From Piscinibacter sp. (GTDB lineage Bacteria > Pseudomonadota > Gammaproteobacteria > Burkholderiales > Burkholderiaceae_C), in the NCBI GenBank assembly GCA_019635485.1, contig JAHBZL010000028.1, positions 1 through 64,000 on the forward strand: a stretch of DNA of 64,000 nucleotides, given 5' to 3'. A program made the translations under genes and the position numbers. Positions 1 through 64,000 of this stretch are shown piece after piece. The notes under the pieces were generated by a model. The model was not told the DNA's origin and did not search any database. It saw only the letters and a list, made by a program, of their open reading frames with translations. The stretch's first letter is position 1, and each line of letters starts with the position of its first letter.

Positions 1-1
1 G

Positions 2-730
2 GAGCTCTACGAGATGGGCGTGCTGACGAAGGAGCAGCTCGGCATCGACGCCAAGTTCGGCAGCGCGCAGGCGCTCGCGCACTTCGCCGAGATCACCGCC
101 AAGGGCGAGGGCTTCGGCAAGGAGATCGGCCAGGGCAGCAAGCGGCTGTGCACGAAGTACGGTCACCCCGAGCTGAGCATGAGCGTGAAGGGCCAGGAGT
201 TCCCGGCCTACGACTCGCGTGGCATCCAGGGCATGGGCCTGACCTACGCGACCAGCAACCGCGGCGCCTGCCACCTGCGCAGCTACACGGTGGCCTCCGA
301 GGTGCTCGGCATCCCGGTCAAGACCGACCCGCTGACCGCCGAGGGCAAGCCCGAGCTGGTGATGGCCTTCCAGGACGCGACGGCCGCGTTCGACGCGGCC
401 GGCATCTGCATCTTCACGAGCTTCGCCTGGGGCCTGGCGGACGTGGCGCCGCAGGTGGCCGCCGCGTGCGGACCCGAGTTCACGCTCGAGAACCTGTCGA
501 AGATCGGCGAGCGCATCTGGAACATGGAGCGCGACTTCAACAACCGCGCCGGCTTCACCGCCAAGGACGACACGCTGCCGCCGCGGCTGCTGAACGAGCC
601 GGCCAAGACGGGGCCCGCCAAGGGCCTGGTCAACAAGCTGCCCGAGATGCTGCCGAAGTACTACGCGGCGCGTGGCTGGGATGCCGATGGCCAGCTGAAG
701 CCGGAGACGCGCAGCCGCCTCGGCCTCTGA
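2..730 (+). CDS. aorB: Aldehyde:ferredoxin oxidoreductase, catalytic subunit, C-terminal part
   Basis: This is the last 242 residues of a tungsten- or molybdenum-bis-pterin aldehyde:ferredoxin oxidoreductase; the N-terminal part lies outside the window. The family oxidises aldehydes to carboxylates in the cytoplasm. The visible part has the typical C-terminal AOR features: an SVKGQEFPAYDSRG segment, a TSNRGACHL segment, and a Cys in the following helical domain (GICIFTSFAW). The family is about 600 residues, so roughly 60% is missing. The next genes (FAD oxidoreductase, MoaD-like) match the bacterial AorABC type of Aromatoleum, in which an FAD subunit exchanges electrons with NAD. Family is near certain; the aorB symbol is by context. 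Confidence 0.9.
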   Translation, partial: ELYEMGVLTKEQLGIDAKFGSAQALAHFAEITAKGEGFGKEIGQGSKRLCTKYGHPELSMSVKGQEFPAYDSRGIQGMGLTYATSNRGACHLRSYTVASEVLGIPVKTDPLTAEGKPELVMAFQDATAAFDAAGICIFTSFAWGLADVAPQVAAACGPEFTLENLSKIGERIWNMERDFNNRAGFTAKDDTLPPRLLNEPAKTGPAKGLVNKLPEMLPKYYAARGWDADGQLKPETRSRLGL

Positions 731-752
731 ACGCCGCCCGCGGCTGACGATC

Positions 753-784
753 GAAGGCGGTTGCGAGACCGCCTTCTTTCTTTC
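753..784 (+). terminator. Intercistronic hairpin after aorB
   Basis: Arms GAAGGCGGT (753-761) and ACCGCCTTC (768-776) pair perfectly around a 6-nt loop and are followed by CTTTCTTTC-like pyrimidines. It looks like an intrinsic terminator, yet it lies in the 68-nt gap between two genes that should act together. It may be a partial terminator that lowers expression of the FAD subunit, or an RNA-stability element. Confidence 0.7.
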
Positions 785-798
785 AAGGAACGCCAACC

Positions 799-2133
799 AT
801 GAACCACGTGATCCTCGGCGCCGGCCCGGCCGGCGTGATCGCCGCGGAGACGATCCGCAAACACGCCCCGGACGACCGCATCGTTCTGGTCGGCGACGAA
901 CCCGAGCCGCCGTACTCGCGCATGGCGATCCCCTACCTGCTGATCGGCAACATCCAGGAGGAGGGCACCCACCTGCGCCACGGCGCGAAGCACTACGAGA
1001 CGCTGCGCATCGAGCGGCGCAGCGGCCGCGCGAAGTCGGTCGACACGGCCAAGCGCCAGGTGCTGCTCGAGGACGGCACGGCGCTCGCCTACGACCGGCT
1101 GCTGATCGCGACCGGCTCGAGCCCGGTCAGCCCGCCGATCCCCGGCATGGACTCGCCCGGCGTGCACACCTGCTGGACGCTGGCCGACGCGCGGGCGATC
1201 GCGCAGGGGGCGACGAAGGGCGCGCGCGTGCTGCAGATGGGCGCCGGCTTCATCGGCTGCATCATCATGGAGGCGCTGGCCGCGCGCGGCGTGCAGCTCA
1301 CCGTCGTCGAGATGGGCGACCGCATGGTGCCGCGCATGATGGGCCCCACCGCCGGCGGCATGATCAAGGACTGGTGCAAGGCCAAGGGCGTGACCGTCTA
1401 CACCGGCACGAAGGTCGTGGCCATCGAGCCGGCCGCCGGGGCCTCGTCGCACGGGCTGCTGGGCAAGATCGCGTCGGCGGTCGGGCTCGGCGGCGGTGCC
1501 GGCGGGGGCATGAAGGTGCGCCTGTCCGGCGGGGAGACACTGGAGGCCGACCTCGTCATCAGCGCGACCGGCGTGCGCCCGAACATCGGCTTCCTGGAGA
1601 AATCGCCGATCAAGTGCCTGCAGGGCGTACTGACCGACGAACACCTGCAGACCACCGTCCCGGACGTCTACGCGGCCGGCGACTGCGCCGAGGCCTTCGA
1701 TCTCGTGAGCGGCAAGACGATCGTCAGCGCGATCCAGCCGAACGCGGCCGACCAGGCGCGCGTGGCCGCGCTGAACATGGTCGGCCGGCGCGCGGTGCTC
1801 AAGGGCGTCACGCAGATCAACGTGCTGGACACGCTGGGCCTGATCTCGGCGAGCTTCGGCGACTGGCAGGGCGTGCCCGGCGGACAGCATGTCGAGCTGA
1901 CCGACCGCGGCGCCGGCCGGCACCTGAGCCTGCAGTTCGACGGCGACGTGCTGGTCGGCTGCAACAGCATCGGCTGGACCGAGCATGTCGGCGTGATGCG
2001 CGGGCTGGTCGAGGGGCGCGTGAAGCTGGGCGAATGGAAGGACCGGCTGCTCGCCGATCCCACGCTGCTGATGGAAGCCTACCTTGCCAGCGCCCAGGCG
2101 CAGAGCGCACGCGCGCTGGTGCCGGCGCACTGA
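799..2133 (+). CDS. aorC: FAD-dependent NAD(P)H oxidoreductase, AOR-associated
   Basis: A 444-residue flavoprotein of the pyridine nucleotide-disulphide oxidoreductase superfamily. The N-terminal FAD Rossmann motif is GAGPAG (residues 7-12). A second nucleotide-binding fold starts near residue 150 (MGAGFIG), and the late FAD motif is AAGDCAEAF. No redox-active CxxxxC pair is seen, so it is not a disulphide reductase. A Gly-rich insertion near residues 220-235 (GLGGGAGGG) is unusual. Directly behind the AOR catalytic gene it fits the FAD subunit that passes electrons between NAD(H) and the Fe-S chain. SD AAGGA lies 9 nt before the ATG. Its stop overlaps the start of the MoaD-like gene. Confidence 0.82.
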   Translation: MNHVILGAGPAGVIAAETIRKHAPDDRIVLVGDEPEPPYSRMAIPYLLIGNIQEEGTHLRHGAKHYETLRIERRSGRAKSVDTAKRQVLLEDGTALAYDRLLIATGSSPVSPPIPGMDSPGVHTCWTLADARAIAQGATKGARVLQMGAGFIGCIIMEALAARGVQLTVVEMGDRMVPRMMGPTAGGMIKDWCKAKGVTVYTGTKVVAIEPAAGASSHGLLGKIASAVGLGGGAGGGMKVRLSGGETLEADLVISATGVRPNIGFLEKSPIKCLQGVLTDEHLQTTVPDVYAAGDCAEAFDLVSGKTIVSAIQPNAADQARVAALNMVGRRAVLKGVTQINVLDTLGLISASFGDWQGVPGGQHVELTDRGAGRHLSLQFDGDVLVGCNSIGWTEHVGVMRGLVEGRVKLGEWKDRLLADPTLLMEAYLASAQAQSARALVPAH

Positions 2134-2387
2134 TGAAGATCGTCTTCAAGCTCTACGCCAGCCTGACCCAGTATCTGCCGCCGGAGTCGCGCTACGACAA
2201 CCGCCTCGCGCTCGAGCTGCCCGAGGGCAGTTCGGTCGCGCAGGTGATCGAGCCCTTCGGGCTGCCGCAGAAGCTGGTGCACCTGGTGCTCGTGAACGGT
2301 GTCTACGTGCCACCCGAGCAGCGCCTGTCGCACGTGCTGAAGGACGAGGACGTGCTCGCGATCTGGCCGCCGATCGCTGGAGGCTGA
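2133..2387 (+). CDS. MoaD/ThiS-family ubiquitin-like protein
   Basis: An 84-residue beta-grasp protein ending in Gly-Gly (PIAGG), the C-terminus that MoaD- and ThiS-like sulphur carriers use as a thiocarboxylate. The core VxLPEGSSVAQVI and the late EDVLAIWPPIAGG fit MoaD (molybdopterin synthase small subunit). The start overlaps the previous stop as TGATG, so translation is probably coupled. Its place in an AOR operon suggests a carrier dedicated to assembling the tungsto- or molybdo-pterin of AOR (inference). Confidence 0.85.
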   Translation: MKIVFKLYASLTQYLPPESRYDNRLALELPEGSSVAQVIEPFGLPQKLVHLVLVNGVYVPPEQRLSHVLKDEDVLAIWPPIAGG

Positions 2388-2390
2388 GGC

Positions 2391-2690
2391 ATGCAGTCCT
2401 GGTACGCCGAGCGCTTCGAGCGCGAGATGGGCTGCACCGAGGACGAACTGTTGAGGTGGCTCCCCGGCGCGGTGCAGGGTCGTCCGACACGGCTGCAGCC
2501 CGGCGCCGCGACGGTGGCGATCGGCGCCGGCCGCCTGCACCTGCGCTGGCATGCGCTGCCGGCACGCCACATCGCGCTGCTGGCGATGCCGCGGCTCGCG
2601 ATCGACTTTGCTTTCGAGGCCGTCGACGAGGCCGAGCGCCAGCGCTTCATGCGCCACTTCGACCTCTACACGCAGCGCGGCGGCGGCTGA
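2391..2690 (+). CDS. Hypothetical protein of the AOR operon
   Basis: A 99-residue acidic-to-neutral soluble protein starting 3 nt after the MoaD-like gene, so surely co-transcribed. It has no signal peptide or membrane segment. It opens with MQSWYAERFEREMGC and ends in a Gly run. I do not recognise a family. The middle alternates short strands (LHLRWHALP, IALLAMPRLAIDFAF), suggesting a small mixed alpha/beta fold. A role in AOR cofactor insertion or assembly is a guess from position only. Confidence 0.75.
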   Translation: MQSWYAERFEREMGCTEDELLRWLPGAVQGRPTRLQPGAATVAIGAGRLHLRWHALPARHIALLAMPRLAIDFAFEAVDEAERQRFMRHFDLYTQRGGG

Positions 2691-2840
2691 TCCGCCGCGG
2701 CGCGACAGGCCGGGCAGTTGTTCTGCGCCGGCCGGGCGGCGCCACCACACCCCTTCCTGACAGTCCTTGTGCAGGCTGCGGCCCATGCGCCGGCGGGCCG
2801 GCTGCTGCGTGTCACCGATGAGGCAGTGGTTGTAATAGTC

Positions 2841-2864
2841 GCTACATAGAAAGTAGCATATGAT
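2841..2864 (+). promoter_or_regulatory. Candidate chrB promoter and dyad operator
   Basis: An inverted repeat GCTAC-N7-GTAGC (2841-2845, 2853-2857) overlaps a good -10 hexamer TATGAT (2859-2864) just before the chrB ATG at 2873. The AT-rich patch stands out from the GC-rich surroundings. A start point 6-8 nt after the -10 would fall almost on the ATG, and no Shine-Dalgarno is present, so the chrB transcript may be leaderless. ChrB is reported in other bacteria to be a chromate-responsive repressor, so this dyad is the natural operator. Confidence 0.5.
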
Positions 2865-2872
2865 CGAATACC

Positions 2873-3808
2873 ATGTGGTCCCTGCTCGCGCTCACGCTGC
2901 CGACCCGGCCGAACGCCGTGCGGCTGCGCATCTGGCGCGCGCTGAAGGCGCTCGGCTGTCCGGCGCTGCGCGACGGGGCCTACCTGCTGCCGCGGGAGCA
3001 CGTCGGGCTGTTCGAGTCGCTGGCGCAGGACGTGCGGGACCACGGCGGTCAGGCAAGCGTGCTCGATCTGGACGGGCGCGACGACGCCCAGCGCGCCGAG
3101 CTGCGGGCCCTGTTCGACCGCAGCGAGGCCTATGCCGGCTGGCGCAGCGAGGCCGACGCGCTGGCCGGCCGCCTGCCCCGGCTCGACGAGGCCGATGCCC
3201 GCCGCCGCCTGCGCGGCGTGGCCGACGCGCTGGAAGCGCTGCAGCGGACCGACTACTGCCCCGGCACGGCCGCCGAGCAGGCCCAGGCACGGCTGGCCGA
3301 TCTCCGCCAGGCGCTGGAGGACCGCTTCTCGGCCGGCGAGCCGCGGGCCCGCGCGGCGCACGGCATCGCCCGGCTCGAGCCGCGCCGGTTCCAGGGCCGG
3401 CGCTGGGCCACCCGCGCGCGCCCGTGGGTGGACCGGTTGGCTTGCGCCTGGCTGATCCGACGCTTCGTCGACCCCGACGCGCGCTTCGTCTGGCTTGCCG
3501 AGCCGGTGCGTGCGCCGCGCGGCGTGCTCGGCTTCGACTACGACGGGGCGCGCTTCACGCACGTCGGCACGCGTGTCAGCTTCGAGGTGATCGCGGCCAG
3601 CTTCGGCCTGGAGGCCGATCCGAAGCTGGAACGCATCGCGCGGCTCGTGCACTTTCTCGACGTGGGCGGCATCCCGGTGCCGGAGGCCGCCGGCCTGGAG
3701 GCGGTGCTGGCCGGGCTGCGCGCGCTGCACGCCGACGACGATGCGCTCGCCGAGGCGGCTGCGACGGTGTTCGACGCGCTCTACGCCGCCGCCGGGGACC
3801 CGCCGTGA
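2873..3808 (+). CDS. chrB: Chromate resistance regulator ChrB
   Basis: A 311-residue ChrB. The N-terminal half (WSLLALTLPTRPNAVRLRIWR) is the ChrB N domain with a winged-helix-like character. The C-terminal half from about residue 180 (WVDRLACAWLIRRFVDPDARFVW) is the chromate-resistance domain also found alone in the fourth gene of this island. Known role: chromate-sensitive control of chrA. The gene starts an operon of four genes with 4-nt overlaps (GTGA, ATGA, ATGA). No Shine-Dalgarno is seen; a -10-like TATGAT lies only 9 nt upstream. Confidence 0.92.
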   Translation: MWSLLALTLPTRPNAVRLRIWRALKALGCPALRDGAYLLPREHVGLFESLAQDVRDHGGQASVLDLDGRDDAQRAELRALFDRSEAYAGWRSEADALAGRLPRLDEADARRRLRGVADALEALQRTDYCPGTAAEQAQARLADLRQALEDRFSAGEPRARAAHGIARLEPRRFQGRRWATRARPWVDRLACAWLIRRFVDPDARFVWLAEPVRAPRGVLGFDYDGARFTHVGTRVSFEVIAASFGLEADPKLERIARLVHFLDVGGIPVPEAAGLEAVLAGLRALHADDDALAEAAATVFDALYAAAGDPP

Positions 3809-5178
3809 GCGAGGCGAGGCACCCCGTCGAAGGCGATGGCGCGGCGAGGCCGGATCCGGTCGGCTTCGCCGAGGCGCTGCGCTTCTGGCTCAGGCTCGGC
3901 TTCATCAGCTTCGGCGGGCCGGCCGGACAGATCGCGATCATGCACGCGGAGCTGGTCGAGCGGCGCCGCTGGATCAGCGAGCGGCGTTTCCTGCATGCCT
4001 TGAACTACTGCATGGTGCTGCCGGGGCCGGAGGCGCAACAGCTGGCCACCTACATCGGCTGGCTGCTGCATCGAAGCGTCGGCGGCCTCGTCGCCGGCGC
4101 GCTGTTCGTGCTGCCCTCGCTGTTCATCCTGATCGCGTTGTCCTGGGTCTACCTGCGCTTCGGCGACGTGCCGGTGGTGGCCGGCCTCTTCTACGGCATC
4201 AAGCCGGCGGTGACGGCGCTGGTGCTGCACGCCGCCCACCGGATCGGCACGCGCGCGCTGAAGAACCGCTGGATGTGGGCGATCGCCGCGGCCGCATTCG
4301 TCGCGATCTTCGGCTTCGGCACGCCGTTCCCCGCGATCGTGCTGGCGGCCGGGCTGATCGGCCTCGTCGGGGCGCGCCGCTGGCCTGGCGTGTTCGCGCC
4401 TGGCGGGCCTGCAGGCGTTGCGGCCCGGGGCTACGGGCCCGCGCTGATCGACGACGACACGCCCACGCCGGCCCACGCGCGTTTCTCGCGTGTCCGGCTG
4501 GCCGTCGTGCTGAGCACCGGGGTCGGGCTGTGGGCTGCCGCGATGGCCGTGCTCGTGTCGGCGCAGGGCCTGCAAGGCACGCTGGCACAGATGGGCTGGT
4601 TCTTCACCAAGGCGGCGCTCCTGACCTTCGGCGGCGCGTACGCGGTGCTGCCCTATGTCTACCAGGGGGCGGTGGAAACACACCACTGGCTCGGCGCCGC
4701 GCAGATGATCGATGGGCTCGCGCTGGGCGAGTCGACGCCCGGGCCGCTGATCATGGTGGTGGCCTTCGTCGGCTTCGTCGGCGGCTGGACCCACCAGGTG
4801 GCCGGGCCGCAGGCGCCGTTCCTCGGGGGCGCGCTGGCGGCCACCGCGGTGACCTTCTTCACCTTCCTGCCGTCGTTCGTGTTCATCCTCGCCGGCGGGC
4901 CGCTGGTGGAGGCCACACACGGCCGGCTCGGTTTCACCGCGCCGCTGTCGGCGATCACCGCGGCAGTGGTCGGGGTGATCCTGAACCTCGCCCTCTTCTT
5001 CGCGTGGCACGTGCTGTGGCCGCAAGGCTTCGACGGTGCCTTCGAGTGGCCGGCGGCCCTGCTCGCGCTGGCGGCCACCTTCGCGTTGTTTCGTCTCAAG
5101 CTGGGCGTGCTGTCGTTGCTGGCCGGCAGCGCGTGCGCCGGCCTCCTACTGCGCCAGCTCCAGGAGTACGCGACATGA
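3805..5178 (+). CDS. chrA: Chromate efflux transporter ChrA
   Basis: A 457-residue inner-membrane CHR transporter of the long two-domain class, with about ten to twelve hydrophobic segments. Both homologous halves carry the signature: FISFGGPAGQIAIMH near residue 33 and LTFGGAYAVLPYVYQ near residue 272. It exports chromate, or sulphate in some members, using the proton motive force. The GTG start overlaps the chrB stop as GTGA. A charged linker joins the two halves. Confidence 0.95.
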   Translation: MSEARHPVEGDGAARPDPVGFAEALRFWLRLGFISFGGPAGQIAIMHAELVERRRWISERRFLHALNYCMVLPGPEAQQLATYIGWLLHRSVGGLVAGALFVLPSLFILIALSWVYLRFGDVPVVAGLFYGIKPAVTALVLHAAHRIGTRALKNRWMWAIAAAAFVAIFGFGTPFPAIVLAAGLIGLVGARRWPGVFAPGGPAGVAARGYGPALIDDDTPTPAHARFSRVRLAVVLSTGVGLWAAAMAVLVSAQGLQGTLAQMGWFFTKAALLTFGGAYAVLPYVYQGAVETHHWLGAAQMIDGLALGESTPGPLIMVVAFVGFVGGWTHQVAGPQAPFLGGALAATAVTFFTFLPSFVFILAGGPLVEATHGRLGFTAPLSAITAAVVGVILNLALFFAWHVLWPQGFDGAFEWPAALLALAATFALFRLKLGVLSLLAGSACAGLLLRQLQEYAT

Positions 5179-5510
5179 ACACCATCGGTGTGGCCGAACT
5201 GGCCCTGTGGCAGCGTGGCGGGATGGACCATACGCTGCTGGACGTGCGGCGCGCGGGCAAGCGCGCGGCCGAAGGCGACGAGATCCCGGGCGGGCAGTGG
5301 CTCGATCCGGCGCAGTGGCTGGACTGGAAGGACGGCGTCGCCGGCGACCGGCCGGCGGTCGTCTACTGCGCCCACGGCCACGAGATCAGCCAGGGCCTGA
5401 CGGCGGCGCTGTGCGCCCTGGGCGTGGACGCGCGCCACCTGGCCGGCGGCATCGAGGCCTGGCGCGCGGCCGGCGGCGCGCTGCAGGCGATCGAACGGAG
5501 TGCGCCATGA
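5175..5510 (+). CDS. Rhodanese-domain protein (ChrE-like)
   Basis: A single rhodanese domain of 111 residues. The active-site loop is YCAHGHEIS with the catalytic Cys near residue 64; the family loop is CxxGxR-like, so the His-Glu here is a chromate-island variant. LLDVR precedes it and the ending LAGGIEAWRAAGG is typical. Rhodaneses in chromate operons (chrE type) have been proposed to handle chromium-thiol adducts, but the reaction is not settled. It is translationally coupled on both sides by ATGA overlaps. Confidence 0.88.
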   Translation: MNTIGVAELALWQRGGMDHTLLDVRRAGKRAAEGDEIPGGQWLDPAQWLDWKDGVAGDRPAVVYCAHGHEISQGLTAALCALGVDARHLAGGIEAWRAAGGALQAIERSAP

Positions 5511-5959
5511 AGTGGGTCACGCGCACGCGGCCGAAGGTCGACCGCATCGCCTGCCCGTGGCTGATCCTGCGCCGCATCGACGCGCAGGCCGAGTTCCTCT
5601 ACGTGCCGCCGGCGCAGGTGCTGGAGGTGGCGGCGGCAACCGGTGCCACGCCCTACGACATCCCCGGCGTCGAGCTGGGCCATGTCGGCGAACGGTGCAG
5701 CTTCGACGCCTTCCTTGCGAAATACGGCCTGGCCGAGCCCGCGCTGCAGCGGAAGGCGACGATCGTGCGCGGTGCCGACACCGCGCGGCCGGAGCTGGCG
5801 CCGCAGTCCGCCGGGCTGCTCGCGATCTCGCTCGGCCTGTCGCACTGCTTCGCCGACGACCACACGATGCTGCGCCACGGGATGGTGCTGTACGACGCGC
5901 TGCACGCCTGGTGCAGCGAGTGCCCGCAGGAGGCGGGCGCGAGCCCGCCCGCCATGTGA
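5507..5959 (+). CDS. Chromate resistance domain protein (ChrB C-terminal homologue)
   Basis: A 150-residue protein matching only the C-terminal domain of ChrB: its opening WVTRTRPKVDRIACPWLILRR parallels ChrB residues from about 180. It has no DNA-binding half and no signal peptide. Conserved features are the early Cys in ACPWL, GVELGHVGERCSFDAF, and a late HCFADDHTML stretch with several His and Asp that could bind metal. It is the last gene of the four-gene chromate operon. Its own role is not established. Confidence 0.85.
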   Translation: MKWVTRTRPKVDRIACPWLILRRIDAQAEFLYVPPAQVLEVAAATGATPYDIPGVELGHVGERCSFDAFLAKYGLAEPALQRKATIVRGADTARPELAPQSAGLLAISLGLSHCFADDHTMLRHGMVLYDALHAWCSECPQEAGASPPAM

Positions 5960-5977
5960 ACGCTCGTGGGGGGCGGG

Positions 5978-8515
5978 TCAGGCGTTGCTGGTGGCGCGCA
6001 CTTCGTCGAGGCTGGTCACGCCCTGCAGCACCTTCTCGATGCCATCCTGGCGCAGCGTGCGCATGCCGTCGCGCAGCGCCCGACGCTGCAGTTCGTCCGC
6101 GCGCGCGCCGGTCTGGATCAGGCGGCGCAACTCGCGCGAGACCACCAGCAGCTCGTGCAGGCCGGCGCGGCCGCGCTTGCCGGTGCCGTCGCAGGCCTCG
6201 CAGCCGCTGCAGTGGTGCAGCATCAGCCGGCCGCCCTGGCCGTAGCGGCCCAGCCAGTCGGTGCGCAGCCGCGCCCGGTCGAAGGCCGGGTCGTCGTCGG
6301 GGCAGACGTGCAGCCAGTCGTCGAGCAGCTCCTCGAGCTCCTCGTCCGTGGCCGGGCGGGTGCTGCGGCACTGCAGGCACAGCTTGCGCACCAGGCGCTG
6401 GGCCAGGATCGCGAGCAGCGCGTCGGCGAAGTTGAACGGGTCCATGCCCATGTCGAGCAGGCGCGTCACGGTCTCCGGCGCGCTGTTGGTGTGCAGCGTC
6501 GAGAGCACCAGGTGGCCGGTCAGCGAGGCCTCGACCGCGGTGTGCGCGGTCTCCTCGTCGCGGATCTCGCCGACCATGATCACGTCCGGGTCGGCGCGCA
6601 GGAACGCGCGCAGCGCCTTCGCGAAGGTCCACTCGATCTTCGGGTTGACCTGCACCTGGCGCAGCCCGGGCTGCGTGATCTCGACCGGGTCCTCCGCGGT
6701 CCAGATCTTGCGCTCGGGCACGTTGATGTGGCTGAGCGCCGAGTGCAGCGTGGTCGTCTTGCCCGAGCCGGTCGGCCCGACGCACAGCACCATGCCGTAG
6801 GGTCGCTCGACCACGCGCTTGAGCTCGACGAGGTTGCGCTCGGACATGCCGAGCCGGTCCAGCGGGATCGGCTTGGCCGATGCGAGGATGCGCATCACGA
6901 CGTCCTCGAGGCCGCCGTTGGTCGGGATCGTCGCGACGCGCAGCTCGATGCGGTGCTGCGGCGAGAACTTGGCGAAGTTGATCTTGCCGTCCTGCGGCTT
7001 GCGCTTCTCGCTGATGTCGAGCTCGCACATGATCTTGACGCGCGCGATCATCGCGTTGCGGTAGCCCGACGGCAGCTCGAGGTAGGTGCGCAGCAGCCCG
7101 TCCTTGCGGAACCGGATCCGGATCTTCTCGCGGCCCGGGTAGCTCTCGATGTGGATGTCGGAGACGCCGTCCTGGTGCGCCTCGACGATCATGTTGTTGA
7201 TCAGGCGCACGAGCGAGTTGTCGCTCTGCTCGATGGCCGCCTCGTCCTCGGCGGCGCCGGTGCGCTGCGCGCTCTCGCGCTCCAGCGTCTCCGCCAGCTT
7301 GTCGGTGCCGACCAGCTGGAACTCCAGCGGCTGCGCCACGTCGCGGGGCCGCGTGCTCGCGCCGCTGCCGATCTTCGCGTAGGCCTCGTCCAGCAGGTCG
7401 TCGATGTCGCGGCACTGCGCGAGCACGGGCACGGCCTTCGTCTGCGCGATGAACTCCACCTCGTCGACGGCGGCACGGCGGCGCGCGGGGTCGTCCAGCG
7501 CGACTACCAGCCGGCCGTCGCGCAGCAGCAGCGGCATCAGCTTCAGCCGCTTGGCCACCGCGTAGGGCAGCTTGCGCAGCGCCTCGGCCTCGAACGGGAA
7601 GGCGTCCAGATCGACCAGCGGGTAGCCCATCTTGCGCGACAGCGCGATCTGCAGGTCCTGGCGCGAGACCACGCCCATGCGCACCAGCAGTTCGCCCAGC
7701 GGCACGTTGCGGTCGCCCTGCTGCTGCGCGAGTGCCTCCTTCAGCTGGGCCTCGTTGATCAAGCCCAGCGAGATCAGCGCGTCGCCGATGCGCACCATCG
7801 GCATCTTCGCCTGCGCCTGGATCGCCGCCAGCAGCTGCTCCGGCGTGACCACCTGGCGGCCGACCAGGATGTCGCCGAGCTTCTGGCTGCGCAGGTTGTT
7901 CTGCAGGTCCACCGCCTGCTCGACCTGCTGCGGCGTGGCGCTGTTCTGTGCGACCAGCAGCTCGCCGATGCGCGGGCCGATCTCGAAGCTCTCGTAGGCG
8001 GCGCGCGGCACGAAGCGGCGCAGCACCGCGCCGCTCGGGGCGCCGGGGGCCTCGTGCGGCGGGAACAGGAACAGCCCGTGCTCCGTCTCGACATGGCCGA
8101 TCGTGCGGCCGCTCAGTTCGCCGCCGCCGACCAGGCGGACGCGGTAGTCGGCCGCGGCACGGCTGCCCAGGATGTCCGAATGCGGGTCGGCCGCCGGCAG
8201 CAGCAGCGGGTCGAGCGGCGTCGTCAGCGTCAGCGCGCGGAACTGCTCGAAACGCAGCGGCAGCGTGGTGCGTGCCGGCGGCAGCTGCACGTGCGCGACG
8301 GACTCCTCGGGCACGAAGAAGGTCAGGCGCCCGGCCATGCAGCGGTCGTTCAGCCCGGTGATTTCGCAGGGCAGCGGGTCCGTCTGCGGCGCGGGCGGCG
8401 GATAGCTGGCGAACGGCGGCGCCGGCCAGAGGAATTCGGGCCGCCCGACCTTGTCGGCCGCGGCGGTGTTCGCCTTCGGCAGGTCCCATTCCAGCGGGGT
8501 CAGCATCTCGGCCAT
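5978..8515 (-). CDS. GspE/PilB/MshE-type secretion ATPase with repeated N-terminal MshEN-like modules
   Basis: An 845-residue hexameric ATPase of type IV pilus or type II secretion machines. The C-terminal engine has Walker A GPTGSGKTT (about residue 578), the Walker B region DVIMVGEIRDEET (about 640-655) and a zinc tetracysteine (CLQC, then CSGCEAC). The N-terminal part is long: after a Pro-rich start there are four repeats of the pattern IGELLV/LGDILV/IGDALI/LGELLV, like MshEN modules that bind c-di-GMP. ATG 8515 was chosen for a GAGG Shine-Dalgarno. No pilin, platform or secretin gene lies near, so it is an orphan ATPase here. Confidence 0.87.
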   Translation of the reverse strand: MAEMLTPLEWDLPKANTAAADKVGRPEFLWPAPPFASYPPPAPQTDPLPCEITGLNDRCMAGRLTFFVPEESVAHVQLPPARTTLPLRFEQFRALTLTTPLDPLLLPAADPHSDILGSRAAADYRVRLVGGGELSGRTIGHVETEHGLFLFPPHEAPGAPSGAVLRRFVPRAAYESFEIGPRIGELLVAQNSATPQQVEQAVDLQNNLRSQKLGDILVGRQVVTPEQLLAAIQAQAKMPMVRIGDALISLGLINEAQLKEALAQQQGDRNVPLGELLVRMGVVSRQDLQIALSRKMGYPLVDLDAFPFEAEALRKLPYAVAKRLKLMPLLLRDGRLVVALDDPARRRAAVDEVEFIAQTKAVPVLAQCRDIDDLLDEAYAKIGSGASTRPRDVAQPLEFQLVGTDKLAETLERESAQRTGAAEDEAAIEQSDNSLVRLINNMIVEAHQDGVSDIHIESYPGREKIRIRFRKDGLLRTYLELPSGYRNAMIARVKIMCELDISEKRKPQDGKINFAKFSPQHRIELRVATIPTNGGLEDVVMRILASAKPIPLDRLGMSERNLVELKRVVERPYGMVLCVGPTGSGKTTTLHSALSHINVPERKIWTAEDPVEITQPGLRQVQVNPKIEWTFAKALRAFLRADPDVIMVGEIRDEETAHTAVEASLTGHLVLSTLHTNSAPETVTRLLDMGMDPFNFADALLAILAQRLVRKLCLQCRSTRPATDEELEELLDDWLHVCPDDDPAFDRARLRTDWLGRYGQGGRLMLHHCSGCEACDGTGKRGRAGLHELLVVSRELRRLIQTGARADELQRRALRDGMRTLRQDGIEKVLQGVTSLDEVRATSNA

Positions 8516-8785
8516 CGGAACATCCTCGTCGTGCGACACCGGGCCCGGCGGACGCGGACGATCGCAGCGGCGATGCTGCGCCCGTGCGGCCTGCCGCGAT
8601 GGGCCGAACAGCGCCGCGCCGACGGTGCATCTCGCGCCTTCGGGCCGCCACCGAGGCCTCATCGCGCTGGACGGCCTCGGACTGACCTGCGCCTGAACGG
8701 CCCGGCCCGGGGCCTAACGCGGCCGTAACGCCGCGCTCCGTACAACCGGTGCCGGGCGGTGCCGTCGCGCCGCGGGAGCTGTGCC

Positions 8786-9943
8786 ATGGGACTGCTCGAC
8801 GTGCTGGGGCTGCCGCCGCCGAGGGCGGCCGTGGCTGCGCCGGACGACCGGCTGAAGCGGCAGATCCGCGGGGCGGCCCCGCTCGCCGCGGGCTTGCGCG
8901 ATCCCGCGGCGCGGGCCGCCGCCGTGGCCGCCTTGAAGGCGCTCGACGAGGACCGGCGCCGCGCGCTGGCACTCAGCGATGCAGGCAGCCAGACCAAGGC
9001 GCTCGCCGTGGCGCAGCGGCGGCTGGCGATCCTGGTCGACGGCTGGCGCGCTCCGCCGGCGGCCGTGCCCGAGGTGCCACCCGCGACCCGCACCGTTCGC
9101 TATCGCATCGAGGAGCCGATGCGCGGCACGTCGCGCGAGGTGGAGCTGCCGTGGGCCCCGGGCATGAAGGACCGCTTCGAGCTCGAGGGCATGCCGCGCG
9201 GCCGCTTTGCCGTCCGCATCGGCGCGCCGGAGCAGGCGCCGCTGCCCGAGGCCGCCGACCCGCCGCCACCCCGGCCCGCGCCGCCGGTCCCGACGCCGAG
9301 GCCGGTGCCGCCGGTCCGCCCGGTCCCGCCGATCCCGAAACCGCAGCCGAGGCCCGTGCCGCCGATACCCGAGCCGCAACCGGCGCCGCCCGAACCGCCG
9401 AAGCCCGACGAGGAAGAGGAGCGCCGCAAGCGCCGCCACAAGGCGCTGCAGGACATCGAGGACCTGCGCAAGCGCGACGCCGACGAGGACTCGGTGTTCG
9501 TCCAGTACATGAAGAAGGACTTCGTCGACGTCACGCTCACCGAGGGCATGGAGAACGTCTCCACCTTCACCGGCTGGATGGGCACCGGCGCGAAGATGGT
9601 GCCGGGCGGGCAGGGGCTGGCCGCCGGGATGGAACTGACCGGGCTGGTGGCGGACGTGGCCAACGTCACCTACGTGGTGACCAAGTCGCTGCTGAACGAC
9701 TCGGCGGGCGGCAGCGGCGGCACGATCACGCGCAAGGCGATCGAGAAGGGCGGCCCGAAGCTGCTCGAGGCAGCGAAGAAGCAGATCGTCGCGAAGATCG
9801 TCAAGAAGCACCCGGGCATCCCGAAGCCGATGGTCGAGAAGGTGGTCGACGAGGCGATCGAGCGGGTTCTCGGCGCCGTCGGCGATGCTGCGGGCGACGG
9901 TGTCAAGGACGCGATCGACGGGCCGACCACGCTGCCGCGCTGA
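8786..9943 (+). CDS. Proline-rich hypothetical protein
   Basis: A 385-residue unknown. Residues 1-85 are helical and Ala/Arg-rich. A short beta region (about 95-145) follows, then a Pro-rich spacer with Pxx repeats (about 150-210). After it comes a very acidic/basic helix (DEEEERRKRRHK), and a C-terminal domain with a Gly-rich hydrophobic part (about 265-310) and a Lys-rich helix (AAKKQIVAKIVKKH). There is no signal peptide. The ATG at 8786 has GGGAG upstream; a GTG at 8759 is possible. It is divergent from the GspE-like gene with a 270-nt gap, so a functional link is possible but not shown. Confidence 0.75.
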   Translation: MGLLDVLGLPPPRAAVAAPDDRLKRQIRGAAPLAAGLRDPAARAAAVAALKALDEDRRRALALSDAGSQTKALAVAQRRLAILVDGWRAPPAAVPEVPPATRTVRYRIEEPMRGTSREVELPWAPGMKDRFELEGMPRGRFAVRIGAPEQAPLPEAADPPPPRPAPPVPTPRPVPPVRPVPPIPKPQPRPVPPIPEPQPAPPEPPKPDEEEERRKRRHKALQDIEDLRKRDADEDSVFVQYMKKDFVDVTLTEGMENVSTFTGWMGTGAKMVPGGQGLAAGMELTGLVADVANVTYVVTKSLLNDSAGGSGGTITRKAIEKGGPKLLEAAKKQIVAKIVKKHPGIPKPMVEKVVDEAIERVLGAVGDAAGDGVKDAIDGPTTLPR

Positions 9944-9973
9944 GGTGCGCCGGCTGCGCGGCCCGGCCCTGCG

Positions 9974-10591
9974 TCAGCCCGGCGCGAGCGCCGCCCGCAC
10001 GCGTTCGCGCAGGTCCGGCAGCAGCTCGCGCTCGAACCACGGGTGGTGTTTGAGCCAGGCCTGGTTGCGCGGGCTGGGGTGGGGCAGCGGAAGCAGGGCG
10101 GGGCCGGCGTCGCGCCAGGCGCGCACCGTCTCCGTCACGCCGGCCCGCGCACCGGCGCCCAGGTGCCAGGCCTGGGCGTAGGCGCCGATCACCAGCGTCA
10201 GCCGCAGCGCCGGCAGCGCGGCGAGCAAGGGCGCCCGCCACGCCGGGGCGCACTCCGGCCGCGGCGGCAGGTCGCCCGACGAACCGCGGCCCGGATAACA
10301 CAGGCCCATCGGCAGGATCGCCACCCGCGACGGGTCGTAGAAGGTGTCCCGATCGACGCCCAGCCACGCGCGCAGGCGATCGCCGCTCGCGTCGTCGAAC
10401 GGCACGCCGCTGGCGTGCACGCGCCGGCCCGGGGCCTGCCCGGCGATCAGGAGGCGCGCGCGCCGGTCCGCCTGCAGCACCGGCCGCGGGCCGAGCGGCA
10501 GCACGGCGGCGCAGCGGGTGCAGGCGCGCACCTCGGCCAGCAGGGCCGGCAGGCCGTCGGCAGCGGTGCGGTCCGGGCGCGCGTGGTCCAT
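9974..10591 (-). CDS. Uracil-DNA glycosylase superfamily protein
   Basis: A 205-residue UDG-like protein. Motif I is IAGQAPG (about residue 50) and motif II is HPSPRN (about 170), both typical of this superfamily; an early CTRC pair resembles the Fe-S region of family 4/5 enzymes but is incomplete. It may remove uracil or another damaged base from DNA; some relatives have no known activity. It stands alone, 12 nt downstream of the cytochrome P460 stop on the same strand. Confidence 0.83.
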   Translation of the reverse strand: MDHARPDRTAADGLPALLAEVRACTRCAAVLPLGPRPVLQADRRARLLIAGQAPGRRVHASGVPFDDASGDRLRAWLGVDRDTFYDPSRVAILPMGLCYPGRGSSGDLPPRPECAPAWRAPLLAALPALRLTLVIGAYAQAWHLGAGARAGVTETVRAWRDAGPALLPLPHPSPRNQAWLKHHPWFERELLPDLRERVRAALAPG

Positions 10592-10603
10592 CGTGCGGCC
10601 AGC

Positions 10604-11194
10604 CTAGCGGCTGCCGAGCAGCGGCGCATAGAACTTCGCGAACACCATCCGGTCCGCATTGGCGGCGTGGCAGCCGGCGCAGTTCTCGCTCGCCTGCGCC
10701 GCGGCCGTCGCCGCATAGGGCGGGGCGTGGTGGCCGAAGTTGAAGAAGCCCCAGCCGTTGCTGTCCTTGAAGCGCTGGCTGTCGCGCACCGAGATGTCGA
10801 TGCCGTTCAGCGCGCCGGGAAAGTAGCCGCGGCCGGACGCCTCGACCGACGAGCCGTCCGGATGGGTTCCGGGGCGCGACAGCTGCAGTTCCTTCAGCAG
10901 GATCGTGCCTTCCGGCCATTCGCCCGTCTTGCGGTACGCGGCCCAGTGGGTCGGGTGCACGTAGACGTTGTGGTACTCGGGGAAGCCGGCCTTGCCGCCG
11001 TTCAGGCCGTTGGGCGTGAGCGGCGAGCCCAGGAAGATCCACTCGTGGAAGTTCTTCGGCAGCACCAGTTCGCCCGCGGCCGTCCACTGCGGGCCGGCGG
11101 GGCCGGGCGACTGGGCGAGTGCCGCGGAGGGCAGGACGCAGGCCGCGGCCGCAGCCGCCAGCGCCCGGGCGAGGAGAGGGAAGCGAGGGTTCAT
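10604..11194 (-). CDS. Cytochrome P460-family protein
   Basis: A 196-residue exported monohaem protein. It has a Sec signal peptide (MNPRF...ALAQ, about 28 residues) and one CxxCH haem site (CAGCH, about residue 175). The body (FPEYHNVYVHPTHWAAYRKTG) matches the P460 domain. Family members oxidise hydroxylamine, detoxify nitric oxide or bind cytochrome c' ligands; the substrate here is unknown. The start has a GGAGG Shine-Dalgarno. It is divergent from an AraC regulator across 130 nt, which may control it. Confidence 0.83.
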   Translation of the reverse strand: MNPRFPLLARALAAAAAACVLPSAALAQSPGPAGPQWTAAGELVLPKNFHEWIFLGSPLTPNGLNGGKAGFPEYHNVYVHPTHWAAYRKTGEWPEGTILLKELQLSRPGTHPDGSSVEASGRGYFPGALNGIDISVRDSQRFKDSNGWGFFNFGHHAPPYAATAAAQASENCAGCHAANADRMVFAKFYAPLLGSR

Positions 11195-11324
11195 GTCGGG
11201 GTCCTCCGGAATCGGCCCGCCGCCGGGGCCGGGCCTGTCGTGCGGGATTGCACGGGTGGGAATGTGCCCCCGGGTGCGATACTTTTGAGCACAGTTTGGC
11301 TCGTTGTGCAAACCGATCATCTCG

Positions 11325-12161
11325 ATGGACCGCCTCTCTCCGCTCTTCAACCGCTTCACGCTCAGCGCCCGGGTGTTCCACGCCGGCCTGCACTGCGGGG
11401 TCGAGGAGTTCGCCAACGACCGGGGCGTGGGCCTGCTGCACGTGCTGCGGCGCGGGCACCTGCGTGTGTGCCGGCCGGGCCTGCCCTGTCTGGACCTGGA
11501 GGAGCCGGCACTGCTGTTCTGCCGCCATCCGGTGGCGCACCGGTTCGAGGTCGACCAGCGCGACGGGGCCGACCTCGTCTGCGGCGTGATCGACTTCGGC
11601 TCGGGGCCCGGCAACCCGGTCCTGCGCGGCCTGCCCGACCTGCTGGTCGTGCCGACCGCGGCGCTGCCGGCGGCCGAGGGGGCGCTCGCGCTGCTGTTCG
11701 GCGAGGCCTTTTCCCAGCGCGCGGGCCGCGAGGCGGCGCTGGACCGGCTGGTCGAGTACGTGGTCGTGCTGCTGCTGCGCCATGCGGTCGAGCACCGGCT
11801 GGTGGCCGGCGGCGTGCTGGCGGCCCTGTCCGACGAACGCCTGGCCGGCGCGGTGCTGGCGATGCACGCGCAGCCGGGCCATCCCTGGACGCTCGACGAA
11901 CTGGCGGCCCGGGCCGGCATGTCGCGGGCCCGCTTCGCGGTGAACTTCCGCACCGCGGTCGGCGTGCCGCCGCTGGACTACCTGACCGACTGGCGCATCA
12001 GCGTGGGCCAGTCGCTGCTGCGCCGCGGCCAGGCCCTGAAGGCGGTGGCCCCGGCGGTCGGCTACTCGAGCCCGATCGCGTTCACGCGGGTGTTCGCGCG
12101 CCGTGTCGGCGCGACCCCGATGGCCTGGCTGGCCGCGCAGGATGCGCCAGGCGGGGCGTGA
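11325..12161 (+). CDS. AraC-family regulator with cupin-type N-terminal domain
   Basis: A 278-residue regulator. The N-terminal half is a cupin-like AraC sensing domain (FHAGLHCGVEEFANDRG, then HRFEVDQRD). The C-terminal half has the two HTH motifs (WTLDELAARAGMSRARF and LKAVAPAVGYSSPIAFTRVF). ATG 11325 is preferred because relatives start MDRLS; a TTG at 11304 would add seven residues. It is divergent from the P460 gene and a likely regulator of it. Confidence 0.88.
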   Translation: MDRLSPLFNRFTLSARVFHAGLHCGVEEFANDRGVGLLHVLRRGHLRVCRPGLPCLDLEEPALLFCRHPVAHRFEVDQRDGADLVCGVIDFGSGPGNPVLRGLPDLLVVPTAALPAAEGALALLFGEAFSQRAGREAALDRLVEYVVVLLLRHAVEHRLVAGGVLAALSDERLAGAVLAMHAQPGHPWTLDELAARAGMSRARFAVNFRTAVGVPPLDYLTDWRISVGQSLLRRGQALKAVAPAVGYSSPIAFTRVFARRVGATPMAWLAAQDAPGGA

Positions 12162-12176
12162 CCGCCCCGCACGCGG

Positions 12177-12725
12177 TCACGACGCCGCGGCGGCGAACAG
12201 CACGTAGACCGCGCGGTAGGGCACGCGCGCGATCTGCGTGGCGCGTTCGGCGCTGCAGGGTTCGGCCGGGGCGATGCCGCCGATCGTCTGCAGGCGCTGG
12301 ATGCTGCGCACGCCGCTGAAGCTGCCCGCCGGGCCCTCGGCGCTCGTGTCGAGCAGCAGCCAGGGCACGGCGCGCGGGTCCGGGCCCGCGTCGCGCGCGC
12401 GGATTCGGCCGGTCACCTTGCTGCCGTCGTTCGCCTCCCAGGTCGGCCCGGCGTAATGCTTGCCCAGCGTGCGGCCGGCCGTGTCGGTCAGCTCGGCGTC
12501 GGGCGCGCGGAAGGCCCAGGCGTACTCGCCCGGGCGACCGGCGACGGCCGCGCATTCGTAGATCTGCACGCCGCGGGCCTGCAGCACCTGGGTGGCGTGC
12601 TGGCCAGCCGGCGGCTGAAGCGCCGCGGGGGCGACGGGCACCGGCGGGGCGGCGCAGGCGGCCAGCAGGGCGGCGCCGGCCAGCGCGGAGGCGGCAAGGA
12701 GGCGGGAACGGGAAGAGGGTTGCAT
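12177..12725 (-). CDS. DUF3455-type lipoprotein
   Basis: A 182-residue protein with a lipoprotein signal (lipobox LLAAC at residues 20-24). The body shows VQIYECAA, GKHYAGPTWEANDGS and SIQRLQTIGGIAPAEPC, which fit the DUF3455 family of exported proteins of unknown role. SD CTGGAG lies 7 nt before the ATG. It ends 15 nt from the convergent AraC gene and lies downstream of the pirin gene on the same strand. Confidence 0.78.
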   Translation of the reverse strand: MQPSSRSRLLAASALAGAALLAACAAPPVPVAPAALQPPAGQHATQVLQARGVQIYECAAVAGRPGEYAWAFRAPDAELTDTAGRTLGKHYAGPTWEANDGSKVTGRIRARDAGPDPRAVPWLLLDTSAEGPAGSFSGVRSIQRLQTIGGIAPAEPCSAERATQIARVPYRAVYVLFAAAAS

Positions 12726-12825
12726 CGGAATCTCCAGCAGAGGGTCGCGGACCGCGAAAACGGGCCGTCGTGCAGGGAGATCGAAATGCGACGGCAAAAC
12801 CCGACACCGCGACGTGCGCAGGGTC

Positions 12826-13611
12826 TCAATCGGCCGCCGGGGCGGCGAACTCGAAGATCAGGAACCGGGCGGCCGTTCCGTCGCCTTCGACACGCAGCGG
12901 CACGGGCGTCGCGCGCGCGATCGCCAGCGCGTCGCCCGCGCCCAGCCGGATCCTGTCCCCGGCCAAGCCGATCGAGGCGGTCCCGCGCCCGTCGATCGCG
13001 TGGAGATACACCATCGACCCCGCGCGCGGCGACCAGGTCGCCGCCTCGGCCATGCCCACGCGCACGGCGGCCAGGAACGTGCCCGGGTCGGAGACGAAAC
13101 TGCCGTCGCGGCCGTCGGGCGTGATGACGGGGCACCACCGGCCGGGTCGGCCGAAGAGGTCGAAGTCGCGCGCCTCGACGGTCGGCGTGCCGCCGGCCTG
13201 CCGCGGCGTCAGCCAGATCTGAAGGTGGTGGTCGAGCTCCGACGCCGAGGCATTCATCTGGCTGTGCCGGATGCCGGCGCCCGCACGCATGCGCTGCACC
13301 TGCCCCGGCCGCACGATGGTCCGGTGGCCGAGGCTGTCGTGGTGCGCCACCGCGCCGGCCAGCGGCAGCATGAAGATGTCGAGGTCGCGATGCGGGTGCA
13401 TGTCGAAGCCGGTCCCGGGCTGCACGGTGTCCTCGTTGAGCGCACGCAGCGGGCCGAACCGGTCGCGACCCGGCTGTTGCCAGCTGCCGAACGAGAAGCT
13501 GAAGCGCGCGTGCAGCCAGTGGTTCGAGAACGTGCCGCGCCGGTCGCCGGGGCGCAGCTCGACGCCGGGTTCGAGCTTCTGCATGGCGGCGTCCTTCAGG
13601 TCGGCAGCCAT
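12826..13611 (-). CDS. Pirin-family protein
   Basis: A 261-residue bicupin of the pirin family. The N-terminal cupin carries the metal ligands in HPHRDLDIF and later HSQMNAS, with the Glu/His ligand set typical of pirins. Members act as quercetin 2,3-dioxygenases or redox regulators; the substrate is not evident. The start has GGAAGGAG 6 nt upstream and overlaps the end of the upstream membrane-protein gene by 16 nt, so the two form an operon divergent from a LysR gene. Confidence 0.9.
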   Translation of the reverse strand: MAADLKDAAMQKLEPGVELRPGDRRGTFSNHWLHARFSFSFGSWQQPGRDRFGPLRALNEDTVQPGTGFDMHPHRDLDIFMLPLAGAVAHHDSLGHRTIVRPGQVQRMRAGAGIRHSQMNASASELDHHLQIWLTPRQAGGTPTVEARDFDLFGRPGRWCPVITPDGRDGSFVSDPGTFLAAVRVGMAEAATWSPRAGSMVYLHAIDGRGTASIGLAGDRIRLGAGDALAIARATPVPLRVEGDGTAARFLIFEFAAPAAD

Positions 13612-14039
13612 GTGCGCTCCTTCCCGGTCTGACCCGGCAGCCGTTCGCGCCGCGCGTGCGACGCCCAGGCCCAGCCGAACAGGGCGGCCATCAGCAGATC
13701 GCCGAGCCCGAACGCCAGCACCAGCGGCCGGCCGACCCCGGAGGCCACCAGCGCCGCGCAGGCGAGGAAGTACACGGCCTTGCCCGCGCCCCCGGCGGCC
13801 AGCACCACCGCGCGCGAGCGCGGCCAGAACGCCGCGAGGGCGTAGGCAGCGCCCCAGGCGAGCACGTTGATCCACGTGCATTGGTAGAAGTACGCCAGCA
13901 GCGGATCACCGGCCACCGCCGGCGCCACCGTGTACATCTGCGCGAAGTGGCGGGCGGGGTCGGCCAGCGAGGTCACGCCGCCGGTGATGTTCCAGGCCGC
14001 CGCCACCAGCAGCAGCCGCTTGGTCCAGGTGTCGTTCAT
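13596..14039 (-). CDS. Small integral membrane protein
   Basis: A 147-residue protein with four predicted membrane helices (start about residues 7, 58, 80 and 105) and no signal peptide. The layout and the pattern GLGDLLMAALFGWAW recall small DoxX-like membrane proteins, but I cannot assign a family. SD AAGGAG precedes the ATG. It is first in an operon with pirin and divergent from a LysR regulator. Confidence 0.8.
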   Translation of the reverse strand: MNDTWTKRLLLVAAAWNITGGVTSLADPARHFAQMYTVAPAVAGDPLLAYFYQCTWINVLAWGAAYALAAFWPRSRAVVLAAGGAGKAVYFLACAALVASGVGRPLVLAFGLGDLLMAALFGWAWASHARRERLPGQTGKERTWLPT

Positions 14040-14105
14040 CGGGCACTCCTTGTGGTCCGGCGGCTCTCCGTGGCCGGCCGGGTGGGGGTTGAAAGTGCAC
14101 CCACT

Positions 14106-14157
14106 TTATTGATTCAGATTGGCGATCGATAGACGCAATGTGGAACAATATTGATTC
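14106..14157. promoter_or_regulatory. Repeated TATTGATTC boxes in the LysR/pirin divergent region
   Basis: Two identical 9-mers TATTGATTC (14107-14115 and 14149-14157) lie exactly 42 bp apart, about four helical turns, in an AT-rich patch between the divergent membrane protein/pirin operon and the LysR gene. The spacing puts both on the same DNA face, as expected for a LysR-type tetramer. The second sits in an AACAATATTGATTC context with a partial dyad. Confidence 0.5.
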
Positions 14158-14176
14158 CTCTATGGAAGCAGTGGCG

Positions 14177-15136
14177 ATGCCGATGTCAACGAAGCGGCCG
14201 GGCCTGCCGGCAATGCAGGCCTTCCGCCGCGTGGTCGAGCTGCAGTCGTTCGGCGCCGCGGCCCGCAGCCTCGAGATCACCGGCGGGGCCGTCAGCAAGC
14301 TGGTGGCGCAACTCGAGCACGATCTCGGCGTGCGCCTGCTGCACCGCACGACGCGCAGCGTGAGCGTCAGCGCCGAGGGGCAGGCCTTCTATCGCGACGC
14401 CGTGCGCATCCTGGACGAGGTGGATGCGGCGGCCGAGGCGGTGCGCGGCGGTGCGGCCGTCGTCGGCGGGCGCCTGCGGGTCTCGCTGCCGACGTCCTTC
14501 GCGCTCGCGTGGCTCGCGGCCCGCTTGCCGGCCTTCATGCGCGCCCATCCGCACATCGAGCTGGACCTGGCGTTGAACGACCGCTACGTCGACATCGTGC
14601 ACGAGGGCTTCGACTGCGCGATCCGCATCGCCACGGCGCTGCCCGATTCCACCCTCGTGGCGCGCCGCCTGGGCGTGGTGCAGCGGGTGCTCGTCGCCGC
14701 GCCGTCGTACCTGGACGCGGCGCCGCCGCTCGCCGGGCCGCGTGATCTCGACATGCACGCCTGCCTCGTGTATTCGCAGGACGGCGGCCCGGTCGAGTGG
14801 CCGCTGAAGGGCGCGCCGCCGCTGCGCACGCGCGGCTGCTGCCGCGTCGACAACAGCATCATGCTGCGCGAGATGCTGCTCGCGGGCCTGGGCCTGACGC
14901 TGACGCCGGACTTCGTGGTCGGCGACTTGCTGGCCTCCGGCCGGCTGGTGGAGTTGCTGCCGGCGTGCCGGCCGCCGCCGCAGGTCGTGTTCGGGGTGGT
15001 CGCGAGCACGCGGCACGTGCCGCGGAAAGTGGCGGCGTTCCTGGATTTCATCGGCGGGCACCTGCAGCCGCCGCACGGTTCGACGAGCACCTCGGGCCGG
15101 GGCAAGAGGGCGCGTGACGCGAAGCCGGCCGGCTGA
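14177..15136 (+). CDS. LysR-family transcriptional regulator
   Basis: A 319-residue LysR protein. The winged HTH (MQAFRRVVELQSFGAAARSL, then LEHDLGVRLLHRTTRSV) is at residues 10-70, followed by the two-lobed effector domain (LRVSLPTSFALAWLA). ATG 14177 fits family N-termini and has a weak GGAAG; earlier ATGs at 14138 and 14162 fall inside the putative operator. It is divergent from the membrane protein/pirin operon, its likely target. Confidence 0.9.
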   Translation: MPMSTKRPGLPAMQAFRRVVELQSFGAAARSLEITGGAVSKLVAQLEHDLGVRLLHRTTRSVSVSAEGQAFYRDAVRILDEVDAAAEAVRGGAAVVGGRLRVSLPTSFALAWLAARLPAFMRAHPHIELDLALNDRYVDIVHEGFDCAIRIATALPDSTLVARRLGVVQRVLVAAPSYLDAAPPLAGPRDLDMHACLVYSQDGGPVEWPLKGAPPLRTRGCCRVDNSIMLREMLLAGLGLTLTPDFVVGDLLASGRLVELLPACRPPPQVVFGVVASTRHVPRKVAAFLDFIGGHLQPPHGSTSTSGRGKRARDAKPAG

Positions 15137-15200
15137 GCCACCACGAAATTCCGGGAAACGTGTACGCTACGGGCTCCGATCAACTGCGAAAGGAGGTGAT

Positions 15201-15245
15201 ATGTTCAAGACGTCTAGGTTTGGGGCGGAGCCCTACCTCTCGTAG
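15201..15245 (+). CDS. Candidate 14-codon small ORF with perfect Shine-Dalgarno
   Basis: ATG at 15201 encodes MFKTSRFGAEPYLS and stops with TAG. It is preceded by AAAGGAGGTGAT (15189-15200), a complete complement of the 16S rRNA 3' end and the strongest Shine-Dalgarno seen in the window. A 12-bp hairpin follows at 15265. No gene lies downstream on this strand (the VOC gene converges), so a leader-peptide role is unlikely unless the hairpin ends a short regulatory RNA. I do not recognise the peptide. Confidence 0.45.
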   Translation: MFKTSRFGAEPYLS

Positions 15246-15264
15246 TTGGTTCTGTAGCCAGACC

Positions 15265-15299
15265 CGCGGGCGCTGCACACTTCGGTGGCAGCGCCCGCG
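15265..15299 (+). terminator. Strong UUCG hairpin between LysR/small ORF and VOC gene
   Basis: Perfect 12-bp arms CGCGGGCGCTGC (15265-15276) and GCAGCGCCCGCG (15288-15299) enclose a bulged A, an inner CAC/GTG helix and a TTCG tetraloop. There is no clear T-run (TCATTT follows). It lies between converging genes and may end transcription from both sides, or stabilise a short RNA carrying the small ORF. Confidence 0.65.
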
Positions 15300-15332
15300 T
15301 CATTTGAGGCTGCGTGATCGCATGCGGCGGCC

Positions 15333-15812
15333 TCAGCCCCGCCGCGCCGCCTCGATCGCGGCGATGTCGATCTTGCCCATCTCCATCATCGCCGCGAAGG
15401 CGCGCCGGGCCGCCGCGCGGTCGGGATCGACCAGCGCGTCGGTGAGCGCGCGCGGCGTGATCTGCCACGACAGGCCCCACCGGTCCTTGCACCAGCCGCA
15501 GGCGCTGGCCTGCCCGCCGTTGTCGACGATCGCGTTCCACAGGCGGTCGGTCTCGGCCTGGTCGTCGGTGGCGACCTGGAACGAGAAGGCCTCGGTGTGC
15601 TTGAACATCGGCCCGCCGTTCAGGCCCAGGCAGGGAATGCCCAGCACCGTGAACTGCACGGTCAGCACGTCGCCCTCCTTGCCCATCGGGTAGTCGGTGA
15701 GGGCCCGGTGGATCTCGCCCACCGTGCTGTCGGGAAAGGTGGCGGCGTAGAAGCGCGCGGCGTCTAGGGCCGTGCCGTCGTACCACAGGCAGATCGTGTT
15801 CTTCGGGGTCAT
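15333..15812 (-). CDS. VOC-family (PhnB-like) protein
   Basis: A 159-residue protein of the PhnB/3-demethylubiquinone-methyltransferase-like branch of the VOC superfamily: it opens TPKNTICLWYDGTALDAARFY and contains GLNGGPMFKHTEAFSFQV and the CGWCKDRWGLSWQ segment. Function is unknown; it is often found beside SRPBCC and GFA genes, as here. ATG 15812 has AAGGAG upstream. The same frame stays open upstream through the GFA gene, so a longer fused product is also possible. Confidence 0.85.
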   Translation of the reverse strand: MTPKNTICLWYDGTALDAARFYAATFPDSTVGEIHRALTDYPMGKEGDVLTVQFTVLGIPCLGLNGGPMFKHTEAFSFQVATDDQAETDRLWNAIVDNGGQASACGWCKDRWGLSWQITPRALTDALVDPDRAAARRAFAAMMEMGKIDIAAIEAARRG

Positions 15813-16274
15813 GCAGTTCTCCTTCATGCGTCGGGCCGCACGGCCGGTTCCGGGCGGGCCGGTCCCTGCAGCTCCTCTCACGACGAACGACCGCGATCCG
15901 GATCGACAGAGGGTAGCCGACGACCCCGGGGGCCTAGGAGCCTGGGGCGCGAAGCGGGCCGGGTCGTCGAGGCTGGCGGCGGGAACGGCGATGAGGTCGG
16001 GCATCGCCGCGAAGGTCAGGGTGACCGACGTGCCGCAGACCGGGCAGAAGCCATGCGACTTGAGATGGCCGCTATCGCCCGCGACCTCCCAGTGCGAGGC
16101 GGTGCCGGTGATCCGCATCTCCGACCGGGCAGGGAAGGTCAGGTAGGAGCCGTGGCTGGTGCCGCCGCGCCGCTGGCAGTCGCGGCACTGGCAGTGGTTC
16201 TGGAACACGGACGCGTGGCGGGTTTCGTAGCGGATCGCGCCGCAGGCGCATCCGCCGGTGTAGGGCTGGGTCAT
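15333..16274 (-). CDS. GFA-domain gene running in frame into the VOC gene
   Basis: From ATG 16274 (CGGAG upstream) the frame encodes a GFA domain with its zinc ligands: GCACGAIRY, CQCRDCQRRGG, and FCPVCGTS. After FAPQ near residue 115 the usual GFA ending is replaced by about 40 unrelated residues rich in Gly/Arg/Pro, and no stop occurs before the VOC start, giving a possible 313-residue GFA-VOC fusion. A deletion or frameshift probably removed the GFA stop. Members are S-(hydroxymethyl)glutathione synthase-like, but most are of unknown activity. Confidence 0.7.
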   Translation of the reverse strand: MTQPYTGGCACGAIRYETRHASVFQNHCQCRDCQRRGGTSHGSYLTFPARSEMRITGTASHWEVAGDSGHLKSHGFCPVCGTSVTLTFAAMPDLIAVPAASLDDPARFAPQAPRPPGSSATLCRSGSRSFVVRGAAGTGPPGTGRAARRMKENCMTPKNTICLWYDGTALDAARFYAATFPDSTVGEIHRALTDYPMGKEGDVLTVQFTVLGIPCLGLNGGPMFKHTEAFSFQVATDDQAETDRLWNAIVDNGGQASACGWCKDRWGLSWQITPRALTDALVDPDRAAARRAFAAMMEMGKIDIAAIEAARRG

Positions 16275-16339
16275 CGAACACTCCGGTGGGTGCCGCCGCA
16301 GAAGGCGGCGACGTGATCCGGGAAAGGAGGACGACTTTC

Positions 16340-16477
16340 TCAGCCGCCCGTCGGCTTCACGAACACGTCGATGCCCTCGCCGGTTTCGAGCAGCGACTTG
16401 AGGCTGGACAGCACGATCGGCCAGCCCAGCCGGATGCCCTTGTCCATCCCGCTGCCGGCCTCGGTCTCGGGCTTGAC
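16340..16477 (-). pseudogene. 3' remnant of an SRPBCC (AHSA1-like) gene
   Basis: The last 45 codons (GSGMDKGIRLGWPIVLSSLK and LLETG) match the C-terminus of SRPBCC-domain proteins often paired with VOC and GFA genes. Upstream the similarity stops exactly at the first palindrome of the following regulatory region, and the remaining 5' frame is Arg-rich and unlike the family. About 100 codons are missing. It marks the join between an ordinary operon and the unusual cluster to the right. Confidence 0.6.
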
Positions 16478-16534
16478 GCGAAGCCTGCTTCGCGTGCCGG
16501 GACCGTGCCGCGGCGCGATCCGAAGCACGCTTCG
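16476..16534 (+). promoter_or_regulatory. Twin palindromes, candidate sigma-54 activator binding sites
   Basis: Two perfect inverted repeats share the core CGAAGC-NN-GCTTCG: ACGCGAAGC/CT/GCTTCGCGT (16476-16495) and CGAAGC/AC/GCTTCG (16521-16534). Their centres are 42 bp apart (four turns) and lie about 100 and 142 bp upstream of the start point expected from the -24/-12 promoter. That is the usual placement of enhancer sites for sigma-54 activators. The activator encoded at 27070-28479 is the obvious candidate. Confidence 0.6.
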
Positions 16535-16601
16535 CGCGGCGCATCGCGCATGGACACGTGCGCCCCTCTGTCGCGCTCGTTGCGCCGCCGCCGGACGCAC
16601 C

Positions 16602-16617
16602 TGGCACAGCGCATGCA
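16602..16617 (+). promoter_or_regulatory. Sigma-54 (-24/-12) promoter
   Basis: TGGCAC (16602-16607) and TGCA (16614-16617) have the invariant GG and GC separated by exactly 10 nt, close to the RpoN consensus TGGCAC-N5-TTGC. The predicted start near 16628 leaves a 20-nt leader with CAGGAG before the ATG at 16648. It should drive the co-oriented block of nine genes. Confidence 0.7.
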
Positions 16618-16647
16618 ATTTGACGGGCAACCGAACAGGAGCCCGTC

Positions 16648-17334
16648 ATGCGGTCATCGCTGCTCGACTACGAGCCGGAGATCTATCACCTGCTGCCTGC
16701 GCCGGCGCTGTCGGCGCAGGCCGAGGAACTCGCCAGCGCCGCGGAGCTGCTCGAGCGGCTGGATCGATCGACGGCAGGTGTGGTCGACGAGGCCTACATC
16801 GTCGAGCTGATCGACAAGGCGGTGGCCGATGCGGCACCCGGCCGTCCGCGCCTGTCGCGGCCGACCGCCGGCGCGCTGGCGCACGTGCTGGGCGTGGCGG
16901 CGCAGCGCGTGCTGCGCCCCGGCCGTGCCGCGCGCATCGGCGCCATGGGGCGGCTGTTCGCGCTCGAGCTCGAGGGGCTGAGCCCCGAGGACCAGCTGTT
17001 CGAGGTGTCACGCCAGTTCGTGCGCCTGATCCGCGAATCCGCGCGGCGCGCGGTGCCGCTCGACGAGCGCCGCATGCGCCTGAACCTGCCGGCGGCCCGG
17101 ACCGCCGCGGCATCCGCCCTGGCGGCACGGCGTGCCGTGCACGCGGCCGCCGTCGAGCTCGCGCCGGGGCTCGTCTCGCTGGTCGCGACACCTCGCGGCC
17201 TCTCCTCCGCGTCGGCGTGGGCCTCCCCCGCGCAAGCCGCTTCCGCCGGGGGTGCGACTGCGTCGTCCTCCGTTCCACTGCGCCGCATCGACATCGCGAG
17301 TTCACGGCGCGTTCGATCCTTCGAAGGAGTCTGA
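16648..17334 (+). CDS. Cluster protein A, paralogue of the glycine-zipper family without the zipper
   Basis: A 228-residue unknown and the first gene after the sigma-54 promoter. Residues about 110-175 share a pattern with the next gene and with the 22634 gene: LELEGLSPEDQLFEVSRQFVR, an Ala-rich helix, then APGL. The N-terminal part has two acidic helices instead of a Glu/Phe-rich leader, and the Gly-rich core is missing. The C-terminal 50 residues are Ser/Ala-rich. There is no signal peptide. The next ATG follows after 1 nt, so the two are tightly coupled. Confidence 0.75.
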   Translation: MRSSLLDYEPEIYHLLPAPALSAQAEELASAAELLERLDRSTAGVVDEAYIVELIDKAVADAAPGRPRLSRPTAGALAHVLGVAAQRVLRPGRAARIGAMGRLFALELEGLSPEDQLFEVSRQFVRLIRESARRAVPLDERRMRLNLPAARTAAASALAARRAVHAAAVELAPGLVSLVATPRGLSSASAWASPAQAASAGGATASSSVPLRRIDIASSRRVRSFEGV

Positions 17335-17335
17335 C

Positions 17336-17992
17336 ATGCATGACATCGATCGCACCCAACTGGAATACGCCGGCGAGAGCCCGAGCTACGAGGACGAGTT
17401 CGAGTTCGAGGACGAGTTCAGCGCCGAGGGTGGCGTGCTGACCGAGGCCGACGAGTACGAACTCGCCACGGAACTGCTGGGCGTGGCGAGCGAGGAGGAG
17501 CTGGACCAGTTCCTCGGCGGGCTCATCAAGCGTGTGGCCGGTGCTGCCGGCAAGTTCATCCGCTCGCCGGTGGGCAAGGCGATCGGCGGGGCGCTGAAGG
17601 GCGTCGCGAAGAAGGCGCTGCCCCTGGCGGGGTCCGCGCTGGGCGGCGCGATCGGCGGGCCGCTGGGCGCGAAGATCGGCGGCGGCGTGGCCAAGGTCGC
17701 GGGCAAGGCGCTGGGCCTGGAGGCCGAGGCGCTGTCGCAGGAGGACCAGGAGTTCGAAGGCGCGCGCCAGTTCGTGCGCGTGGCTGCGAACACGGTCAAC
17801 AAGGCTGCGTCGGCGCCGGCGCATGCCGATCCGCGCGCGGTGGCGCAGATGGCCGCCACGCAGGCGGTGCGCCAGCTTGCGCCCGGGCTGCTGCGGGCCG
17901 ATGCCGCCGGTGCGATGCGCGGCATGGGCCGCGGCGCGGCCAGCGGCCGCTGGGTCCGCCGGGGCTCGTCCATCGTGATCATCGGGGCCTGA
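17336..17992 (+). CDS. Cluster protein B, acidic leader plus glycine-zipper protein
   Basis: A 218-residue unknown in three parts. Residues 1-45 are very acidic with Phe (DEFEFEDEF). Residues 50-62 (VASEEELDQFLGG) look like a double-glycine leader end: Ser at -11, Glu at -8, Leu at -7, a hydrophobic residue at -4, Gly-Gly. Residues 63-127 are a cationic Gly/Ala-rich zipper (IGGALKGVAKKA and SALGGAIGGPLG) able to insert in membranes. A helical domain follows, and the protein ends in GRWVRRGSSIVIIGA. The shape recalls bacteriocin precursors but is far longer, and no C39 transporter is nearby. SD GAAGGAG precedes the ATG. Confidence 0.8.
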   Translation: MHDIDRTQLEYAGESPSYEDEFEFEDEFSAEGGVLTEADEYELATELLGVASEEELDQFLGGLIKRVAGAAGKFIRSPVGKAIGGALKGVAKKALPLAGSALGGAIGGPLGAKIGGGVAKVAGKALGLEAEALSQEDQEFEGARQFVRVAANTVNKAASAPAHADPRAVAQMAATQAVRQLAPGLLRADAAGAMRGMGRGAASGRWVRRGSSIVIIGA

Positions 17993-18025
17993 CGACCGTC
18001 GGCCCACGTCACGCGCGGTCCTCCC

Positions 18026-19312
18026 ATGGCTCCCTTCGTCGCCTGGATGCTCGCCTGGGAAGCGCGCGCGCTGCGCACGCGGCTCGCGCGCCTGCGCCCC
18101 TTCGCGCTGATCGAGTCGATGCTGCCGGCGGCGGCGCTGCTGCCGCAGGCGCAGGTCGCGATCGAGCGCCACCTGGCGCTCGGACGGCACGACCTCGAGC
18201 GCGCGATCCGCGGCTTCATGACCTGGCTGCGCACCGGCGCGCGGATGGAGTCGGCCGAAGCGGCGCAACGCCGTTTCACGCAGCTGCGCCTGCGCTTCAA
18301 CGTCGCGCTAACGCAGTTCGATCTGTTCAGCGACGTGCTCACGCAGCGCAGCGAGAGCGAGTCCGGCGTGTGGTTGTCGGGGCTGGACGCGGCGGCCACC
18401 GATGCGCTGACGCTGACCGGCCGCTGGTACGTCGTGCCGCCCGTGGTGTGTTACTTGGACCGCGGCGCCGGCGCGGCGATCCGGCGCGCCCGCACGCGCC
18501 TGCCCGGCGGCGGCGAGAACCCGCTGGCGGTGATCCGCGTCCCGCGCGAGCGCATGGTCGGCAGCGGCATCGCGTCGTCGCTGGTCCACGAGGTGGGCCA
18601 CCAGGGCGCGGCGCTGCTGGACCTGGTCGCGTCCCTGCGGCCGACGCTGCAGGCGCTGCAGCGCGACCCCGACCCGGCGCAGCGCGAGGTCTGGCAGCTG
18701 TGGGAACGCTGGATCTCGGAGATCGTGGCCGACTTCTGGGCCGTCGCGCGGGTGGGCGTGGCGTCGACGCTCGGCCTGATCGCGGTGGTGAGCCTGCCGC
18801 GCGCGTTCGTGCTGCGCATCGACATCGGCGACCCGCATCCGTCGCCGTGGATCCGCGTCCTGCTCAGCTGCACGATCGGCAACACGCTCTATCCGCATCC
18901 GCAATGGGACCGCATCGCCGCGATGTGGGCCTCGTTCTATCCGCTGCAGGGCATCGATGCGGCGCGGCGCGACCTGCTCGATCGCCTGCGCGCGACCATG
19001 GGCACCTTCGTGTCGTTGCTCGCGAACCACCGTCCGCGCTCGCTGCGTGGCCGTTCGATGCGCGAGGTGCTGGCCGGCGCGGAGCGCACGCCGCACGCGC
19101 TGGGGGCGCAGTTCCGGGCGTGGCACGGCGACCCGGGCGCGCTCTACCGCGCGCCGCCGTCGATCGTGTTCGCCGCGTTCGGCCAGGCGCGCATGGACGG
19201 CCGCCTCAGCCCCGAAGACGAATCGGCCCTGCTGGCCAAGCTGCTCTCGCACTGGGCCCTGGCCGGCTCGCTGCGCGGCGCCGCCCGCTGCGCCGCGCTG
19301 CCGCGCACCTGA
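18026..19312 (+). CDS. Putative zinc metalloprotease (HEVGH)
   Basis: A 428-residue protein with the gluzincin motif HEVGH at residues 188-192 and a conserved-looking WISEIVADFWA helix at 229-239 that could supply the third ligand (Glu 232). There is no signal peptide; moderately hydrophobic helices flank the motif. The rest is helical and Arg-rich. No named family is recognised. Inside this operon it could process the glycine-zipper proteins (inference). Confidence 0.72.
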   Translation: MAPFVAWMLAWEARALRTRLARLRPFALIESMLPAAALLPQAQVAIERHLALGRHDLERAIRGFMTWLRTGARMESAEAAQRRFTQLRLRFNVALTQFDLFSDVLTQRSESESGVWLSGLDAAATDALTLTGRWYVVPPVVCYLDRGAGAAIRRARTRLPGGGENPLAVIRVPRERMVGSGIASSLVHEVGHQGAALLDLVASLRPTLQALQRDPDPAQREVWQLWERWISEIVADFWAVARVGVASTLGLIAVVSLPRAFVLRIDIGDPHPSPWIRVLLSCTIGNTLYPHPQWDRIAAMWASFYPLQGIDAARRDLLDRLRATMGTFVSLLANHRPRSLRGRSMREVLAGAERTPHALGAQFRAWHGDPGALYRAPPSIVFAAFGQARMDGRLSPEDESALLAKLLSHWALAGSLRGAARCAALPRT

Positions 19313-19378
19313 CGGATCCCGACACCGGCCGACCCACCGCCCGACCCAACCGATCGACTTGATGCCAAGGAGAACACG

Positions 19379-21466
19379 ATGGCTACCTCCAAGACCCCCA
19401 GCACCGCCCCGACGACGAACCCGTCGACGCTGCCGCAGCGTCCGGGCTCCATCACGGTGTCGGTGCTCGACAAGCTCAGCCGCCAGCCGATCAGCGACGC
19501 CTGGATCGGCCTGTTTAGGGCCACCGCCGGCACCCCGGGCAAGATGAAGGACCTGCCGGGCAAGCAGGCCCTGGTCGCGTCGGGTCGCACCGGCGGCAAC
19601 GGGCAGATCGAGTTCGACAACGTGCAGCCCGCCACCTACCTGGTCGGCTACGGGCACCATCCCGTCACCGATCCGGTGTCGACCACCGTCGACCCCGGCT
19701 GCAGCCACGCGGTGTGCCTCGAGGTCGCCGTCGAGGCCGGCTTCGACGTGGTGTTCAAGGGTGCCAACTGCGAGCCGCTGCCCTGCGAGCGGCCGCGGGT
19801 GGGTGACCAGGTCTTCGGTTCGGTGAGCTACCGCAACAGCCCGGACCCGAACGTGACGGTCGTGCCCCCGCCGGGCGCCCAGCCGCTGCGCAGCGATCCG
19901 CTGTCGTTCGCGCTGACGCTGCGCCACATGGGCCCGACGTCGATCGCCCCGCAGCTGCTGTTCGCGCCGCTGGGCGAGGTGGCGGCGCTGGGCGTGGAGA
20001 CGGGCCCGGCCGCGCTGGCGCTGGAGGCCTTCGCCGATGTCGACGAGCGGCCGACGCAGGCGATCAGCGGCGGCATCAATGTGTCGATGACCCGTACCGA
20101 GACCGAACCCACCGCGGACATGAAGCTGTGGGGGGCGATCAAGGCGAGCACCGAAGGCATGGCCTTCGACCGCTTCGACGCGTTCATGGACGAGCTGTTC
20201 TGCCATCCGTCGCAGGGCGGTGGCTTCGGCACCGAGAAGGCGCGCTTCGGCGAGCTGGTGAAGCGGCGCTTCCTGCCCTTCACCGACACCGATGCCTACC
20301 GGCTGCTGAAGGCCGCGACGGAGGCGTTCGTGATCGTCAACTGCGGCATCTTCCCGCTCGACGGCGAGACGCAGCCGGGCGACTTCCTCGCCTACCTCGA
20401 CCGCCGCGACCTGCCGCGCCCCGGCCGCACGCCGTACCTCGAGAACGTCGAGGGGCTGCGCATCCTGCCGTACCTGGCGATCATCCGGCGCAAGCTGCCC
20501 GACGTGCCGATCGCGCCGGCGCTCGAGCAGATCGGCGTCGACGACGCCAACCTCTGCGAAGCGTTCGTGCGCGGAAAGCTGCGCAATCCCTGCCTGCTCG
20601 AGCTGATCTGGTCGTACTGGCAGGAGGAAGGGATGCTGGTGCAGACGATGAACACGATCGCCCGGCGCTTCCAGAACCTGCGCGGCCTGCAGCAGCCCGA
20701 CCCGCTGGCCAACGTCGAGGTCAATCCGCTGCGGCCGCTGAACAACCTGCTGTGGGGCGTCATCCAGGACGAGCAGCACCGGCTCAGCGTGGCGCGGCGC
20801 AACGCCGAGTACGACCACCACTACGGGCTGCGCCTGGAGGGGCGGGCGGTGCAGGGCTTCCGCGGGGCCGACACGCGGTCCAAGTTCATCGAGGCCTTCC
20901 ACCACCTGCTGCGCCTGTGCACCGAGTTCTACAAGCAGGACGACGACACGACGGTGAAGGCCGACGCCTTCGGCGTGCTCAACGCGATCAAGGAGGTGCA
21001 CCTGATCCTGTCGCAGGGCGCGCACAGCCAGTTCGGCGACCTGCCCGCGACCGCGCGCACCGAGATGCTGATGCAGCAGTGGCTGCTGGCCCGCCCCGAG
21101 TTCCGCGAGTTCCTTCCGACGCGCGCGATGGTCGCGTACCCGGAGCCGTGGATGGACCGCGTCGACGCGATGAAGAAGCTGATGGGCTGGTCCGACACGA
21201 GCGTCGTCCACTTCCACAACCTGGCGGTGTTCGGCGAACAGGTGCTGCTGGCGATCCGCTACGGCGCGTGGAGCACGGTGTTCGAGCCGACGCAGGCCTT
21301 CAACTTCGCGCGCTTCTGGCGCCCGCAGATCCAGGGCTACATCCATGCCTACCGGGCCGCCACCGGTGTCGAACTGGGCGCCGCGGCGGTGACGCAGCAG
21401 GTCGACGCGACGCTGCCGTCGCTGCTGCTGCAACGCCGGCTGGCGTCGCAGCGGCGGAGTGCGTGA
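19379..21466 (+). CDS. Large cluster protein with N-terminal transthyretin-like domain
   Basis: A 695-residue unknown. After a Thr/Pro/Ser-rich start, residues about 20-110 form a carboxypeptidase-regulatory or SpaA-like beta-sandwich (SITVSVLDKLSRQPISDAWIG, then GQIEFDNVQPATYLVGY). Residues 120-230 look beta-rich. The remaining 450 residues are helical, with many aromatic residues (LIWSYWQEEGMLVQTMNTI, and HHYGLRLEGRAVQGF). There is no signal peptide and no catalytic motif I can name. Size and layout suggest a structural or carrier component. SD AAGGAG precedes the ATG. Confidence 0.75.
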   Translation: MATSKTPSTAPTTNPSTLPQRPGSITVSVLDKLSRQPISDAWIGLFRATAGTPGKMKDLPGKQALVASGRTGGNGQIEFDNVQPATYLVGYGHHPVTDPVSTTVDPGCSHAVCLEVAVEAGFDVVFKGANCEPLPCERPRVGDQVFGSVSYRNSPDPNVTVVPPPGAQPLRSDPLSFALTLRHMGPTSIAPQLLFAPLGEVAALGVETGPAALALEAFADVDERPTQAISGGINVSMTRTETEPTADMKLWGAIKASTEGMAFDRFDAFMDELFCHPSQGGGFGTEKARFGELVKRRFLPFTDTDAYRLLKAATEAFVIVNCGIFPLDGETQPGDFLAYLDRRDLPRPGRTPYLENVEGLRILPYLAIIRRKLPDVPIAPALEQIGVDDANLCEAFVRGKLRNPCLLELIWSYWQEEGMLVQTMNTIARRFQNLRGLQQPDPLANVEVNPLRPLNNLLWGVIQDEQHRLSVARRNAEYDHHYGLRLEGRAVQGFRGADTRSKFIEAFHHLLRLCTEFYKQDDDTTVKADAFGVLNAIKEVHLILSQGAHSQFGDLPATARTEMLMQQWLLARPEFREFLPTRAMVAYPEPWMDRVDAMKKLMGWSDTSVVHFHNLAVFGEQVLLAIRYGAWSTVFEPTQAFNFARFWRPQIQGYIHAYRAATGVELGAAAVTQQVDATLPSLLLQRRLASQRRSA

Positions 21467-21503
21467 TGGACGAGAGGCTCGAGGCTCCGGGGTCGCGCGC
21501 GCC

Positions 21504-22637
21504 ATGCACGGCATCGACTTCTCGTCCTCGCTGTACCTCGGGTTCGAGCACGGCAGTGACGAACTCGCGCCGTGGAAGCGCCTCACGCTCGGCCGGCCCG
21601 TGGCGCTGCGCGAATTCGACGCGGCGCGCCTGGTCGCCGGGCAACTGGCGGCGCTCACCGGCAGCGCGGCGGGCTGCCTGCTGCCGTCCACGCTGCACCT
21701 GTTCTGGGACCTGCTGGGGTTCCTGAGCCGCCAGACCGCGATCGAGATCCTCATGGACGCCGCGAGCTACCCGATCCTGCACTGGTGCGCCGAACACTGG
21801 GCGTCGCGCGGCGTGCCGCTGCGCCGCTTCGCGGCCGGCGACGACGCCGCGCTCGGCCGAGCGCTGGCTTGTGTTGCGCGGCGGGCTCGCCCGGTGGTGC
21901 TGTGCGACGGCTTCGTGCCCTGCGCCGAGCGCCAGCCGCCCCTGGCGCGCTACGCGGCGCTGGCCGCGGCGCGCGGCGGCTGGCTGGTGCTCGACGATAC
22001 GCAGGCGCTGGGCGTGCGGGGGCGGCGCGCCGGATCCGCCGCCGGCGACGGGTCGGCCGCCGCACCGTACGGCCGCGGCGGCGGCGGATCGCTGCCGTAC
22101 CACGATCTCGCCGGCGACCACGTCGTCGTCGGGGCATCGCTGGCCAAGGCCTTCGGCGTGCCCGTGGCGCTGCTGGCCGGCAGCGTGCCGCTGGTGGAGG
22201 CCTTCGAGGCCGCGAGCGCCACCCGCGAGCACACGAGCCCGCCGTCGATCGCGGTGGTGCGCGCGGCGCAGCACGCGCTCGAGCTCAACGATCGCGTCGG
22301 CGAGGCCCGGCGGCAGCGCCTGTGGCACCTGGTGCGGCGCCTGCGCGCGCGTTCGGCGGCCATCGGCCGCCCGCTGCGCGGCGGCGACTTCCCCGTGCAG
22401 TGCCTGCCGATGGCTGCCGGCGAGGACGTGCGCCTGATCCACCGCCGCCTGCGCGAGCGCGGCGTGTTCGTGGTGCCGACGCGGCCGCGGTTCTCGGCCG
22501 ACGACGAGCGCCGGGCACGCCTTGCGCTGGTCGTCAACGCCACGCACCGGGCGGCCGACATCGACCGCGCGGTCGAGGCCATCGATGGCGTCCTGTCCAG
22601 CGCGCCCCGCCGGGCGCCAATGGAGGCTGCACCATGA
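21504..22637 (+). CDS. PLP-dependent enzyme of the 8-amino-7-oxononanoate synthase type
   Basis: A 377-residue fold-type I PLP enzyme. The cofactor Asp sits in LVLDDTQALGVRG (about residues 163-172) and the Schiff-base Lys in GASLAKAFGVP (Lys 215), the pattern of alpha-oxoamine synthases (AONS, KBL, ALAS). An inserted Gly-rich loop (YGRGGGGSLPY) lies just before the Lys segment. Relatives condense an amino acid with an acyl-CoA or acyl carrier. No biotin or haem genes are near. The start is uncertain: GTG 21459 overlaps the previous gene, ATG 21504 has a weak ribosome site. Confidence 0.75.
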   Translation: MHGIDFSSSLYLGFEHGSDELAPWKRLTLGRPVALREFDAARLVAGQLAALTGSAAGCLLPSTLHLFWDLLGFLSRQTAIEILMDAASYPILHWCAEHWASRGVPLRRFAAGDDAALGRALACVARRARPVVLCDGFVPCAERQPPLARYAALAAARGGWLVLDDTQALGVRGRRAGSAAGDGSAAAPYGRGGGGSLPYHDLAGDHVVVGASLAKAFGVPVALLAGSVPLVEAFEAASATREHTSPPSIAVVRAAQHALELNDRVGEARRQRLWHLVRRLRARSAAIGRPLRGGDFPVQCLPMAAGEDVRLIHRRLRERGVFVVPTRPRFSADDERRARLALVVNATHRAADIDRAVEAIDGVLSSAPRRAPMEAAP

Positions 22638-23848
22638 GCATCAGCGCTGCCCTGGCGATCGTGAACCCGATCGCCGCCCGCGTGATCGGCAGCGGCCCCA
22701 CGCCGTTTGCGTCGATCGGGACGCTGGGCAACGCCCAGGTTCGCATTGCCGCACAGATGAATGCCAACCCGAAGCTGGTCGATCGCGGCCTGTACGTGAT
22801 CGTGTCGGCGGACGGGCAGAGCTTCTACCACGGCAAGGGCGACGGGCTGACCAAGCGGCTGGGCGAACACCGCGGCTGTGCCGAGCGCCTGGGCTACAAG
22901 CCCCACAGCCATGCCGTCGCGGTCTGGTTCGCGCCGTCGGCATCGACCAACGTGCGTGCGCTCGAGCGCGACATCAACGAGCAGCTGCTGAGGCGCAACC
23001 GCGGCCTGCCGCGCGGCAGCGGATTGCGCGCGACGAACAAGGTCCGCGAGTTCGAAACACCCGACACCCTGGGTGCCGCCGTCGCGGCGCCCGCCCTTCT
23101 GGAGGACTCCACCATGCATGCGATGACCTGTTCCTGCCGCCGCTGCCGCCAGGCCGGCGAAGTCGAAGTGCTTGCGTTCGGGGACCAGCGCGAGTTCGAG
23201 GACGCATCCGAGTTCCAGTCGGAGTTCGAGTTCGAGTCCGAGTTCGAAGGCGAGTTCGAAGGCGAAGGCGAGGCGATGGACGACGCGCGCGAATACGAGC
23301 TGGCGCTCGAACTGCTGTCGGTGTCGAACGAGGAGGAACTCGAGCAGTTCCTCGGCAAGCTCGTCAGCGGCGCGTGGAAGGGCCTGAAGAAGGTCGGATC
23401 GGCGGTCGGCAAGGTGGTCAAGCCGCTGGGTGGCGTGTTGCGCACCGTGGCGAAGACGGCACTGCCCTTGGTCGGCGGCGCGCTCGGATCGTTCATCCCG
23501 ATCCCGGGCGTCGGCACGCTGGTCGGCCGCGCGGTCGGGCAGGCCGTCAGTTCGGCGCTCGAGGCCGAAACCGCCGGGCTCGATCCGGAAGTGCGCGATC
23601 TCGAGATGGCGCGCCGTTTCGTGCGCATCGCCGACACGGCAGCGCGCCGGGCCGTGACGTCGGTGGCCCGGGGCGCCGAGCCGATGCGCGCGGTGCAGCA
23701 GGCCGTGGCCGCAGCGACGCACCGGCATGCGCCGGGCCGGCTGACCGCGGGAGGGCCGGCGCTGCCCGGTCGCCCCGCGCCGGCGGGCGGCCGCATGCCG
23801 CAGCGCTGGGTGCGGCGCGGCAACACGATCGTCGTCCACGACGTCTGA
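22634..23848 (+). CDS. GIY-YIG-like domain joined in frame to glycine-zipper cluster protein C
   Basis: From ATG 22634 (GGAGG upstream, ATGA overlap with the previous gene) 404 codons stay open. Residues 50-125 resemble a GIY-YIG fold (GLYVIVSADGQSFYHGKG, then LTKRLGEHRG). At Met 161 (ATG 23114) a strong GGAGGA lies 7 nt upstream, and from there the product looks like a second complete member of the acidic/zipper family. It has a CSCRRC motif, a Glu/Phe-rich stretch, SNEEELEQFLGK at 231-242, a Gly-zipper with Pro, an AVQQAVAAATHRHAPG helix and a C-terminal QRWVRRGNTIVVHDV. So this is either one fused protein or two in-frame products. Confidence 0.75.
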   Translation: MSISAALAIVNPIAARVIGSGPTPFASIGTLGNAQVRIAAQMNANPKLVDRGLYVIVSADGQSFYHGKGDGLTKRLGEHRGCAERLGYKPHSHAVAVWFAPSASTNVRALERDINEQLLRRNRGLPRGSGLRATNKVREFETPDTLGAAVAAPALLEDSTMHAMTCSCRRCRQAGEVEVLAFGDQREFEDASEFQSEFEFESEFEGEFEGEGEAMDDAREYELALELLSVSNEEELEQFLGKLVSGAWKGLKKVGSAVGKVVKPLGGVLRTVAKTALPLVGGALGSFIPIPGVGTLVGRAVGQAVSSALEAETAGLDPEVRDLEMARRFVRIADTAARRAVTSVARGAEPMRAVQQAVAAATHRHAPGRLTAGGPALPGRPAPAGGRMPQRWVRRGNTIVVHDV

Positions 23849-23881
23849 GGGTCGGTGCACGGCCTCCCATGGAGATCCACC

Positions 23882-25252
23882 ATGGACCAGGAAGACTTCT
23901 TCGCGACCCCGGACCGACGCGATGTCGACGCGTTCGAGGACGGCGGGTCGGAGTTCGAGCGGGGCCGCTTCGGCGGCTACGGCGCGCGTGGCGGAACCCC
24001 GATGCGGCGGTCGCCCGCGCGCCCGGTCTCGCGTGGGGCCGCGCCGATGCGGCCAAGGCCGGGCCAGCGCCCGCCGCGGCCGCGTCCCCCGCGCCCGGGA
24101 TGGCCGCACCCCGGCGTCACGGTGGCGGGGGGCTGGCCGCCGTGGCCGGGACCGGCCGAGCCCCGCGGTGACGAGCCTCCGGAGGCGCCGAGCGAGTTCG
24201 TGCGCTGGGTGCAGAGCGCCCTCAACCGCGTCGAAGGGCTGCGCCTGCCGGTGACCGGCGTGATGGACGCCGCGGCGCGCAGCGCGCTGCGGCGCTTCCA
24301 GCGCGGCGCCGGCCTGCCGGTCGACGGGGTTGCGGGTCCCGACACGGTGGAGGCGCTGCGGCGCGGATCGCGAGGGTCGGCCGCGGCCCGCCGCGGCGGC
24401 GTGCAGCGCGAGGCGGTGGGGGCGGCCCCATCGGCGACCTACGGTCCTGCGCTGCCGCCACCCGACCGCGCGAGCCGCGCCTACGGGGCGTGGCTGCAGG
24501 CCGCGCTCAACGCGGCGCTCGGGCTGCGCCTCGGCACCGACGGCATCATCGGGCCGCTCACGCGCTCGGCGATCCGCGACTTCCAGGCGCGCCAGGGATT
24601 CGTGCCCAGCGGCGTGCCGGACGACGCGGTCGACGCCGCACTGATGCGCGGCGGCGCGAGCGCGCCGCCGCGTGCCGGAACGGCCCCGGCGGCGGCGCCA
24701 GTGCCGGCGGGCCGCAGCGGGCCGATCGGCACGCGCTTCATCTCGATCGCTTCGCGCGCCCTGCTCACGCCGCCGATCGAGGCGGCCGCGAAGGCACTCG
24801 ACGCGCACTTCGAGCGCGCGGGCATGGCGGTCACGCTCACGTCGGCGCTGCGGCCGCCGCAGGACCAGCTGCGCCTGATCCGCGACCAGGCGATCAAGCG
24901 CGGCATCGATCGCCAGTACCCGTCCATCCACACGGCCACGGTCGAGAACGTCGACAGCTGGCTCGGCGCCTGGGACGAACTGCTGCACACGCACAAGTAC
25001 GTCATCAACCCGCCGGTCGCGGCGACCAGCCGACTCACCGGCAAGCGCTACAGCCCGTCGCCGCACACCACCGGGTTCGCCTTCGACCTGTCCGGCAGCG
25101 ACCTCGACCGCATCGCCGCGGTCGTGTCCGGCTACTGCCGCGAGGGCGGCGCGGTGCGCCAGATCCTGATCGAGCGGCGCAACAACGCCGTGCACGTCGG
25201 GCTGGATGCGAGCGGGCGCAGCGGCAGCTGCGCGGTCTCGGTCAGCAACTGA
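23882..25252 (+). CDS. Protein with two peptidoglycan-binding domains and an M15-like peptidase domain
   Basis: A 456-residue protein. It begins with an acidic stretch like the zipper proteins (MDQEDFFATPD) and an Arg/Pro-rich linker (residues 35-100), then two PG_binding_1-like repeats at about 105-160 (VQSALNRVEGLRLPVTGVMD, RRFQRGAGLPVDG) and 200-250 (LQAALNAALGLRLGTDGIIG). The C-terminal part has SALRPPQDQLRLI, SPHTTGFAFDLSG and NNAVHVGL, the H..D....H pattern of D-Ala-D-Ala carboxypeptidase/VanY-type M15 enzymes. No signal peptide is seen, odd for a wall enzyme; export by the system itself is possible. Confidence 0.8.
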   Translation: MDQEDFFATPDRRDVDAFEDGGSEFERGRFGGYGARGGTPMRRSPARPVSRGAAPMRPRPGQRPPRPRPPRPGWPHPGVTVAGGWPPWPGPAEPRGDEPPEAPSEFVRWVQSALNRVEGLRLPVTGVMDAAARSALRRFQRGAGLPVDGVAGPDTVEALRRGSRGSAAARRGGVQREAVGAAPSATYGPALPPPDRASRAYGAWLQAALNAALGLRLGTDGIIGPLTRSAIRDFQARQGFVPSGVPDDAVDAALMRGGASAPPRAGTAPAAAPVPAGRSGPIGTRFISIASRALLTPPIEAAAKALDAHFERAGMAVTLTSALRPPQDQLRLIRDQAIKRGIDRQYPSIHTATVENVDSWLGAWDELLHTHKYVINPPVAATSRLTGKRYSPSPHTTGFAFDLSGSDLDRIAAVVSGYCREGGAVRQILIERRNNAVHVGLDASGRSGSCAVSVSN

Positions 25253-25268
25253 CGAGGCGTGAGGCACC

Positions 25269-26312
25269 ATGTTCACGACCGAATCCACCAGGGCCTTCGA
25301 GGCACCGGCGCTCGGCGTGGCAACGCCGCCGCTGCCGACGCCGCGTCAATACCTGTGCTGGGTGCAGCGCTCCCTGTCCCGCCAGGGCTGGGCCACGCCG
25401 ATCGACGGTTCCGATTCGCCACGCTACCGCGAGGCCGTGCGCCGATTCCAGCGCGAGCACATGGCCGTGGCGGCACCCAGCGGCACGGTCGAGCCCGCGA
25501 CGCAGGATGCGCTGATCCGCCTGAACCACGTCCATCCCGACTACACCGCGTGGACGCAGGGCGCGCTGGTGAAGGAGGGCCTGCTGTCCGCCGCGGCCGT
25601 GCGCGCCGAGCCGATCATGGAGCGCACGACCTCGGCCACGCAGCGTGCGCTGCGCAAGCTGCAGGGCCGGGTCGGCCTCGTGCCCAACGGCTGGGTCGGA
25701 TCGAAGACCGAACTGGTGCTGATGCGGCTGGCGGCCGGGAGTCCTCCCGGCGCCGATGGCCGGCCGCAGGCCTGCCACGGCGTCGCGCCGCCGCCGAGGA
25801 AACCGGACGATGACAAACGGCTGATCCAGCTGCTGCGCGAAGTCGACGTGAAGGGCCTGGTGAGCGACACCTTCCTGCGCGACGAGGTGACGTGTCTGAA
25901 GAGCTTCCTGCTGGGCGCCCTGGCGGGCGCCCGCGTGGACGACCGCTACTGGCAGTTCACGCCGTTCGACGCCTTGGGCCGCGAGCGGGCCTGCGACTAC
26001 CGCTTCGAGGTGCTGAGCGCCCGGCGGCACACCCGCCCGCAGCATGCCCTCGAGAACTTCCGCCACTGCGCCGGGCGCGCCAGCGAGGTCGGCGAGGTGT
26101 CGCGCTGCCTGCTGCAGGTCCACCGCGCGATCCGCTGCCACCTCAACGCGCTGAAGAACGTGCTGACGCATCAGGCCGCGAACGTCTCGATCCGCGACTG
26201 GACCGAATGCGCATGGATGCTCGAGCTGCGTGCCGCGAGCCAACGCAAGTCGCCGCCGAGCGTGTACCGGTGCTTCGGCAGGTTCCTGCGCAACGCGTCG
26301 TCGTCGTGCTGA
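25269..26312 (+). CDS. Protein with peptidoglycan-binding-like N-terminus
   Basis: A 347-residue protein. Residues 25-150 contain two degenerate PG_binding_1-like units (CWVQRSLSRQGWATPIDG, YREAVRRFQREHM; later TSATQRALRKLQGRVGLVP NGW). The C-terminal 170 residues are a helical domain rich in Cys, Arg and His (LENFRHCAGRASEVGEVSRC) that I do not recognise. No signal peptide. It begins 16 nt after the M15-like gene. Confidence 0.7.
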   Translation: MFTTESTRAFEAPALGVATPPLPTPRQYLCWVQRSLSRQGWATPIDGSDSPRYREAVRRFQREHMAVAAPSGTVEPATQDALIRLNHVHPDYTAWTQGALVKEGLLSAAAVRAEPIMERTTSATQRALRKLQGRVGLVPNGWVGSKTELVLMRLAAGSPPGADGRPQACHGVAPPPRKPDDDKRLIQLLREVDVKGLVSDTFLRDEVTCLKSFLLGALAGARVDDRYWQFTPFDALGRERACDYRFEVLSARRHTRPQHALENFRHCAGRASEVGEVSRCLLQVHRAIRCHLNALKNVLTHQAANVSIRDWTECAWMLELRAASQRKSPPSVYRCFGRFLRNASSSC

Positions 26313-26357
26313 CGGGTGGCGACGACGGCACGGCGGCCGCAACCGGGGGGACGCATC

Positions 26358-27128
26358 GTGATCGTCGACTGCCACTGCCATGCCGGCCACGGCGACGGCT
26401 TGACCGGCCCGTGGGACACCGAAGCGCCGATCTCGCGCTACCTGCAACGCTGCGCGCGCGCGGGCATCGGGCGCAGCGTGGTCTTCGCGGCCTTCCACAG
26501 CGACTACCGGCGCGCCAATGCGGAGGTGGCGACGCTGGTGGCGAGCCGTCCCGACCGCCTGCTGGGCTTCGCCTTCGTGCATGCCGAACGCGATCGCCTG
26601 CGCATGCGCGACCTCGTGCGCGAGGCGGTCGAGGTGCACGGCTTCGTCGGCCTCAAGGTGCACCGCCACGACGCGCGCATCACGCGCGAGGTCATCGAGG
26701 CGGCGCGCGAGTTCGGCCTGCCGGTGCTCTACGACATCGCCGGTGAGTCCGCCAGCGTGGAGCTCTTCGCGTCGCAATACCGCGACGTGAATTTCATCGT
26801 CCCGCATCTCGGCAGCTTCGCCGACGACTGGGCGGCGCAGCTCGCCTTCATCGACCAGTTGCAGCGGCATCCGAACGTCTACACCGACAGCGCCGGCGTG
26901 CGCCGCTTCGACCTGCTCGAACAGGCGCTGGCGCGTGCCGGGGCGCACAAGCTGCTGTTCGGCTCCGACGGGCCCTGGCTGCATCCGGAAGTGGAGCTGC
27001 ACAAGCTGCGTCTGCTCGGCCTGTCCGCGGCGCAGCAGCAGCAGGTGCTCGGCGGAAACCTGCTGCGGCTCATCGCGCGGGTGCGTCGCCCCCGGGCACG
27101 GCGCCGGCGCCTTGGCCTTGTCGCCTGA
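26358..27128 (+). CDS. Amidohydrolase-family protein
   Basis: A 256-residue TIM-barrel amidohydrolase_2 type protein. Metal ligands are visible: DCHCH at residues 4-8, GLKVHRHD near 97, IVPHLGSF near 148 and LFGSDGPW near 197. GTG 26358 is chosen because family members begin with a strand into DCHxH; GTG 26316 would add 14 residues. The C-terminus is unusually Arg-rich. It ends 59 nt inside the convergent activator gene. Substrate is unknown. Confidence 0.78.
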   Translation: MIVDCHCHAGHGDGLTGPWDTEAPISRYLQRCARAGIGRSVVFAAFHSDYRRANAEVATLVASRPDRLLGFAFVHAERDRLRMRDLVREAVEVHGFVGLKVHRHDARITREVIEAAREFGLPVLYDIAGESASVELFASQYRDVNFIVPHLGSFADDWAAQLAFIDQLQRHPNVYTDSAGVRRFDLLEQALARAGAHKLLFGSDGPWLHPEVELHKLRLLGLSAAQQQQVLGGNLLRLIARVRRPRARRRRLGLVA

Positions 27129-28479
27129 GCTGCAGCGCGCGATCCGACACCTGCAGCCGCTCGGCGGCGCGATGCAGGTTGTGGCCCTCGCGTTCGAGCG
27201 CCAGCTGCACCGCGAGGTCCTTGGCGGCGTTGCCGATCTCGTTCAGTCCGATCCCCAGTTCGACCGCCTGGCCGACCGCGGCCTGGAAGGCGGGGTCGGG
27301 CCAGCGGGCGCCGAGCGTGGCGCCCGGGCGCTCCTCGAGGGGGACGTCGCCCACGGTCAGCGGGCCGGGACCGCTGTGACGGTGCCACAGGCGCAGCACC
27401 AGCTGGCGCAGCTGGCGCACGTTGCCCGGGTAGTCGCGCGTCAGCAGCAGCTCGCGGACCGGCGGCGCGATGTCGACTTCGGGTTCGGCATCGCCGGACT
27501 CGCCGTCGCATCGGGCCTGGCGCAGGAAGAACTGCGCCAGTGGCAGGATATCTTCGCGTCGTTCGCGCAGCGGCGGGGCCGTGCACGGCCAGCCGGCGAT
27601 GCGGTGGTAGAGGTCGGCGCGGAAGCGGCCCTCGGCGACGGCGGCGTCGAGGTCGCGGTGCGTCGCGCACACGAGGCGGAAGTCGCTGTCCTGCCAGCTG
27701 TTGCCGCCCAGTCGCTTGTATTGCCTTTCCTGCAGCACGCGCAGCAACTGCGCTTGCAGCGGCAACGGCAGCTCGCCGATCTCGTCGAGGAAGAGCGTGC
27801 CCCGGTGCGCGAGCGCGAAGGCGCCTTCCCGCGGCGCGACGGCGCCGGTGAAGGCGCCGCGCTCGTGGCCGAACAGCTCGCTGCCGGACAGTTCGGGGGC
27901 GAGCGTCGTGCAGTCGACGACGACGAAGCGGCCGCTCGCCGCGCGCTCGCCCAGGTCGTGGACCAGCCGGGCGAGCTGCTCCTTGCCGGTGCCGGTCTCG
28001 CCGTGGATCAGCACCGGGACCGACGTGAAGCAGGCCGCCTCGATCACGCTGCGCAGCACGCTCCGCCACGCCGGGCTGTGCCCCGCCACGCTGGCGCATA
28101 CCCGATCACCGGCCAGCAGTGATTCGACGACGGCGTGCCGCCGCATGCGATGCGCGAGGTCCTCGGCGTCATCGGGCACCTCGGGCCAGACGAGCACGTC
28201 CGAAGCGCCGGCGGCCAGCAGCGCCCAGGAGCCGTCCGCGTCGCGCGCCTTCGGCCCGAAGGCCACGGCAATCGTCTGTGTTCCGTCACCGTCGTGCCGG
28301 CGCAGCGCATCGACGGCGGCGCGGACGTTGCCGGCGTCGAAGACGATCACCCGCGCGCGCGCGGCCGGGCCCGCGTCCCCGGCGGGCCGGGACGACACCC
28401 CGGCCTGTTCGAGCAGACGGCGCAGGCGATCACGCGACGCCTCCGCAATCGCGCCGTGGAACTGCAGCAGGACGGACAT
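27070..28479 (-). CDS. Sigma-54-dependent transcriptional activator
   Basis: A 469-residue bacterial enhancer-binding protein. Residues 1-130 form a degenerate receiver-like domain. The AAA+ core has Walker A GETGTGKE (about 158), GAFTGA (about 208, the sigma-54 contact loop), Walker B TLFLDEIGELP and the arginine-finger region RFRADLYHR. The C-terminus is a Fis-type HTH (NLHRAAERLQVSDRALQ, about 430-450). It converges with and overlaps the last gene of the cluster. With the -24/-12 promoter and twin palindromes at the other end, it is the probable cluster activator. Confidence 0.92.
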   Translation of the reverse strand: MSVLLQFHGAIAEASRDRLRRLLEQAGVSSRPAGDAGPAARARVIVFDAGNVRAAVDALRRHDGDGTQTIAVAFGPKARDADGSWALLAAGASDVLVWPEVPDDAEDLAHRMRRHAVVESLLAGDRVCASVAGHSPAWRSVLRSVIEAACFTSVPVLIHGETGTGKEQLARLVHDLGERAASGRFVVVDCTTLAPELSGSELFGHERGAFTGAVAPREGAFALAHRGTLFLDEIGELPLPLQAQLLRVLQERQYKRLGGNSWQDSDFRLVCATHRDLDAAVAEGRFRADLYHRIAGWPCTAPPLRERREDILPLAQFFLRQARCDGESGDAEPEVDIAPPVRELLLTRDYPGNVRQLRQLVLRLWHRHSGPGPLTVGDVPLEERPGATLGARWPDPAFQAAVGQAVELGIGLNEIGNAAKDLAVQLALEREGHNLHRAAERLQVSDRALQLRRQGQGAGAVPGGDAPAR

Positions 28480-28651
28480 GCGAGCCCCGCAGTGGTGCCT
28501 CCCCCGAGACCCTCAGGCTTGAGGAGGACAAGCATAGGTGGCCGATCGGGAGGCGGCCCCGTGCGAACTAGGGAAGGCGCGCGTGAATTGCGCTTGACGG
28601 AAAGTAGGTCGTTACATGCTGCAGCACATCCCGCACTGCTTCGTCCTGCCG

Positions 28652-31326
<2,675 letters not shown>

Positions 31327-31330
<4 letters not shown>

Positions 31331-31851
31331 GTGTCCAGCAGGCTGGAGCGCAGCAGCAGCCGGGCCTTGGCCCAGTCGCGCTGCACGGTGCGCTCGGAGA
31401 CGCCGCGCAGCGCCGCGATCTCGACGAAGTCCAGCCCGCCGAAGAACTTCAGCTCGACCAGTTCGGCCAGCGCCGGCTCGACCCGGGCCAGCGCGTCGAG
31501 CGCCTCGCCGAGCGCGGGCAGCTCGGCGGCGCCGGGCAGGGCGTCGGCGGTCGCGGTGTCCAGCGTCGTCAGGTGGAACTGCCCGCCGCGCTTGAGCGCG
31601 CGGCGCTCGCGCACGTGGTCGATCACGAGCCCGCGCATGGCCCGCGCCGCGTAGGCGAAGAAACGCGCGCGGTCCGGGAAGTCGACCACGCGGCCGTTCA
31701 GGTCCAGGTAGGCCTCGTGCAGCAGCGTGGTGGCCGACAACGTCGCGGCCGGCCCGCCGGCCTGCAATTGGCGGCGCGCCAGCCGGTGCAGCTCGCGGTA
31801 GAGCGTCGCGAACAGCTCGGCGCTGGCAGGCGGGGCGGCGGGGCCGGTCAT
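31327..31851 (-). CDS. ECF-type RNA polymerase sigma factor
   Basis: A 174-residue sigma factor. Region 2 is around LSATTLLHEAYLDL and FFAYAARAMRGLVIDHVRER; region 4 is FVEIAALRGVSERTVQRDW. There is no anti-sigma gene; instead the Ser/Thr kinase follows with a 4-nt overlap, as in ECF groups partnered with kinases. Its own promoter lies in the short gap before the dctM gene. Confidence 0.92.
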
Positions 31852-31887
31852 GCGCGCAATGCTAGCGCCGCCAGTGGCGGCGGTGGC

Positions 31888-33189
31888 TCAGTGCCGCATC
31901 TGCGCCGGCAGCCAGGTGGCGATCTGCGGGAACAGGTACAGCAGCACGACCATGCCGACCATCAGCAGGAAGAACGGCGCAGTGGCGCGGGCGATCGTGC
32001 CGATGTCCTTCTTCGTCATGCCCTGCAGCACGAACAGGTTGAAGCCCACCGGCGGCGTGACCTGCGCCATCTCGACCACGATGACGATGAAGATGCCGAA
32101 CCACAGCGGGTCGATGCCGGCCTTCTGCACGGTCGGCATCACGACGCCCATCGTCAGCACGACCATCGAGATGCCGTCCAGGAAGCAGCCGAGCAGGATG
32201 AAGAACAGCGTCAGCGCCAGCACCAGCTCGGCCCGGGACAGGCCGAGCGTCGCGATCCATTCCGCGAGGTGGCGCGGCAGGCCGATGTAGCCCATCGCCA
32301 GCGTCAGGAAGGCGGCGCCGGCCAGGATCAGCGCGATCATGCAGTACAGCCGCGTGCCGCCCATCAGCGAATCGCGGAAGGTGGCCCAGGTGAGCGAACC
32401 CTGCGCGGCCGAGAGCACCAGCGAGCCGACCACGCCGAGCGCGGCGGCCTCGGTGGCGGTGGCGATGCCGCCGTAGATCGAGCCCAGCACCGCGGCGATC
32501 AGCAGCACGACCGGGATCAGGTGGCGCGACTCGTGCAGCTTCTGCGCGAACGTGAGGCGGGTGTCGGGCGGCGGGATCTGGCCCGGGTGCAGCAGCGCCC
32601 AGGTGGCGATCCAGCCGGAGAAGATCAACGCCAGCAGCAGCCCGGGGATCACGCCCGCGATGAACAGCTGCGCGATCGACACGTCGGCGCTGACGCCGTA
32701 GACGATCATGATGATCGACGGCGGGATCAGCAGCCCCAGGGTGCCCGAACCGGCCAGCGAGCCGATCGCCAGCAGCTCGGGGTAGCCGCGCCGGCGCAGC
32801 TCGGGCAGGCTCATGCGGCCGATCGTCGCGCAGGTCGCCGCGCTGGAGCCCGACACGGCGGCGAAGATCGTGCAGCCGGCGACGTTGACGTGCAGCAGCC
32901 GACCGGGCAGCGCCTGCATCCACGGCGCGAGGCCGCGGAACATGTCCTGCGAGAGCCGGGTGCGAAACAGGATCTCGCCCATCCAGACGAACAGCGGCAG
33001 CGCGGTCAGCGTCCAGCTCGACGACGAGCCCCAGATCGTGACGGCCATCGCGTCGCCGGCCGGGCGCGAGCTGAACAGCTGCATCGCGATCCAGGCCACG
33101 CCCGAGAGCGTCAGCCCGATCCACACGCCGGAGGCGAGGATCAGAAACAGCGCGCCGACCAGCAGCAGCGTGGTGCCCAGGTCACTCAT
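31888..33189 (-). CDS. dctM: TRAP transporter large permease DctM (set 1)
   Basis: A 433-residue inner-membrane protein of the DctM/TRAP 12-helix type. It has [23 protein letters not shown] and [14 protein letters not shown], both typical of DctM. Together with DctQ it moves an organic acid with Na+ after delivery by DctP. The start overlaps dctQ by 8 nt. It is the last gene of the TRAP operon dctP-dctQ-dctM on this strand. Confidence 0.93.
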   Translation of the reverse strand: MSDLGTTLLLVGALFLILASGVWIGLTLSGVAWIAMQLFSSRPAGDAMAVTIWGSSSSWTLTALPLFVWMGEILFRTRLSQDMFRGLAPWMQALPGRLLHVNVAGCTIFAAVSGSSAATCATIGRMSLPELRRRGYPELLAIGSLAGSGTLGLLIPPSIIMIVYGVSADVSIAQLFIAGVIPGLLLALIFSGWIATWALLHPGQIPPPDTRLTFAQKLHESRHLIPVVLLIAAVLGSIYGGIATATEAAALGVVGSLVLSAAQGSLTWATFRDSLMGGTRLYCMIALILAGAAFLTLAMGYIGLPRHLAEWIATLGLSRAELVLALTLFFILLGCFLDGISMVVLTMGVVMPTVQKAGIDPLWFGIFIVIVVEMAQVTPPVGFNLFVLQGMTKKDIGTIARATAPFFLLMVGMVVLLYLFPQIATWLPAQMRH

Positions 33190-33691
33190 TGCGCGTGGCC
33201 TCTTCCGGCTGCTGCGAGACGCGCTGCCCGCGCGCCTCGAGCACCAGCTCGTCGAGGAAGGCGATCGCGAGCACCACGCTGCCCAGCGCCATCGGCAGCT
33301 GCGGGATCCACAGCGGCGTTGCGTCGCTGGCGGTGGAGATGTCGTGCAGTGTGTACGACAGCCAGGCGAGCCGCACGCTGTAGACCGCCGCGAGCAGCGC
33401 CAGCAGCGCGGCGGCGAACAGCGCCCACAGCTCGGCGCCGCGGCGCGCGCGGCCGGCCAGGCGGCCGACCAGCAGCGTCACGCGGATGTGCTCGCCGTGC
33501 TTGAGCGTGTGCGCGAGCGCCAGGAAGCCGGCCGCGGCCATCGCGTAGCCGGCGTAGGCGTCGATGCCGGGCACGTTGAAGCCGAGCTGGCGGCTGACGA
33601 TGGACAGCAGCACCGCCGCCAGCAGCGCCAGCATGCCCAGCGCGGCCAGCACCGCGCAGCCGTCGTAGAGACGATCGAGTGCGCGGCGCAC
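33182..33691 (-). CDS. dctQ: TRAP transporter small permease DctQ (set 1)
   Basis: A 169-residue, four-helix membrane protein with the DctQ pattern IDAYAGYAMAAAGFLALAHTLKHGEHIRVTL. It starts with GTG 3 nt after the dctP stop, without a clear Shine-Dalgarno, so translation depends on coupling. Confidence 0.9.
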   Translation of the reverse strand: MRRALDRLYDGCAVLAALGMLALLAAVLLSIVSRQLGFNVPGIDAYAGYAMAAAGFLALAHTLKHGEHIRVTLLVGRLAGRARRGAELWALFAAALLALLAAVYSVRLAWLSYTLHDISTASDATPLWIPQLPMALGSVVLAIAFLDELVLEARGQRVSQQPEEATRNE

Positions 33692-33694
33692 GCG

Positions 33695-34663
33695 TCACAT
33701 CTTCTTGAAGGCGTCGACCACCGCCTGGCCCTCGGCCCCGGCCTTCTCGAGCCACTCCTTCAGCATCGTGTCGCCGACCTTCTTCAGATCGGCCTTCAGC
33801 TGCTCGGACGGCGCGACGATGTTCATGCCGTTCTTCTTCAGCAGCTCGATGTACTCGGTGTTCTTCGCCTTGCTGGTGGCCCAGCCGCGGGTCTCGGCGT
33901 CGGCGCCGGCCTTCAGCACGGCGGCCTGGGTCGGCTTGTCGAGCGCGTCGAAGGCGGCCTTGTTGACGATCACCGCGTTCTTCGGCAGCCAGGCCTGGGT
34001 GTCGTACCAGTACTTGATGTGCTCGTAGGTCTTGGTGTCGTAGCCGGTCGAGCCGGAGGACATGTAGCTCTCGACCACGCCGGTGGCCATCGCCTGCGAC
34101 AGCTCGGCGGCCTGCACGGTCACCGGCTGCGCGCCGACCAGTTCGGCGATGCGCGCGGTGGCCGGGCTGTAGGCGCGCCACTTGACGCCCTTCAGGTCGG
34201 CGGCCGAGGCGATCGGCTTCTTGACGTAGATGCCCTGCGGCGGCCACGGCACCGCGTACAGCAGCAGCATGCCCTGTTCGCCGAGCTTCTTCTCGAGCGC
34301 CGGCTTCTGCGCCTTGTAGAGCTTCATCGCCTCGTCGTAGCTGTCGGCCAGGAAGGGCAGGCCGTCGGCGCCGAAGATCTGCCATTCGTTCTGGAAGTTG
34401 ACGAGCAGCACCTCGCCGATCTGCGCCTGCCCGCCCTGCACGGCGCGCTTGATCTCCGGCGCCTTGAACAGCGAGGCGTTCGGGTGCACGGTGATCTTCA
34501 GCTTGCCGCCGCTGGCCTTGTCGACGTCGCCGGCGAACTGCACCAGGTTCTCGGTGTGGAAGTTGCCGGCCGGGTAGGCGGCGGGCAGGTCCCACTTGGT
34601 CTGGGCGAAGGCACTGCCGGCCAGTGCGAGGGCGGCGGTGCCGAGGGCGATGCGGGTCTGCAT
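33695..34663 (-). CDS. dctP: TRAP substrate-binding protein DctP (set 1)
   Basis: A 322-residue periplasmic binding protein. The signal peptide is about 20 residues (cleavage after GSAFA). It shares with the two other DctPs of this window the opening WDLPxxYxxGxFxTxN and GGKLKIT. The carboxylate-binding Arg segment is GVKWRAYSPATARI. It is likely to bind a carboxylate; the enzymes nearby suggest 5-oxoproline or a glutamate relative (inference). GGAG precedes the ATG; it is divergent from the racemase-family gene. Confidence 0.92.
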   Translation of the reverse strand: MQTRIALGTAALALAGSAFAQTKWDLPAAYPAGNFHTENLVQFAGDVDKASGGKLKITVHPNASLFKAPEIKRAVQGGQAQIGEVLLVNFQNEWQIFGADGLPFLADSYDEAMKLYKAQKPALEKKLGEQGMLLLYAVPWPPQGIYVKKPIASAADLKGVKWRAYSPATARIAELVGAQPVTVQAAELSQAMATGVVESYMSSGSTGYDTKTYEHIKYWYDTQAWLPKNAVIVNKAAFDALDKPTQAAVLKAGADAETRGWATSKAKNTEYIELLKKNGMNIVAPSEQLKADLKKVGDTMLKEWLEKAGAEGQAVVDAFKKM

Positions 34664-34714
34664 GGGTTCTCCGTCGTAGGTCTCGAGAGGGAAGGAAGGG
34701 CGAGAATAAGCGTT

Positions 34715-35446
34715 GTGACCGATTTGCCGATGAGGGCTTTTCCTGCGCCGGCCGCGCCGGCGGTCGGCATGCTGATGCTGGACACGCGGTTCCCGCGCGT
34801 TCCCGGCGACCTCGGCCGTGCGGACAGCTTCGCGGCGCCGCTGCTGCAGGAGGTCGTCGCCGGCGCCTGGCCGGCCACCGTGGTGGCCTCGGCCGAGAGC
34901 CTGCGTGCCAGCACCCTGCGGCCCGCCCTGTTGCAAGCCCTGCGCCAGCTCTGCGAGCGCGGGGCCTCGGTGCTGACGACGAGCTGCGGCTTCATGGTGC
35001 TGCTGCAGCAGGAACTGCAGGCGGCCGTGCCGGTGCCGCTGGCCAGCTCGGCGTTGCTGCTGCTGCCGGCGCTGCTGGCGCAGCAGCAGCGTGTCGGCGT
35101 GTTGACCATCGATGCCGGCGCGCTCGGCCCGGCGCACCTGCTGGCGGCCGGTGTGCCGCCGGCGCGGCTGGGCGACGTGCTGGTCGAAGGCCCCCAGCGC
35201 GATGGTGAGTTCGCCGCGACCATCCTCGCCAACCGGCCGCAGTGGGACGCTGCGCGCGCCGCGGCCGACGTGCTCGGCGCGGCGCGGGCGTTGCGCCAGC
35301 GCGCGCCGGACCTGTCCAGCGTGGTGCTGGAGTGCACCAACATGCCGCCGTACGCGGCCGCGATCGAGGCCAGCACCGGCTGGCGCGTGCTGTCGCTGCG
35401 CGACCACCCGCTGCTGGCGCCGCACATGGCGGAGCGCCCCGCATGA
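34715..35446 (+). CDS. Aspartate/glutamate racemase-family protein
   Basis: A 243-residue protein with the racemase superfamily layout: [15 protein letters not shown] at the start, TTSCGFM with the first catalytic-position Cys (about residue 89), and [10 protein letters not shown] with the second Cys (about 208). Both Cys are present, so racemase or isomerase activity on an acidic amino acid or hydantoin-like compound is plausible. The start is uncertain: GTG 34715 has GGAAGG far upstream, ATG 34730 none. It overlaps the LysR gene by 4 nt. Confidence 0.82.
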
Positions 35447-36357
35447 ACCTGCGCTTCGTCGAGGCCTTCTACTGGGTGGCGACGCTGAAGAGCATGTCGC
35501 GCGCGGCCGAGAAGCTCTTCATCACGCAGTCGGCGATGTCCAGCCGCATCGCCGCGCTCGAGGAGGAACTCGGCACGCTGCTGCTGGAGCGGCGCGACCG
35601 CACGCTGCGCCTGACGGTCGCCGGCGCGCGTTTCCTCGACTACGCCGAGCGGCTGCTCGCGCTGCAGCGCGAGGTGAAGGCCGAGATGGGCTCGGCCACC
35701 GCGCGGGCGCTGTCGCTGCGCCTGGGCGCGATCGAGTCGGTGCTGCACTCCTGGCTGATCGAATGGGTGCAGCACATGCGCGAGACGCAGCCCGGCTTCG
35801 AGCTCGAGCTGACGGTGGAGACCACGCCGGTGCTGGTCGAACAGGTACGGCGCGGCACGCTGGACCTGGCCTTCGCCGCGTTGCCCGCGGCCGGCGACGG
35901 GCTGCGCAGCCGGGCGCTGGCGCCGATGGAGATGGTGTTCGTCGGCCACCGCGCGGCGCACCGGCGGCGCCGCTACACGCTGGCCGACCTGGCGGAGCAC
36001 GAGCTGCTGACCTTCCAGCGCGGCTCGCAGCCGCACGTGGCGCTGCTGGACCTGTTCCGGCGCGCCGGGCTGGCGCCGCCGCGCGTGCACACGATCTCGT
36101 CGATCTCCGCGATGGTGCAGCTGGTGGAGGGCGGCTTCGGCATCGCGACGCTGCCGCGCGCGGCGGTGCGGCGCCTGGCCGAGCGGCTGCCGCTGAAGCC
36201 GCTCGCCTGCGATGCGCCGCTGACGCCACTGCCGGTGCACCTGAGCTGGCGCCACGACCCGGCCGAGGGCGTGCCGGCGCCGCTGGTCGACGCGGTGCTG
36301 GCCTTCGCCGGCGGCGCCGTCGCGCCGCGTGCATCGAAAAAATCGATCAAGAGATAG
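35443..36357 (+). CDS. LysR-family transcriptional regulator
   Basis: A 304-residue LysR protein: [24 protein letters not shown] at residues 9-29, then the effector domain with [17 protein letters not shown]. Its ATGA overlap with the racemase gene and its place between two TRAP sets suggest it controls this catabolic island, including the divergent dctPQM operon. Confidence 0.92.
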
Positions 36358-36398
36358 AAAAAAATCCCGTTTGGCGCAGCGCCGGGGCGGATCACAGA

Positions 36399-37208
36399 AT
36401 GCGCCGCATGTCACCGCCGCTTCATCTGGCCGACGCCAAGCCGTCACACATCCGCGCCGAGGTGCGCGCCGGCCGCTGGTCGGGCCACACCAGCGGGCTG
36501 GCCGAGCGGCACGTGCAGGGCAACGTGGTGATCCTGCCGCAGGGCGCGGCGGGCGACTTCCTGCGCTACTGCCAGCGCAACCCGAAGCCGTGCCCGCTGC
36601 TGGCGGTCTCGGAGCCCGGCGCGACCGGGCTGCCGAAGCTCGGCGCCGACATCGACATCCGCAGCGACGTGCCGCGCTACCGCGTCTGGCGGCGCGGCGA
36701 GCTGGTCGCCGAGCCGACCGACGTGCGCGAGCTCTGGCGCGACGACCTGGTGACCTTCGTGCTCGGCTGCTCGTTCTCGTTCGAGCAGGCGCTGCGCGAC
36801 GAGGGCCTCGCGCTGCGCCATGTCGACGAGGGCAAGAACGTCGCGATGTTCCGCACCTCGATCCCCACCGTGCCGGCCGGCCCGTTCAGCGGCCCGCTGG
36901 TGGTCACGATGCGGCCGCTGCGCGCCGCCGCGGCGATCCGCGCGATCCAGATCACCTCGCGTTTTCCGGACGTGCACGGTGCGCCGGTGCACCTGGGCGA
37001 CCCGGCGCTGATCGGCATCCACGACCTGGCGCGGCCGGACTACGGCGACGCGGTCGACGTGTTCGCGGACGAACTGCCCGTCTTCTGGGCCTGCGGCGTG
37101 ACACCGCAGGCGGCGCTGGCGCAGGCGCGCCCCGAGTTCTGCATCACGCACGCGCCCGGCGCGATGCTCGTCACCGACCTGCTGAACCACCAGCTGGCGG
37201 CGTTCTGA
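36399..37208 (+). CDS. D-glutamate cyclase-family (DUF1445) protein
   Basis: A 269-residue protein of the YcsI/DUF1445 family, to which mammalian D-glutamate cyclase belongs. Visible signatures are [48 protein letters not shown] and [12 protein letters not shown]. The known mitochondrial enzyme turns D-glutamate into 5-oxo-D-proline; bacterial members are often named putative hydro-lyases. With a racemase-like gene and 5-oxoprolinase nearby, a role in D-glutamate/5-oxoproline metabolism is attractive. ATG 36408 is an alternative start. Confidence 0.88.
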
Positions 37209-37241
37209 TCCCCCCAACCCCTGAAGAACGGAGGTGCTCCG

Positions 37242-38207
37242 ATGAACTCGTTCGTCCCTGCGATCCTGCTCGCCACGCTGGTCGCCGCGCCGGCGCTTGC
37301 ACAAACCACCTGGGACCTGCCGACCGGCTACTCGACCGGCAGCTTCCAGACCCAGAACGTGCAGCAGTTCGCCGACGAGGTCGCGCAGGCCACCGGCGGC
37401 AAGCTGAAGATCACGCTGCACGCTAACGGCTCGCTGTACAAGGCCAACGAGATCAAGCGCGCGGTGCAGACCGGCCAGGCGCAGGCCGGCGAGTTCATCC
37501 TGTCCGGTGCGGCGAACGAGAACCCGCTGTTCGGTGTGGACTCGATCCCCTTCCTGGCCGACAGCTACCCGGCCGCGAAGCGCCTCGCCGAGGCCTCGCG
37601 CCCGGCGCTCGACAAGCTGCTCGCCGCGCAGGGCATGAAGCTGCTGTTCGTCTCGCCCTGGCCGGGGCAGAGCCTGTACAGCACCAAGCCGATCGAGAGC
37701 GTGGCCGACCTGAAGGGCACCAAGATGCGGGCCTACAACCCGGCCACCTCGCGCATCGCGCAGCTGGCCGGCGCGCAGCCGACCACGATCCAGCTCGCCG
37801 AGCTGGGCCAGGCGCTCGCCACCGGGACGGTCGAGAACTTCCTGACCTCGAGCGCGAGCGGCGTCGAGATGAAGCTCTACGAGACCGTCAAGTACTTCTA
37901 CGGCGTCAACGCCTGGCTGCCGAAGAACGCGGTGGTCGTGAACCGCAAGGCCTACGACGCGCTCGACAAGCCGGCGCAGGACGCGCTGCTGAAGGCCGCC
38001 GCCGCCGCCGAGCAGCGCGGCTGGGCGACCAGCGAGCAGAAGAACGCCGAGTACCTGAAAGAGCTTGCCGCCAAGGGCATGAAGGTCGCCGCGCCGAGTG
38101 ACGCGCTGACCGCCGAGCTGCGCAAGATCGGCACGACGATGACCGGCGAGTGGCTCAAGCAGGCGGGCGCCGACGGCCAGGCGATCATCGATGCGTACAG
38201 CAAGTGA
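37242..38207 (+). CDS. dctP: TRAP substrate-binding protein DctP (set 2)
   Basis: A 321-residue periplasmic binding protein with a signal peptide ending ALAQ (about residue 21). It is a paralogue of the 33695 gene (WDLPTGYSTGSFQTQN, GGKLKITLHANGSLYKA). The ligand Arg region is GTKMRAYNPATSRIAQ. GGAGG precedes the ATG. It is followed with a 17-nt overlap by its DctQ. Confidence 0.93.
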   Translation: MNSFVPAILLATLVAAPALAQTTWDLPTGYSTGSFQTQNVQQFADEVAQATGGKLKITLHANGSLYKANEIKRAVQTGQAQAGEFILSGAANENPLFGVDSIPFLADSYPAAKRLAEASRPALDKLLAAQGMKLLFVSPWPGQSLYSTKPIESVADLKGTKMRAYNPATSRIAQLAGAQPTTIQLAELGQALATGTVENFLTSSASGVEMKLYETVKYFYGVNAWLPKNAVVVNRKAYDALDKPAQDALLKAAAAAEQRGWATSEQKNAEYLKELAAKGMKVAAPSDALTAELRKIGTTMTGEWLKQAGADGQAIIDAYSK

Positions 38208-38760
38208 CGCAGCCGGCTTCGCGGCCATGCCGCGGCCCGGGCTCGCGCTGCACGCCGCCGTGGCGTGGGTCGACCGGGGCCTGGCGGTGCTCGCTGCGCT
38301 GGCGCTGGTCGGCGCGTTCGTGGCGGTCTCCGCTGGCGTGCTGGCCCGGCTGATCGGCTGGGACCTGCCGGGGACCGACGCCTACGCCGGCTACGCGATC
38401 GCGGCGGCGCTGTTCCTCGCATTGCCGCAGACGCTGCGGCGGCAGGAGCACATCCGCGTCACGCTGCTGCTGGACAAGCTCGGCCCGCGGGGGCGGGCGG
38501 CGTTCGAATGGTGGGCGTTGGGGGCCGGCTTCGTGCTGGCGGTCTACCTGGCGGTGTACGCCGTGCGGCTGGTGTGGATGTCGCAGGCGATGCACGACGT
38601 GTCGCCGGCGGCGGATGCGACGCCGCTGTGGATTCCGCAGGTTTCGTGCGCGCTCGGTTGCCTGGGCTTCGCGCTTTCGTTGGGCGATGCGTTGGTGGCG
38701 CGTTGGCAGGGGCGGGCTTACTTCGAGCGTGTGGGCGATGAGTCCGCGCATGTCGAGTGA
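38191..38760 (+). CDS. dctQ: TRAP transporter small permease DctQ (set 2)
   Basis: A 189-residue, four-helix DctQ with DAYAGYAIAAALFLALPQTL and EHIRVTLLLDK. ATG 38191 overlaps dctP; ATG 38227 (MPRPG) is equally possible. Unlike set 1, it does not overlap its dctM: 600 bp of repeat-like DNA intervene. Confidence 0.88.
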   Translation: MRTASDAAGFAAMPRPGLALHAAVAWVDRGLAVLAALALVGAFVAVSAGVLARLIGWDLPGTDAYAGYAIAAALFLALPQTLRRQEHIRVTLLLDKLGPRGRAAFEWWALGAGFVLAVYLAVYAVRLVWMSQAMHDVSPAADATPLWIPQVSCALGCLGFALSLGDALVARWQGRAYFERVGDESAHVE

Positions 38761-39362
38761 AATGCCATGGCTGACTTCTGCTTGCCGCTCGTGAGAGCCC
38801 GCCGGTCGCGCCCGGCCGGCGGTCACTTTGGTGCTCGCCAACTTCGCTGCGCGAAGTTACCGAGCCCCCCTGCGGACCTTCTGCTGGCCCAGAAGAAAGT
38901 AACCAAAGAAGAGGGCCTGAATACGATTTGGCTCGCTGACGTGGCAAGAGACCAGAGGCGGTTGTCGAATCGTGTCGAAAGAGGGGACAGCCGCGCGTCC
39001 GACGAGATCCTTTCCGAGCACGGCAGGGTGGAAGCGTCGGTGACCAGTGGACGATCTCGTTGCTGCTGGCCGAGCCGTGCCCGGGCGGGTGGTGGCGCGC
39101 GTGGAGGGCGCCGAGGAGCGCAGGGCACGCGGCCCGCGCGCGCCAGCGCGCCACGTGATCTGACTGGTCGCCGACTGTCTGAGCGCAGTGAGCGCAGCGA
39201 ACGAAGCGAGTTGGGCGACCGGGCCGCGGGGCCGAGCACCGCAGGGAAGGCGGCGCGCAGCGCCGGCCGCCCGGGTCCGCGCGCCGGCACCCGCCCGGGC
39301 ACGGCTCGGCTTGCGCCACACCGCGCAGGAAATCCGACGGCCGACGGACGGAGTCACCAACC
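38761..39362. repeat. Intergenic repeat-like DNA between dctQ and dctM of set 2
   Basis: No gene of its own is supported here. The stretch holds a palindrome AACTTCGC-TGC-GCGAAGTT (38840-38858), a GGCCCAGAAGAAAGTAACC block near 38886-38905 of a kind I recognise from intergenic repeats in Burkholderiales genomes, and tandem GAGCGCAGTGAGCGCAGCGA units (39181-39200). Open frames on either strand are Arg/Ala-rich and not protein-like. Whether it contains a promoter for dctM is unknown; GGAG lies before the dctM ATG. Confidence 0.65.
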
Positions 39363-40655
39363 ATGGACCTGCTGATCACCGCCTTCCTGATCGGGCTGCT
39401 GCTCGTCGTGCTCGCCTCGGGCCTATGGATCGGGCTCGCGCTGCTGGGCGTCGCGGTCGTCGCGATGGAGCTGTTCACGCAGCGACCCGTCGGCGACAGC
39501 ATGATGCTGACGGTCTGGGGCTCGACCTCGAGCTGGACGCTGACCGCGCTGCCGCTGTTCCTGTGGATGGGCGAGATCCTGTTCCGCACGCGGCTGTCGG
39601 AGGACATGTTCCGCGGCCTCGCGCCGTGGATCGGGCGGCTGCCGGGACGGCTGCTGCACACCAACGTGATCGGCTGCGCGATCTTCGCGGCGGTCTCGGG
39701 GTCCAGCGCCGCCACCTGCGCGACGATCGGCAAGATCACGCTGCCCGAGCTGAAGAAGCGCGGCTACCCGGACGCGATGGCGGTCGGCACGCTGGCCGGC
39801 GCGGGCACGCTGGGGCTGCTGATCCCGCCCTCGATCATCATGATCGCGTACGGCGTCGCGGCGAACGTCTCGATCGCCAAGCTGTTCATCGCCGGCGTGG
39901 TGCCGGGCCTGCTGCTGGCACTGCTCTTCATGGGCTACATCGTCGTGTGGGCGCTGCGCCACCCGGACCAGGTGCCGCCGGCCGATGCGCCGCTGCCGCT
40001 GGCGGGCAAGCTGCGCGAATCGCGCCACCTGATTCCGGTCGTGACGCTGATCGCGCTCGTGCTCGGCTCGATCTACACCGGCGTCGCCACCGCCACCGAG
40101 GCAGCGGCGCTGGGCGTGGCCGGCGCGCTCGGCCTGGCAGCGGTCGAAGGCTCGCTCAGCTGGGCGAGCTTCCGCGCCGGGTTGGCCGCCGCGACGCGCG
40201 TGTACTGCATGATCGGCCTGATCCTCGCCGGCGCGGCCTTCCTGACGCTCGCGATGGGCTTCATCGGGCTGCCGCGCCACCTGGCCGAGTTCATCGGCGG
40301 CCTGAACCTGAGCCCGTTCGCGCTGATGCTCGGGCTGGTCGCGTTCTACGTCGTGCTCGGCTGCTTCCTGGACGGCATCTCGATGGTGGTGCTGACCATG
40401 GCCGTGCTGCTGCCGACGGTGCAGAAGGCCGGGTTCGACCTGATCTGGTTCGGCATCTTCGTCGTGCTGGTGGTCGAGCTGGCGCAGATCACGCCGCCGG
40501 TCGGCTTCAACCTGTTCGTGCTGCAGGGCCTGACGCGGCGCGACATCGCCTGGATCGCGCGGCGCGCACTGCCGCTGTTCACGCTGATGGCCGCCTTCGT
40601 GCTCGCGCTGTGGTTCGTGCCCGGCCTCGCGACCTGGCTGCCCGCGCGCATGTAG
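39363..40655 (+). CDS. dctM: TRAP transporter large permease DctM (set 2)
   Basis: A 430-residue DctM, closely similar to that of set 1 over its whole length ([55 protein letters not shown]). Twelve or so membrane helices. It is separated from dctQ by 600 bp and followed 20 nt later by a third DctP, which could share this permease. Confidence 0.93.
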
Positions 40656-40675
40656 CGCGCTCGAAGGAGGACCCC

Positions 40676-41646
40676 ATGCTCCGCCGCACCTTCCTGCTCG
40701 GCGCGGGGGCCGCTGCGCTGCCCGCGCACGGCGCCGCGCCCTGGCGGCTTGCCACCGGCTACCGGGCCGAGTCGTTCCACGGCCAGAACCTGCTCGCGCT
40801 GGCGCGCGGCGTCGAGGCTGCCACCGGCGGCGCGCTGCGCATCGAACTGCACCCGAACGGCACGCTGGCGCCGCTGGCGCAGATCCTGCCGGCGGTGCGC
40901 GACGGCCGCGCCGAGGCGGGCGAGACCATCATGACCGGCCTGGCCGCCGAACTGCCGATCGCCGGCGCCGACGCGGTGCCGTTCATCACGCGCCACTACG
41001 ACGACGCGCGGCGCCTCTGGACCCACCAGCGCCCGCTGGTCGAGCCGGCGTTCGCGGCGCTCGGCCTGCGCGTGCTGTACGCCGTGCCCTGGCCACCGCA
41101 GGGGCTGTACAGCACGCGGCCGATCGCCGTGCCGCAGGACCTGCGCGGCCTGCGCATGCGCACCTACAACGCGACCACCGTGCGCATCGCCGAGCTGCTG
41201 GGCGCGACGCCGGTGGACGTGCCGATGCTGGAGGTCGGCCGCGCGGTGGCCGAGGGGCGCATCGACGCGATGATCACCTCCGCCGTCACCGGCGTCGAGA
41301 ACCGCGTCTGGGACGGGCTGAAGCACTACTACGACATCAACGCCTGGTTCCCGAAGAACATCGTGTTCGCCCGCGAGGCGGCGCTGCGGGCGCTGCCGGA
41401 CACGGCGCGCGACGCGCTCGCCGTCGGCGCAGCGGCGGCGGAGGCGCGCGGCTGGGCGGCCAGCCAGGTGGCGGCGCGCGAATCGGTCGAGGAGCTGCGC
41501 CGCCACGGCGTGAAGGTCGACCTGCCGCCGGCCGCGCTCGCCACCCACCTGCGCCGCCTCGGCGAGCGTTTTGCGCTGGAATGGATCCGCGCGGTCGGCC
41601 CGCAGGCAAACGCCATCTTCATCCCGTACTATTCATCGAGCACGAC

Positions 41647-41650
<4 letters not shown>
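40676..41650 (+). CDS. dctP: TRAP substrate-binding protein DctP (set 3, Tat-type signal)
   Basis: A 324-residue DctP paralogue. The N-terminus [15 protein letters not shown] is a twin-arginine signal, unlike the Sec signals of the other two. The body keeps [25 protein letters not shown] and the ligand Arg region [25 protein letters not shown] precedes the ATG. Its stop overlaps the 5-oxoprolinase start as ATGA, tying transport to that enzyme. Confidence 0.92.
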
Positions 41651-45255
<3,605 letters not shown>

Positions 45256-45264
45256 CCCGGGCCG

Positions 45265-46032
45265 ATGCTGCTGAAGCTGCTGCTCGTCGCGTGCTCGGCG
45301 CTGCTGTCGTCGCTCGCGGCGAAGCGCTTCGGCCACGCGGTGGGCGGCACGCTCGCCGGCATGCCGATGATCGCCGGGCCGATCATGGGCTTCGTGCTGC
45401 TCGGCACCGCGGGCGAGTCCGTGCGTGCGATCGCGCTGGCCACGCTGGTGTGCCTGCCGGCGACGGTGGCGCACCTGGTCACCTACGCCTGGGCGGCGCT
45501 GCGCTGGCCCTGGCCGGCGGCGCTGCTGCTCGCGAACGTGGCGTTCTTCGGCGCCGGCCTGCTGCTGCCGCTGTTGCCTCTGCCGCCGGCCCTGGCCTGC
45601 GTGCTCGCGCTCGCGGCGCTCGCGCTGGGCGGCCGGCTGATGCCGCACCGGCCGCTGATGCCCGGCGCCGTCGCGATCCCGCAGGTGGAACTGGTGGCGC
45701 GGGTGCTGGCGGCGATCGGCGTGGCCTGGCTGATCATCCGCAGCGCCGGCATCGCGCCGGCGGCCGTCAGCGGCCTGCTGCTGGCGGTGCCGATCACCGG
45801 CAACGTGCTGCCGTGTTTCACGCTGCCGCGCTACGGCAGCGCGGCGACCGTCGCGCTGCTGCGCGGCTTCGTGCGCGGGCTGGCGGGCTTCGGCGCGTTT
45901 TTCGTCACGCTCTACCTGGCGCTCGGGCGCTGGGGCCCCGGCGCGGCCTACCTCGCCGCCTGGGGTGCGGCGCTGTTCGCGGCGCTGGCGCTGCACGGCT
46001 GGCAGCGGCGCCGCATCGCGAGGCTCGCATGA
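45265..46032 (+). CDS. Integral membrane protein of unknown function
   Basis: A 255-residue protein with about eight hydrophobic helices and short loops. GHAVGGTLAGMPMIAGPIM near the start and SGLLLAVPITGNVLPCFTL later look like paired re-entrant motifs of a transporter. No family is recognised. It starts 9 nt after 5-oxoprolinase, so it is probably co-transcribed. Confidence 0.78.
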   Translation: MLLKLLLVACSALLSSLAAKRFGHAVGGTLAGMPMIAGPIMGFVLLGTAGESVRAIALATLVCLPATVAHLVTYAWAALRWPWPAALLLANVAFFGAGLLLPLLPLPPALACVLALAALALGGRLMPHRPLMPGAVAIPQVELVARVLAAIGVAWLIIRSAGIAPAAVSGLLLAVPITGNVLPCFTLPRYGSAATVALLRGFVRGLAGFGAFFVTLYLALGRWGPGAAYLAAWGAALFAALALHGWQRRRIARLA

Positions 46033-46090
46033 GCGCGACGGGCCGCTCCCGAGCGCGAATCCCGCAGCGCACTGCGCGGAGGGTGGTCCA

Positions 46091-46765
46091 GTGAACGCGG
46101 CGCTGAGCATCGTCATGCCGGTGCTGAACGAGGCCGGCGGCATCGCCGCGACGCTGCAGTCGCTGCAGCCCTTGCGCGCGCGGGGTGTCGAGCTGATCGT
46201 CGTCGACGGCGGCAGCCACGACGCCACGGTGCCGCAGGCGCAGGGCCTGGCCGACCGCGTCATCACCGGCCCGCGCGGTCGGGCGCGCCAGATGAACGCC
46301 GGCGCCGCCGTCGCGAGCGCCCCGAATCTGCTGTTCCTGCATGCGGATACGCGCCTGCCCGAGCGGGCCGACGAACTCGTGCAAAGGGCGCTGGCGGCGC
46401 ATCCCTGGGGCCGCTTCGACGTGTGCATCGAAGGCCGCTCGCGTCTGTTCCCGCTGATCGCCGCGCTGATGAACCGGCGTTCCTGCTGGACCGGCATCGC
46501 CACCGGCGACCAGGCCATGTTCGTGACGCGGGCCGCCTTCGACGCGGCCGGGGGTTTCCCCGACCAGCCGCTGATGGAAGACATCGAGCTCTCGCGCCGA
46601 CTCAGGCGCATGGGCCCGCCCGCCTGCCTGCGCCAGCGTGTCGCGACCTCCGGCCGCCGCTGGGAGCAGCGCGGTGTCTGGCGCACCATCGTGCTGATGT
46701 GGCGCCTGCGCTGGCTGTACTGGCGCGGCGCGAGCCCGGAGCGCCTCGCGGCACTGTACCGATGA
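46091..46765 (+). CDS. Family 2 glycosyltransferase (TIGR04283-like)
   Basis: A 224-residue GT-A enzyme: SIVMPVLNEAGGIAATLQSL at the N-terminus, LIVVDGGSHDAT, the GRARQMNAGAA motif and FLHADTRLP (DxD-like region), then ATGDQAMFVTRAAFDAAGGF. These are the hallmarks of the small glycosyltransferase that co-occurs with the next gene type. GTG start with GGAGGG upstream. The acceptor is unknown. Confidence 0.88.
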   Translation: MNAALSIVMPVLNEAGGIAATLQSLQPLRARGVELIVVDGGSHDATVPQAQGLADRVITGPRGRARQMNAGAAVASAPNLLFLHADTRLPERADELVQRALAAHPWGRFDVCIEGRSRLFPLIAALMNRRSCWTGIATGDQAMFVTRAAFDAAGGFPDQPLMEDIELSRRLRRMGPPACLRQRVATSGRRWEQRGVWRTIVLMWRLRWLYWRGASPERLAALYR

Positions 46766-47376
46766 GGCCCGTGACCATCGTCGTGCTGGCCAAGGCCCCG
46801 CAGCCGGGTTACGCGAAGACGCGCCTGATCCCGGCGCTCGGGGCCGAGGGCGCGGCGAGACTCGCGCGCTGGCTGCTCGACCGCACGCTGCAAGCCGCCC
46901 TGGCCAGCGGCCTCGGCCCGGTCGAGCTGTGCGCCGCGCCCGATGTGGCGCACCCCGCCATCGCTGCCTGGGGCGCGCGTCCCGGCGTGATACTGGCCAC
47001 GCAGGGCGATGGCGACCTCGGGGCGCGCATGGCCCGGGCCTTCGCGCGCGCGCTGGCCGGCGGCGGCTCGGCGCTGCTGATCGGCACCGACGCGCCGCGG
47101 CTCGATGCGGACGTGCTGCGCGCTGCGGCACAGGCGCTCGAATCGCACGACGCGGTGTTCGTGCCGGCCCATGACGGCGGCTACGCGCTGGTCGGACTGC
47201 AGCGGCCCGCGCCGGCGTTGTTCGAGGGCATCGCCTGGAGCACCCCCGCGGTGATGGCGCAGACCCGTGCAGCGCTGCGCCGGCTCGGCCTGACGCACGC
47301 CGAACTCGCGCCACTGCACGACATCGACGAGCCCGCCGACCTCGCGCACCTGGAAGGCCTCGGATGGACCGGCTGA
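46762..47376 (+). CDS. TIGR04282-type glycosyltransferase/DUF2064 protein
   Basis: A 204-residue nucleotide-diphospho-sugar transferase-like protein: LAKAPQPGYAKTRLIPALG (nucleotide-binding Lys/Arg), GDLGARMARAF, LLIGTDAPRLD and AHDGGYALVGLQRP. It overlaps the previous gene by 4 nt and the next by 13 nt. This pair occurs in many bacteria and some arsenosugar loci; its product is not known here. Confidence 0.88.
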   Translation: MRPVTIVVLAKAPQPGYAKTRLIPALGAEGAARLARWLLDRTLQAALASGLGPVELCAAPDVAHPAIAAWGARPGVILATQGDGDLGARMARAFARALAGGGSALLIGTDAPRLDADVLRAAAQALESHDAVFVPAHDGGYALVGLQRPAPALFEGIAWSTPAVMAQTRAALRRLGLTHAELAPLHDIDEPADLAHLEGLGWTG

Positions 47377-48404
47377 ACGACCTTGCCGGCGCCCTTCGAA
47401 CGGCCCTCCGCTCCGCCGGGTCACCCTGGGCAGATGTGCCGATCGAGCCGTTGCCGGACGCGGGCCTCGCGCATGCCCACCTGCGTCTGGCCGGCACCGG
47501 CGTGCTCGCGCGCGTGCCCAAGCAGAGCCAGATGGATCTGCCCGCGCAGGCGAATCTCGCCTACCAGGCCGCATGCTTCGAGCGCGCCTCGGCGAGCGGC
47601 CATGCGCCGCGCCTGCATGGGCTGCTGCCGCCGGGCCCCGCGCTGCTGCGCGGCGCGCTGCTGGTCGAGGAGATCGTCGGCCGCCCCGCGCGCCTGCCGC
47701 AGGACCTCGGCCTGATCGTCGACGCGCTGGCCGCGATCCATGCGCTGCCGCTGCCCGCCCCGCCGCAGCGCGCGCCGCTGCTCGACCCGCCCGATCCGCT
47801 CGCGCTGCTGCAGGGCGAGATCGAGGCGCAGGCGGCGCACCTCGATGCGGCCGGCCTCGAGCCGCGCAGCCGCGCCGCGATCGACCGGCAGCGCGCGGCG
47901 TTCGCGGACAAGTGCCGCGCGCCGGCGCGCCCACCGAAGCGGCTGATCGCGTTCGACGCGCACCCGGGCAACTTCATCGTGCGCGACGGCCGCGCGGTGC
48001 TGGTCGACCTGGAGAAGGCGCGCTACAGCCACCCGCCGCTGGACCTCGCGCACGCCACGCTCTACACCTCCACCACCTGGGACCGCGCGTCGTACGCCGT
48101 CCTCTCGGTCAATGACGTAGCCGCAGCGCAGGCGCGCTGGCTGGCGCAGGTGCCTGACGGCGCCGCGTTCGAGCCGTGGCTGGTGCCGCTGCGCGCGGCG
48201 ATGTGGCTCTGGTCGGTGACCTGGTGCGCCAAATGGCGCGTGCTGTCGGGGCAGGCCGCCCGCGCCGGCGGCGATGGGGAGGACTGGTCGGGACAGCGCA
48301 GCGATGCGGGGCTGATCGCGCATGTGCGCGAGCGGGTCGACGACTACCTGTCGCCGGAGGGTATCGGGCGCGTGATCGATGGGTTGGGAGGGTTGGCGGG
48401 TTGA
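47364..48404 (+). CDS. Phosphotransferase (APH/choline kinase-like) protein
   Basis: A 346-residue APH-fold kinase. The catalytic loop is IAFDAHPGNFIV (about residues 193-204, H-x-G-N) and the metal Asp is in VLVDLEKARY (about 212). The N-terminal lobe has no clear G-loop, as in many APH proteins. It ends the glycosyltransferase operon; the likely substrate is a small alcohol or sugar product of its neighbours. Confidence 0.83.
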   Translation: MDRLNDLAGALRTALRSAGSPWADVPIEPLPDAGLAHAHLRLAGTGVLARVPKQSQMDLPAQANLAYQAACFERASASGHAPRLHGLLPPGPALLRGALLVEEIVGRPARLPQDLGLIVDALAAIHALPLPAPPQRAPLLDPPDPLALLQGEIEAQAAHLDAAGLEPRSRAAIDRQRAAFADKCRAPARPPKRLIAFDAHPGNFIVRDGRAVLVDLEKARYSHPPLDLAHATLYTSTTWDRASYAVLSVNDVAAAQARWLAQVPDGAAFEPWLVPLRAAMWLWSVTWCAKWRVLSGQAARAGGDGEDWSGQRSDAGLIAHVRERVDDYLSPEGIGRVIDGLGGLAG

Positions 48405-48750
48405 AAGCGGGCTGACGCGGGCGCCGCTAGCTGGTTAGCCGATCCCGGCTTGAAGGCTGTTGTCGGCCATCAGGAGTCGGCAATCACAGGCAGCTTCATG
48501 GCTGTTCGGTGTGCCAGTTCACGGCTGCTGCTTCGACTGCGTGCGACTCCGGGTCGCGGCAACTTCCCCAATGTTCGTGTGCGACTCCCAGCAGGAAGGT
48601 ACGCGCAGGCATTCCGATCATGGCGAGGGCGCCAGCAGCGGCTGAACGCGGTTGCGGCGCATCCACCAACGGACGGATGATCGCCACCCAGAAGACTCCC
48701 ACTGCGTGCCGCTGCGCCGGACAATCGTTCCTGCCGAAGGAGGACCCCCG
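48405..48750. other. 346-bp gene-free stretch
   Basis: Slightly lower GC than its surroundings. A 68-codon open frame on the minus strand (48496-48702, MGVFWVAIIRPLVDAPQP at its start) has fairly protein-like composition and may be a gene remnant or small gene; I do not recognise it. The end of the stretch carries a strong GAAGGAGG ribosome site for the gene at 48751. No clear hairpin terminator after the kinase gene was found. Confidence 0.4.
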
Positions 48751-49605
48751 ATGAAGTGGATATCGTTTCCATCACTGGCCGCAGCCGGGCTGGCCATGGG
48801 CCTTGCGCAGGCCCAGCAGTCCGACAAGGTGACCCAGTTCGCCCGGCCCAAGGCCGAGTTGTTCTCGCCGCGCTTCCACGCAACCGGCGAGCTCTCGCTG
48901 GTGCGGCAGTTGCCCGAGCCACCGCGCTCGAAGGGCCGGAAGCCCGTCAAGGAAGAGGTGATCGAATCATTCGGTGCCGGTGCCCTGGCGGAGGAAAGGG
49001 CGTTCACTGCGTACAAGGTCCTGTCGGGTGACGCACCGGTAGTCATCCGGCGTGTCTTCAGGCACGACCGTTGCCCCCAACGCGACAGAAGCGGCACCCC
49101 AACCGTGAACTGCGACCCGATCAAAATCTTCTACGAGATGCCGGAGAAAATGCCGGCCAAGATCGAAGACTACGCCAAGTGCAACGTTTCCGTCGACACA
49201 GATGTCATGTTTCTGCGGCGGTCGGCGCGGCGTGTCAGCTGGGTGCTCGATCCGACCTCGCCGATGGTGACCACAGCCAGCGGGGTACCGATTCCGCGCT
49301 TCAGGCTGCTTGACAGGGGGTACGACCCCAAAGGCGAAGAGGTGCGTGGCATCACCTTCTCGGACAACAACGATTTTCCGCGCCAACGCGGCAGCCTGAT
49401 TGAAACGACCACCGGCCCGATGTTCGAGAGCATGGTCACCTCCGCAGATGGCCAGCGCGTGGACTGGACGCGCACGACTGATCAGCGCCGCAGGCTCGTC
49501 AAGCTCTTCTACTACGCCGTCGTGCTGCAGGTCTGGAGCGACACGTTGCAGGACTACGTGTTCTGCGAGCCTTACGATCCGACGATCCCGAACCGCGGCA
49601 ACTGA
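48751..49605 (+). CDS. Exported hypothetical protein
   Basis: A 284-residue protein with a Sec signal peptide (cleavage after GLAQAQ, about residue 22). The mature part is Arg/Lys-rich and beta-like, with four Cys (DRCPQRD, NCDPIK, YAKCNVS, VFCEPYD) that could form two disulphides outside the cytoplasm. No family recognised. Base composition is less GC-rich than the neighbours, which may indicate transfer. The 3' end overlaps the convergent cyclase gene by 34 nt. Confidence 0.75.
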   Translation: MKWISFPSLAAAGLAMGLAQAQQSDKVTQFARPKAELFSPRFHATGELSLVRQLPEPPRSKGRKPVKEEVIESFGAGALAEERAFTAYKVLSGDAPVVIRRVFRHDRCPQRDRSGTPTVNCDPIKIFYEMPEKMPAKIEDYAKCNVSVDTDVMFLRRSARRVSWVLDPTSPMVTTASGVPIPRFRLLDRGYDPKGEEVRGITFSDNNDFPRQRGSLIETTTGPMFESMVTSADGQRVDWTRTTDQRRRLVKLFYYAVVLQVWSDTLQDYVFCEPYDPTIPNRGN

Positions 49606-52451
49606 AGACGTCGCGCGGTCGCCTCGAGCCAGGAGCCAAGCTCGGAGGTTTCGTACCAGCCCTCCCGCTGACGCAGCGCCTGCGCCTCCGCCAGCGCGGC
49701 GGCGGCCAGCCCGGTGTCGCCCGTTGCAGCGGCGATCTCGGCCTCCGCGCAGCAGGCAATGCCCACTGCCAGTGCATCGCGCAACTCGGCGTCGTGCAGG
49801 CGCATTTGCGCCAGCGCCCGCCGCGCTCCAGGCAGGTCGCCCGCGCGGCAGAGAGCGCAGGCCAGGTACGCGCCGGCTTGCGCGGCGGTGCGTAGGTCGT
49901 CCGACACGACGGCGAGCTGCACCGCGCGGCTGAAGTGCTGCAGGGCGACGGAGGACTCGCCGGCGCCGCCGGCCGACGCGACGATGCCGAGGTTACATTC
50001 GACCACCGACTCCAGCAGCGGGAGACCGACCCGGCGAGCGATCTCGCCGGCCGCGCGCAGTTGCGCTCCGGCCTCGGCCGCGCGCCCGAGGCCCTGGCAG
50101 GCCAAGCCCAGGTTGCAGCGCATGTTGCCTTCCCAGCGCAGGTCACCGCTGGCTTCGCTCAAGGCCAGCGCGCGGCGGTAGAACACTACCGCCTCCGTGA
50201 GATCGCCCTGCGACTGGGCCAGCCAGCCCAAGTTGCCGAGTACACCGCCCTGCCAGCGCCGCTCGCCGAGCATTTCGACCACGGCGAGCGCTCGTTCGTA
50301 CCAGGCGCGCGCCTGCGCCACTTGTCCCGCATCGGCCGCAAACAGGCCCAGCGCATTCAGGAGGTGGCAATGCGACGCCGCGTCGATGCCTCCGGCCGCC
50401 AGCAGCTGCGTGGCGCGCTCGAAGCAGACTGCTGCGCGGTCGGTGTCGCCTTGCGCGGCGGCGATCTCGCCGGCGATCGTCAGCATGCGCAACGTGGGCG
50501 CGGCCGGTGCCTCGCCAGCCAGCCCGCGCGCGCAGGCGAGCGCAGCCTCCGCCAACGCCCCGGCAGCGAAGCAAGCAGAGGCGGCCACCCATTCGGATTC
50601 GAGCCGCAGCGCGGGTGTCAGCGCGGGTAGGGCACGGATCGACGCGGCCATGGCATCCACCACGCGCAGCGGCCCGCGCAGGCGTAGCCCGAGCCAGGCC
50701 GCCACAAGGCAGCGCACGGCGGCCTCAGCATCGCCGGCGGCTGCAGCACGGCGGCAGGCGGCCACCTTGTTGTCCAGATCCTCCAGCGGCGCTGCCGCTA
50801 GCCGCGTCTCGTCGAGCCCGGCCATGTGCCGCCAGTGCCGGCGTTCGAGTTCGCTGGCCGCGGCCGGATCGACGCGCCGACGCAGATACTCCTGCACCGA
50901 GCGCAGCTGCGTGAAACGCCCGGCACCATCGCTGCGCACAAGCGAATGCCCGACCAGCGCACCGAGCAGGTCCGGAACCAAGGGCTCGGTGCCATGCGCG
51001 GACAGATCGAGCACCGCCTCTGCGGCTGCCAGCGTGAAGCCCCCCTCGAAGACCGAGAGCTGCAGCAGCGCGTCGCGCTCGATCGCATCGAGAAGATCCC
51101 ACGACCAATCGAGCGTCGCGCGCAGTGTGGCCTGCCGACCCGGACGCCCGCCCGGTGAGGAGAGCAGGCGGAAGCGTTGGTCCAGCCTTGCCAGCAGTTG
51201 CGGCAGCGACAGCGTCGGCACCCGTGCCGCCGCGAGCTCGATGGCTAGCGGCAGGGCGTCGAGCCGGTCGACTAGCGCATCCACCGCAATCGAGTCTGCT
51301 GCGGGCGGCTCGTAGTGGCTGCTCGCGGCCGCGGCGCGGGCATGGAACAGCGCCGTGCCATCGGGCTTGGAAAGCACGTCCAGCGCGAGCACCACCTCAC
51401 CCGGCACGCCGAGCGTCGTCCGCGAGGTGACGATGAACTGCGCCGCAGGTGCGGCGTCGAGCCAGCGTCCTATGGCCTCGCGCACCGGCTCGATCACCTG
51501 CTCGGCGTTGTCGACGATCACCAGGCAGGAGCCGCGCCCCGCGATCGCGCGACCGATCTGCGCCAGCGGCTCGTGGCCGAGCGGCAGGAGCATGCCCTGC
51601 GCGACCGCGTGCACCACGCCGTCGGCGGTCGTAGCAGCCGAGAGATCGCAAAACGCCACGCCGCCGAGGTGATCGCCCAGGCGCGTCCAGCCGTGGCGCA
51701 GCGCGAGGCGGGTCTTGCCGATGCCGCCGGCGCCGTGCAGCGTCACCAGCCGCGCCCCGTCAGCCAGTCGCCGGCGCAGATCCAGCAGCTCGGCTGCGCG
51801 GCCGACGAAGGCGTCGCGTTCGGCCGGCAGGCTGTGCCACACTTCGGTCAGTGGCGCCCAGCGGTCGCCGCTGCGAACCACGCGTTGCGCCTTGGGTCCG
51901 TCGGGCGGCGGCGCGAAGCGTGCCGCGTTAGACCCGGCCTCCCACACCTCCATCGGCTCGTCGAGGCCCTTCATGCGCCAGTGACCGTGGCGAACCAGCA
52001 GCCAACCAGTGCCCTCCAGCGCGTGGGCGCACGTCGCGCTGACCAGCGTCTGCCCGCCCAACGCCAGCGCCATCAGCCGCGCGGCGATGACCTTGCTCGT
52101 ACCCATCACCTCGACGCTGCGGGCACCGCGCGCGATGTCCTCGGCGCTGTTCTCGCGTAGCTCGAGTGCGCCCAGATGCACGCCGACGCGGGCTTTCAGT
52201 TGCTGCGGCAAGCTGTGGTCGAGCAGGCGGTGGTAGTCGTCTGCGAAGGCCATCGCGTCAGCAGCGTGCTCGAACAGCAGCATCAGGCCGTCGCTGTTGT
52301 CGACCTCGCGGCCGTTCCAGCGCCGCATCAGGTCGCGCGAGCCGCGCAGGTGGGCGCGCCAGAGCGCCGTCATTGCAGCCTCACCGATGCGCGTGCCCAA
52401 GGCCGTGCTGTCGACCACGTCGGTGTGAACGAGCGCGAAGGGGCCTGCCAT
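49572..52451 (-). CDS. Class III cyclase-domain/AAA ATPase/TPR regulator
   Basis: A 959-residue protein. Residues 1-170 are a class III nucleotide cyclase domain (VHTDVVDSTALGTRIGE; GREVDNSDGLMLLFE; second metal Asp kept). Residues about 220-520 are an NB-ARC/MalT-like ATPase with Walker A HGAGGIGKTRLA and FIVTSRTTLGVPGE. The rest is about a dozen TPR-like repeats. Cyclase activity is possible, but many relatives act as ATP-dependent signalling switches. ATG 52451 is chosen because it starts directly before the cyclase fold. No target gene is evident. Confidence 0.87.
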   Translation of the reverse strand: MAGPFALVHTDVVDSTALGTRIGEAAMTALWRAHLRGSRDLMRRWNGREVDNSDGLMLLFEHAADAMAFADDYHRLLDHSLPQQLKARVGVHLGALELRENSAEDIARGARSVEVMGTSKVIAARLMALALGGQTLVSATCAHALEGTGWLLVRHGHWRMKGLDEPMEVWEAGSNAARFAPPPDGPKAQRVVRSGDRWAPLTEVWHSLPAERDAFVGRAAELLDLRRRLADGARLVTLHGAGGIGKTRLALRHGWTRLGDHLGGVAFCDLSAATTADGVVHAVAQGMLLPLGHEPLAQIGRAIAGRGSCLVIVDNAEQVIEPVREAIGRWLDAAPAAQFIVTSRTTLGVPGEVVLALDVLSKPDGTALFHARAAAASSHYEPPAADSIAVDALVDRLDALPLAIELAAARVPTLSLPQLLARLDQRFRLLSSPGGRPGRQATLRATLDWSWDLLDAIERDALLQLSVFEGGFTLAAAEAVLDLSAHGTEPLVPDLLGALVGHSLVRSDGAGRFTQLRSVQEYLRRRVDPAAASELERRHWRHMAGLDETRLAAAPLEDLDNKVAACRRAAAAGDAEAAVRCLVAAWLGLRLRGPLRVVDAMAASIRALPALTPALRLESEWVAASACFAAGALAEAALACARGLAGEAPAAPTLRMLTIAGEIAAAQGDTDRAAVCFERATQLLAAGGIDAASHCHLLNALGLFAADAGQVAQARAWYERALAVVEMLGERRWQGGVLGNLGWLAQSQGDLTEAVVFYRRALALSEASGDLRWEGNMRCNLGLACQGLGRAAEAGAQLRAAGEIARRVGLPLLESVVECNLGIVASAGGAGESSVALQHFSRAVQLAVVSDDLRTAAQAGAYLACALCRAGDLPGARRALAQMRLHDAELRDALAVGIACCAEAEIAAATGDTGLAAAALAEAQALRQREGWYETSELGSWLEATARRLQLPRFGIVGS

Positions 52452-52726
52452 CGGCGCCCACTGTAAGTTCACGCCGCTGATGTTGGCAACGCTGGCGGTG
52501 CGGATGCTCGTAGTCGACCGGAGCGCCGCGGGGGCGCCCAATGACGCTGTCGGCCGATGGGTTGCACGATGGTCTCCCGGTAAGGTGAGCCCGGACGGCC
52601 CCAAACCATGCTCCGCGCTTCAATCCTCCTACCTGCCGCCTACCGGCGTGTGCCCTCCGTTGCTGTGGGGCCTCCCACAGGTGTCAGCGTGCAGGTTCGA
52701 CCGGCAGCCTTTTGGGCAGTGAGATC

Positions 52727-53131
52727 ATGACAGCGGAAGTCGGCTCAGGGTTCGGCTTCCATGCCGGTGCGCGCGCGCCGGCGCACGTGGTCACGCCGGG
52801 AGTCGTGCTGCTGGCGCGGCTGCCCGAGGCCGCGCTGAAGCGCTGGGCGGAGCGCCACGAGTTCGCGAGCTTCACCGCGCAGACGGTGGTCGCGCGGCAG
52901 GACTTCCTGCAACTGGTGCGCCGAGCGCGCCGGTCCGACCACTGGATCACCGAGCAGATGCTCGACGCGAGCCTGCTGGGCGTGGCCGTGCCGCTGCTGG
53001 ACCGGCACGGTGCCTGCAAGGCGGCCCTCGGCATGACGCTGCAGGTCGTCAACTGGCCGCGCGAGAAGGTCGAGGCGCAGCTCGTGCCGGCGCTGCGTGA
53101 CACCGCCCTGAGCCTGATGCCCTTGATCTAG
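52727..53131 (+). CDS. Truncated IclR-family effector-binding domain
   Basis: A 134-residue product that matches only the C-terminal ligand-binding half of IclR/PcaU-type regulators: DFLQLVRRARRSDHWITEQM, LGVAVPLLDRHGACKAALGM, and an ending of LVPALRDTALSLMPLI. The N-terminal winged HTH is missing and no HTH is coded in the 270 bp upstream. It is either a gene remnant or a stand-alone sensor domain. Confidence 0.7.
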   Translation: MTAEVGSGFGFHAGARAPAHVVTPGVVLLARLPEAALKRWAERHEFASFTAQTVVARQDFLQLVRRARRSDHWITEQMLDASLLGVAVPLLDRHGACKAALGMTLQVVNWPREKVEAQLVPALRDTALSLMPLI

Positions 53132-53260
53132 GCCGCGCGGGGATTCCGCGCCGAAACCGTGACATCGCGGTGAGGACTTCGGATCGATCGCGCCGAACAC
53201 TCGGCGCCGCGCTGTCTTCGCAGCGCCGGCCGGGCGCCGATCGACCCACGGAGTTTCACC

Positions 53261-54403
53261 ATGAACCACACCCGACGCCGCGCGTTCCAGCTCTTCGGCC
53301 TGGGGGTCGCCGCCGGCGGCCTCGGGCTGCCCGCGTTGGCTCACGACCGCGACGATGGCGACGAGGACGACGACGGTGCGCGTGCCGGCCGCATCTTCAC
53401 GGCCACCAACGCCGCCGCCGGCAACGAGGTGCTCGTGCTCGGCGCGGGCGCCGGCGGCGCGCTCGCGCTGCTCGACCGCGTGGCCACGCAGGGGCAGGGC
53501 AGCGGTGCCGGCCTGGGCAACCAGGGCGGCGTGACGCTGAGCGGGAGCGGGCGCTACCTGTTCGTCGTCAACGCCGCGAGCCACACGGTCTCGACCTTCG
53601 CGGTGCGCCGGCGCGGCCTCGTGCTGCGTTCGGTGGTCGCTTCCGGCGGACTGCAGCCGATCAGCGTCACCGAACACCGCGGCATCGTCGTCGTGCTGAA
53701 CGCCGACGGCGCCGGCAACGTGGCCGGCTTCGTCAACCTCGGCGGCCGCCTGCGGCCGCTGCCCGGCGCCACGCAGCCGCTGTCCGCGGCCGGGGGCGTG
53801 GGGCCGGCGCAGGTGGGCTTCAGCCCGGATGGCGACGTGCTGCTCGTCACCGAGAAGGCGACCAACAAGCTGACCACCTACCGCGTGCGCCACGGCGGCC
53901 GCATCGATGCGCCGGTGGTGACGGCCTCGGCGGGCGTGACGCCGTTCGGCTTCGCCTTCGACCGGCGCGGCCACGCGCTGGTCTCGGAGGCCTTCGGCGG
54001 CGCGGCCGGCGCGAGTGCGCTCTCGTCCTACGGCTTCGAGGACTGGGGCAGCGCGACGCCGTCGCTGATCAGCGGCTCGGTGGGCACCACGCAGACGGCC
54101 GCCTGCTGGGTCGCCGTGAGCGCCGACGGCCGCTCTGCCTACACGACCAACACGGGCAGCAACTCGATCAGCCGCTTCACCGTGCACCGCTCGGGTCGCG
54201 TCGAACTGGCCGAGGCCGCCGCTGCCGCCTCGGACGCCGGGCCGATCGACGCCGCGGTGTCGGGCGACGGCGAGCGGCTGTTCGTGCTGACGGCCGGCGG
54301 CCACAGCATCGATGCCTACCGCATCGCGCACGACGGCCGGCTGAGCGCGGCCGGCCGCATCGGCGATCTGCCGGCCGGCACGAACGGCCTGGCGGCGAAC
54401 TGA
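53261..54403 (+). CDS. Tat-exported lactonase-like beta-propeller
   Basis: A 380-residue protein. The twin-arginine signal is TRRRAFQLFGLG, followed by an Asp-rich stretch (DRDDGDEDDDG) that may bind Ca. The body has seven-bladed-propeller repeats of the YVTN/6-phosphogluconolactonase type (GRYLFVVNAASHTVSTFAV, DGDVLLVTEKATNKLTTY, GRSAYTTNTGSNSISRF). Substrate is unknown. It stands alone and converges with the histidine kinase gene. Confidence 0.85.
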   Translation: MNHTRRRAFQLFGLGVAAGGLGLPALAHDRDDGDEDDDGARAGRIFTATNAAAGNEVLVLGAGAGGALALLDRVATQGQGSGAGLGNQGGVTLSGSGRYLFVVNAASHTVSTFAVRRRGLVLRSVVASGGLQPISVTEHRGIVVVLNADGAGNVAGFVNLGGRLRPLPGATQPLSAAGGVGPAQVGFSPDGDVLLVTEKATNKLTTYRVRHGGRIDAPVVTASAGVTPFGFAFDRRGHALVSEAFGGAAGASALSSYGFEDWGSATPSLISGSVGTTQTAACWVAVSADGRSAYTTNTGSNSISRFTVHRSGRVELAEAAAAASDAGPIDAAVSGDGERLFVLTAGGHSIDAYRIAHDGRLSAAGRIGDLPAGTNGLAAN

Positions 54404-55899
54404 TCAGGCCACCTGGGGCAGGAGGAACTCGACGCGCGTGCCGCGCCGGGCTTCCGACTGCACCCGCACGGCGCTGCCGTGCAGGTCGAGGATGCGCTTG
54501 ACGATCGCGAGGCCGAGGCCCGAGCTGGTGCCGCCGTCGGCGTCGGCGTCGGCAGCGCGCCGGTAACGCTCGAACAGGTGCGGCAGGTGTTCGCGGGCGA
54601 TGCCGCGGCCGGTGTCGCTGACGCTGATCTGCATGCAGTCGCCGCGGTTCTCGATCGCGAGCACGACCGAGCCGCCGCGCGGCGTGCAGCGCAGCGCGTT
54701 GTCGATCAGGTTCTGCAGCACGCGCTCGATCAGCGCGATGTCCGCGCGCACACGGGCCTGGCCGTGGCTGCCGGCGGCGAGCCCGACGTGCACGCCGCGC
54801 TGCTGCGCCGCGAGGCGGTAGTTCTGCACCACGTCCTGCAGCAGCTCGGCGAGGCAGAACACCTCCAGGCGCGGCTCGACGCGCCCGGCATCCAGCTTGG
54901 ACAGCTCGAACAGGTCGGCGATGCGCCGGCCGAGCAGCTCGACGTGGCGCAGCGCCGTGCGCAGGTGCTGCGCGCGTGTCGCACCGTCGAAGGTGTCGCC
55001 GCGCAGCAGCACGGTCTCGACGTAACCCTGGACGGCGGACAGCGGCGTGCGCAGGTCGTGCGAGATGCTCGACACCAGCTCGCGCCGCTGGCGATCGGCC
55101 TCCTCGAGGTGGCGGAACTGCTGCGCGATGCGCTGCTGCATCGCGTGCACCGCGGCGCGCAGCACGCCGATCTCGTCGCCGGCCGGCGCGTGCCGCGGCG
55201 CGTCGGCCTGGCCGCGGAAGGCCTCGAGCTCATCGGTCAGCGCGCGCAACGGCCGCGTCAGGCGCGACCAGGCGAGCAGCAGCACCACGCCGGCCAGCAC
55301 GGTGGCGGCGGCGGTGCCGATCGCCATCGCCCGCAGCGCGTCGGAGTTGGCGAGGCTGGCCGCGATGCGCTGTGCCGCGCGCCCGTTCAGCACGATGTAC
55401 AGGTAACCCGCGGCGGCGCCGCGGCCGGGCAGCGGCGCGGCCGAGAAGGTGTTCGGCTCGTCGGCGTTGCGCGGGTCGGTGCCGAGCACCGGCAGGCGCA
55501 GCGCACCGTGCGGTGTGCCGTCCAGCAGGCGGTGCACCGGCGCCAGGTCGACCTGCATGCTTGCGGGCACCGGGTCGTCGGTGTCCTCGATGGCATGCGC
55601 GAGCACGCGGCCGCCGGCGTCGAGCAGGTAGACCTCCACCGCCGGGTTGATCATCATCACGTGCTCGCCGAGCGCCTTCATGCGGGCCCGGTCGGGCCGG
55701 CCGTCGGGGCCGATCAGGCCGGGCGCCTGGTGGTCGAGCACGTAGGGCGCGAGGCCGAGGTTCATGCGCTGGCCGGCCTCCAGCGCGGTCTGCGCGCTGT
55801 AGTGCTGCAGCAGCGCGTACATGCCCGCGCCCAGCGCGAGCAGCAGCGGCGCGGCCGCCAGCGCGGCGCGCACGTGCAGGCGCCGCCATGGCCGCCGCT

Positions 55900-55903
<4 letters not shown>
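54404..55903 (-). CDS. Two-component sensor histidine kinase
   Basis: A 499-residue kinase. One membrane helix near residues 12-30, a periplasmic sensor of about 140 residues, a second helix near 190-210, HAMP, the H box SSISHDLRTPLSAVQGY (His about 283), N box NLIDNALRCTPRGG and G box GTSSGLGLAIVKRIL. The GTG start overlaps the response regulator stop as GTGA. The signal is unknown. Confidence 0.93.
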
Positions 55904-56610
<707 letters not shown>

Positions 56611-56691
56611 GGCCTGCCCCGGGGAAGCATCGAAGCGGACGATGTTGCCGCGCCCGGCGGGCGCGGTCCTCACGGGAATGTCACGCGCTGA

Positions 56692-57216
56692 TCACGGCGC
56701 GGTCCGCAGCTGCACGCCGGGCAGGCCGCCGCGCGGCCCGCGGTGCACGATCGGGCAGTTCAGCACGATGTCCGTGCGCACGAGTCGCACGTGCCCCGCT
56801 TCCTGCGCAGCCAGCACCTCTTCCTCGGACTTCAGCACCCGTGCCCGCGCGGGGTCGACCCAGGTCACGGCGACCATGCGCCACAGCGGGCTGTAGGACG
56901 CGTCGCGGCTGAGCGGGCCGATCGGGTCCGGGGCCGACGCGAACACGCCGCCCTGGGCGAAGTTGGTGACGGCGTAGACCGTGTCGAGCGGTGCCGCGGG
57001 GCCGGCCGCATGCGCGGCGCCGGCCAGGCGCGGTGCATGGTTGGCCTGCTTGTCGCGCGCGACGGCGGCATCGGACACGTCGGTCGTCACGTAGAAGACC
57101 ACCTCGCCGTCGAACCAGCCCTGCTGCAGCGGCAGGCTCACCGTGGGCGGGCCGCTCGCGCAGGCGGCGGCCAGGCCGGCGGCGAGCAGCACGAGCGCGG
57201 CACGCCGCCGGTTCAT
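56692..57216 (-). CDS. Hypothetical lipoprotein
   Basis: A 174-residue lipoprotein (lipobox LAAAC at about residues 17-21). The mature part begins with a beta region (GWFDGEVVFYVTTDVSD) and ends with IVLNCPIVHRGPRGGLPGVQ. Family not recognised. It starts 21 nt after the stop of the propeller-like gene on the same strand, so both form a small operon. Confidence 0.75.
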   Translation of the reverse strand: MNRRRAALVLLAAGLAAACASGPPTVSLPLQQGWFDGEVVFYVTTDVSDAAVARDKQANHAPRLAGAAHAAGPAAPLDTVYAVTNFAQGGVFASAPDPIGPLSRDASYSPLWRMVAVTWVDPARARVLKSEEEVLAAQEAGHVRLVRTDIVLNCPIVHRGPRGGLPGVQLRTAP

Positions 57217-57236
57217 GGGCCCGCGCGCGCCGGGCG

Positions 57237-58415
57237 TCAGGACGGGGCGTCGATCCATCTCAGGCTGCCGTCGTCGAGCAGCGCGGCCACGCAGCCGGCG
57301 CCGGCCAGCGCCACCAGGTCCGCCACGCGCGCCGGCAGCTCGACGGTGTCGAGGCGGCGCCAGCCGGCCGCGCCGTCCAGCCAGTGCAGCCGGTGCCCGC
57401 TGCGCGCCGGCATCAGCAGGCGCGGGCCGAGCCAGGCGCTGGTGTCGAGGCGGCGCGAGCCGAGGCGGTGGTTGGCCACGTCGTCGTCGACCGCGCGGCC
57501 GATCAGCCGCTCGCCCTCGCGCCGGTAGGCATGCAGCGTGCCCGCCAGGTGCGGCGTGTGCACCGCCAGCCAGTGGTGCCGGCCGTCGCTGGCCGGGGCC
57601 ATCCAGCGGTGCGGCGTGCCCAGCGCGTCACCGCGCGCCGCCACACGCAGCGCGCGCGGGCGGGCCGGGTCGGCGTCGATCAGCGCCAGCTGCCCGCCCT
57701 GCGGGCCGGAGAGCACGGTGAGCAGGCCGTCGCGCCCGTCCAGCGCGACCCGGTGCGGCGCGATGTCCTCGATCACCTGCGGCGCGTCGATCGCGAGCTC
57801 GCGCATCGGGGTCAGCCCGTGGCGTTCGAGCAGCAGCACGCGCGTGGCCTCGACCGCGTCGCCGAGCACGCCGTGCCGGTAGCGGTCGCCGTCCGGGCCG
57901 CCGAGCAGCACCAGATGCCCGCCGTCGCCGCGGCCATCGAGGTCGGCCTGCAGCGGCCGCGCATCGGGCAGCACGGCCTGGTCCGAGATCGCGACCCGCT
58001 CCCAGCCCGCGCCGGAAGGATCGAAGCGCACGACGCGGTGCGACCCGCCGGCCGCCGCGATGCCGATGATGCCGGCCGGCAGCACCAGCAGGCCGGCCTC
58101 CGGGGCCAGGCTGGCGGGCGGCGAGGTGGTGACCCGGCCCGCCTCGTGCACCCACAGCGCGCCGTCGCGGCGGCGCGCCGCGAGGCGGCCGTAGGCCGCG
58201 GTCGGCGGCGTGGCGGGGTCGAGCCCGTCGCCCAGGCGCCGGCCCGACGTACCTCGCGCAGGAAGGGTCCAGAGTTCGCCGCCGGCGGTGAGCGCGGCGA
58301 GCGACGCGGGCCCGGCCGCCACGATCTGGCGCAGGTCCGCCGATGCCGCCGCGGCGGCACGGCCGGCACCGGCGGCGGCTAGCCAGGCCAGCAGCGGCCG
58401 GCGTCGCAGCGTCAC
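57237..58415 (-). CDS. Exported propeller-like hypothetical protein
   Basis: A 392-residue protein with an Arg-rich N-terminus (LRRRPLLAWLAAAGAG), Tat- or Sec-type signal ending in ARAAAAAS-like residues. The mature part has regular repeats of LWTLPARG, LLVLPAG, HLVLLGGPDGDR, LLTVLSGPQGG, suggesting a beta-propeller (FG-GAP/VCBS-like). GTG start with CCGGAG upstream. Family and role are unknown. Confidence 0.75.
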   Translation of the reverse strand: MTLRRRPLLAWLAAAGAGRAAAAASADLRQIVAAGPASLAALTAGGELWTLPARGTSGRRLGDGLDPATPPTAAYGRLAARRRDGALWVHEAGRVTTSPPASLAPEAGLLVLPAGIIGIAAAGGSHRVVRFDPSGAGWERVAISDQAVLPDARPLQADLDGRGDGGHLVLLGGPDGDRYRHGVLGDAVEATRVLLLERHGLTPMRELAIDAPQVIEDIAPHRVALDGRDGLLTVLSGPQGGQLALIDADPARPRALRVAARGDALGTPHRWMAPASDGRHHWLAVHTPHLAGTLHAYRREGERLIGRAVDDDVANHRLGSRRLDTSAWLGPRLLMPARSGHRLHWLDGAAGWRRLDTVELPARVADLVALAGAGCVAALLDDGSLRWIDAPS

Positions 58416-58534
58416 GGCCGTGCTCCGGCGCCGGACAGTCCGGCACGTGCGGCGTACCGGGGATCGCATCGCAGGTCGGCCTTCATCGCCGTCATTGTCC
58501 GGCTTCCGGCGGCCACGGCAGGCGTCCGGCCTCG

Positions 58535-59068
58535 TCAGACCTCGGCGATCTCGCCGCGCGCCGGGTAGTTGTTCGCGAGCGCAAAGTCGATCGCGCCGAG
58601 CAGCTCGTCGAAGTGCGGCCGCGCGAAGGGCATGGTCTGCACCGCGCCGTAGTACAGCGTGCCGTCAGGGCGCACGAGGTACAGCGCCGGCTCGGAAAAA
58701 CGTGCCGGCTCCTCGATGCCGATCGAGGTGGTGCCGCGCGAGCTGCTGATGTACAGGCCCCACTCCTGCGCCACCGTGAGCGGCAGGCCGTAGCCGATGC
58801 GCAGCGCCGGGGCCTTCAGCTTGTCGGCCATCGCCTGCGCGCGTTCGCGGGTGTCGCTGGAGATCGCCACGATGCCGACACCGCGGCGCTCGAATTCCGC
58901 CTGCATGCGACCGAGTTCGAGCAGGTACTTGAAGCAGACCGGGCAGTGCAGGCCGCGGTAGAAGACCACCATCGACCAGTTTTCCGGCTGCTCGGCGTCG
59001 AGCGCGTAGGGGCCGTGGGCGAGGGTGGGAACCTGCAGGGCAGGGACGGGTTGACGGGGCATCAGCAT
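58535..59068 (-). CDS. AhpC/TSA-type peroxiredoxin-like protein
   Basis: A 177-residue thioredoxin-fold protein. The redox site is FYRGLHCPVCFKYL (CxxC at about residues 43-46), the pattern of AhpC/TSA-like atypical peroxiredoxins of the PRX_like2 type. No signal peptide. It is divergent from an AraC regulator with shared GTCTCA boxes between them. Probably removes peroxides using a thiol donor. Confidence 0.87.
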   Translation of the reverse strand: MLMPRQPVPALQVPTLAHGPYALDAEQPENWSMVVFYRGLHCPVCFKYLLELGRMQAEFERRGVGIVAISSDTRERAQAMADKLKAPALRIGYGLPLTVAQEWGLYISSSRGTTSIGIEEPARFSEPALYLVRPDGTLYYGAVQTMPFARPHFDELLGAIDFALANNYPARGEIAEV

Positions 59069-59120
59069 GGGAGAAGGCACCGGGGCGGTTGAAGACGTGC
59101 GGCCACTGTAGGCCAGACTG

Positions 59121-59168
59121 TGAGACGATTGGCGCCATTCAGTCTCATTCCATCGACGGATCGTCTCA
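59121..59168. promoter_or_regulatory. Three GTCTCA boxes between peroxiredoxin and AraC gene
   Basis: TGAGAC (59121-59126, inverted), GTCTCA (59142-59147) and GTCTCA (59163-59168, overlapping the araC-type ATG) are spaced exactly 21 bp apart, two helical turns. The outer two extend to ATCGTCTCA in opposite orientation. This is a good candidate operator for autoregulation by the AraC protein and control of the peroxiredoxin. Confidence 0.5.
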
Positions 59169-59992
59169 TGGCGGATCGACTCACCCACCTGCTGTCGCGT
59201 TTCCATCTGCAAGGCCAGGTGCTGCCGCCGGTCGGCCCCGGTGCGGCGGCGAGCCAGCACGGCGGCGACGGCGCCGGCCGCCTGCACGTCGTGCGGCGCG
59301 GGCCCGTGCTGCTCAGCTACGCGCCGCGCCAGCGCCTGCGCGTGGACCGGCCTTCGGCCGTGCTCTTCGCGCGCCCACTCGCCCATCGCCTGGTCGCCGA
59401 AGACGACGGTGCCGAGGTGCTGAGCGCAGCGATCCGGTTCGGCGGCGGCGACGAGAACCCGCTCTGGCAGGGGTTGCCGCCGGTGCTGGTGGTCCCGCTC
59501 GAAGACCTGCCGGCCCTGGAGGCGACGCTGCGCCTGCTGTTCGACGAGGCGCTCGGCAGCCGCTGCGGCCGTCAGGCCGTGGTGGACCGCCTCACCGAGG
59601 TGCTGGTGGTGCAGTTGCTGCGCGTGGCCATCGAGCAGCGGCGCGTCGACGCCGGCGTGCTGGCCGGCCTGGCCGACCCGCGGCTGGCCAAGGCGCTGAC
59701 GGCGATGCATGCCGAACCGGGCCGGCACTGGACGCTGGAGGCGCTGGCCGGCGTGGCCGGCATGTCGCGCGCACGCTTCGCCGCGCACTTCGCGGCGCGT
59801 GTCGGCATGCCGCCGGGCAGCTACCTGACGCAGTGGCGCATCGGGCTCGCGAAGTCGCTGCTGCGGCGCGGGCAGCCGGCCAAGCAGGTGGCGGCCGAGG
59901 TGGGCTACGGCGGCGCGAGCTCGCTCGGGCGTGCCTTCGCGCAGCAGGTCGGTGCGCCGCCGGCGGCCTGGGTCCAGAGCCAGGCCGCCTGA
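59168..59992 (+). CDS. AraC-family regulator with cupin-type N-terminal domain
   Basis: A 274-residue regulator resembling the one at 11325 (VDRLTEVLVVQLLRVAIEQ; WTLEALAGVAGMSRARFAAHF; AKQVAAEVGYGGASSLGRAF). It lacks parts of the N-terminal cupin metal site. ATG 59168 begins MADRLTHLLSRF as in relatives. Likely regulator of the divergent peroxiredoxin. Confidence 0.9.
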   Translation: MADRLTHLLSRFHLQGQVLPPVGPGAAASQHGGDGAGRLHVVRRGPVLLSYAPRQRLRVDRPSAVLFARPLAHRLVAEDDGAEVLSAAIRFGGGDENPLWQGLPPVLVVPLEDLPALEATLRLLFDEALGSRCGRQAVVDRLTEVLVVQLLRVAIEQRRVDAGVLAGLADPRLAKALTAMHAEPGRHWTLEALAGVAGMSRARFAAHFAARVGMPPGSYLTQWRIGLAKSLLRRGQPAKQVAAEVGYGGASSLGRAFAQQVGAPPAAWVQSQAA

Positions 59993-60013
59993 CCCCGCGC
60001 CCTGCGCATCGGG

Positions 60014-61015
60014 TCAGTCGACCTTCGCGCCGGAGGCCTTGACGGCCTGGCCCCAGCGCTGGATCTCGCTGCGCACGAACTGCCCGAACTCGTCGCCGGC
60101 CAGCGGGCTCGGCACCGCGCCGCGCTTGCCGAGTTGCGCCACCGTCTCGGGGTCCGACAGTGCGGCACGCACGGCGCGCGACATCGCCGCGATGGCCTCC
60201 GGCGGCGTGCCGGCGGGGGCCAGCACGCCATCCCAGGCGGTCACGTGGAAGGACGGCGCGCCGGATTCGGCCAGCGCCGGCACCTGCGGCAACGACGGCA
60301 GGCGCTGCCGCGTCGACACGGCGAGTGCGCGCAGCCGGCCCGAGGTCACGTGCGGCATCGCGTTGGCGGAGATCTCGATCATGAAGTCGACCTGGCCTCC
60401 GATCAGGTCGGTCATGGCCGGCGCGCCGCCCCGGTAGGGGATGTGCACCATGTGCAGGCCGAGCTGCGCCTTCAGGATCTCGACCGCGAGGTGCGAGGTC
60501 GTGCCGTTGCCCGCCGACGCGAAGCTCAGCTTGCCCGGGTTCGAGCGCGCGAAGGCGATCAGGTCCGCGGCGCTGGCGAGCGACGACTCCTGGCGCACCA
60601 CCATCACGAGCGGGATCTCGGACAGGCGCGAGACCGGCACGAAGTCCTTCACCGGGTCGAAGCCGGGCTTGGCGTACAGCGTCTGGTTGATGCCCAGCGT
60701 GCCGTTGGTGCCGTACAGCATCGTGTAGCCGTCGGGCTCGGCGCGCGCGCCCTGCACGCTGCCGATGTTGCCGCCGGCGCCCGCGACGTTCTCGAACACC
60801 ATCGACTGGCCCAGGTGCGTGGCCGCGCTGGTGAGCATCAGGCGCGCCAGCGTGTCGCCGCCGCCGCCGGCCGGGAACGGCACGATCACGCGCACCGGCT
60901 TGCTGGGGTAGCCGGCCGCGCGGGCCAGCGGCCAGGCGGCGGTGCCGAGCAACGCGGCGGAGGCGGCCAGCAGGCGGCGCCGGTCGAAGCGAAAGGGGGC
61001 AGGGGCGTGTCGCAT
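60014..61015 (-). CDS. Bug/TctC-family substrate-binding protein
   Basis: A 333-residue periplasmic binding protein. Tat-type signal (DRRRLLAASAALLG), then YPSKPVRVIVPFPAGGGGDTLAR, the Bug family opening, and GAGGNIGS and GYTMLYGTNGT. Tripartite tricarboxylate transporter membrane genes (tctA/B) are absent, as is common for Bug proteins. It starts 3 nt after the stop of the M29/NicX-like gene, suggesting it brings in that enzyme's substrate. Confidence 0.93.
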   Translation of the reverse strand: MRHAPAPFRFDRRRLLAASAALLGTAAWPLARAAGYPSKPVRVIVPFPAGGGGDTLARLMLTSAATHLGQSMVFENVAGAGGNIGSVQGARAEPDGYTMLYGTNGTLGINQTLYAKPGFDPVKDFVPVSRLSEIPLVMVVRQESSLASAADLIAFARSNPGKLSFASAGNGTTSHLAVEILKAQLGLHMVHIPYRGGAPAMTDLIGGQVDFMIEISANAMPHVTSGRLRALAVSTRQRLPSLPQVPALAESGAPSFHVTAWDGVLAPAGTPPEAIAAMSRAVRAALSDPETVAQLGKRGAVPSPLAGDEFGQFVRSEIQRWGQAVKASGAKVD

Positions 61016-61017
61016 GG

Positions 61018-62715
61018 TCAGGCGCTCTCCGGCGGATCGGCCCGGCCGCCGCCGCAGCAGGACGCGTGGCCCTGCGCCGCGGCCGCCGGGGCCTGGAAAT
61101 GGGATTCGGGGGCGGCGGCGCCGGGTTCGCAGCAGTTGCCGGGCAGCACCGGCGCGTGCACGCCGCTGTGCTCGCAGCAGCCACCCTTCCACCAGCGCGC
61201 GCCTTCGCCGCGGCAGTACTTGTCGTCGGCGCCGACCATGCGCATGAACATCGGGTGGTAGTTGCGGCACACCTCGAGCTCGGTCTTCACCCAGTGCAGC
61301 GGGTCGCGTGCGTAGTGGTCCCAGAAGTCGCCGGCCATGTTGATGCCGGGCACCGCGGGGTTCCAGCTCTCGTCGAGCCACAGCTCGGGGTCGCCGTACT
61401 TCGCGCACAGGCGCCGGATCGCGGGGTCGTCCAGCGCCAGCAGGCGGCCGTTCTCGATCACGTTCTCGTTGTCGCCGGAGCGCTCGACCGTGTAGGTCGG
61501 GAAGTACAGGTGCAGGTGCCAGTGGCCGACCAGCAGGCCCTGGCGCGCCGCCTCGCGCTCGGCCATCGACGAGATGATGGTGCCGAAGCCCATGTGGATC
61601 ACGCCCGAGCGCACGCGCTCGTACAGGCAGTTGACGAAGCCCGACGGGAAGTCCTTGCGCGGGCGATGCACGTGCGGGTTGGTGCCGATCGAGGCTTCCC
61701 ACCAGTGCATGATCCCCTTGCCCGGGAAACCCGGGTACTGCTGGTCGCGGGTGCGCTCCATCACGTCGCGCAGCTTGTCGCCGAACGCGCCGCCGGCGTT
61801 GATCTGCGTGATGCGCGAGTTCTCCACCACCAGCTGCGTCCAGTCGCACGGCGCGATGTGGTTGGTGGTGCCGGCGATCACGCCGCAGCCGTCCTCCTTG
61901 GTGGGGTGGAACATCCACGGCCGGCCGGTGATGTGGCCGGGCAGGTAGGTCTTGCCGAAGTGCTCGTTGCCGCGCCAGGTGGCGGCGGTCAGCGCGGGGT
62001 CGTAGAACTCGCGCTTCGCGTCCCAGTACTCGTCGTGGTTCGTGAAGCTGAGGTCGGTGCCCTCGGGGTCGGTGATGCGCACGCGGCGCGCGTGGCGGAT
62101 GCGGTCCCAGGCCCAGCGATCCATCGCGTTGATGACCTCGATGGGCATCGCGTGCGCCGGCGACGCGAGGATCTCCGGCGTGATGAAGGGCATGCGCTGG
62201 ATCTTGATGTAGCGCTCGGCCAGCACCGGGCCGCCATAGCCCATCAGGATCTTGTCGTACTGCTGCTTCTTCTCCTCCTCCTCCCACATGTCCATCCACT
62301 CGGCCAGTTCCTTGGTGCGGAACAGGTAGTACTCGACCTCGTCGGCGCCGACCCACTGCGGCACCGGACCACGGTCGATGCGCTGGATCTCGTAGCGGAC
62401 CTTGTACTTCTCGAGGATCTTCTGGCACGCGCGGATCGTCAGCTCGCTGTGCCAGTTGTCGACGCGCAGCAGCACACGCTCGCCTTCCTTCAGGTCCCAG
62501 CAGGCGTTCAGGCCGTGGTTGTAGGGGCGCCGCGCGACGTGTTCGAGGTACGGCAGCAGCTGGTCCGGGTTCGTCACCTCGACGAACGGCGGGCAGCGCG
62601 GCGGGCGCTTGCCCAGCAGCGGGGGCACGGCGTGCGCCGGGAAGCCCTGCGGCGCCATGCCGACGGGGCGTTCGGCGTCGGCGCGCAGCGTGGCGGGGGA
62701 AACGCGGTCGAGCAT
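61018..62715 (-). CDS. M29/NicX-like metalloenzyme with Cys-rich tail
   Basis: A 565-residue protein, first gene of an operon with a Bug protein. The middle matches the M29 aminopeptidase/2,5-dihydroxypyridine dioxygenase (NicX) fold: LPGHITGRPWMFHPTKEDG, ITQINAGGAFGDKL, HWWEASIGTNPHVHRP and SGVIHMGFGT, which hold the likely metal ligands (Glu, His). The N-terminal 80 residues and the C-terminal tail (KGGCCEHSG, GNCCEPG, SCCGGG) with six Cys are unusual. A ring-opening or peptidase-like activity is possible. SD TGGAG precedes the ATG. Probably controlled by the divergent GntR regulator. Confidence 0.72.
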   Translation of the reverse strand: MLDRVSPATLRADAERPVGMAPQGFPAHAVPPLLGKRPPRCPPFVEVTNPDQLLPYLEHVARRPYNHGLNACWDLKEGERVLLRVDNWHSELTIRACQKILEKYKVRYEIQRIDRGPVPQWVGADEVEYYLFRTKELAEWMDMWEEEEKKQQYDKILMGYGGPVLAERYIKIQRMPFITPEILASPAHAMPIEVINAMDRWAWDRIRHARRVRITDPEGTDLSFTNHDEYWDAKREFYDPALTAATWRGNEHFGKTYLPGHITGRPWMFHPTKEDGCGVIAGTTNHIAPCDWTQLVVENSRITQINAGGAFGDKLRDVMERTRDQQYPGFPGKGIMHWWEASIGTNPHVHRPRKDFPSGFVNCLYERVRSGVIHMGFGTIISSMAEREAARQGLLVGHWHLHLYFPTYTVERSGDNENVIENGRLLALDDPAIRRLCAKYGDPELWLDESWNPAVPGINMAGDFWDHYARDPLHWVKTELEVCRNYHPMFMRMVGADDKYCRGEGARWWKGGCCEHSGVHAPVLPGNCCEPGAAAPESHFQAPAAAAQGHASCCGGGRADPPESA

Positions 62716-62742
62716 CGGATTCTCCAGGGGATGCACGCATTC

Positions 62743-62816
62743 TTGCATGCAATATTGACAAGCGACAAGCAAGTCACCTGGGAGCAATCTCGGTGCTTCC
62801 CCTAGTTTGCATGCAA
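62743..62816. promoter_or_regulatory. Two TTGCATGCAA operators
   Basis: The perfect palindrome TTGCATGCAA occurs at 62743-62752 and 62807-62816, 64 bp apart, in an AT-rich patch of the 189-bp region between the M29-like operon and the gntR gene. Such ATGCAT-centred dyads are typical FCD-type GntR operators. The first lies 28-37 nt before the operon's ATG, where it could block transcription. Confidence 0.65.
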
Positions 62817-62904
62817 TTTGCGACCAACCCGCCTCGAGGCACGCGGCATCGCCCCGCTGCCCGTCTAGACTGACGGGCATCCCTGTCACCACCTTCGCGC
62901 CCGG

Positions 62905-63648
62905 ATGGCTTCCCAAATCGAACGTGTCGCGACCGAACTGCGGCGCCGCATCCTGAGCGGCGAGCTGCCGGCCGGGCAGCGCGTGCGCGAGCTCGAATGG
63001 GCGCCCGAGCTGGGTGCCTCGCGCACGCCGTTGCGCCTCGCGCTGGTCGAGCTGGAGAAGCAGGGTCTGCTCGAGCGCGTCGGCAGCCGCGGCTACCACG
63101 TGCGCCGGATCACGATGGACGAGGTGGCCGAGGCGATCGACGTGCGCGGCGTCCTGGAGGGCCACGCGGCGCGCCTCGCGGCCGAGGCGGGCCTCGCGCC
63201 GCCGCAGCGCGATCAGCTCGAGCGCTGCGTGCAGGAGGGCCGGCGCCTGCTGGAGGCCGCCGGCACGCGCCGCGGCGTGCTGGACAACGCCGCCTGGGCG
63301 TCGATGAACGCGGACTTCCATGCCGCGCTCGTCGAGGCGGCCGGCAGCCGCACGCTGCGCGCCGCGCTCGAGCTCGTGACGCGCTCGCCGCTGGCGCACG
63401 CCGGTGCGCTGGGGGTCAACGGCGCGCAGCCGCAGATGGAGCTGTCGTTCCTGCGCCGTGCCCAGGCCGACCACGAGGACGTGCTGGAGGCGGTCCTGGG
63501 CCGCGAAGGCGCGCGCGCCGAGGCGCTGATGCGCGAGCATGCCCGCCGCAGCCGCGACAACAAGCGGCGCCTCGCCGAGCGGGCCGCCGCGCAGGCCACG
63601 GAACCCGAACCGGCATCGCCCAGGGCCGCCCGCAGCCGGCGGGGCTGA
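62905..63648 (+). CDS. GntR-family regulator with FCD domain
   Basis: A 247-residue regulator: GntR HTH at residues 5-70 (LRRRILSGELPAGQRVRE, ASRTPLRLALVELEKQGLLE) and an FCD effector domain (VRGVLEGHAARLAAE, then NADFHAALVEAAGS with a metal-binding Asp/His pattern). Divergent from the M29-like/Bug operon with two palindromes between; it probably represses that operon until the substrate is present. Confidence 0.93.
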   Translation: MASQIERVATELRRRILSGELPAGQRVRELEWAPELGASRTPLRLALVELEKQGLLERVGSRGYHVRRITMDEVAEAIDVRGVLEGHAARLAAEAGLAPPQRDQLERCVQEGRRLLEAAGTRRGVLDNAAWASMNADFHAALVEAAGSRTLRAALELVTRSPLAHAGALGVNGAQPQMELSFLRRAQADHEDVLEAVLGREGARAEALMREHARRSRDNKRRLAERAAAQATEPEPASPRAARSRRG

Positions 63649-63670
63649 CGCCGCGTCGCGCGCCGCCGCC

Positions 63671-64000
63671 TCAGGGGGCCCGCTCGAGCGCGCGGAAGAA
63701 GTCCGCGAAGATCGCGTCGCGGTTCACGCCGTGGGCCTCGCGCATCAGGTGCCGGCCGGGTGCGGCGCACCAGCGCAGCGTGTCGTCCAGCGTCGGCGTG
63801 CGCACGAGTTCGCCGGGGACCCAGTCCGGCTCGATCAGCCAGGCGATGTTGATCAGGTCCCACATCACCCAGCTGTGCGCGAAGAAGCTGTCGATGCCCT
63901 GCAGCGGCCACAGCGGGTTGTGCGTGTACAGCTCGTGCAGCCAGGCACCCATCGCGCCGCGGTCGCGCACCCAGCGCTCCATCTCGGGCAGCGACAGGCG
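63671..64000 (-). CDS. Nucleoside hydrolase-like protein, C-terminal part
   Basis: The last 109 residues of a gene that continues beyond the window. The segment SFFAHSWVMWDLINIAWLIEPDWVPG with the following LVRTPTLDDTLRW and GVNRDAIFADFFRAL resembles the C-terminal region of inosine-uridine-preferring nucleoside hydrolases. The catalytic DxDxxxDD N-terminus is outside. It converges with the gntR gene. Could instead be a relative acting on another N-ribosyl or amide bond. Confidence 0.6.
   Translation of the reverse strand, partial: RLSLPEMERWVRDRGAMGAWLHELYTHNPLWPLQGIDSFFAHSWVMWDLINIAWLIEPDWVPGELVRTPTLDDTLRWCAAPGRHLMREAHGVNRDAIFADFFRALERAP

Follow-up and report, generated by a model that had tools for sequence, protein, structure and literature searches.

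What is a block of nine bacterial genes for, when it is read in one direction from a sigma-54 promoter, closed by its own convergent activator gene, and built around proteins that belong to no known family? The question is raised by a locus in the window, that is, the whole 64,000-nucleotide stretch of Piscinibacter sp. DNA that was analysed, which comes from a genome of 5.0 Mb that is 84% complete. Because the operon is complete, carries its own switch and occurs in genomes labelled as eight phyla, a core without known family amounts to a sizeable gap in annotation. The first-pass annotation had placed the nine co-oriented genes between a -24/-12 promoter with two palindromes and a convergent activator, and all of these were located as claimed:

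16479-16492, no strand: enhancer half 1, CGAA-N6-TTCG palindrome CGAAGCCTGCTTCG; paired site in 66/72 related loci
16521-16534, no strand: enhancer half 2, same palindrome CGAAGCACGCTTCG, 42 bp downstream of half 1
16602-16617, + strand: -24/-12 sigma-54 promoter TGGCACAGCGCATGCA, TGGCAC-N5-ATGCA, 10/11 consensus positions
16648-17334, + strand: A, small and acidic, distantly related to B (B profile match, E 7e-8)
17336-17992, + strand: B, core gene; acidic at the N-terminus, with a glycine-zipper core and GRWxRxGxxI conserved at the C-terminus
18026-19312, + strand: C, core gene; zincin-like, with HEVGH and ExxAD
19379-21466, + strand: D, core gene, 695 aa; beta-sandwich region of the CnaB/transthyretin kind and conserved helical part
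21459-22637, + strand: E, BioF-like PLP enzyme (alpha-oxoamine synthase kind)
22634-23848, + strand: F, 404 aa; a GIY-YIG-like domain and an acidic glycine-zipper protein in one frame
23882-25252, + strand: G, two peptidoglycan-binding domains (Pfam) and an M15/VanY-like region below cut-off
25269-26312, + strand: H, peptidoglycan-binding protein with a different C-terminal part; relatives in L051, L063 and L073
26316-27128, + strand: I, amidohydrolase-2 family enzyme
27070-28479, - strand: J, sigma-54 activator with GAFTGA and a weak Fis-type HTH

Genes A-I form a single block, with gaps from A through I of 1, 33, 66, -8, -4, 33, 16 and 3 nt (the largest, therefore, being 66 nt), and I overlaps the convergent J by 59 nt. 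Three details of the earlier description needed revision: it listed three related acidic proteins and a GIY-YIG-like domain, and the acidic proteins are there, but the third of them and the GIY-YIG-like part are one open frame (F); the likeness of the first of them (A) to B covers only a part of the B profile; and the M15-like region of G was found again, but it scores under the Pfam cut-offs.

Does the gene set travel as a unit? The same annotation had expected it to recur elsewhere, taking scattered homologues as evidence against a system, and it does recur. With the copy of the window (L001) removed from all counts, the six conserved genes (B, C, D, E, I and J) occur together in 56 of 82 loci; the core gene order is unbroken throughout the 82, and the record titles of the carrier genomes span eight phyla. 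The core together with the enhancer pair was also found in the same-genus genome G001, in two further genomes reached through the C profile (G336 and G111), and on a plasmid picked up by tblastn (L094). The B family lies inside the cluster in 14/14 genomes, with one weak match elsewhere (G438, E 1e-3). Incomplete loci occur as well: E and/or I are missing in nine loci for which 9 kb or more of sequence is available downstream of D, one of which (L075) lacks J too; L059 has neither E nor I; the G001 locus lacks E but, like the G111 locus, where both E and I are missing, keeps the enhancer pair along with B, C, D and J; and one genome has at the locus nothing of the set but B, C, D and J, beside two cargo genes. 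Comparison between loci thus brings out, at the level of sequence, the gene set and its order, the promoter, the enhancer pair, a variable cargo and conserved catalytic motifs, and the co-occurring gene set is well supported. The literature matches listed (titles and abstract openings, subscription papers apart) contained no description of it.

The switch recurs along with the genes. Counted at a spacing of 41-43 bp between starts, the paired palindrome lies upstream in 66 of 72 related loci; its halves stand 42 bp apart in 57 of the 66, as in the window, 41 bp apart in 7 and 43 bp apart in 2, and in 20 mononucleotide shuffles of the related loci it appeared in none. An exact pair is absent from 7/74 loci with B, some of which begin too near the cluster; in L047 a site with one mismatch stands at the correct spacing. 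The pair occurs a single time in the source genome; among 16 carrier genomes, two have no exact pair and 14 have it, 13 of these once only, at the operon. At least 9/11 promoter consensus positions are matched within 900 nt upstream in 63/71 loci, against an expectation of 0.14 per 930 nt. Across 369 genomes of the class, C is present in five, counting the source genome, and the pair in three of those five; G233 has its C at the very start of a contig, and in G360 C is represented only by a distant paralogue. The enhancer pattern also matched three class genomes without C (G204, G122 and G084), and its reversed control matched one (G360). The product of J matches Sigma54_activat (E 1.7e-57), its N-terminal part has no Pfam receiver match, and 61 of 67 J proteins, the window's included, carry an exact GAFTGA, the six others being two fragments and four full-length proteins. 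The source genome (G000) also encodes rpoN (PF04552, E 1e-64). A sigma-54 switch is therefore well supported by these patterns, and J would be the protein that binds the palindrome pair and activates transcription.

What the switch turns on can be described only in part by known families. Protein B has 11 GxxxG motifs, against a shuffle mean of 4.4, and no strongly hydrophobic segment, its highest 19-residue mean being 1.17; a sequence-profile search of the PDB with B gave only E values above 0.2. The match of A to the B profile is confined to profile positions 123-195. The window's F may have an internal start at 23114, and it has no Pfam match, GIY-YIG included; by a home-made model the GIY-YIG-like domain is present in 42/67 loci, and by Pfam it is weak.

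Protein C carries HE[VIA]GH in 78/78 members and ExxAD in 68/78, and in its predicted model (pLDDT 86.5) the motifs sit in helices 180-197 and 230-243. In having HExxH and ExxAD, both in predicted helices, it resembles the M48-type zinc proteases. By sequence profile C does not match M48, which is absent from the Pfam families listed at E up to 0.05 for 37 members, and single-member Pfam matches, such as TssG at E 0.002, were judged to be chance. No convincing family for C emerged from Pfam, NCBIfam, PADLOC or PHROGs, and the PDB sequence-profile search gave nothing.

The beta-sandwich region of D spans about residues 20-225, probably as two domains, and varies across loci, whereas the helical part is conserved. 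The latter has no family in Pfam, NCBIfam, PADLOC or PHROGs, and the PDB sequence-profile search with D returned nothing. The conserved E/H/D residues of D may form an enzyme site; the AlphaFold model is unreliable over most of residues 276-590 (pLDDT mostly below 50). In the two metabolic enzymes, the Schiff-base lysine motif is kept in 74/75 E proteins, and most I proteins retain their catalytic motifs, those found by tblastn being 62-76% identical to the window's I.

The zone between E and I is variable and ranges from 0.7 to 6.1 kb across the 56 six-gene loci. It encodes peptidoglycan amidases, a muramidase, VanY, NlpC/P60, trypsin-like and M20 peptidases, and GIY-YIG-like domains. In a set of 43 cargo proteins (44 representatives, less two ORFs that are fragments from L032 and L047, plus the window's F; 32 glycine-zipper ORFs of the 109 were excluded), Pfam recognised PG_binding_1 in 15, Amidase_2 in 6, M20 in 3, OmpA in 2, and Muramidase, VanY, NlpC/P60, trypsin and GIY-YIG (E 7e-4) in one each. 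E, I and the M20 enzymes are hard to fit into a toxin system, which counts against a reading of that kind.

How fast does this cargo change? With a counterpart defined as a match over at least 60% of length in the zone DNA, 214/218 cargo comparisons find one where the C proteins are at least 90% identical, 60/144 at 80-90%, 639/1102 at 70-80% and 859/3575 at 60-70%. Because the loss is uneven with distance, the case for exchange rests on particular genera, e.g. Nitrosomonas and Variovorax. Counts from called ORFs were 189/205, 53/141 and 436/863 for the first three classes; the zone-DNA counts are preferred because ORF choice overlooks genes.

Two features of the cargo bear on its route. By a crude score, a signal peptide is present in 1/109 cargo ORFs and 6/82 D proteins. 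An N-terminal motif, F[EDN]xx[PE][FL], which was picked after inspecting the same proteins, occurs in 10/33 non-redundant cargo proteins, against 0.62 in shuffles; the window's G and H are without it. No transporter or secretion component was recognised among A-J or the 43 cargo proteins, and no immunity gene candidate in the cargo zones, where novel immunity proteins or small ORFs would escape. A T6SS sheath protein is encoded in 10/16 carrier genomes and a phage-type sheath in 11/16, and neither in G438 (completeness not stated) or G001, which is complete and bears the operon; because of this complete genome, the idea that the operon is an accessory of a T6SS or contractile injection machine was set aside.

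These observations lead us to favour, at slightly less than even confidence, a sigma-54-switched core with exchangeable lytic cargo that works like a polymorphic effector system, and within this reading the operon is one that has spread horizontally. Here J would bind the two CGAA-N6-TTCG sites 42 bp apart and open one RpoN promoter. Two sets of products would follow: a fixed core of A, B, F, the zincin-like C and D, usually with the PLP enzyme E and the amidohydrolase I, and an exchangeable cargo, wall-binding, wall-cutting, nuclease-like or protease, mostly without signal peptides. We infer that the acidic/aromatic N-termini would gather the cargo and the glycine-zipper proteins on D, that C would process both, that a membrane may be where the glycine-zipper proteins act, and that the lytic cargo might reach a cell envelope, probably that of a competitor. 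A lytic or antagonistic function as such we would rate close to an even chance, and a little under it. A more tentative proposal is that the small acidic glycine-zipper proteins would assemble with a zincin, a CnaB-domain/helical protein and exchangeable leaderless cargo into a new class of delivery or lytic apparatus; short N-terminal tags would bring in the cargo, which cuts walls and DNA, and the apparatus would be fired from one sigma-54 switch and be unrelated to the numbered secretion systems and contractile injection machines. The first-pass annotation had suggested a secreted or self-assembling system, antagonistic or envelope-remodelling, and this is partly supported: cargo exchange, the peptidoglycan-hydrolase content and the shared N-terminal sequence agree with it, but no export machine or immunity gene was recognised.

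The same facts can be arranged differently. If holin-like glycine-zipper proteins let leaderless wall hydrolases, nuclease and proteases attack the producer itself, the operon would be a programme of lysis; holin-endolysin logic fits an operon of small glycine-rich proteins and mostly signal-less peptidoglycan hydrolases in which neither an export nor an immunity gene was recognised, and a sigma-54 promoter permits tight switching. We nevertheless think this unlikely, given that lysis has no need for a shared N-terminal motif, acidic tails, a large conserved D or metabolic enzymes, and that B lacks a strongly hydrophobic segment. It is just as improbable, in our estimate, that the products remodel the envelope, with pilin-like D domains, peptidoglycan-binding proteins and OmpA-like cargo building a wall-associated layer for which the hydrolases open the wall: signal peptides are few by the crude score, so that most of the proteins would require a non-Sec route, trypsin-like and GIY-YIG-like cargo fit poorly, and it is the beta-sandwich of D that varies and its helical part that is conserved.

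A patchy distribution that bears signs of transfer would also suit an anti-phage defence, acting by abortive infection with swappable effectors, as would modules of nuclease-like, membrane and protease kinds. This seems very unlikely, since PADLOC offers nothing convincing beyond a generic AAA match for J, with a marginal PDC-M09B hit for F (E 0.02), every module comes from one operon under one switch, and several wall hydrolases occur together. That E and I make a small molecule, with the wall proteins as accessories, accords with the catalytic motifs kept by E and most I proteins and with the identity among I proteins, but the absence of E from G001 and of both from G111 and L059 makes specialised metabolism scarcely credible. 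On the favoured reading, that of a switched core with exchangeable cargo, delivery of the cargo would mean a route independent of T6SS or contractile machines; if the producer is lysed instead, the operon would be a lysis programme under the control of a bacterial sigma-54 switch. With a single activator and a single enhancer pair apparently governing all the genes, the function is directly testable through J.

How does the operon compare with known systems? The cargo kinds of polymorphic toxins, reportedly the subject of Zhang et al. in 2012, overlap with those of the operon in peptidoglycan hydrolases, nuclease-like proteins and proteases. The likeness to polymorphic toxin systems (PMC3482391) lies in conserved shared parts with exchangeable effector domains beside them, an arrangement that the operon has; unlike those systems, it has no recognised trafficking domain or adjacent immunity gene, and whole proteins serve as its effectors, next to a core of no known family and under a single sigma-54 switch. 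Phage holin-endolysin cassettes share the mostly signal-less peptidoglycan hydrolases, and G and H match PHROGs endolysins; in contrast to them, the operon has a dedicated bacterial sigma-54 activator, and a search of 50,697 phage records at E 1e-5 gave no match to C. The genes of the Caulobacter CDZ bacteriocin adjoin type I secretion genes, whereas A-J include no recognised transporter or immunity gene and the 43 cargo proteins no transporter; the operon's proteins are, moreover, acidic, and joined by hydrolases and a conserved core. The likeness to CDZ (PMC5380434) is in glycine-zipper proteins, possibly used against other cells. Finally, the operon has in common with operons of NtrC-family enhancer-binding proteins a GAFTGA activator, paired upstream palindromes and a -24/-12 promoter, in a genome that encodes rpoN; it differs from them in that its enhancer pair lies at this operon only, in 13 of the 14 carriers having the pair, and accompanies the gene set from one phylum to another.

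The nine co-oriented genes of the operon (A to I, 16648-27128, plus strand), the promoter, the two palindromes and the convergent gene for the sigma-54 activator J (27070-28479, minus strand) lie where the first-pass annotation placed them when the window is re-examined. Because the intergenic gaps measure just -8 to +66 nt, the A-I block reads as a single transcription unit. Of the products named in the first pass, the GIY-YIG-like part and acidic protein number three are both there but share a single 404-codon open frame, F; a possible internal start at 23114, with a good ribosome-binding site, would yield the glycine-zipper part of F alone. The neighbours in the window are:

14138-15136, plus strand: ordinary LysR-family regulator, upstream of the operon region
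28652-31330, minus strand: TPR-repeat serine/threonine protein kinase, adjacent to J
28802-28887, plus strand: tRNA-Ser (ARAGORN), inside the kinase gene
29507-29606, minus strand: tRNA-Gly (ARAGORN), inside the kinase gene

Both ARAGORN calls are probably spurious. Elsewhere in the window's genome, on a different contig (G000:C23), lies a T6SS sheath gene.

When genome contigs were scanned with the 695-residue protein D, 97 stretches encoded a relative; the 80 kept, the same-genus locus L002 and the window make 82 loci. Six genes, B (acidic, glycine-zipper), C (zincin-like), D, E (BioF-like), I (amidohydrolase) and J, occur together in 56 of them (window counted), J following I on the other strand, and the B-C-D-E-I order of the members present is identical in 82/82, so that the expected co-occurrence of the gene set in other genomes is borne out. 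The 26 incomplete loci comprise nine without E and/or I despite at least 9 kb of sequence downstream of D (L007, L021, L026, L059, L072, L074, L078, L080 and L075), the ambiguous L077, and 16 in which the sequence stops no more than 5.5 kb from D on one side or both. Among the nine, L075 (Methylococcaceae) is also the one where J was not found: it carries B-C-D-E and the enhancer pair, yet I and J were unmatched in the 10 kb downstream of D. The core arrangement with the enhancer pair is seen in G336 and G111 (found with C), in G001 (found with D) and on an Ensifer plasmid. Because E had no match at the locus of G001 (same genus, complete genome), and neither E nor I at that of G111 (enhancer - B - C - D - amidase - trypsin-like protease - J), we regard B, C, D and J as constant in all loci but L075.

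In 63/71 loci a -24/-12 consensus matching at least 9/11 positions lies within 900 nt upstream, where chance would give 0.14 per 930 nt. The enhancer pair, two CGAA-N6-TTCG palindromes 41-43 bp apart, precedes 66 of the 72 loci with at least 400 nt upstream, and its spacing is exactly 42 bp in 57. Outside the upstream regions (1.53 Mb), just five palindrome pairs occur within 120 bp of each other, and the only one with matching spacing precedes an additional acidic gene that belongs to this cluster (L073); 20 shuffles gave no pair. In 46 of the 67 loci with the pair, the -24 element follows the start of the second palindrome by 44-48 or 55-59 bp, classes that differ by one helical turn; the distance is 68-170 bp in 20, and one has no promoter site. 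Fourteen of 16 carrier genomes contain the pair, 13 of them once, within the cluster, and one twice, both within the cluster; an exact pair is missing from G429 and G438, and the reversed pattern found none across the 16. In a 369-genome sample the pair occurs in six genomes, three of them carriers. The window's genome has one pair and an rpoN gene. GAFTGA is kept in 61/67 J proteins, and we infer that J binds the palindrome pair.

The E-I zone, 0.7 to 6.1 kb long in the 56 six-gene loci, encodes variable proteins (cargo). From 51 of the 60 loci having both E and I, 109 cargo ORFs were taken; the ORF choice gave none in nine zones and left others incomplete, the window's F being among those missed. 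In a set of 43 representatives, which excludes 32 glycine-zipper ORFs and includes F, Pfam found PG_binding_1 in 15, Amidase_2 in six, M20 in three, OmpA in two, Muramidase, VanY, NlpC/P60, trypsin and GIY-YIG in one each, and a few further marginal families. A model from 17 cargo proteins, which match it by construction, places a GIY-YIG-like domain in 42 of the 67 loci that have both D and J, F included (E 1.5e-13); the Y, Y, R and N of the active site, and mostly its E, are aligned, and Pfam support for the domain is weak. Frequently a second glycine-zipper protein follows a GIY-YIG protein and/or an amidase or PG-binding protein and is itself followed by a variable protein. M20-family peptidase genes stand directly before the amidohydrolase in L010, L037, L063, L070 and L073 (Nitrospira, Nitrosomonas and some others).

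Cargo differs between related loci. Counting similarity over 60% of length in the other locus's zone, a counterpart was found in 214/218 comparisons at C identity of at least 90%, 60/144 at 80-90%, 639/1102 at 70-80%, 859/3575 at 60-70% and 4/304 at 50-60%; the low 80-90% value rests on 31 locus pairs, those listed coming mainly from Nitrosomonas and Variovorax, where one locus has trypsin-like, M20, M15 or OmpA-like genes that the other lacks. A crude score gave a signal peptide to 1/109 cargo ORFs. The motif F[EDN]xx[PE][FL], picked after looking at these proteins, lies within the first 45 residues of 10/33 non-redundant cargo proteins (one, in an M20 peptidase, probably fortuitously), whereas shuffled sequences gave 0.62 (maximum 4 of 500) and later segments 2/216; the window's peptidoglycan-binding proteins G and H do not have it.

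By record titles, on which the host names rest and many of which denote bins, carriers include Oxalobacteraceae, Comamonadaceae, Nitrosomonas, Accumulibacter, methanotrophs, Microvirga, Nitrospira, Acidobacteria, Chloroflexi, Myxococcus, Rokubacteria, Schekmanbacteria and Calditrichia; an Accumulibacter protein has the top full-length identity to D (61%). The distribution is patchy: D occurs in 1/7 other same-genus genomes, and C has a match in 5/369 genomes of the class (the window's own counted), one of which, in G360, is a distant paralogue with no core neighbours in the 12 kb taken. This relative (L095, 7954-9237, minus strand) has HESGH, is about 29% identical and is possibly a sign that the zincin family has a second use. 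In a tree of 76 C proteins, eight phylum labels appear and Variovorax is placed twice, separately, which suggests, without proving, transfer between lineages. Phage records searched with C gave no match; of the four plasmids that D matched, an Ensifer plasmid was examined, and on it A-E are accompanied by two cargo genes, by I and J and by the enhancer pair.

Taken as one device, J would turn on a constant core together with an exchanged cargo set. The common acidic/aromatic N-termini hint at joint assembly, C at a processing step, the glycine-zipper proteins at contact with a membrane, and the cargo at an attack on peptidoglycan and perhaps on DNA and protein as well. Three proposals may be considered for its use. 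Lysis of the producing cell would account for the seeming lack of genes for export and immunity, and envelope remodelling for the pilin-like domains; delivery to other cells would best explain the cargo exchange and the spread between lineages.

The libraries used contain no described relative of C, of the helical part of D or of the A/B/F family, and none of the titles and abstract openings listed by literature searches describes this gene set. In its exchange of cargo the operon works like a polymorphic effector system, but we do not class it as one, since neither immunity nor trafficking features turned up.
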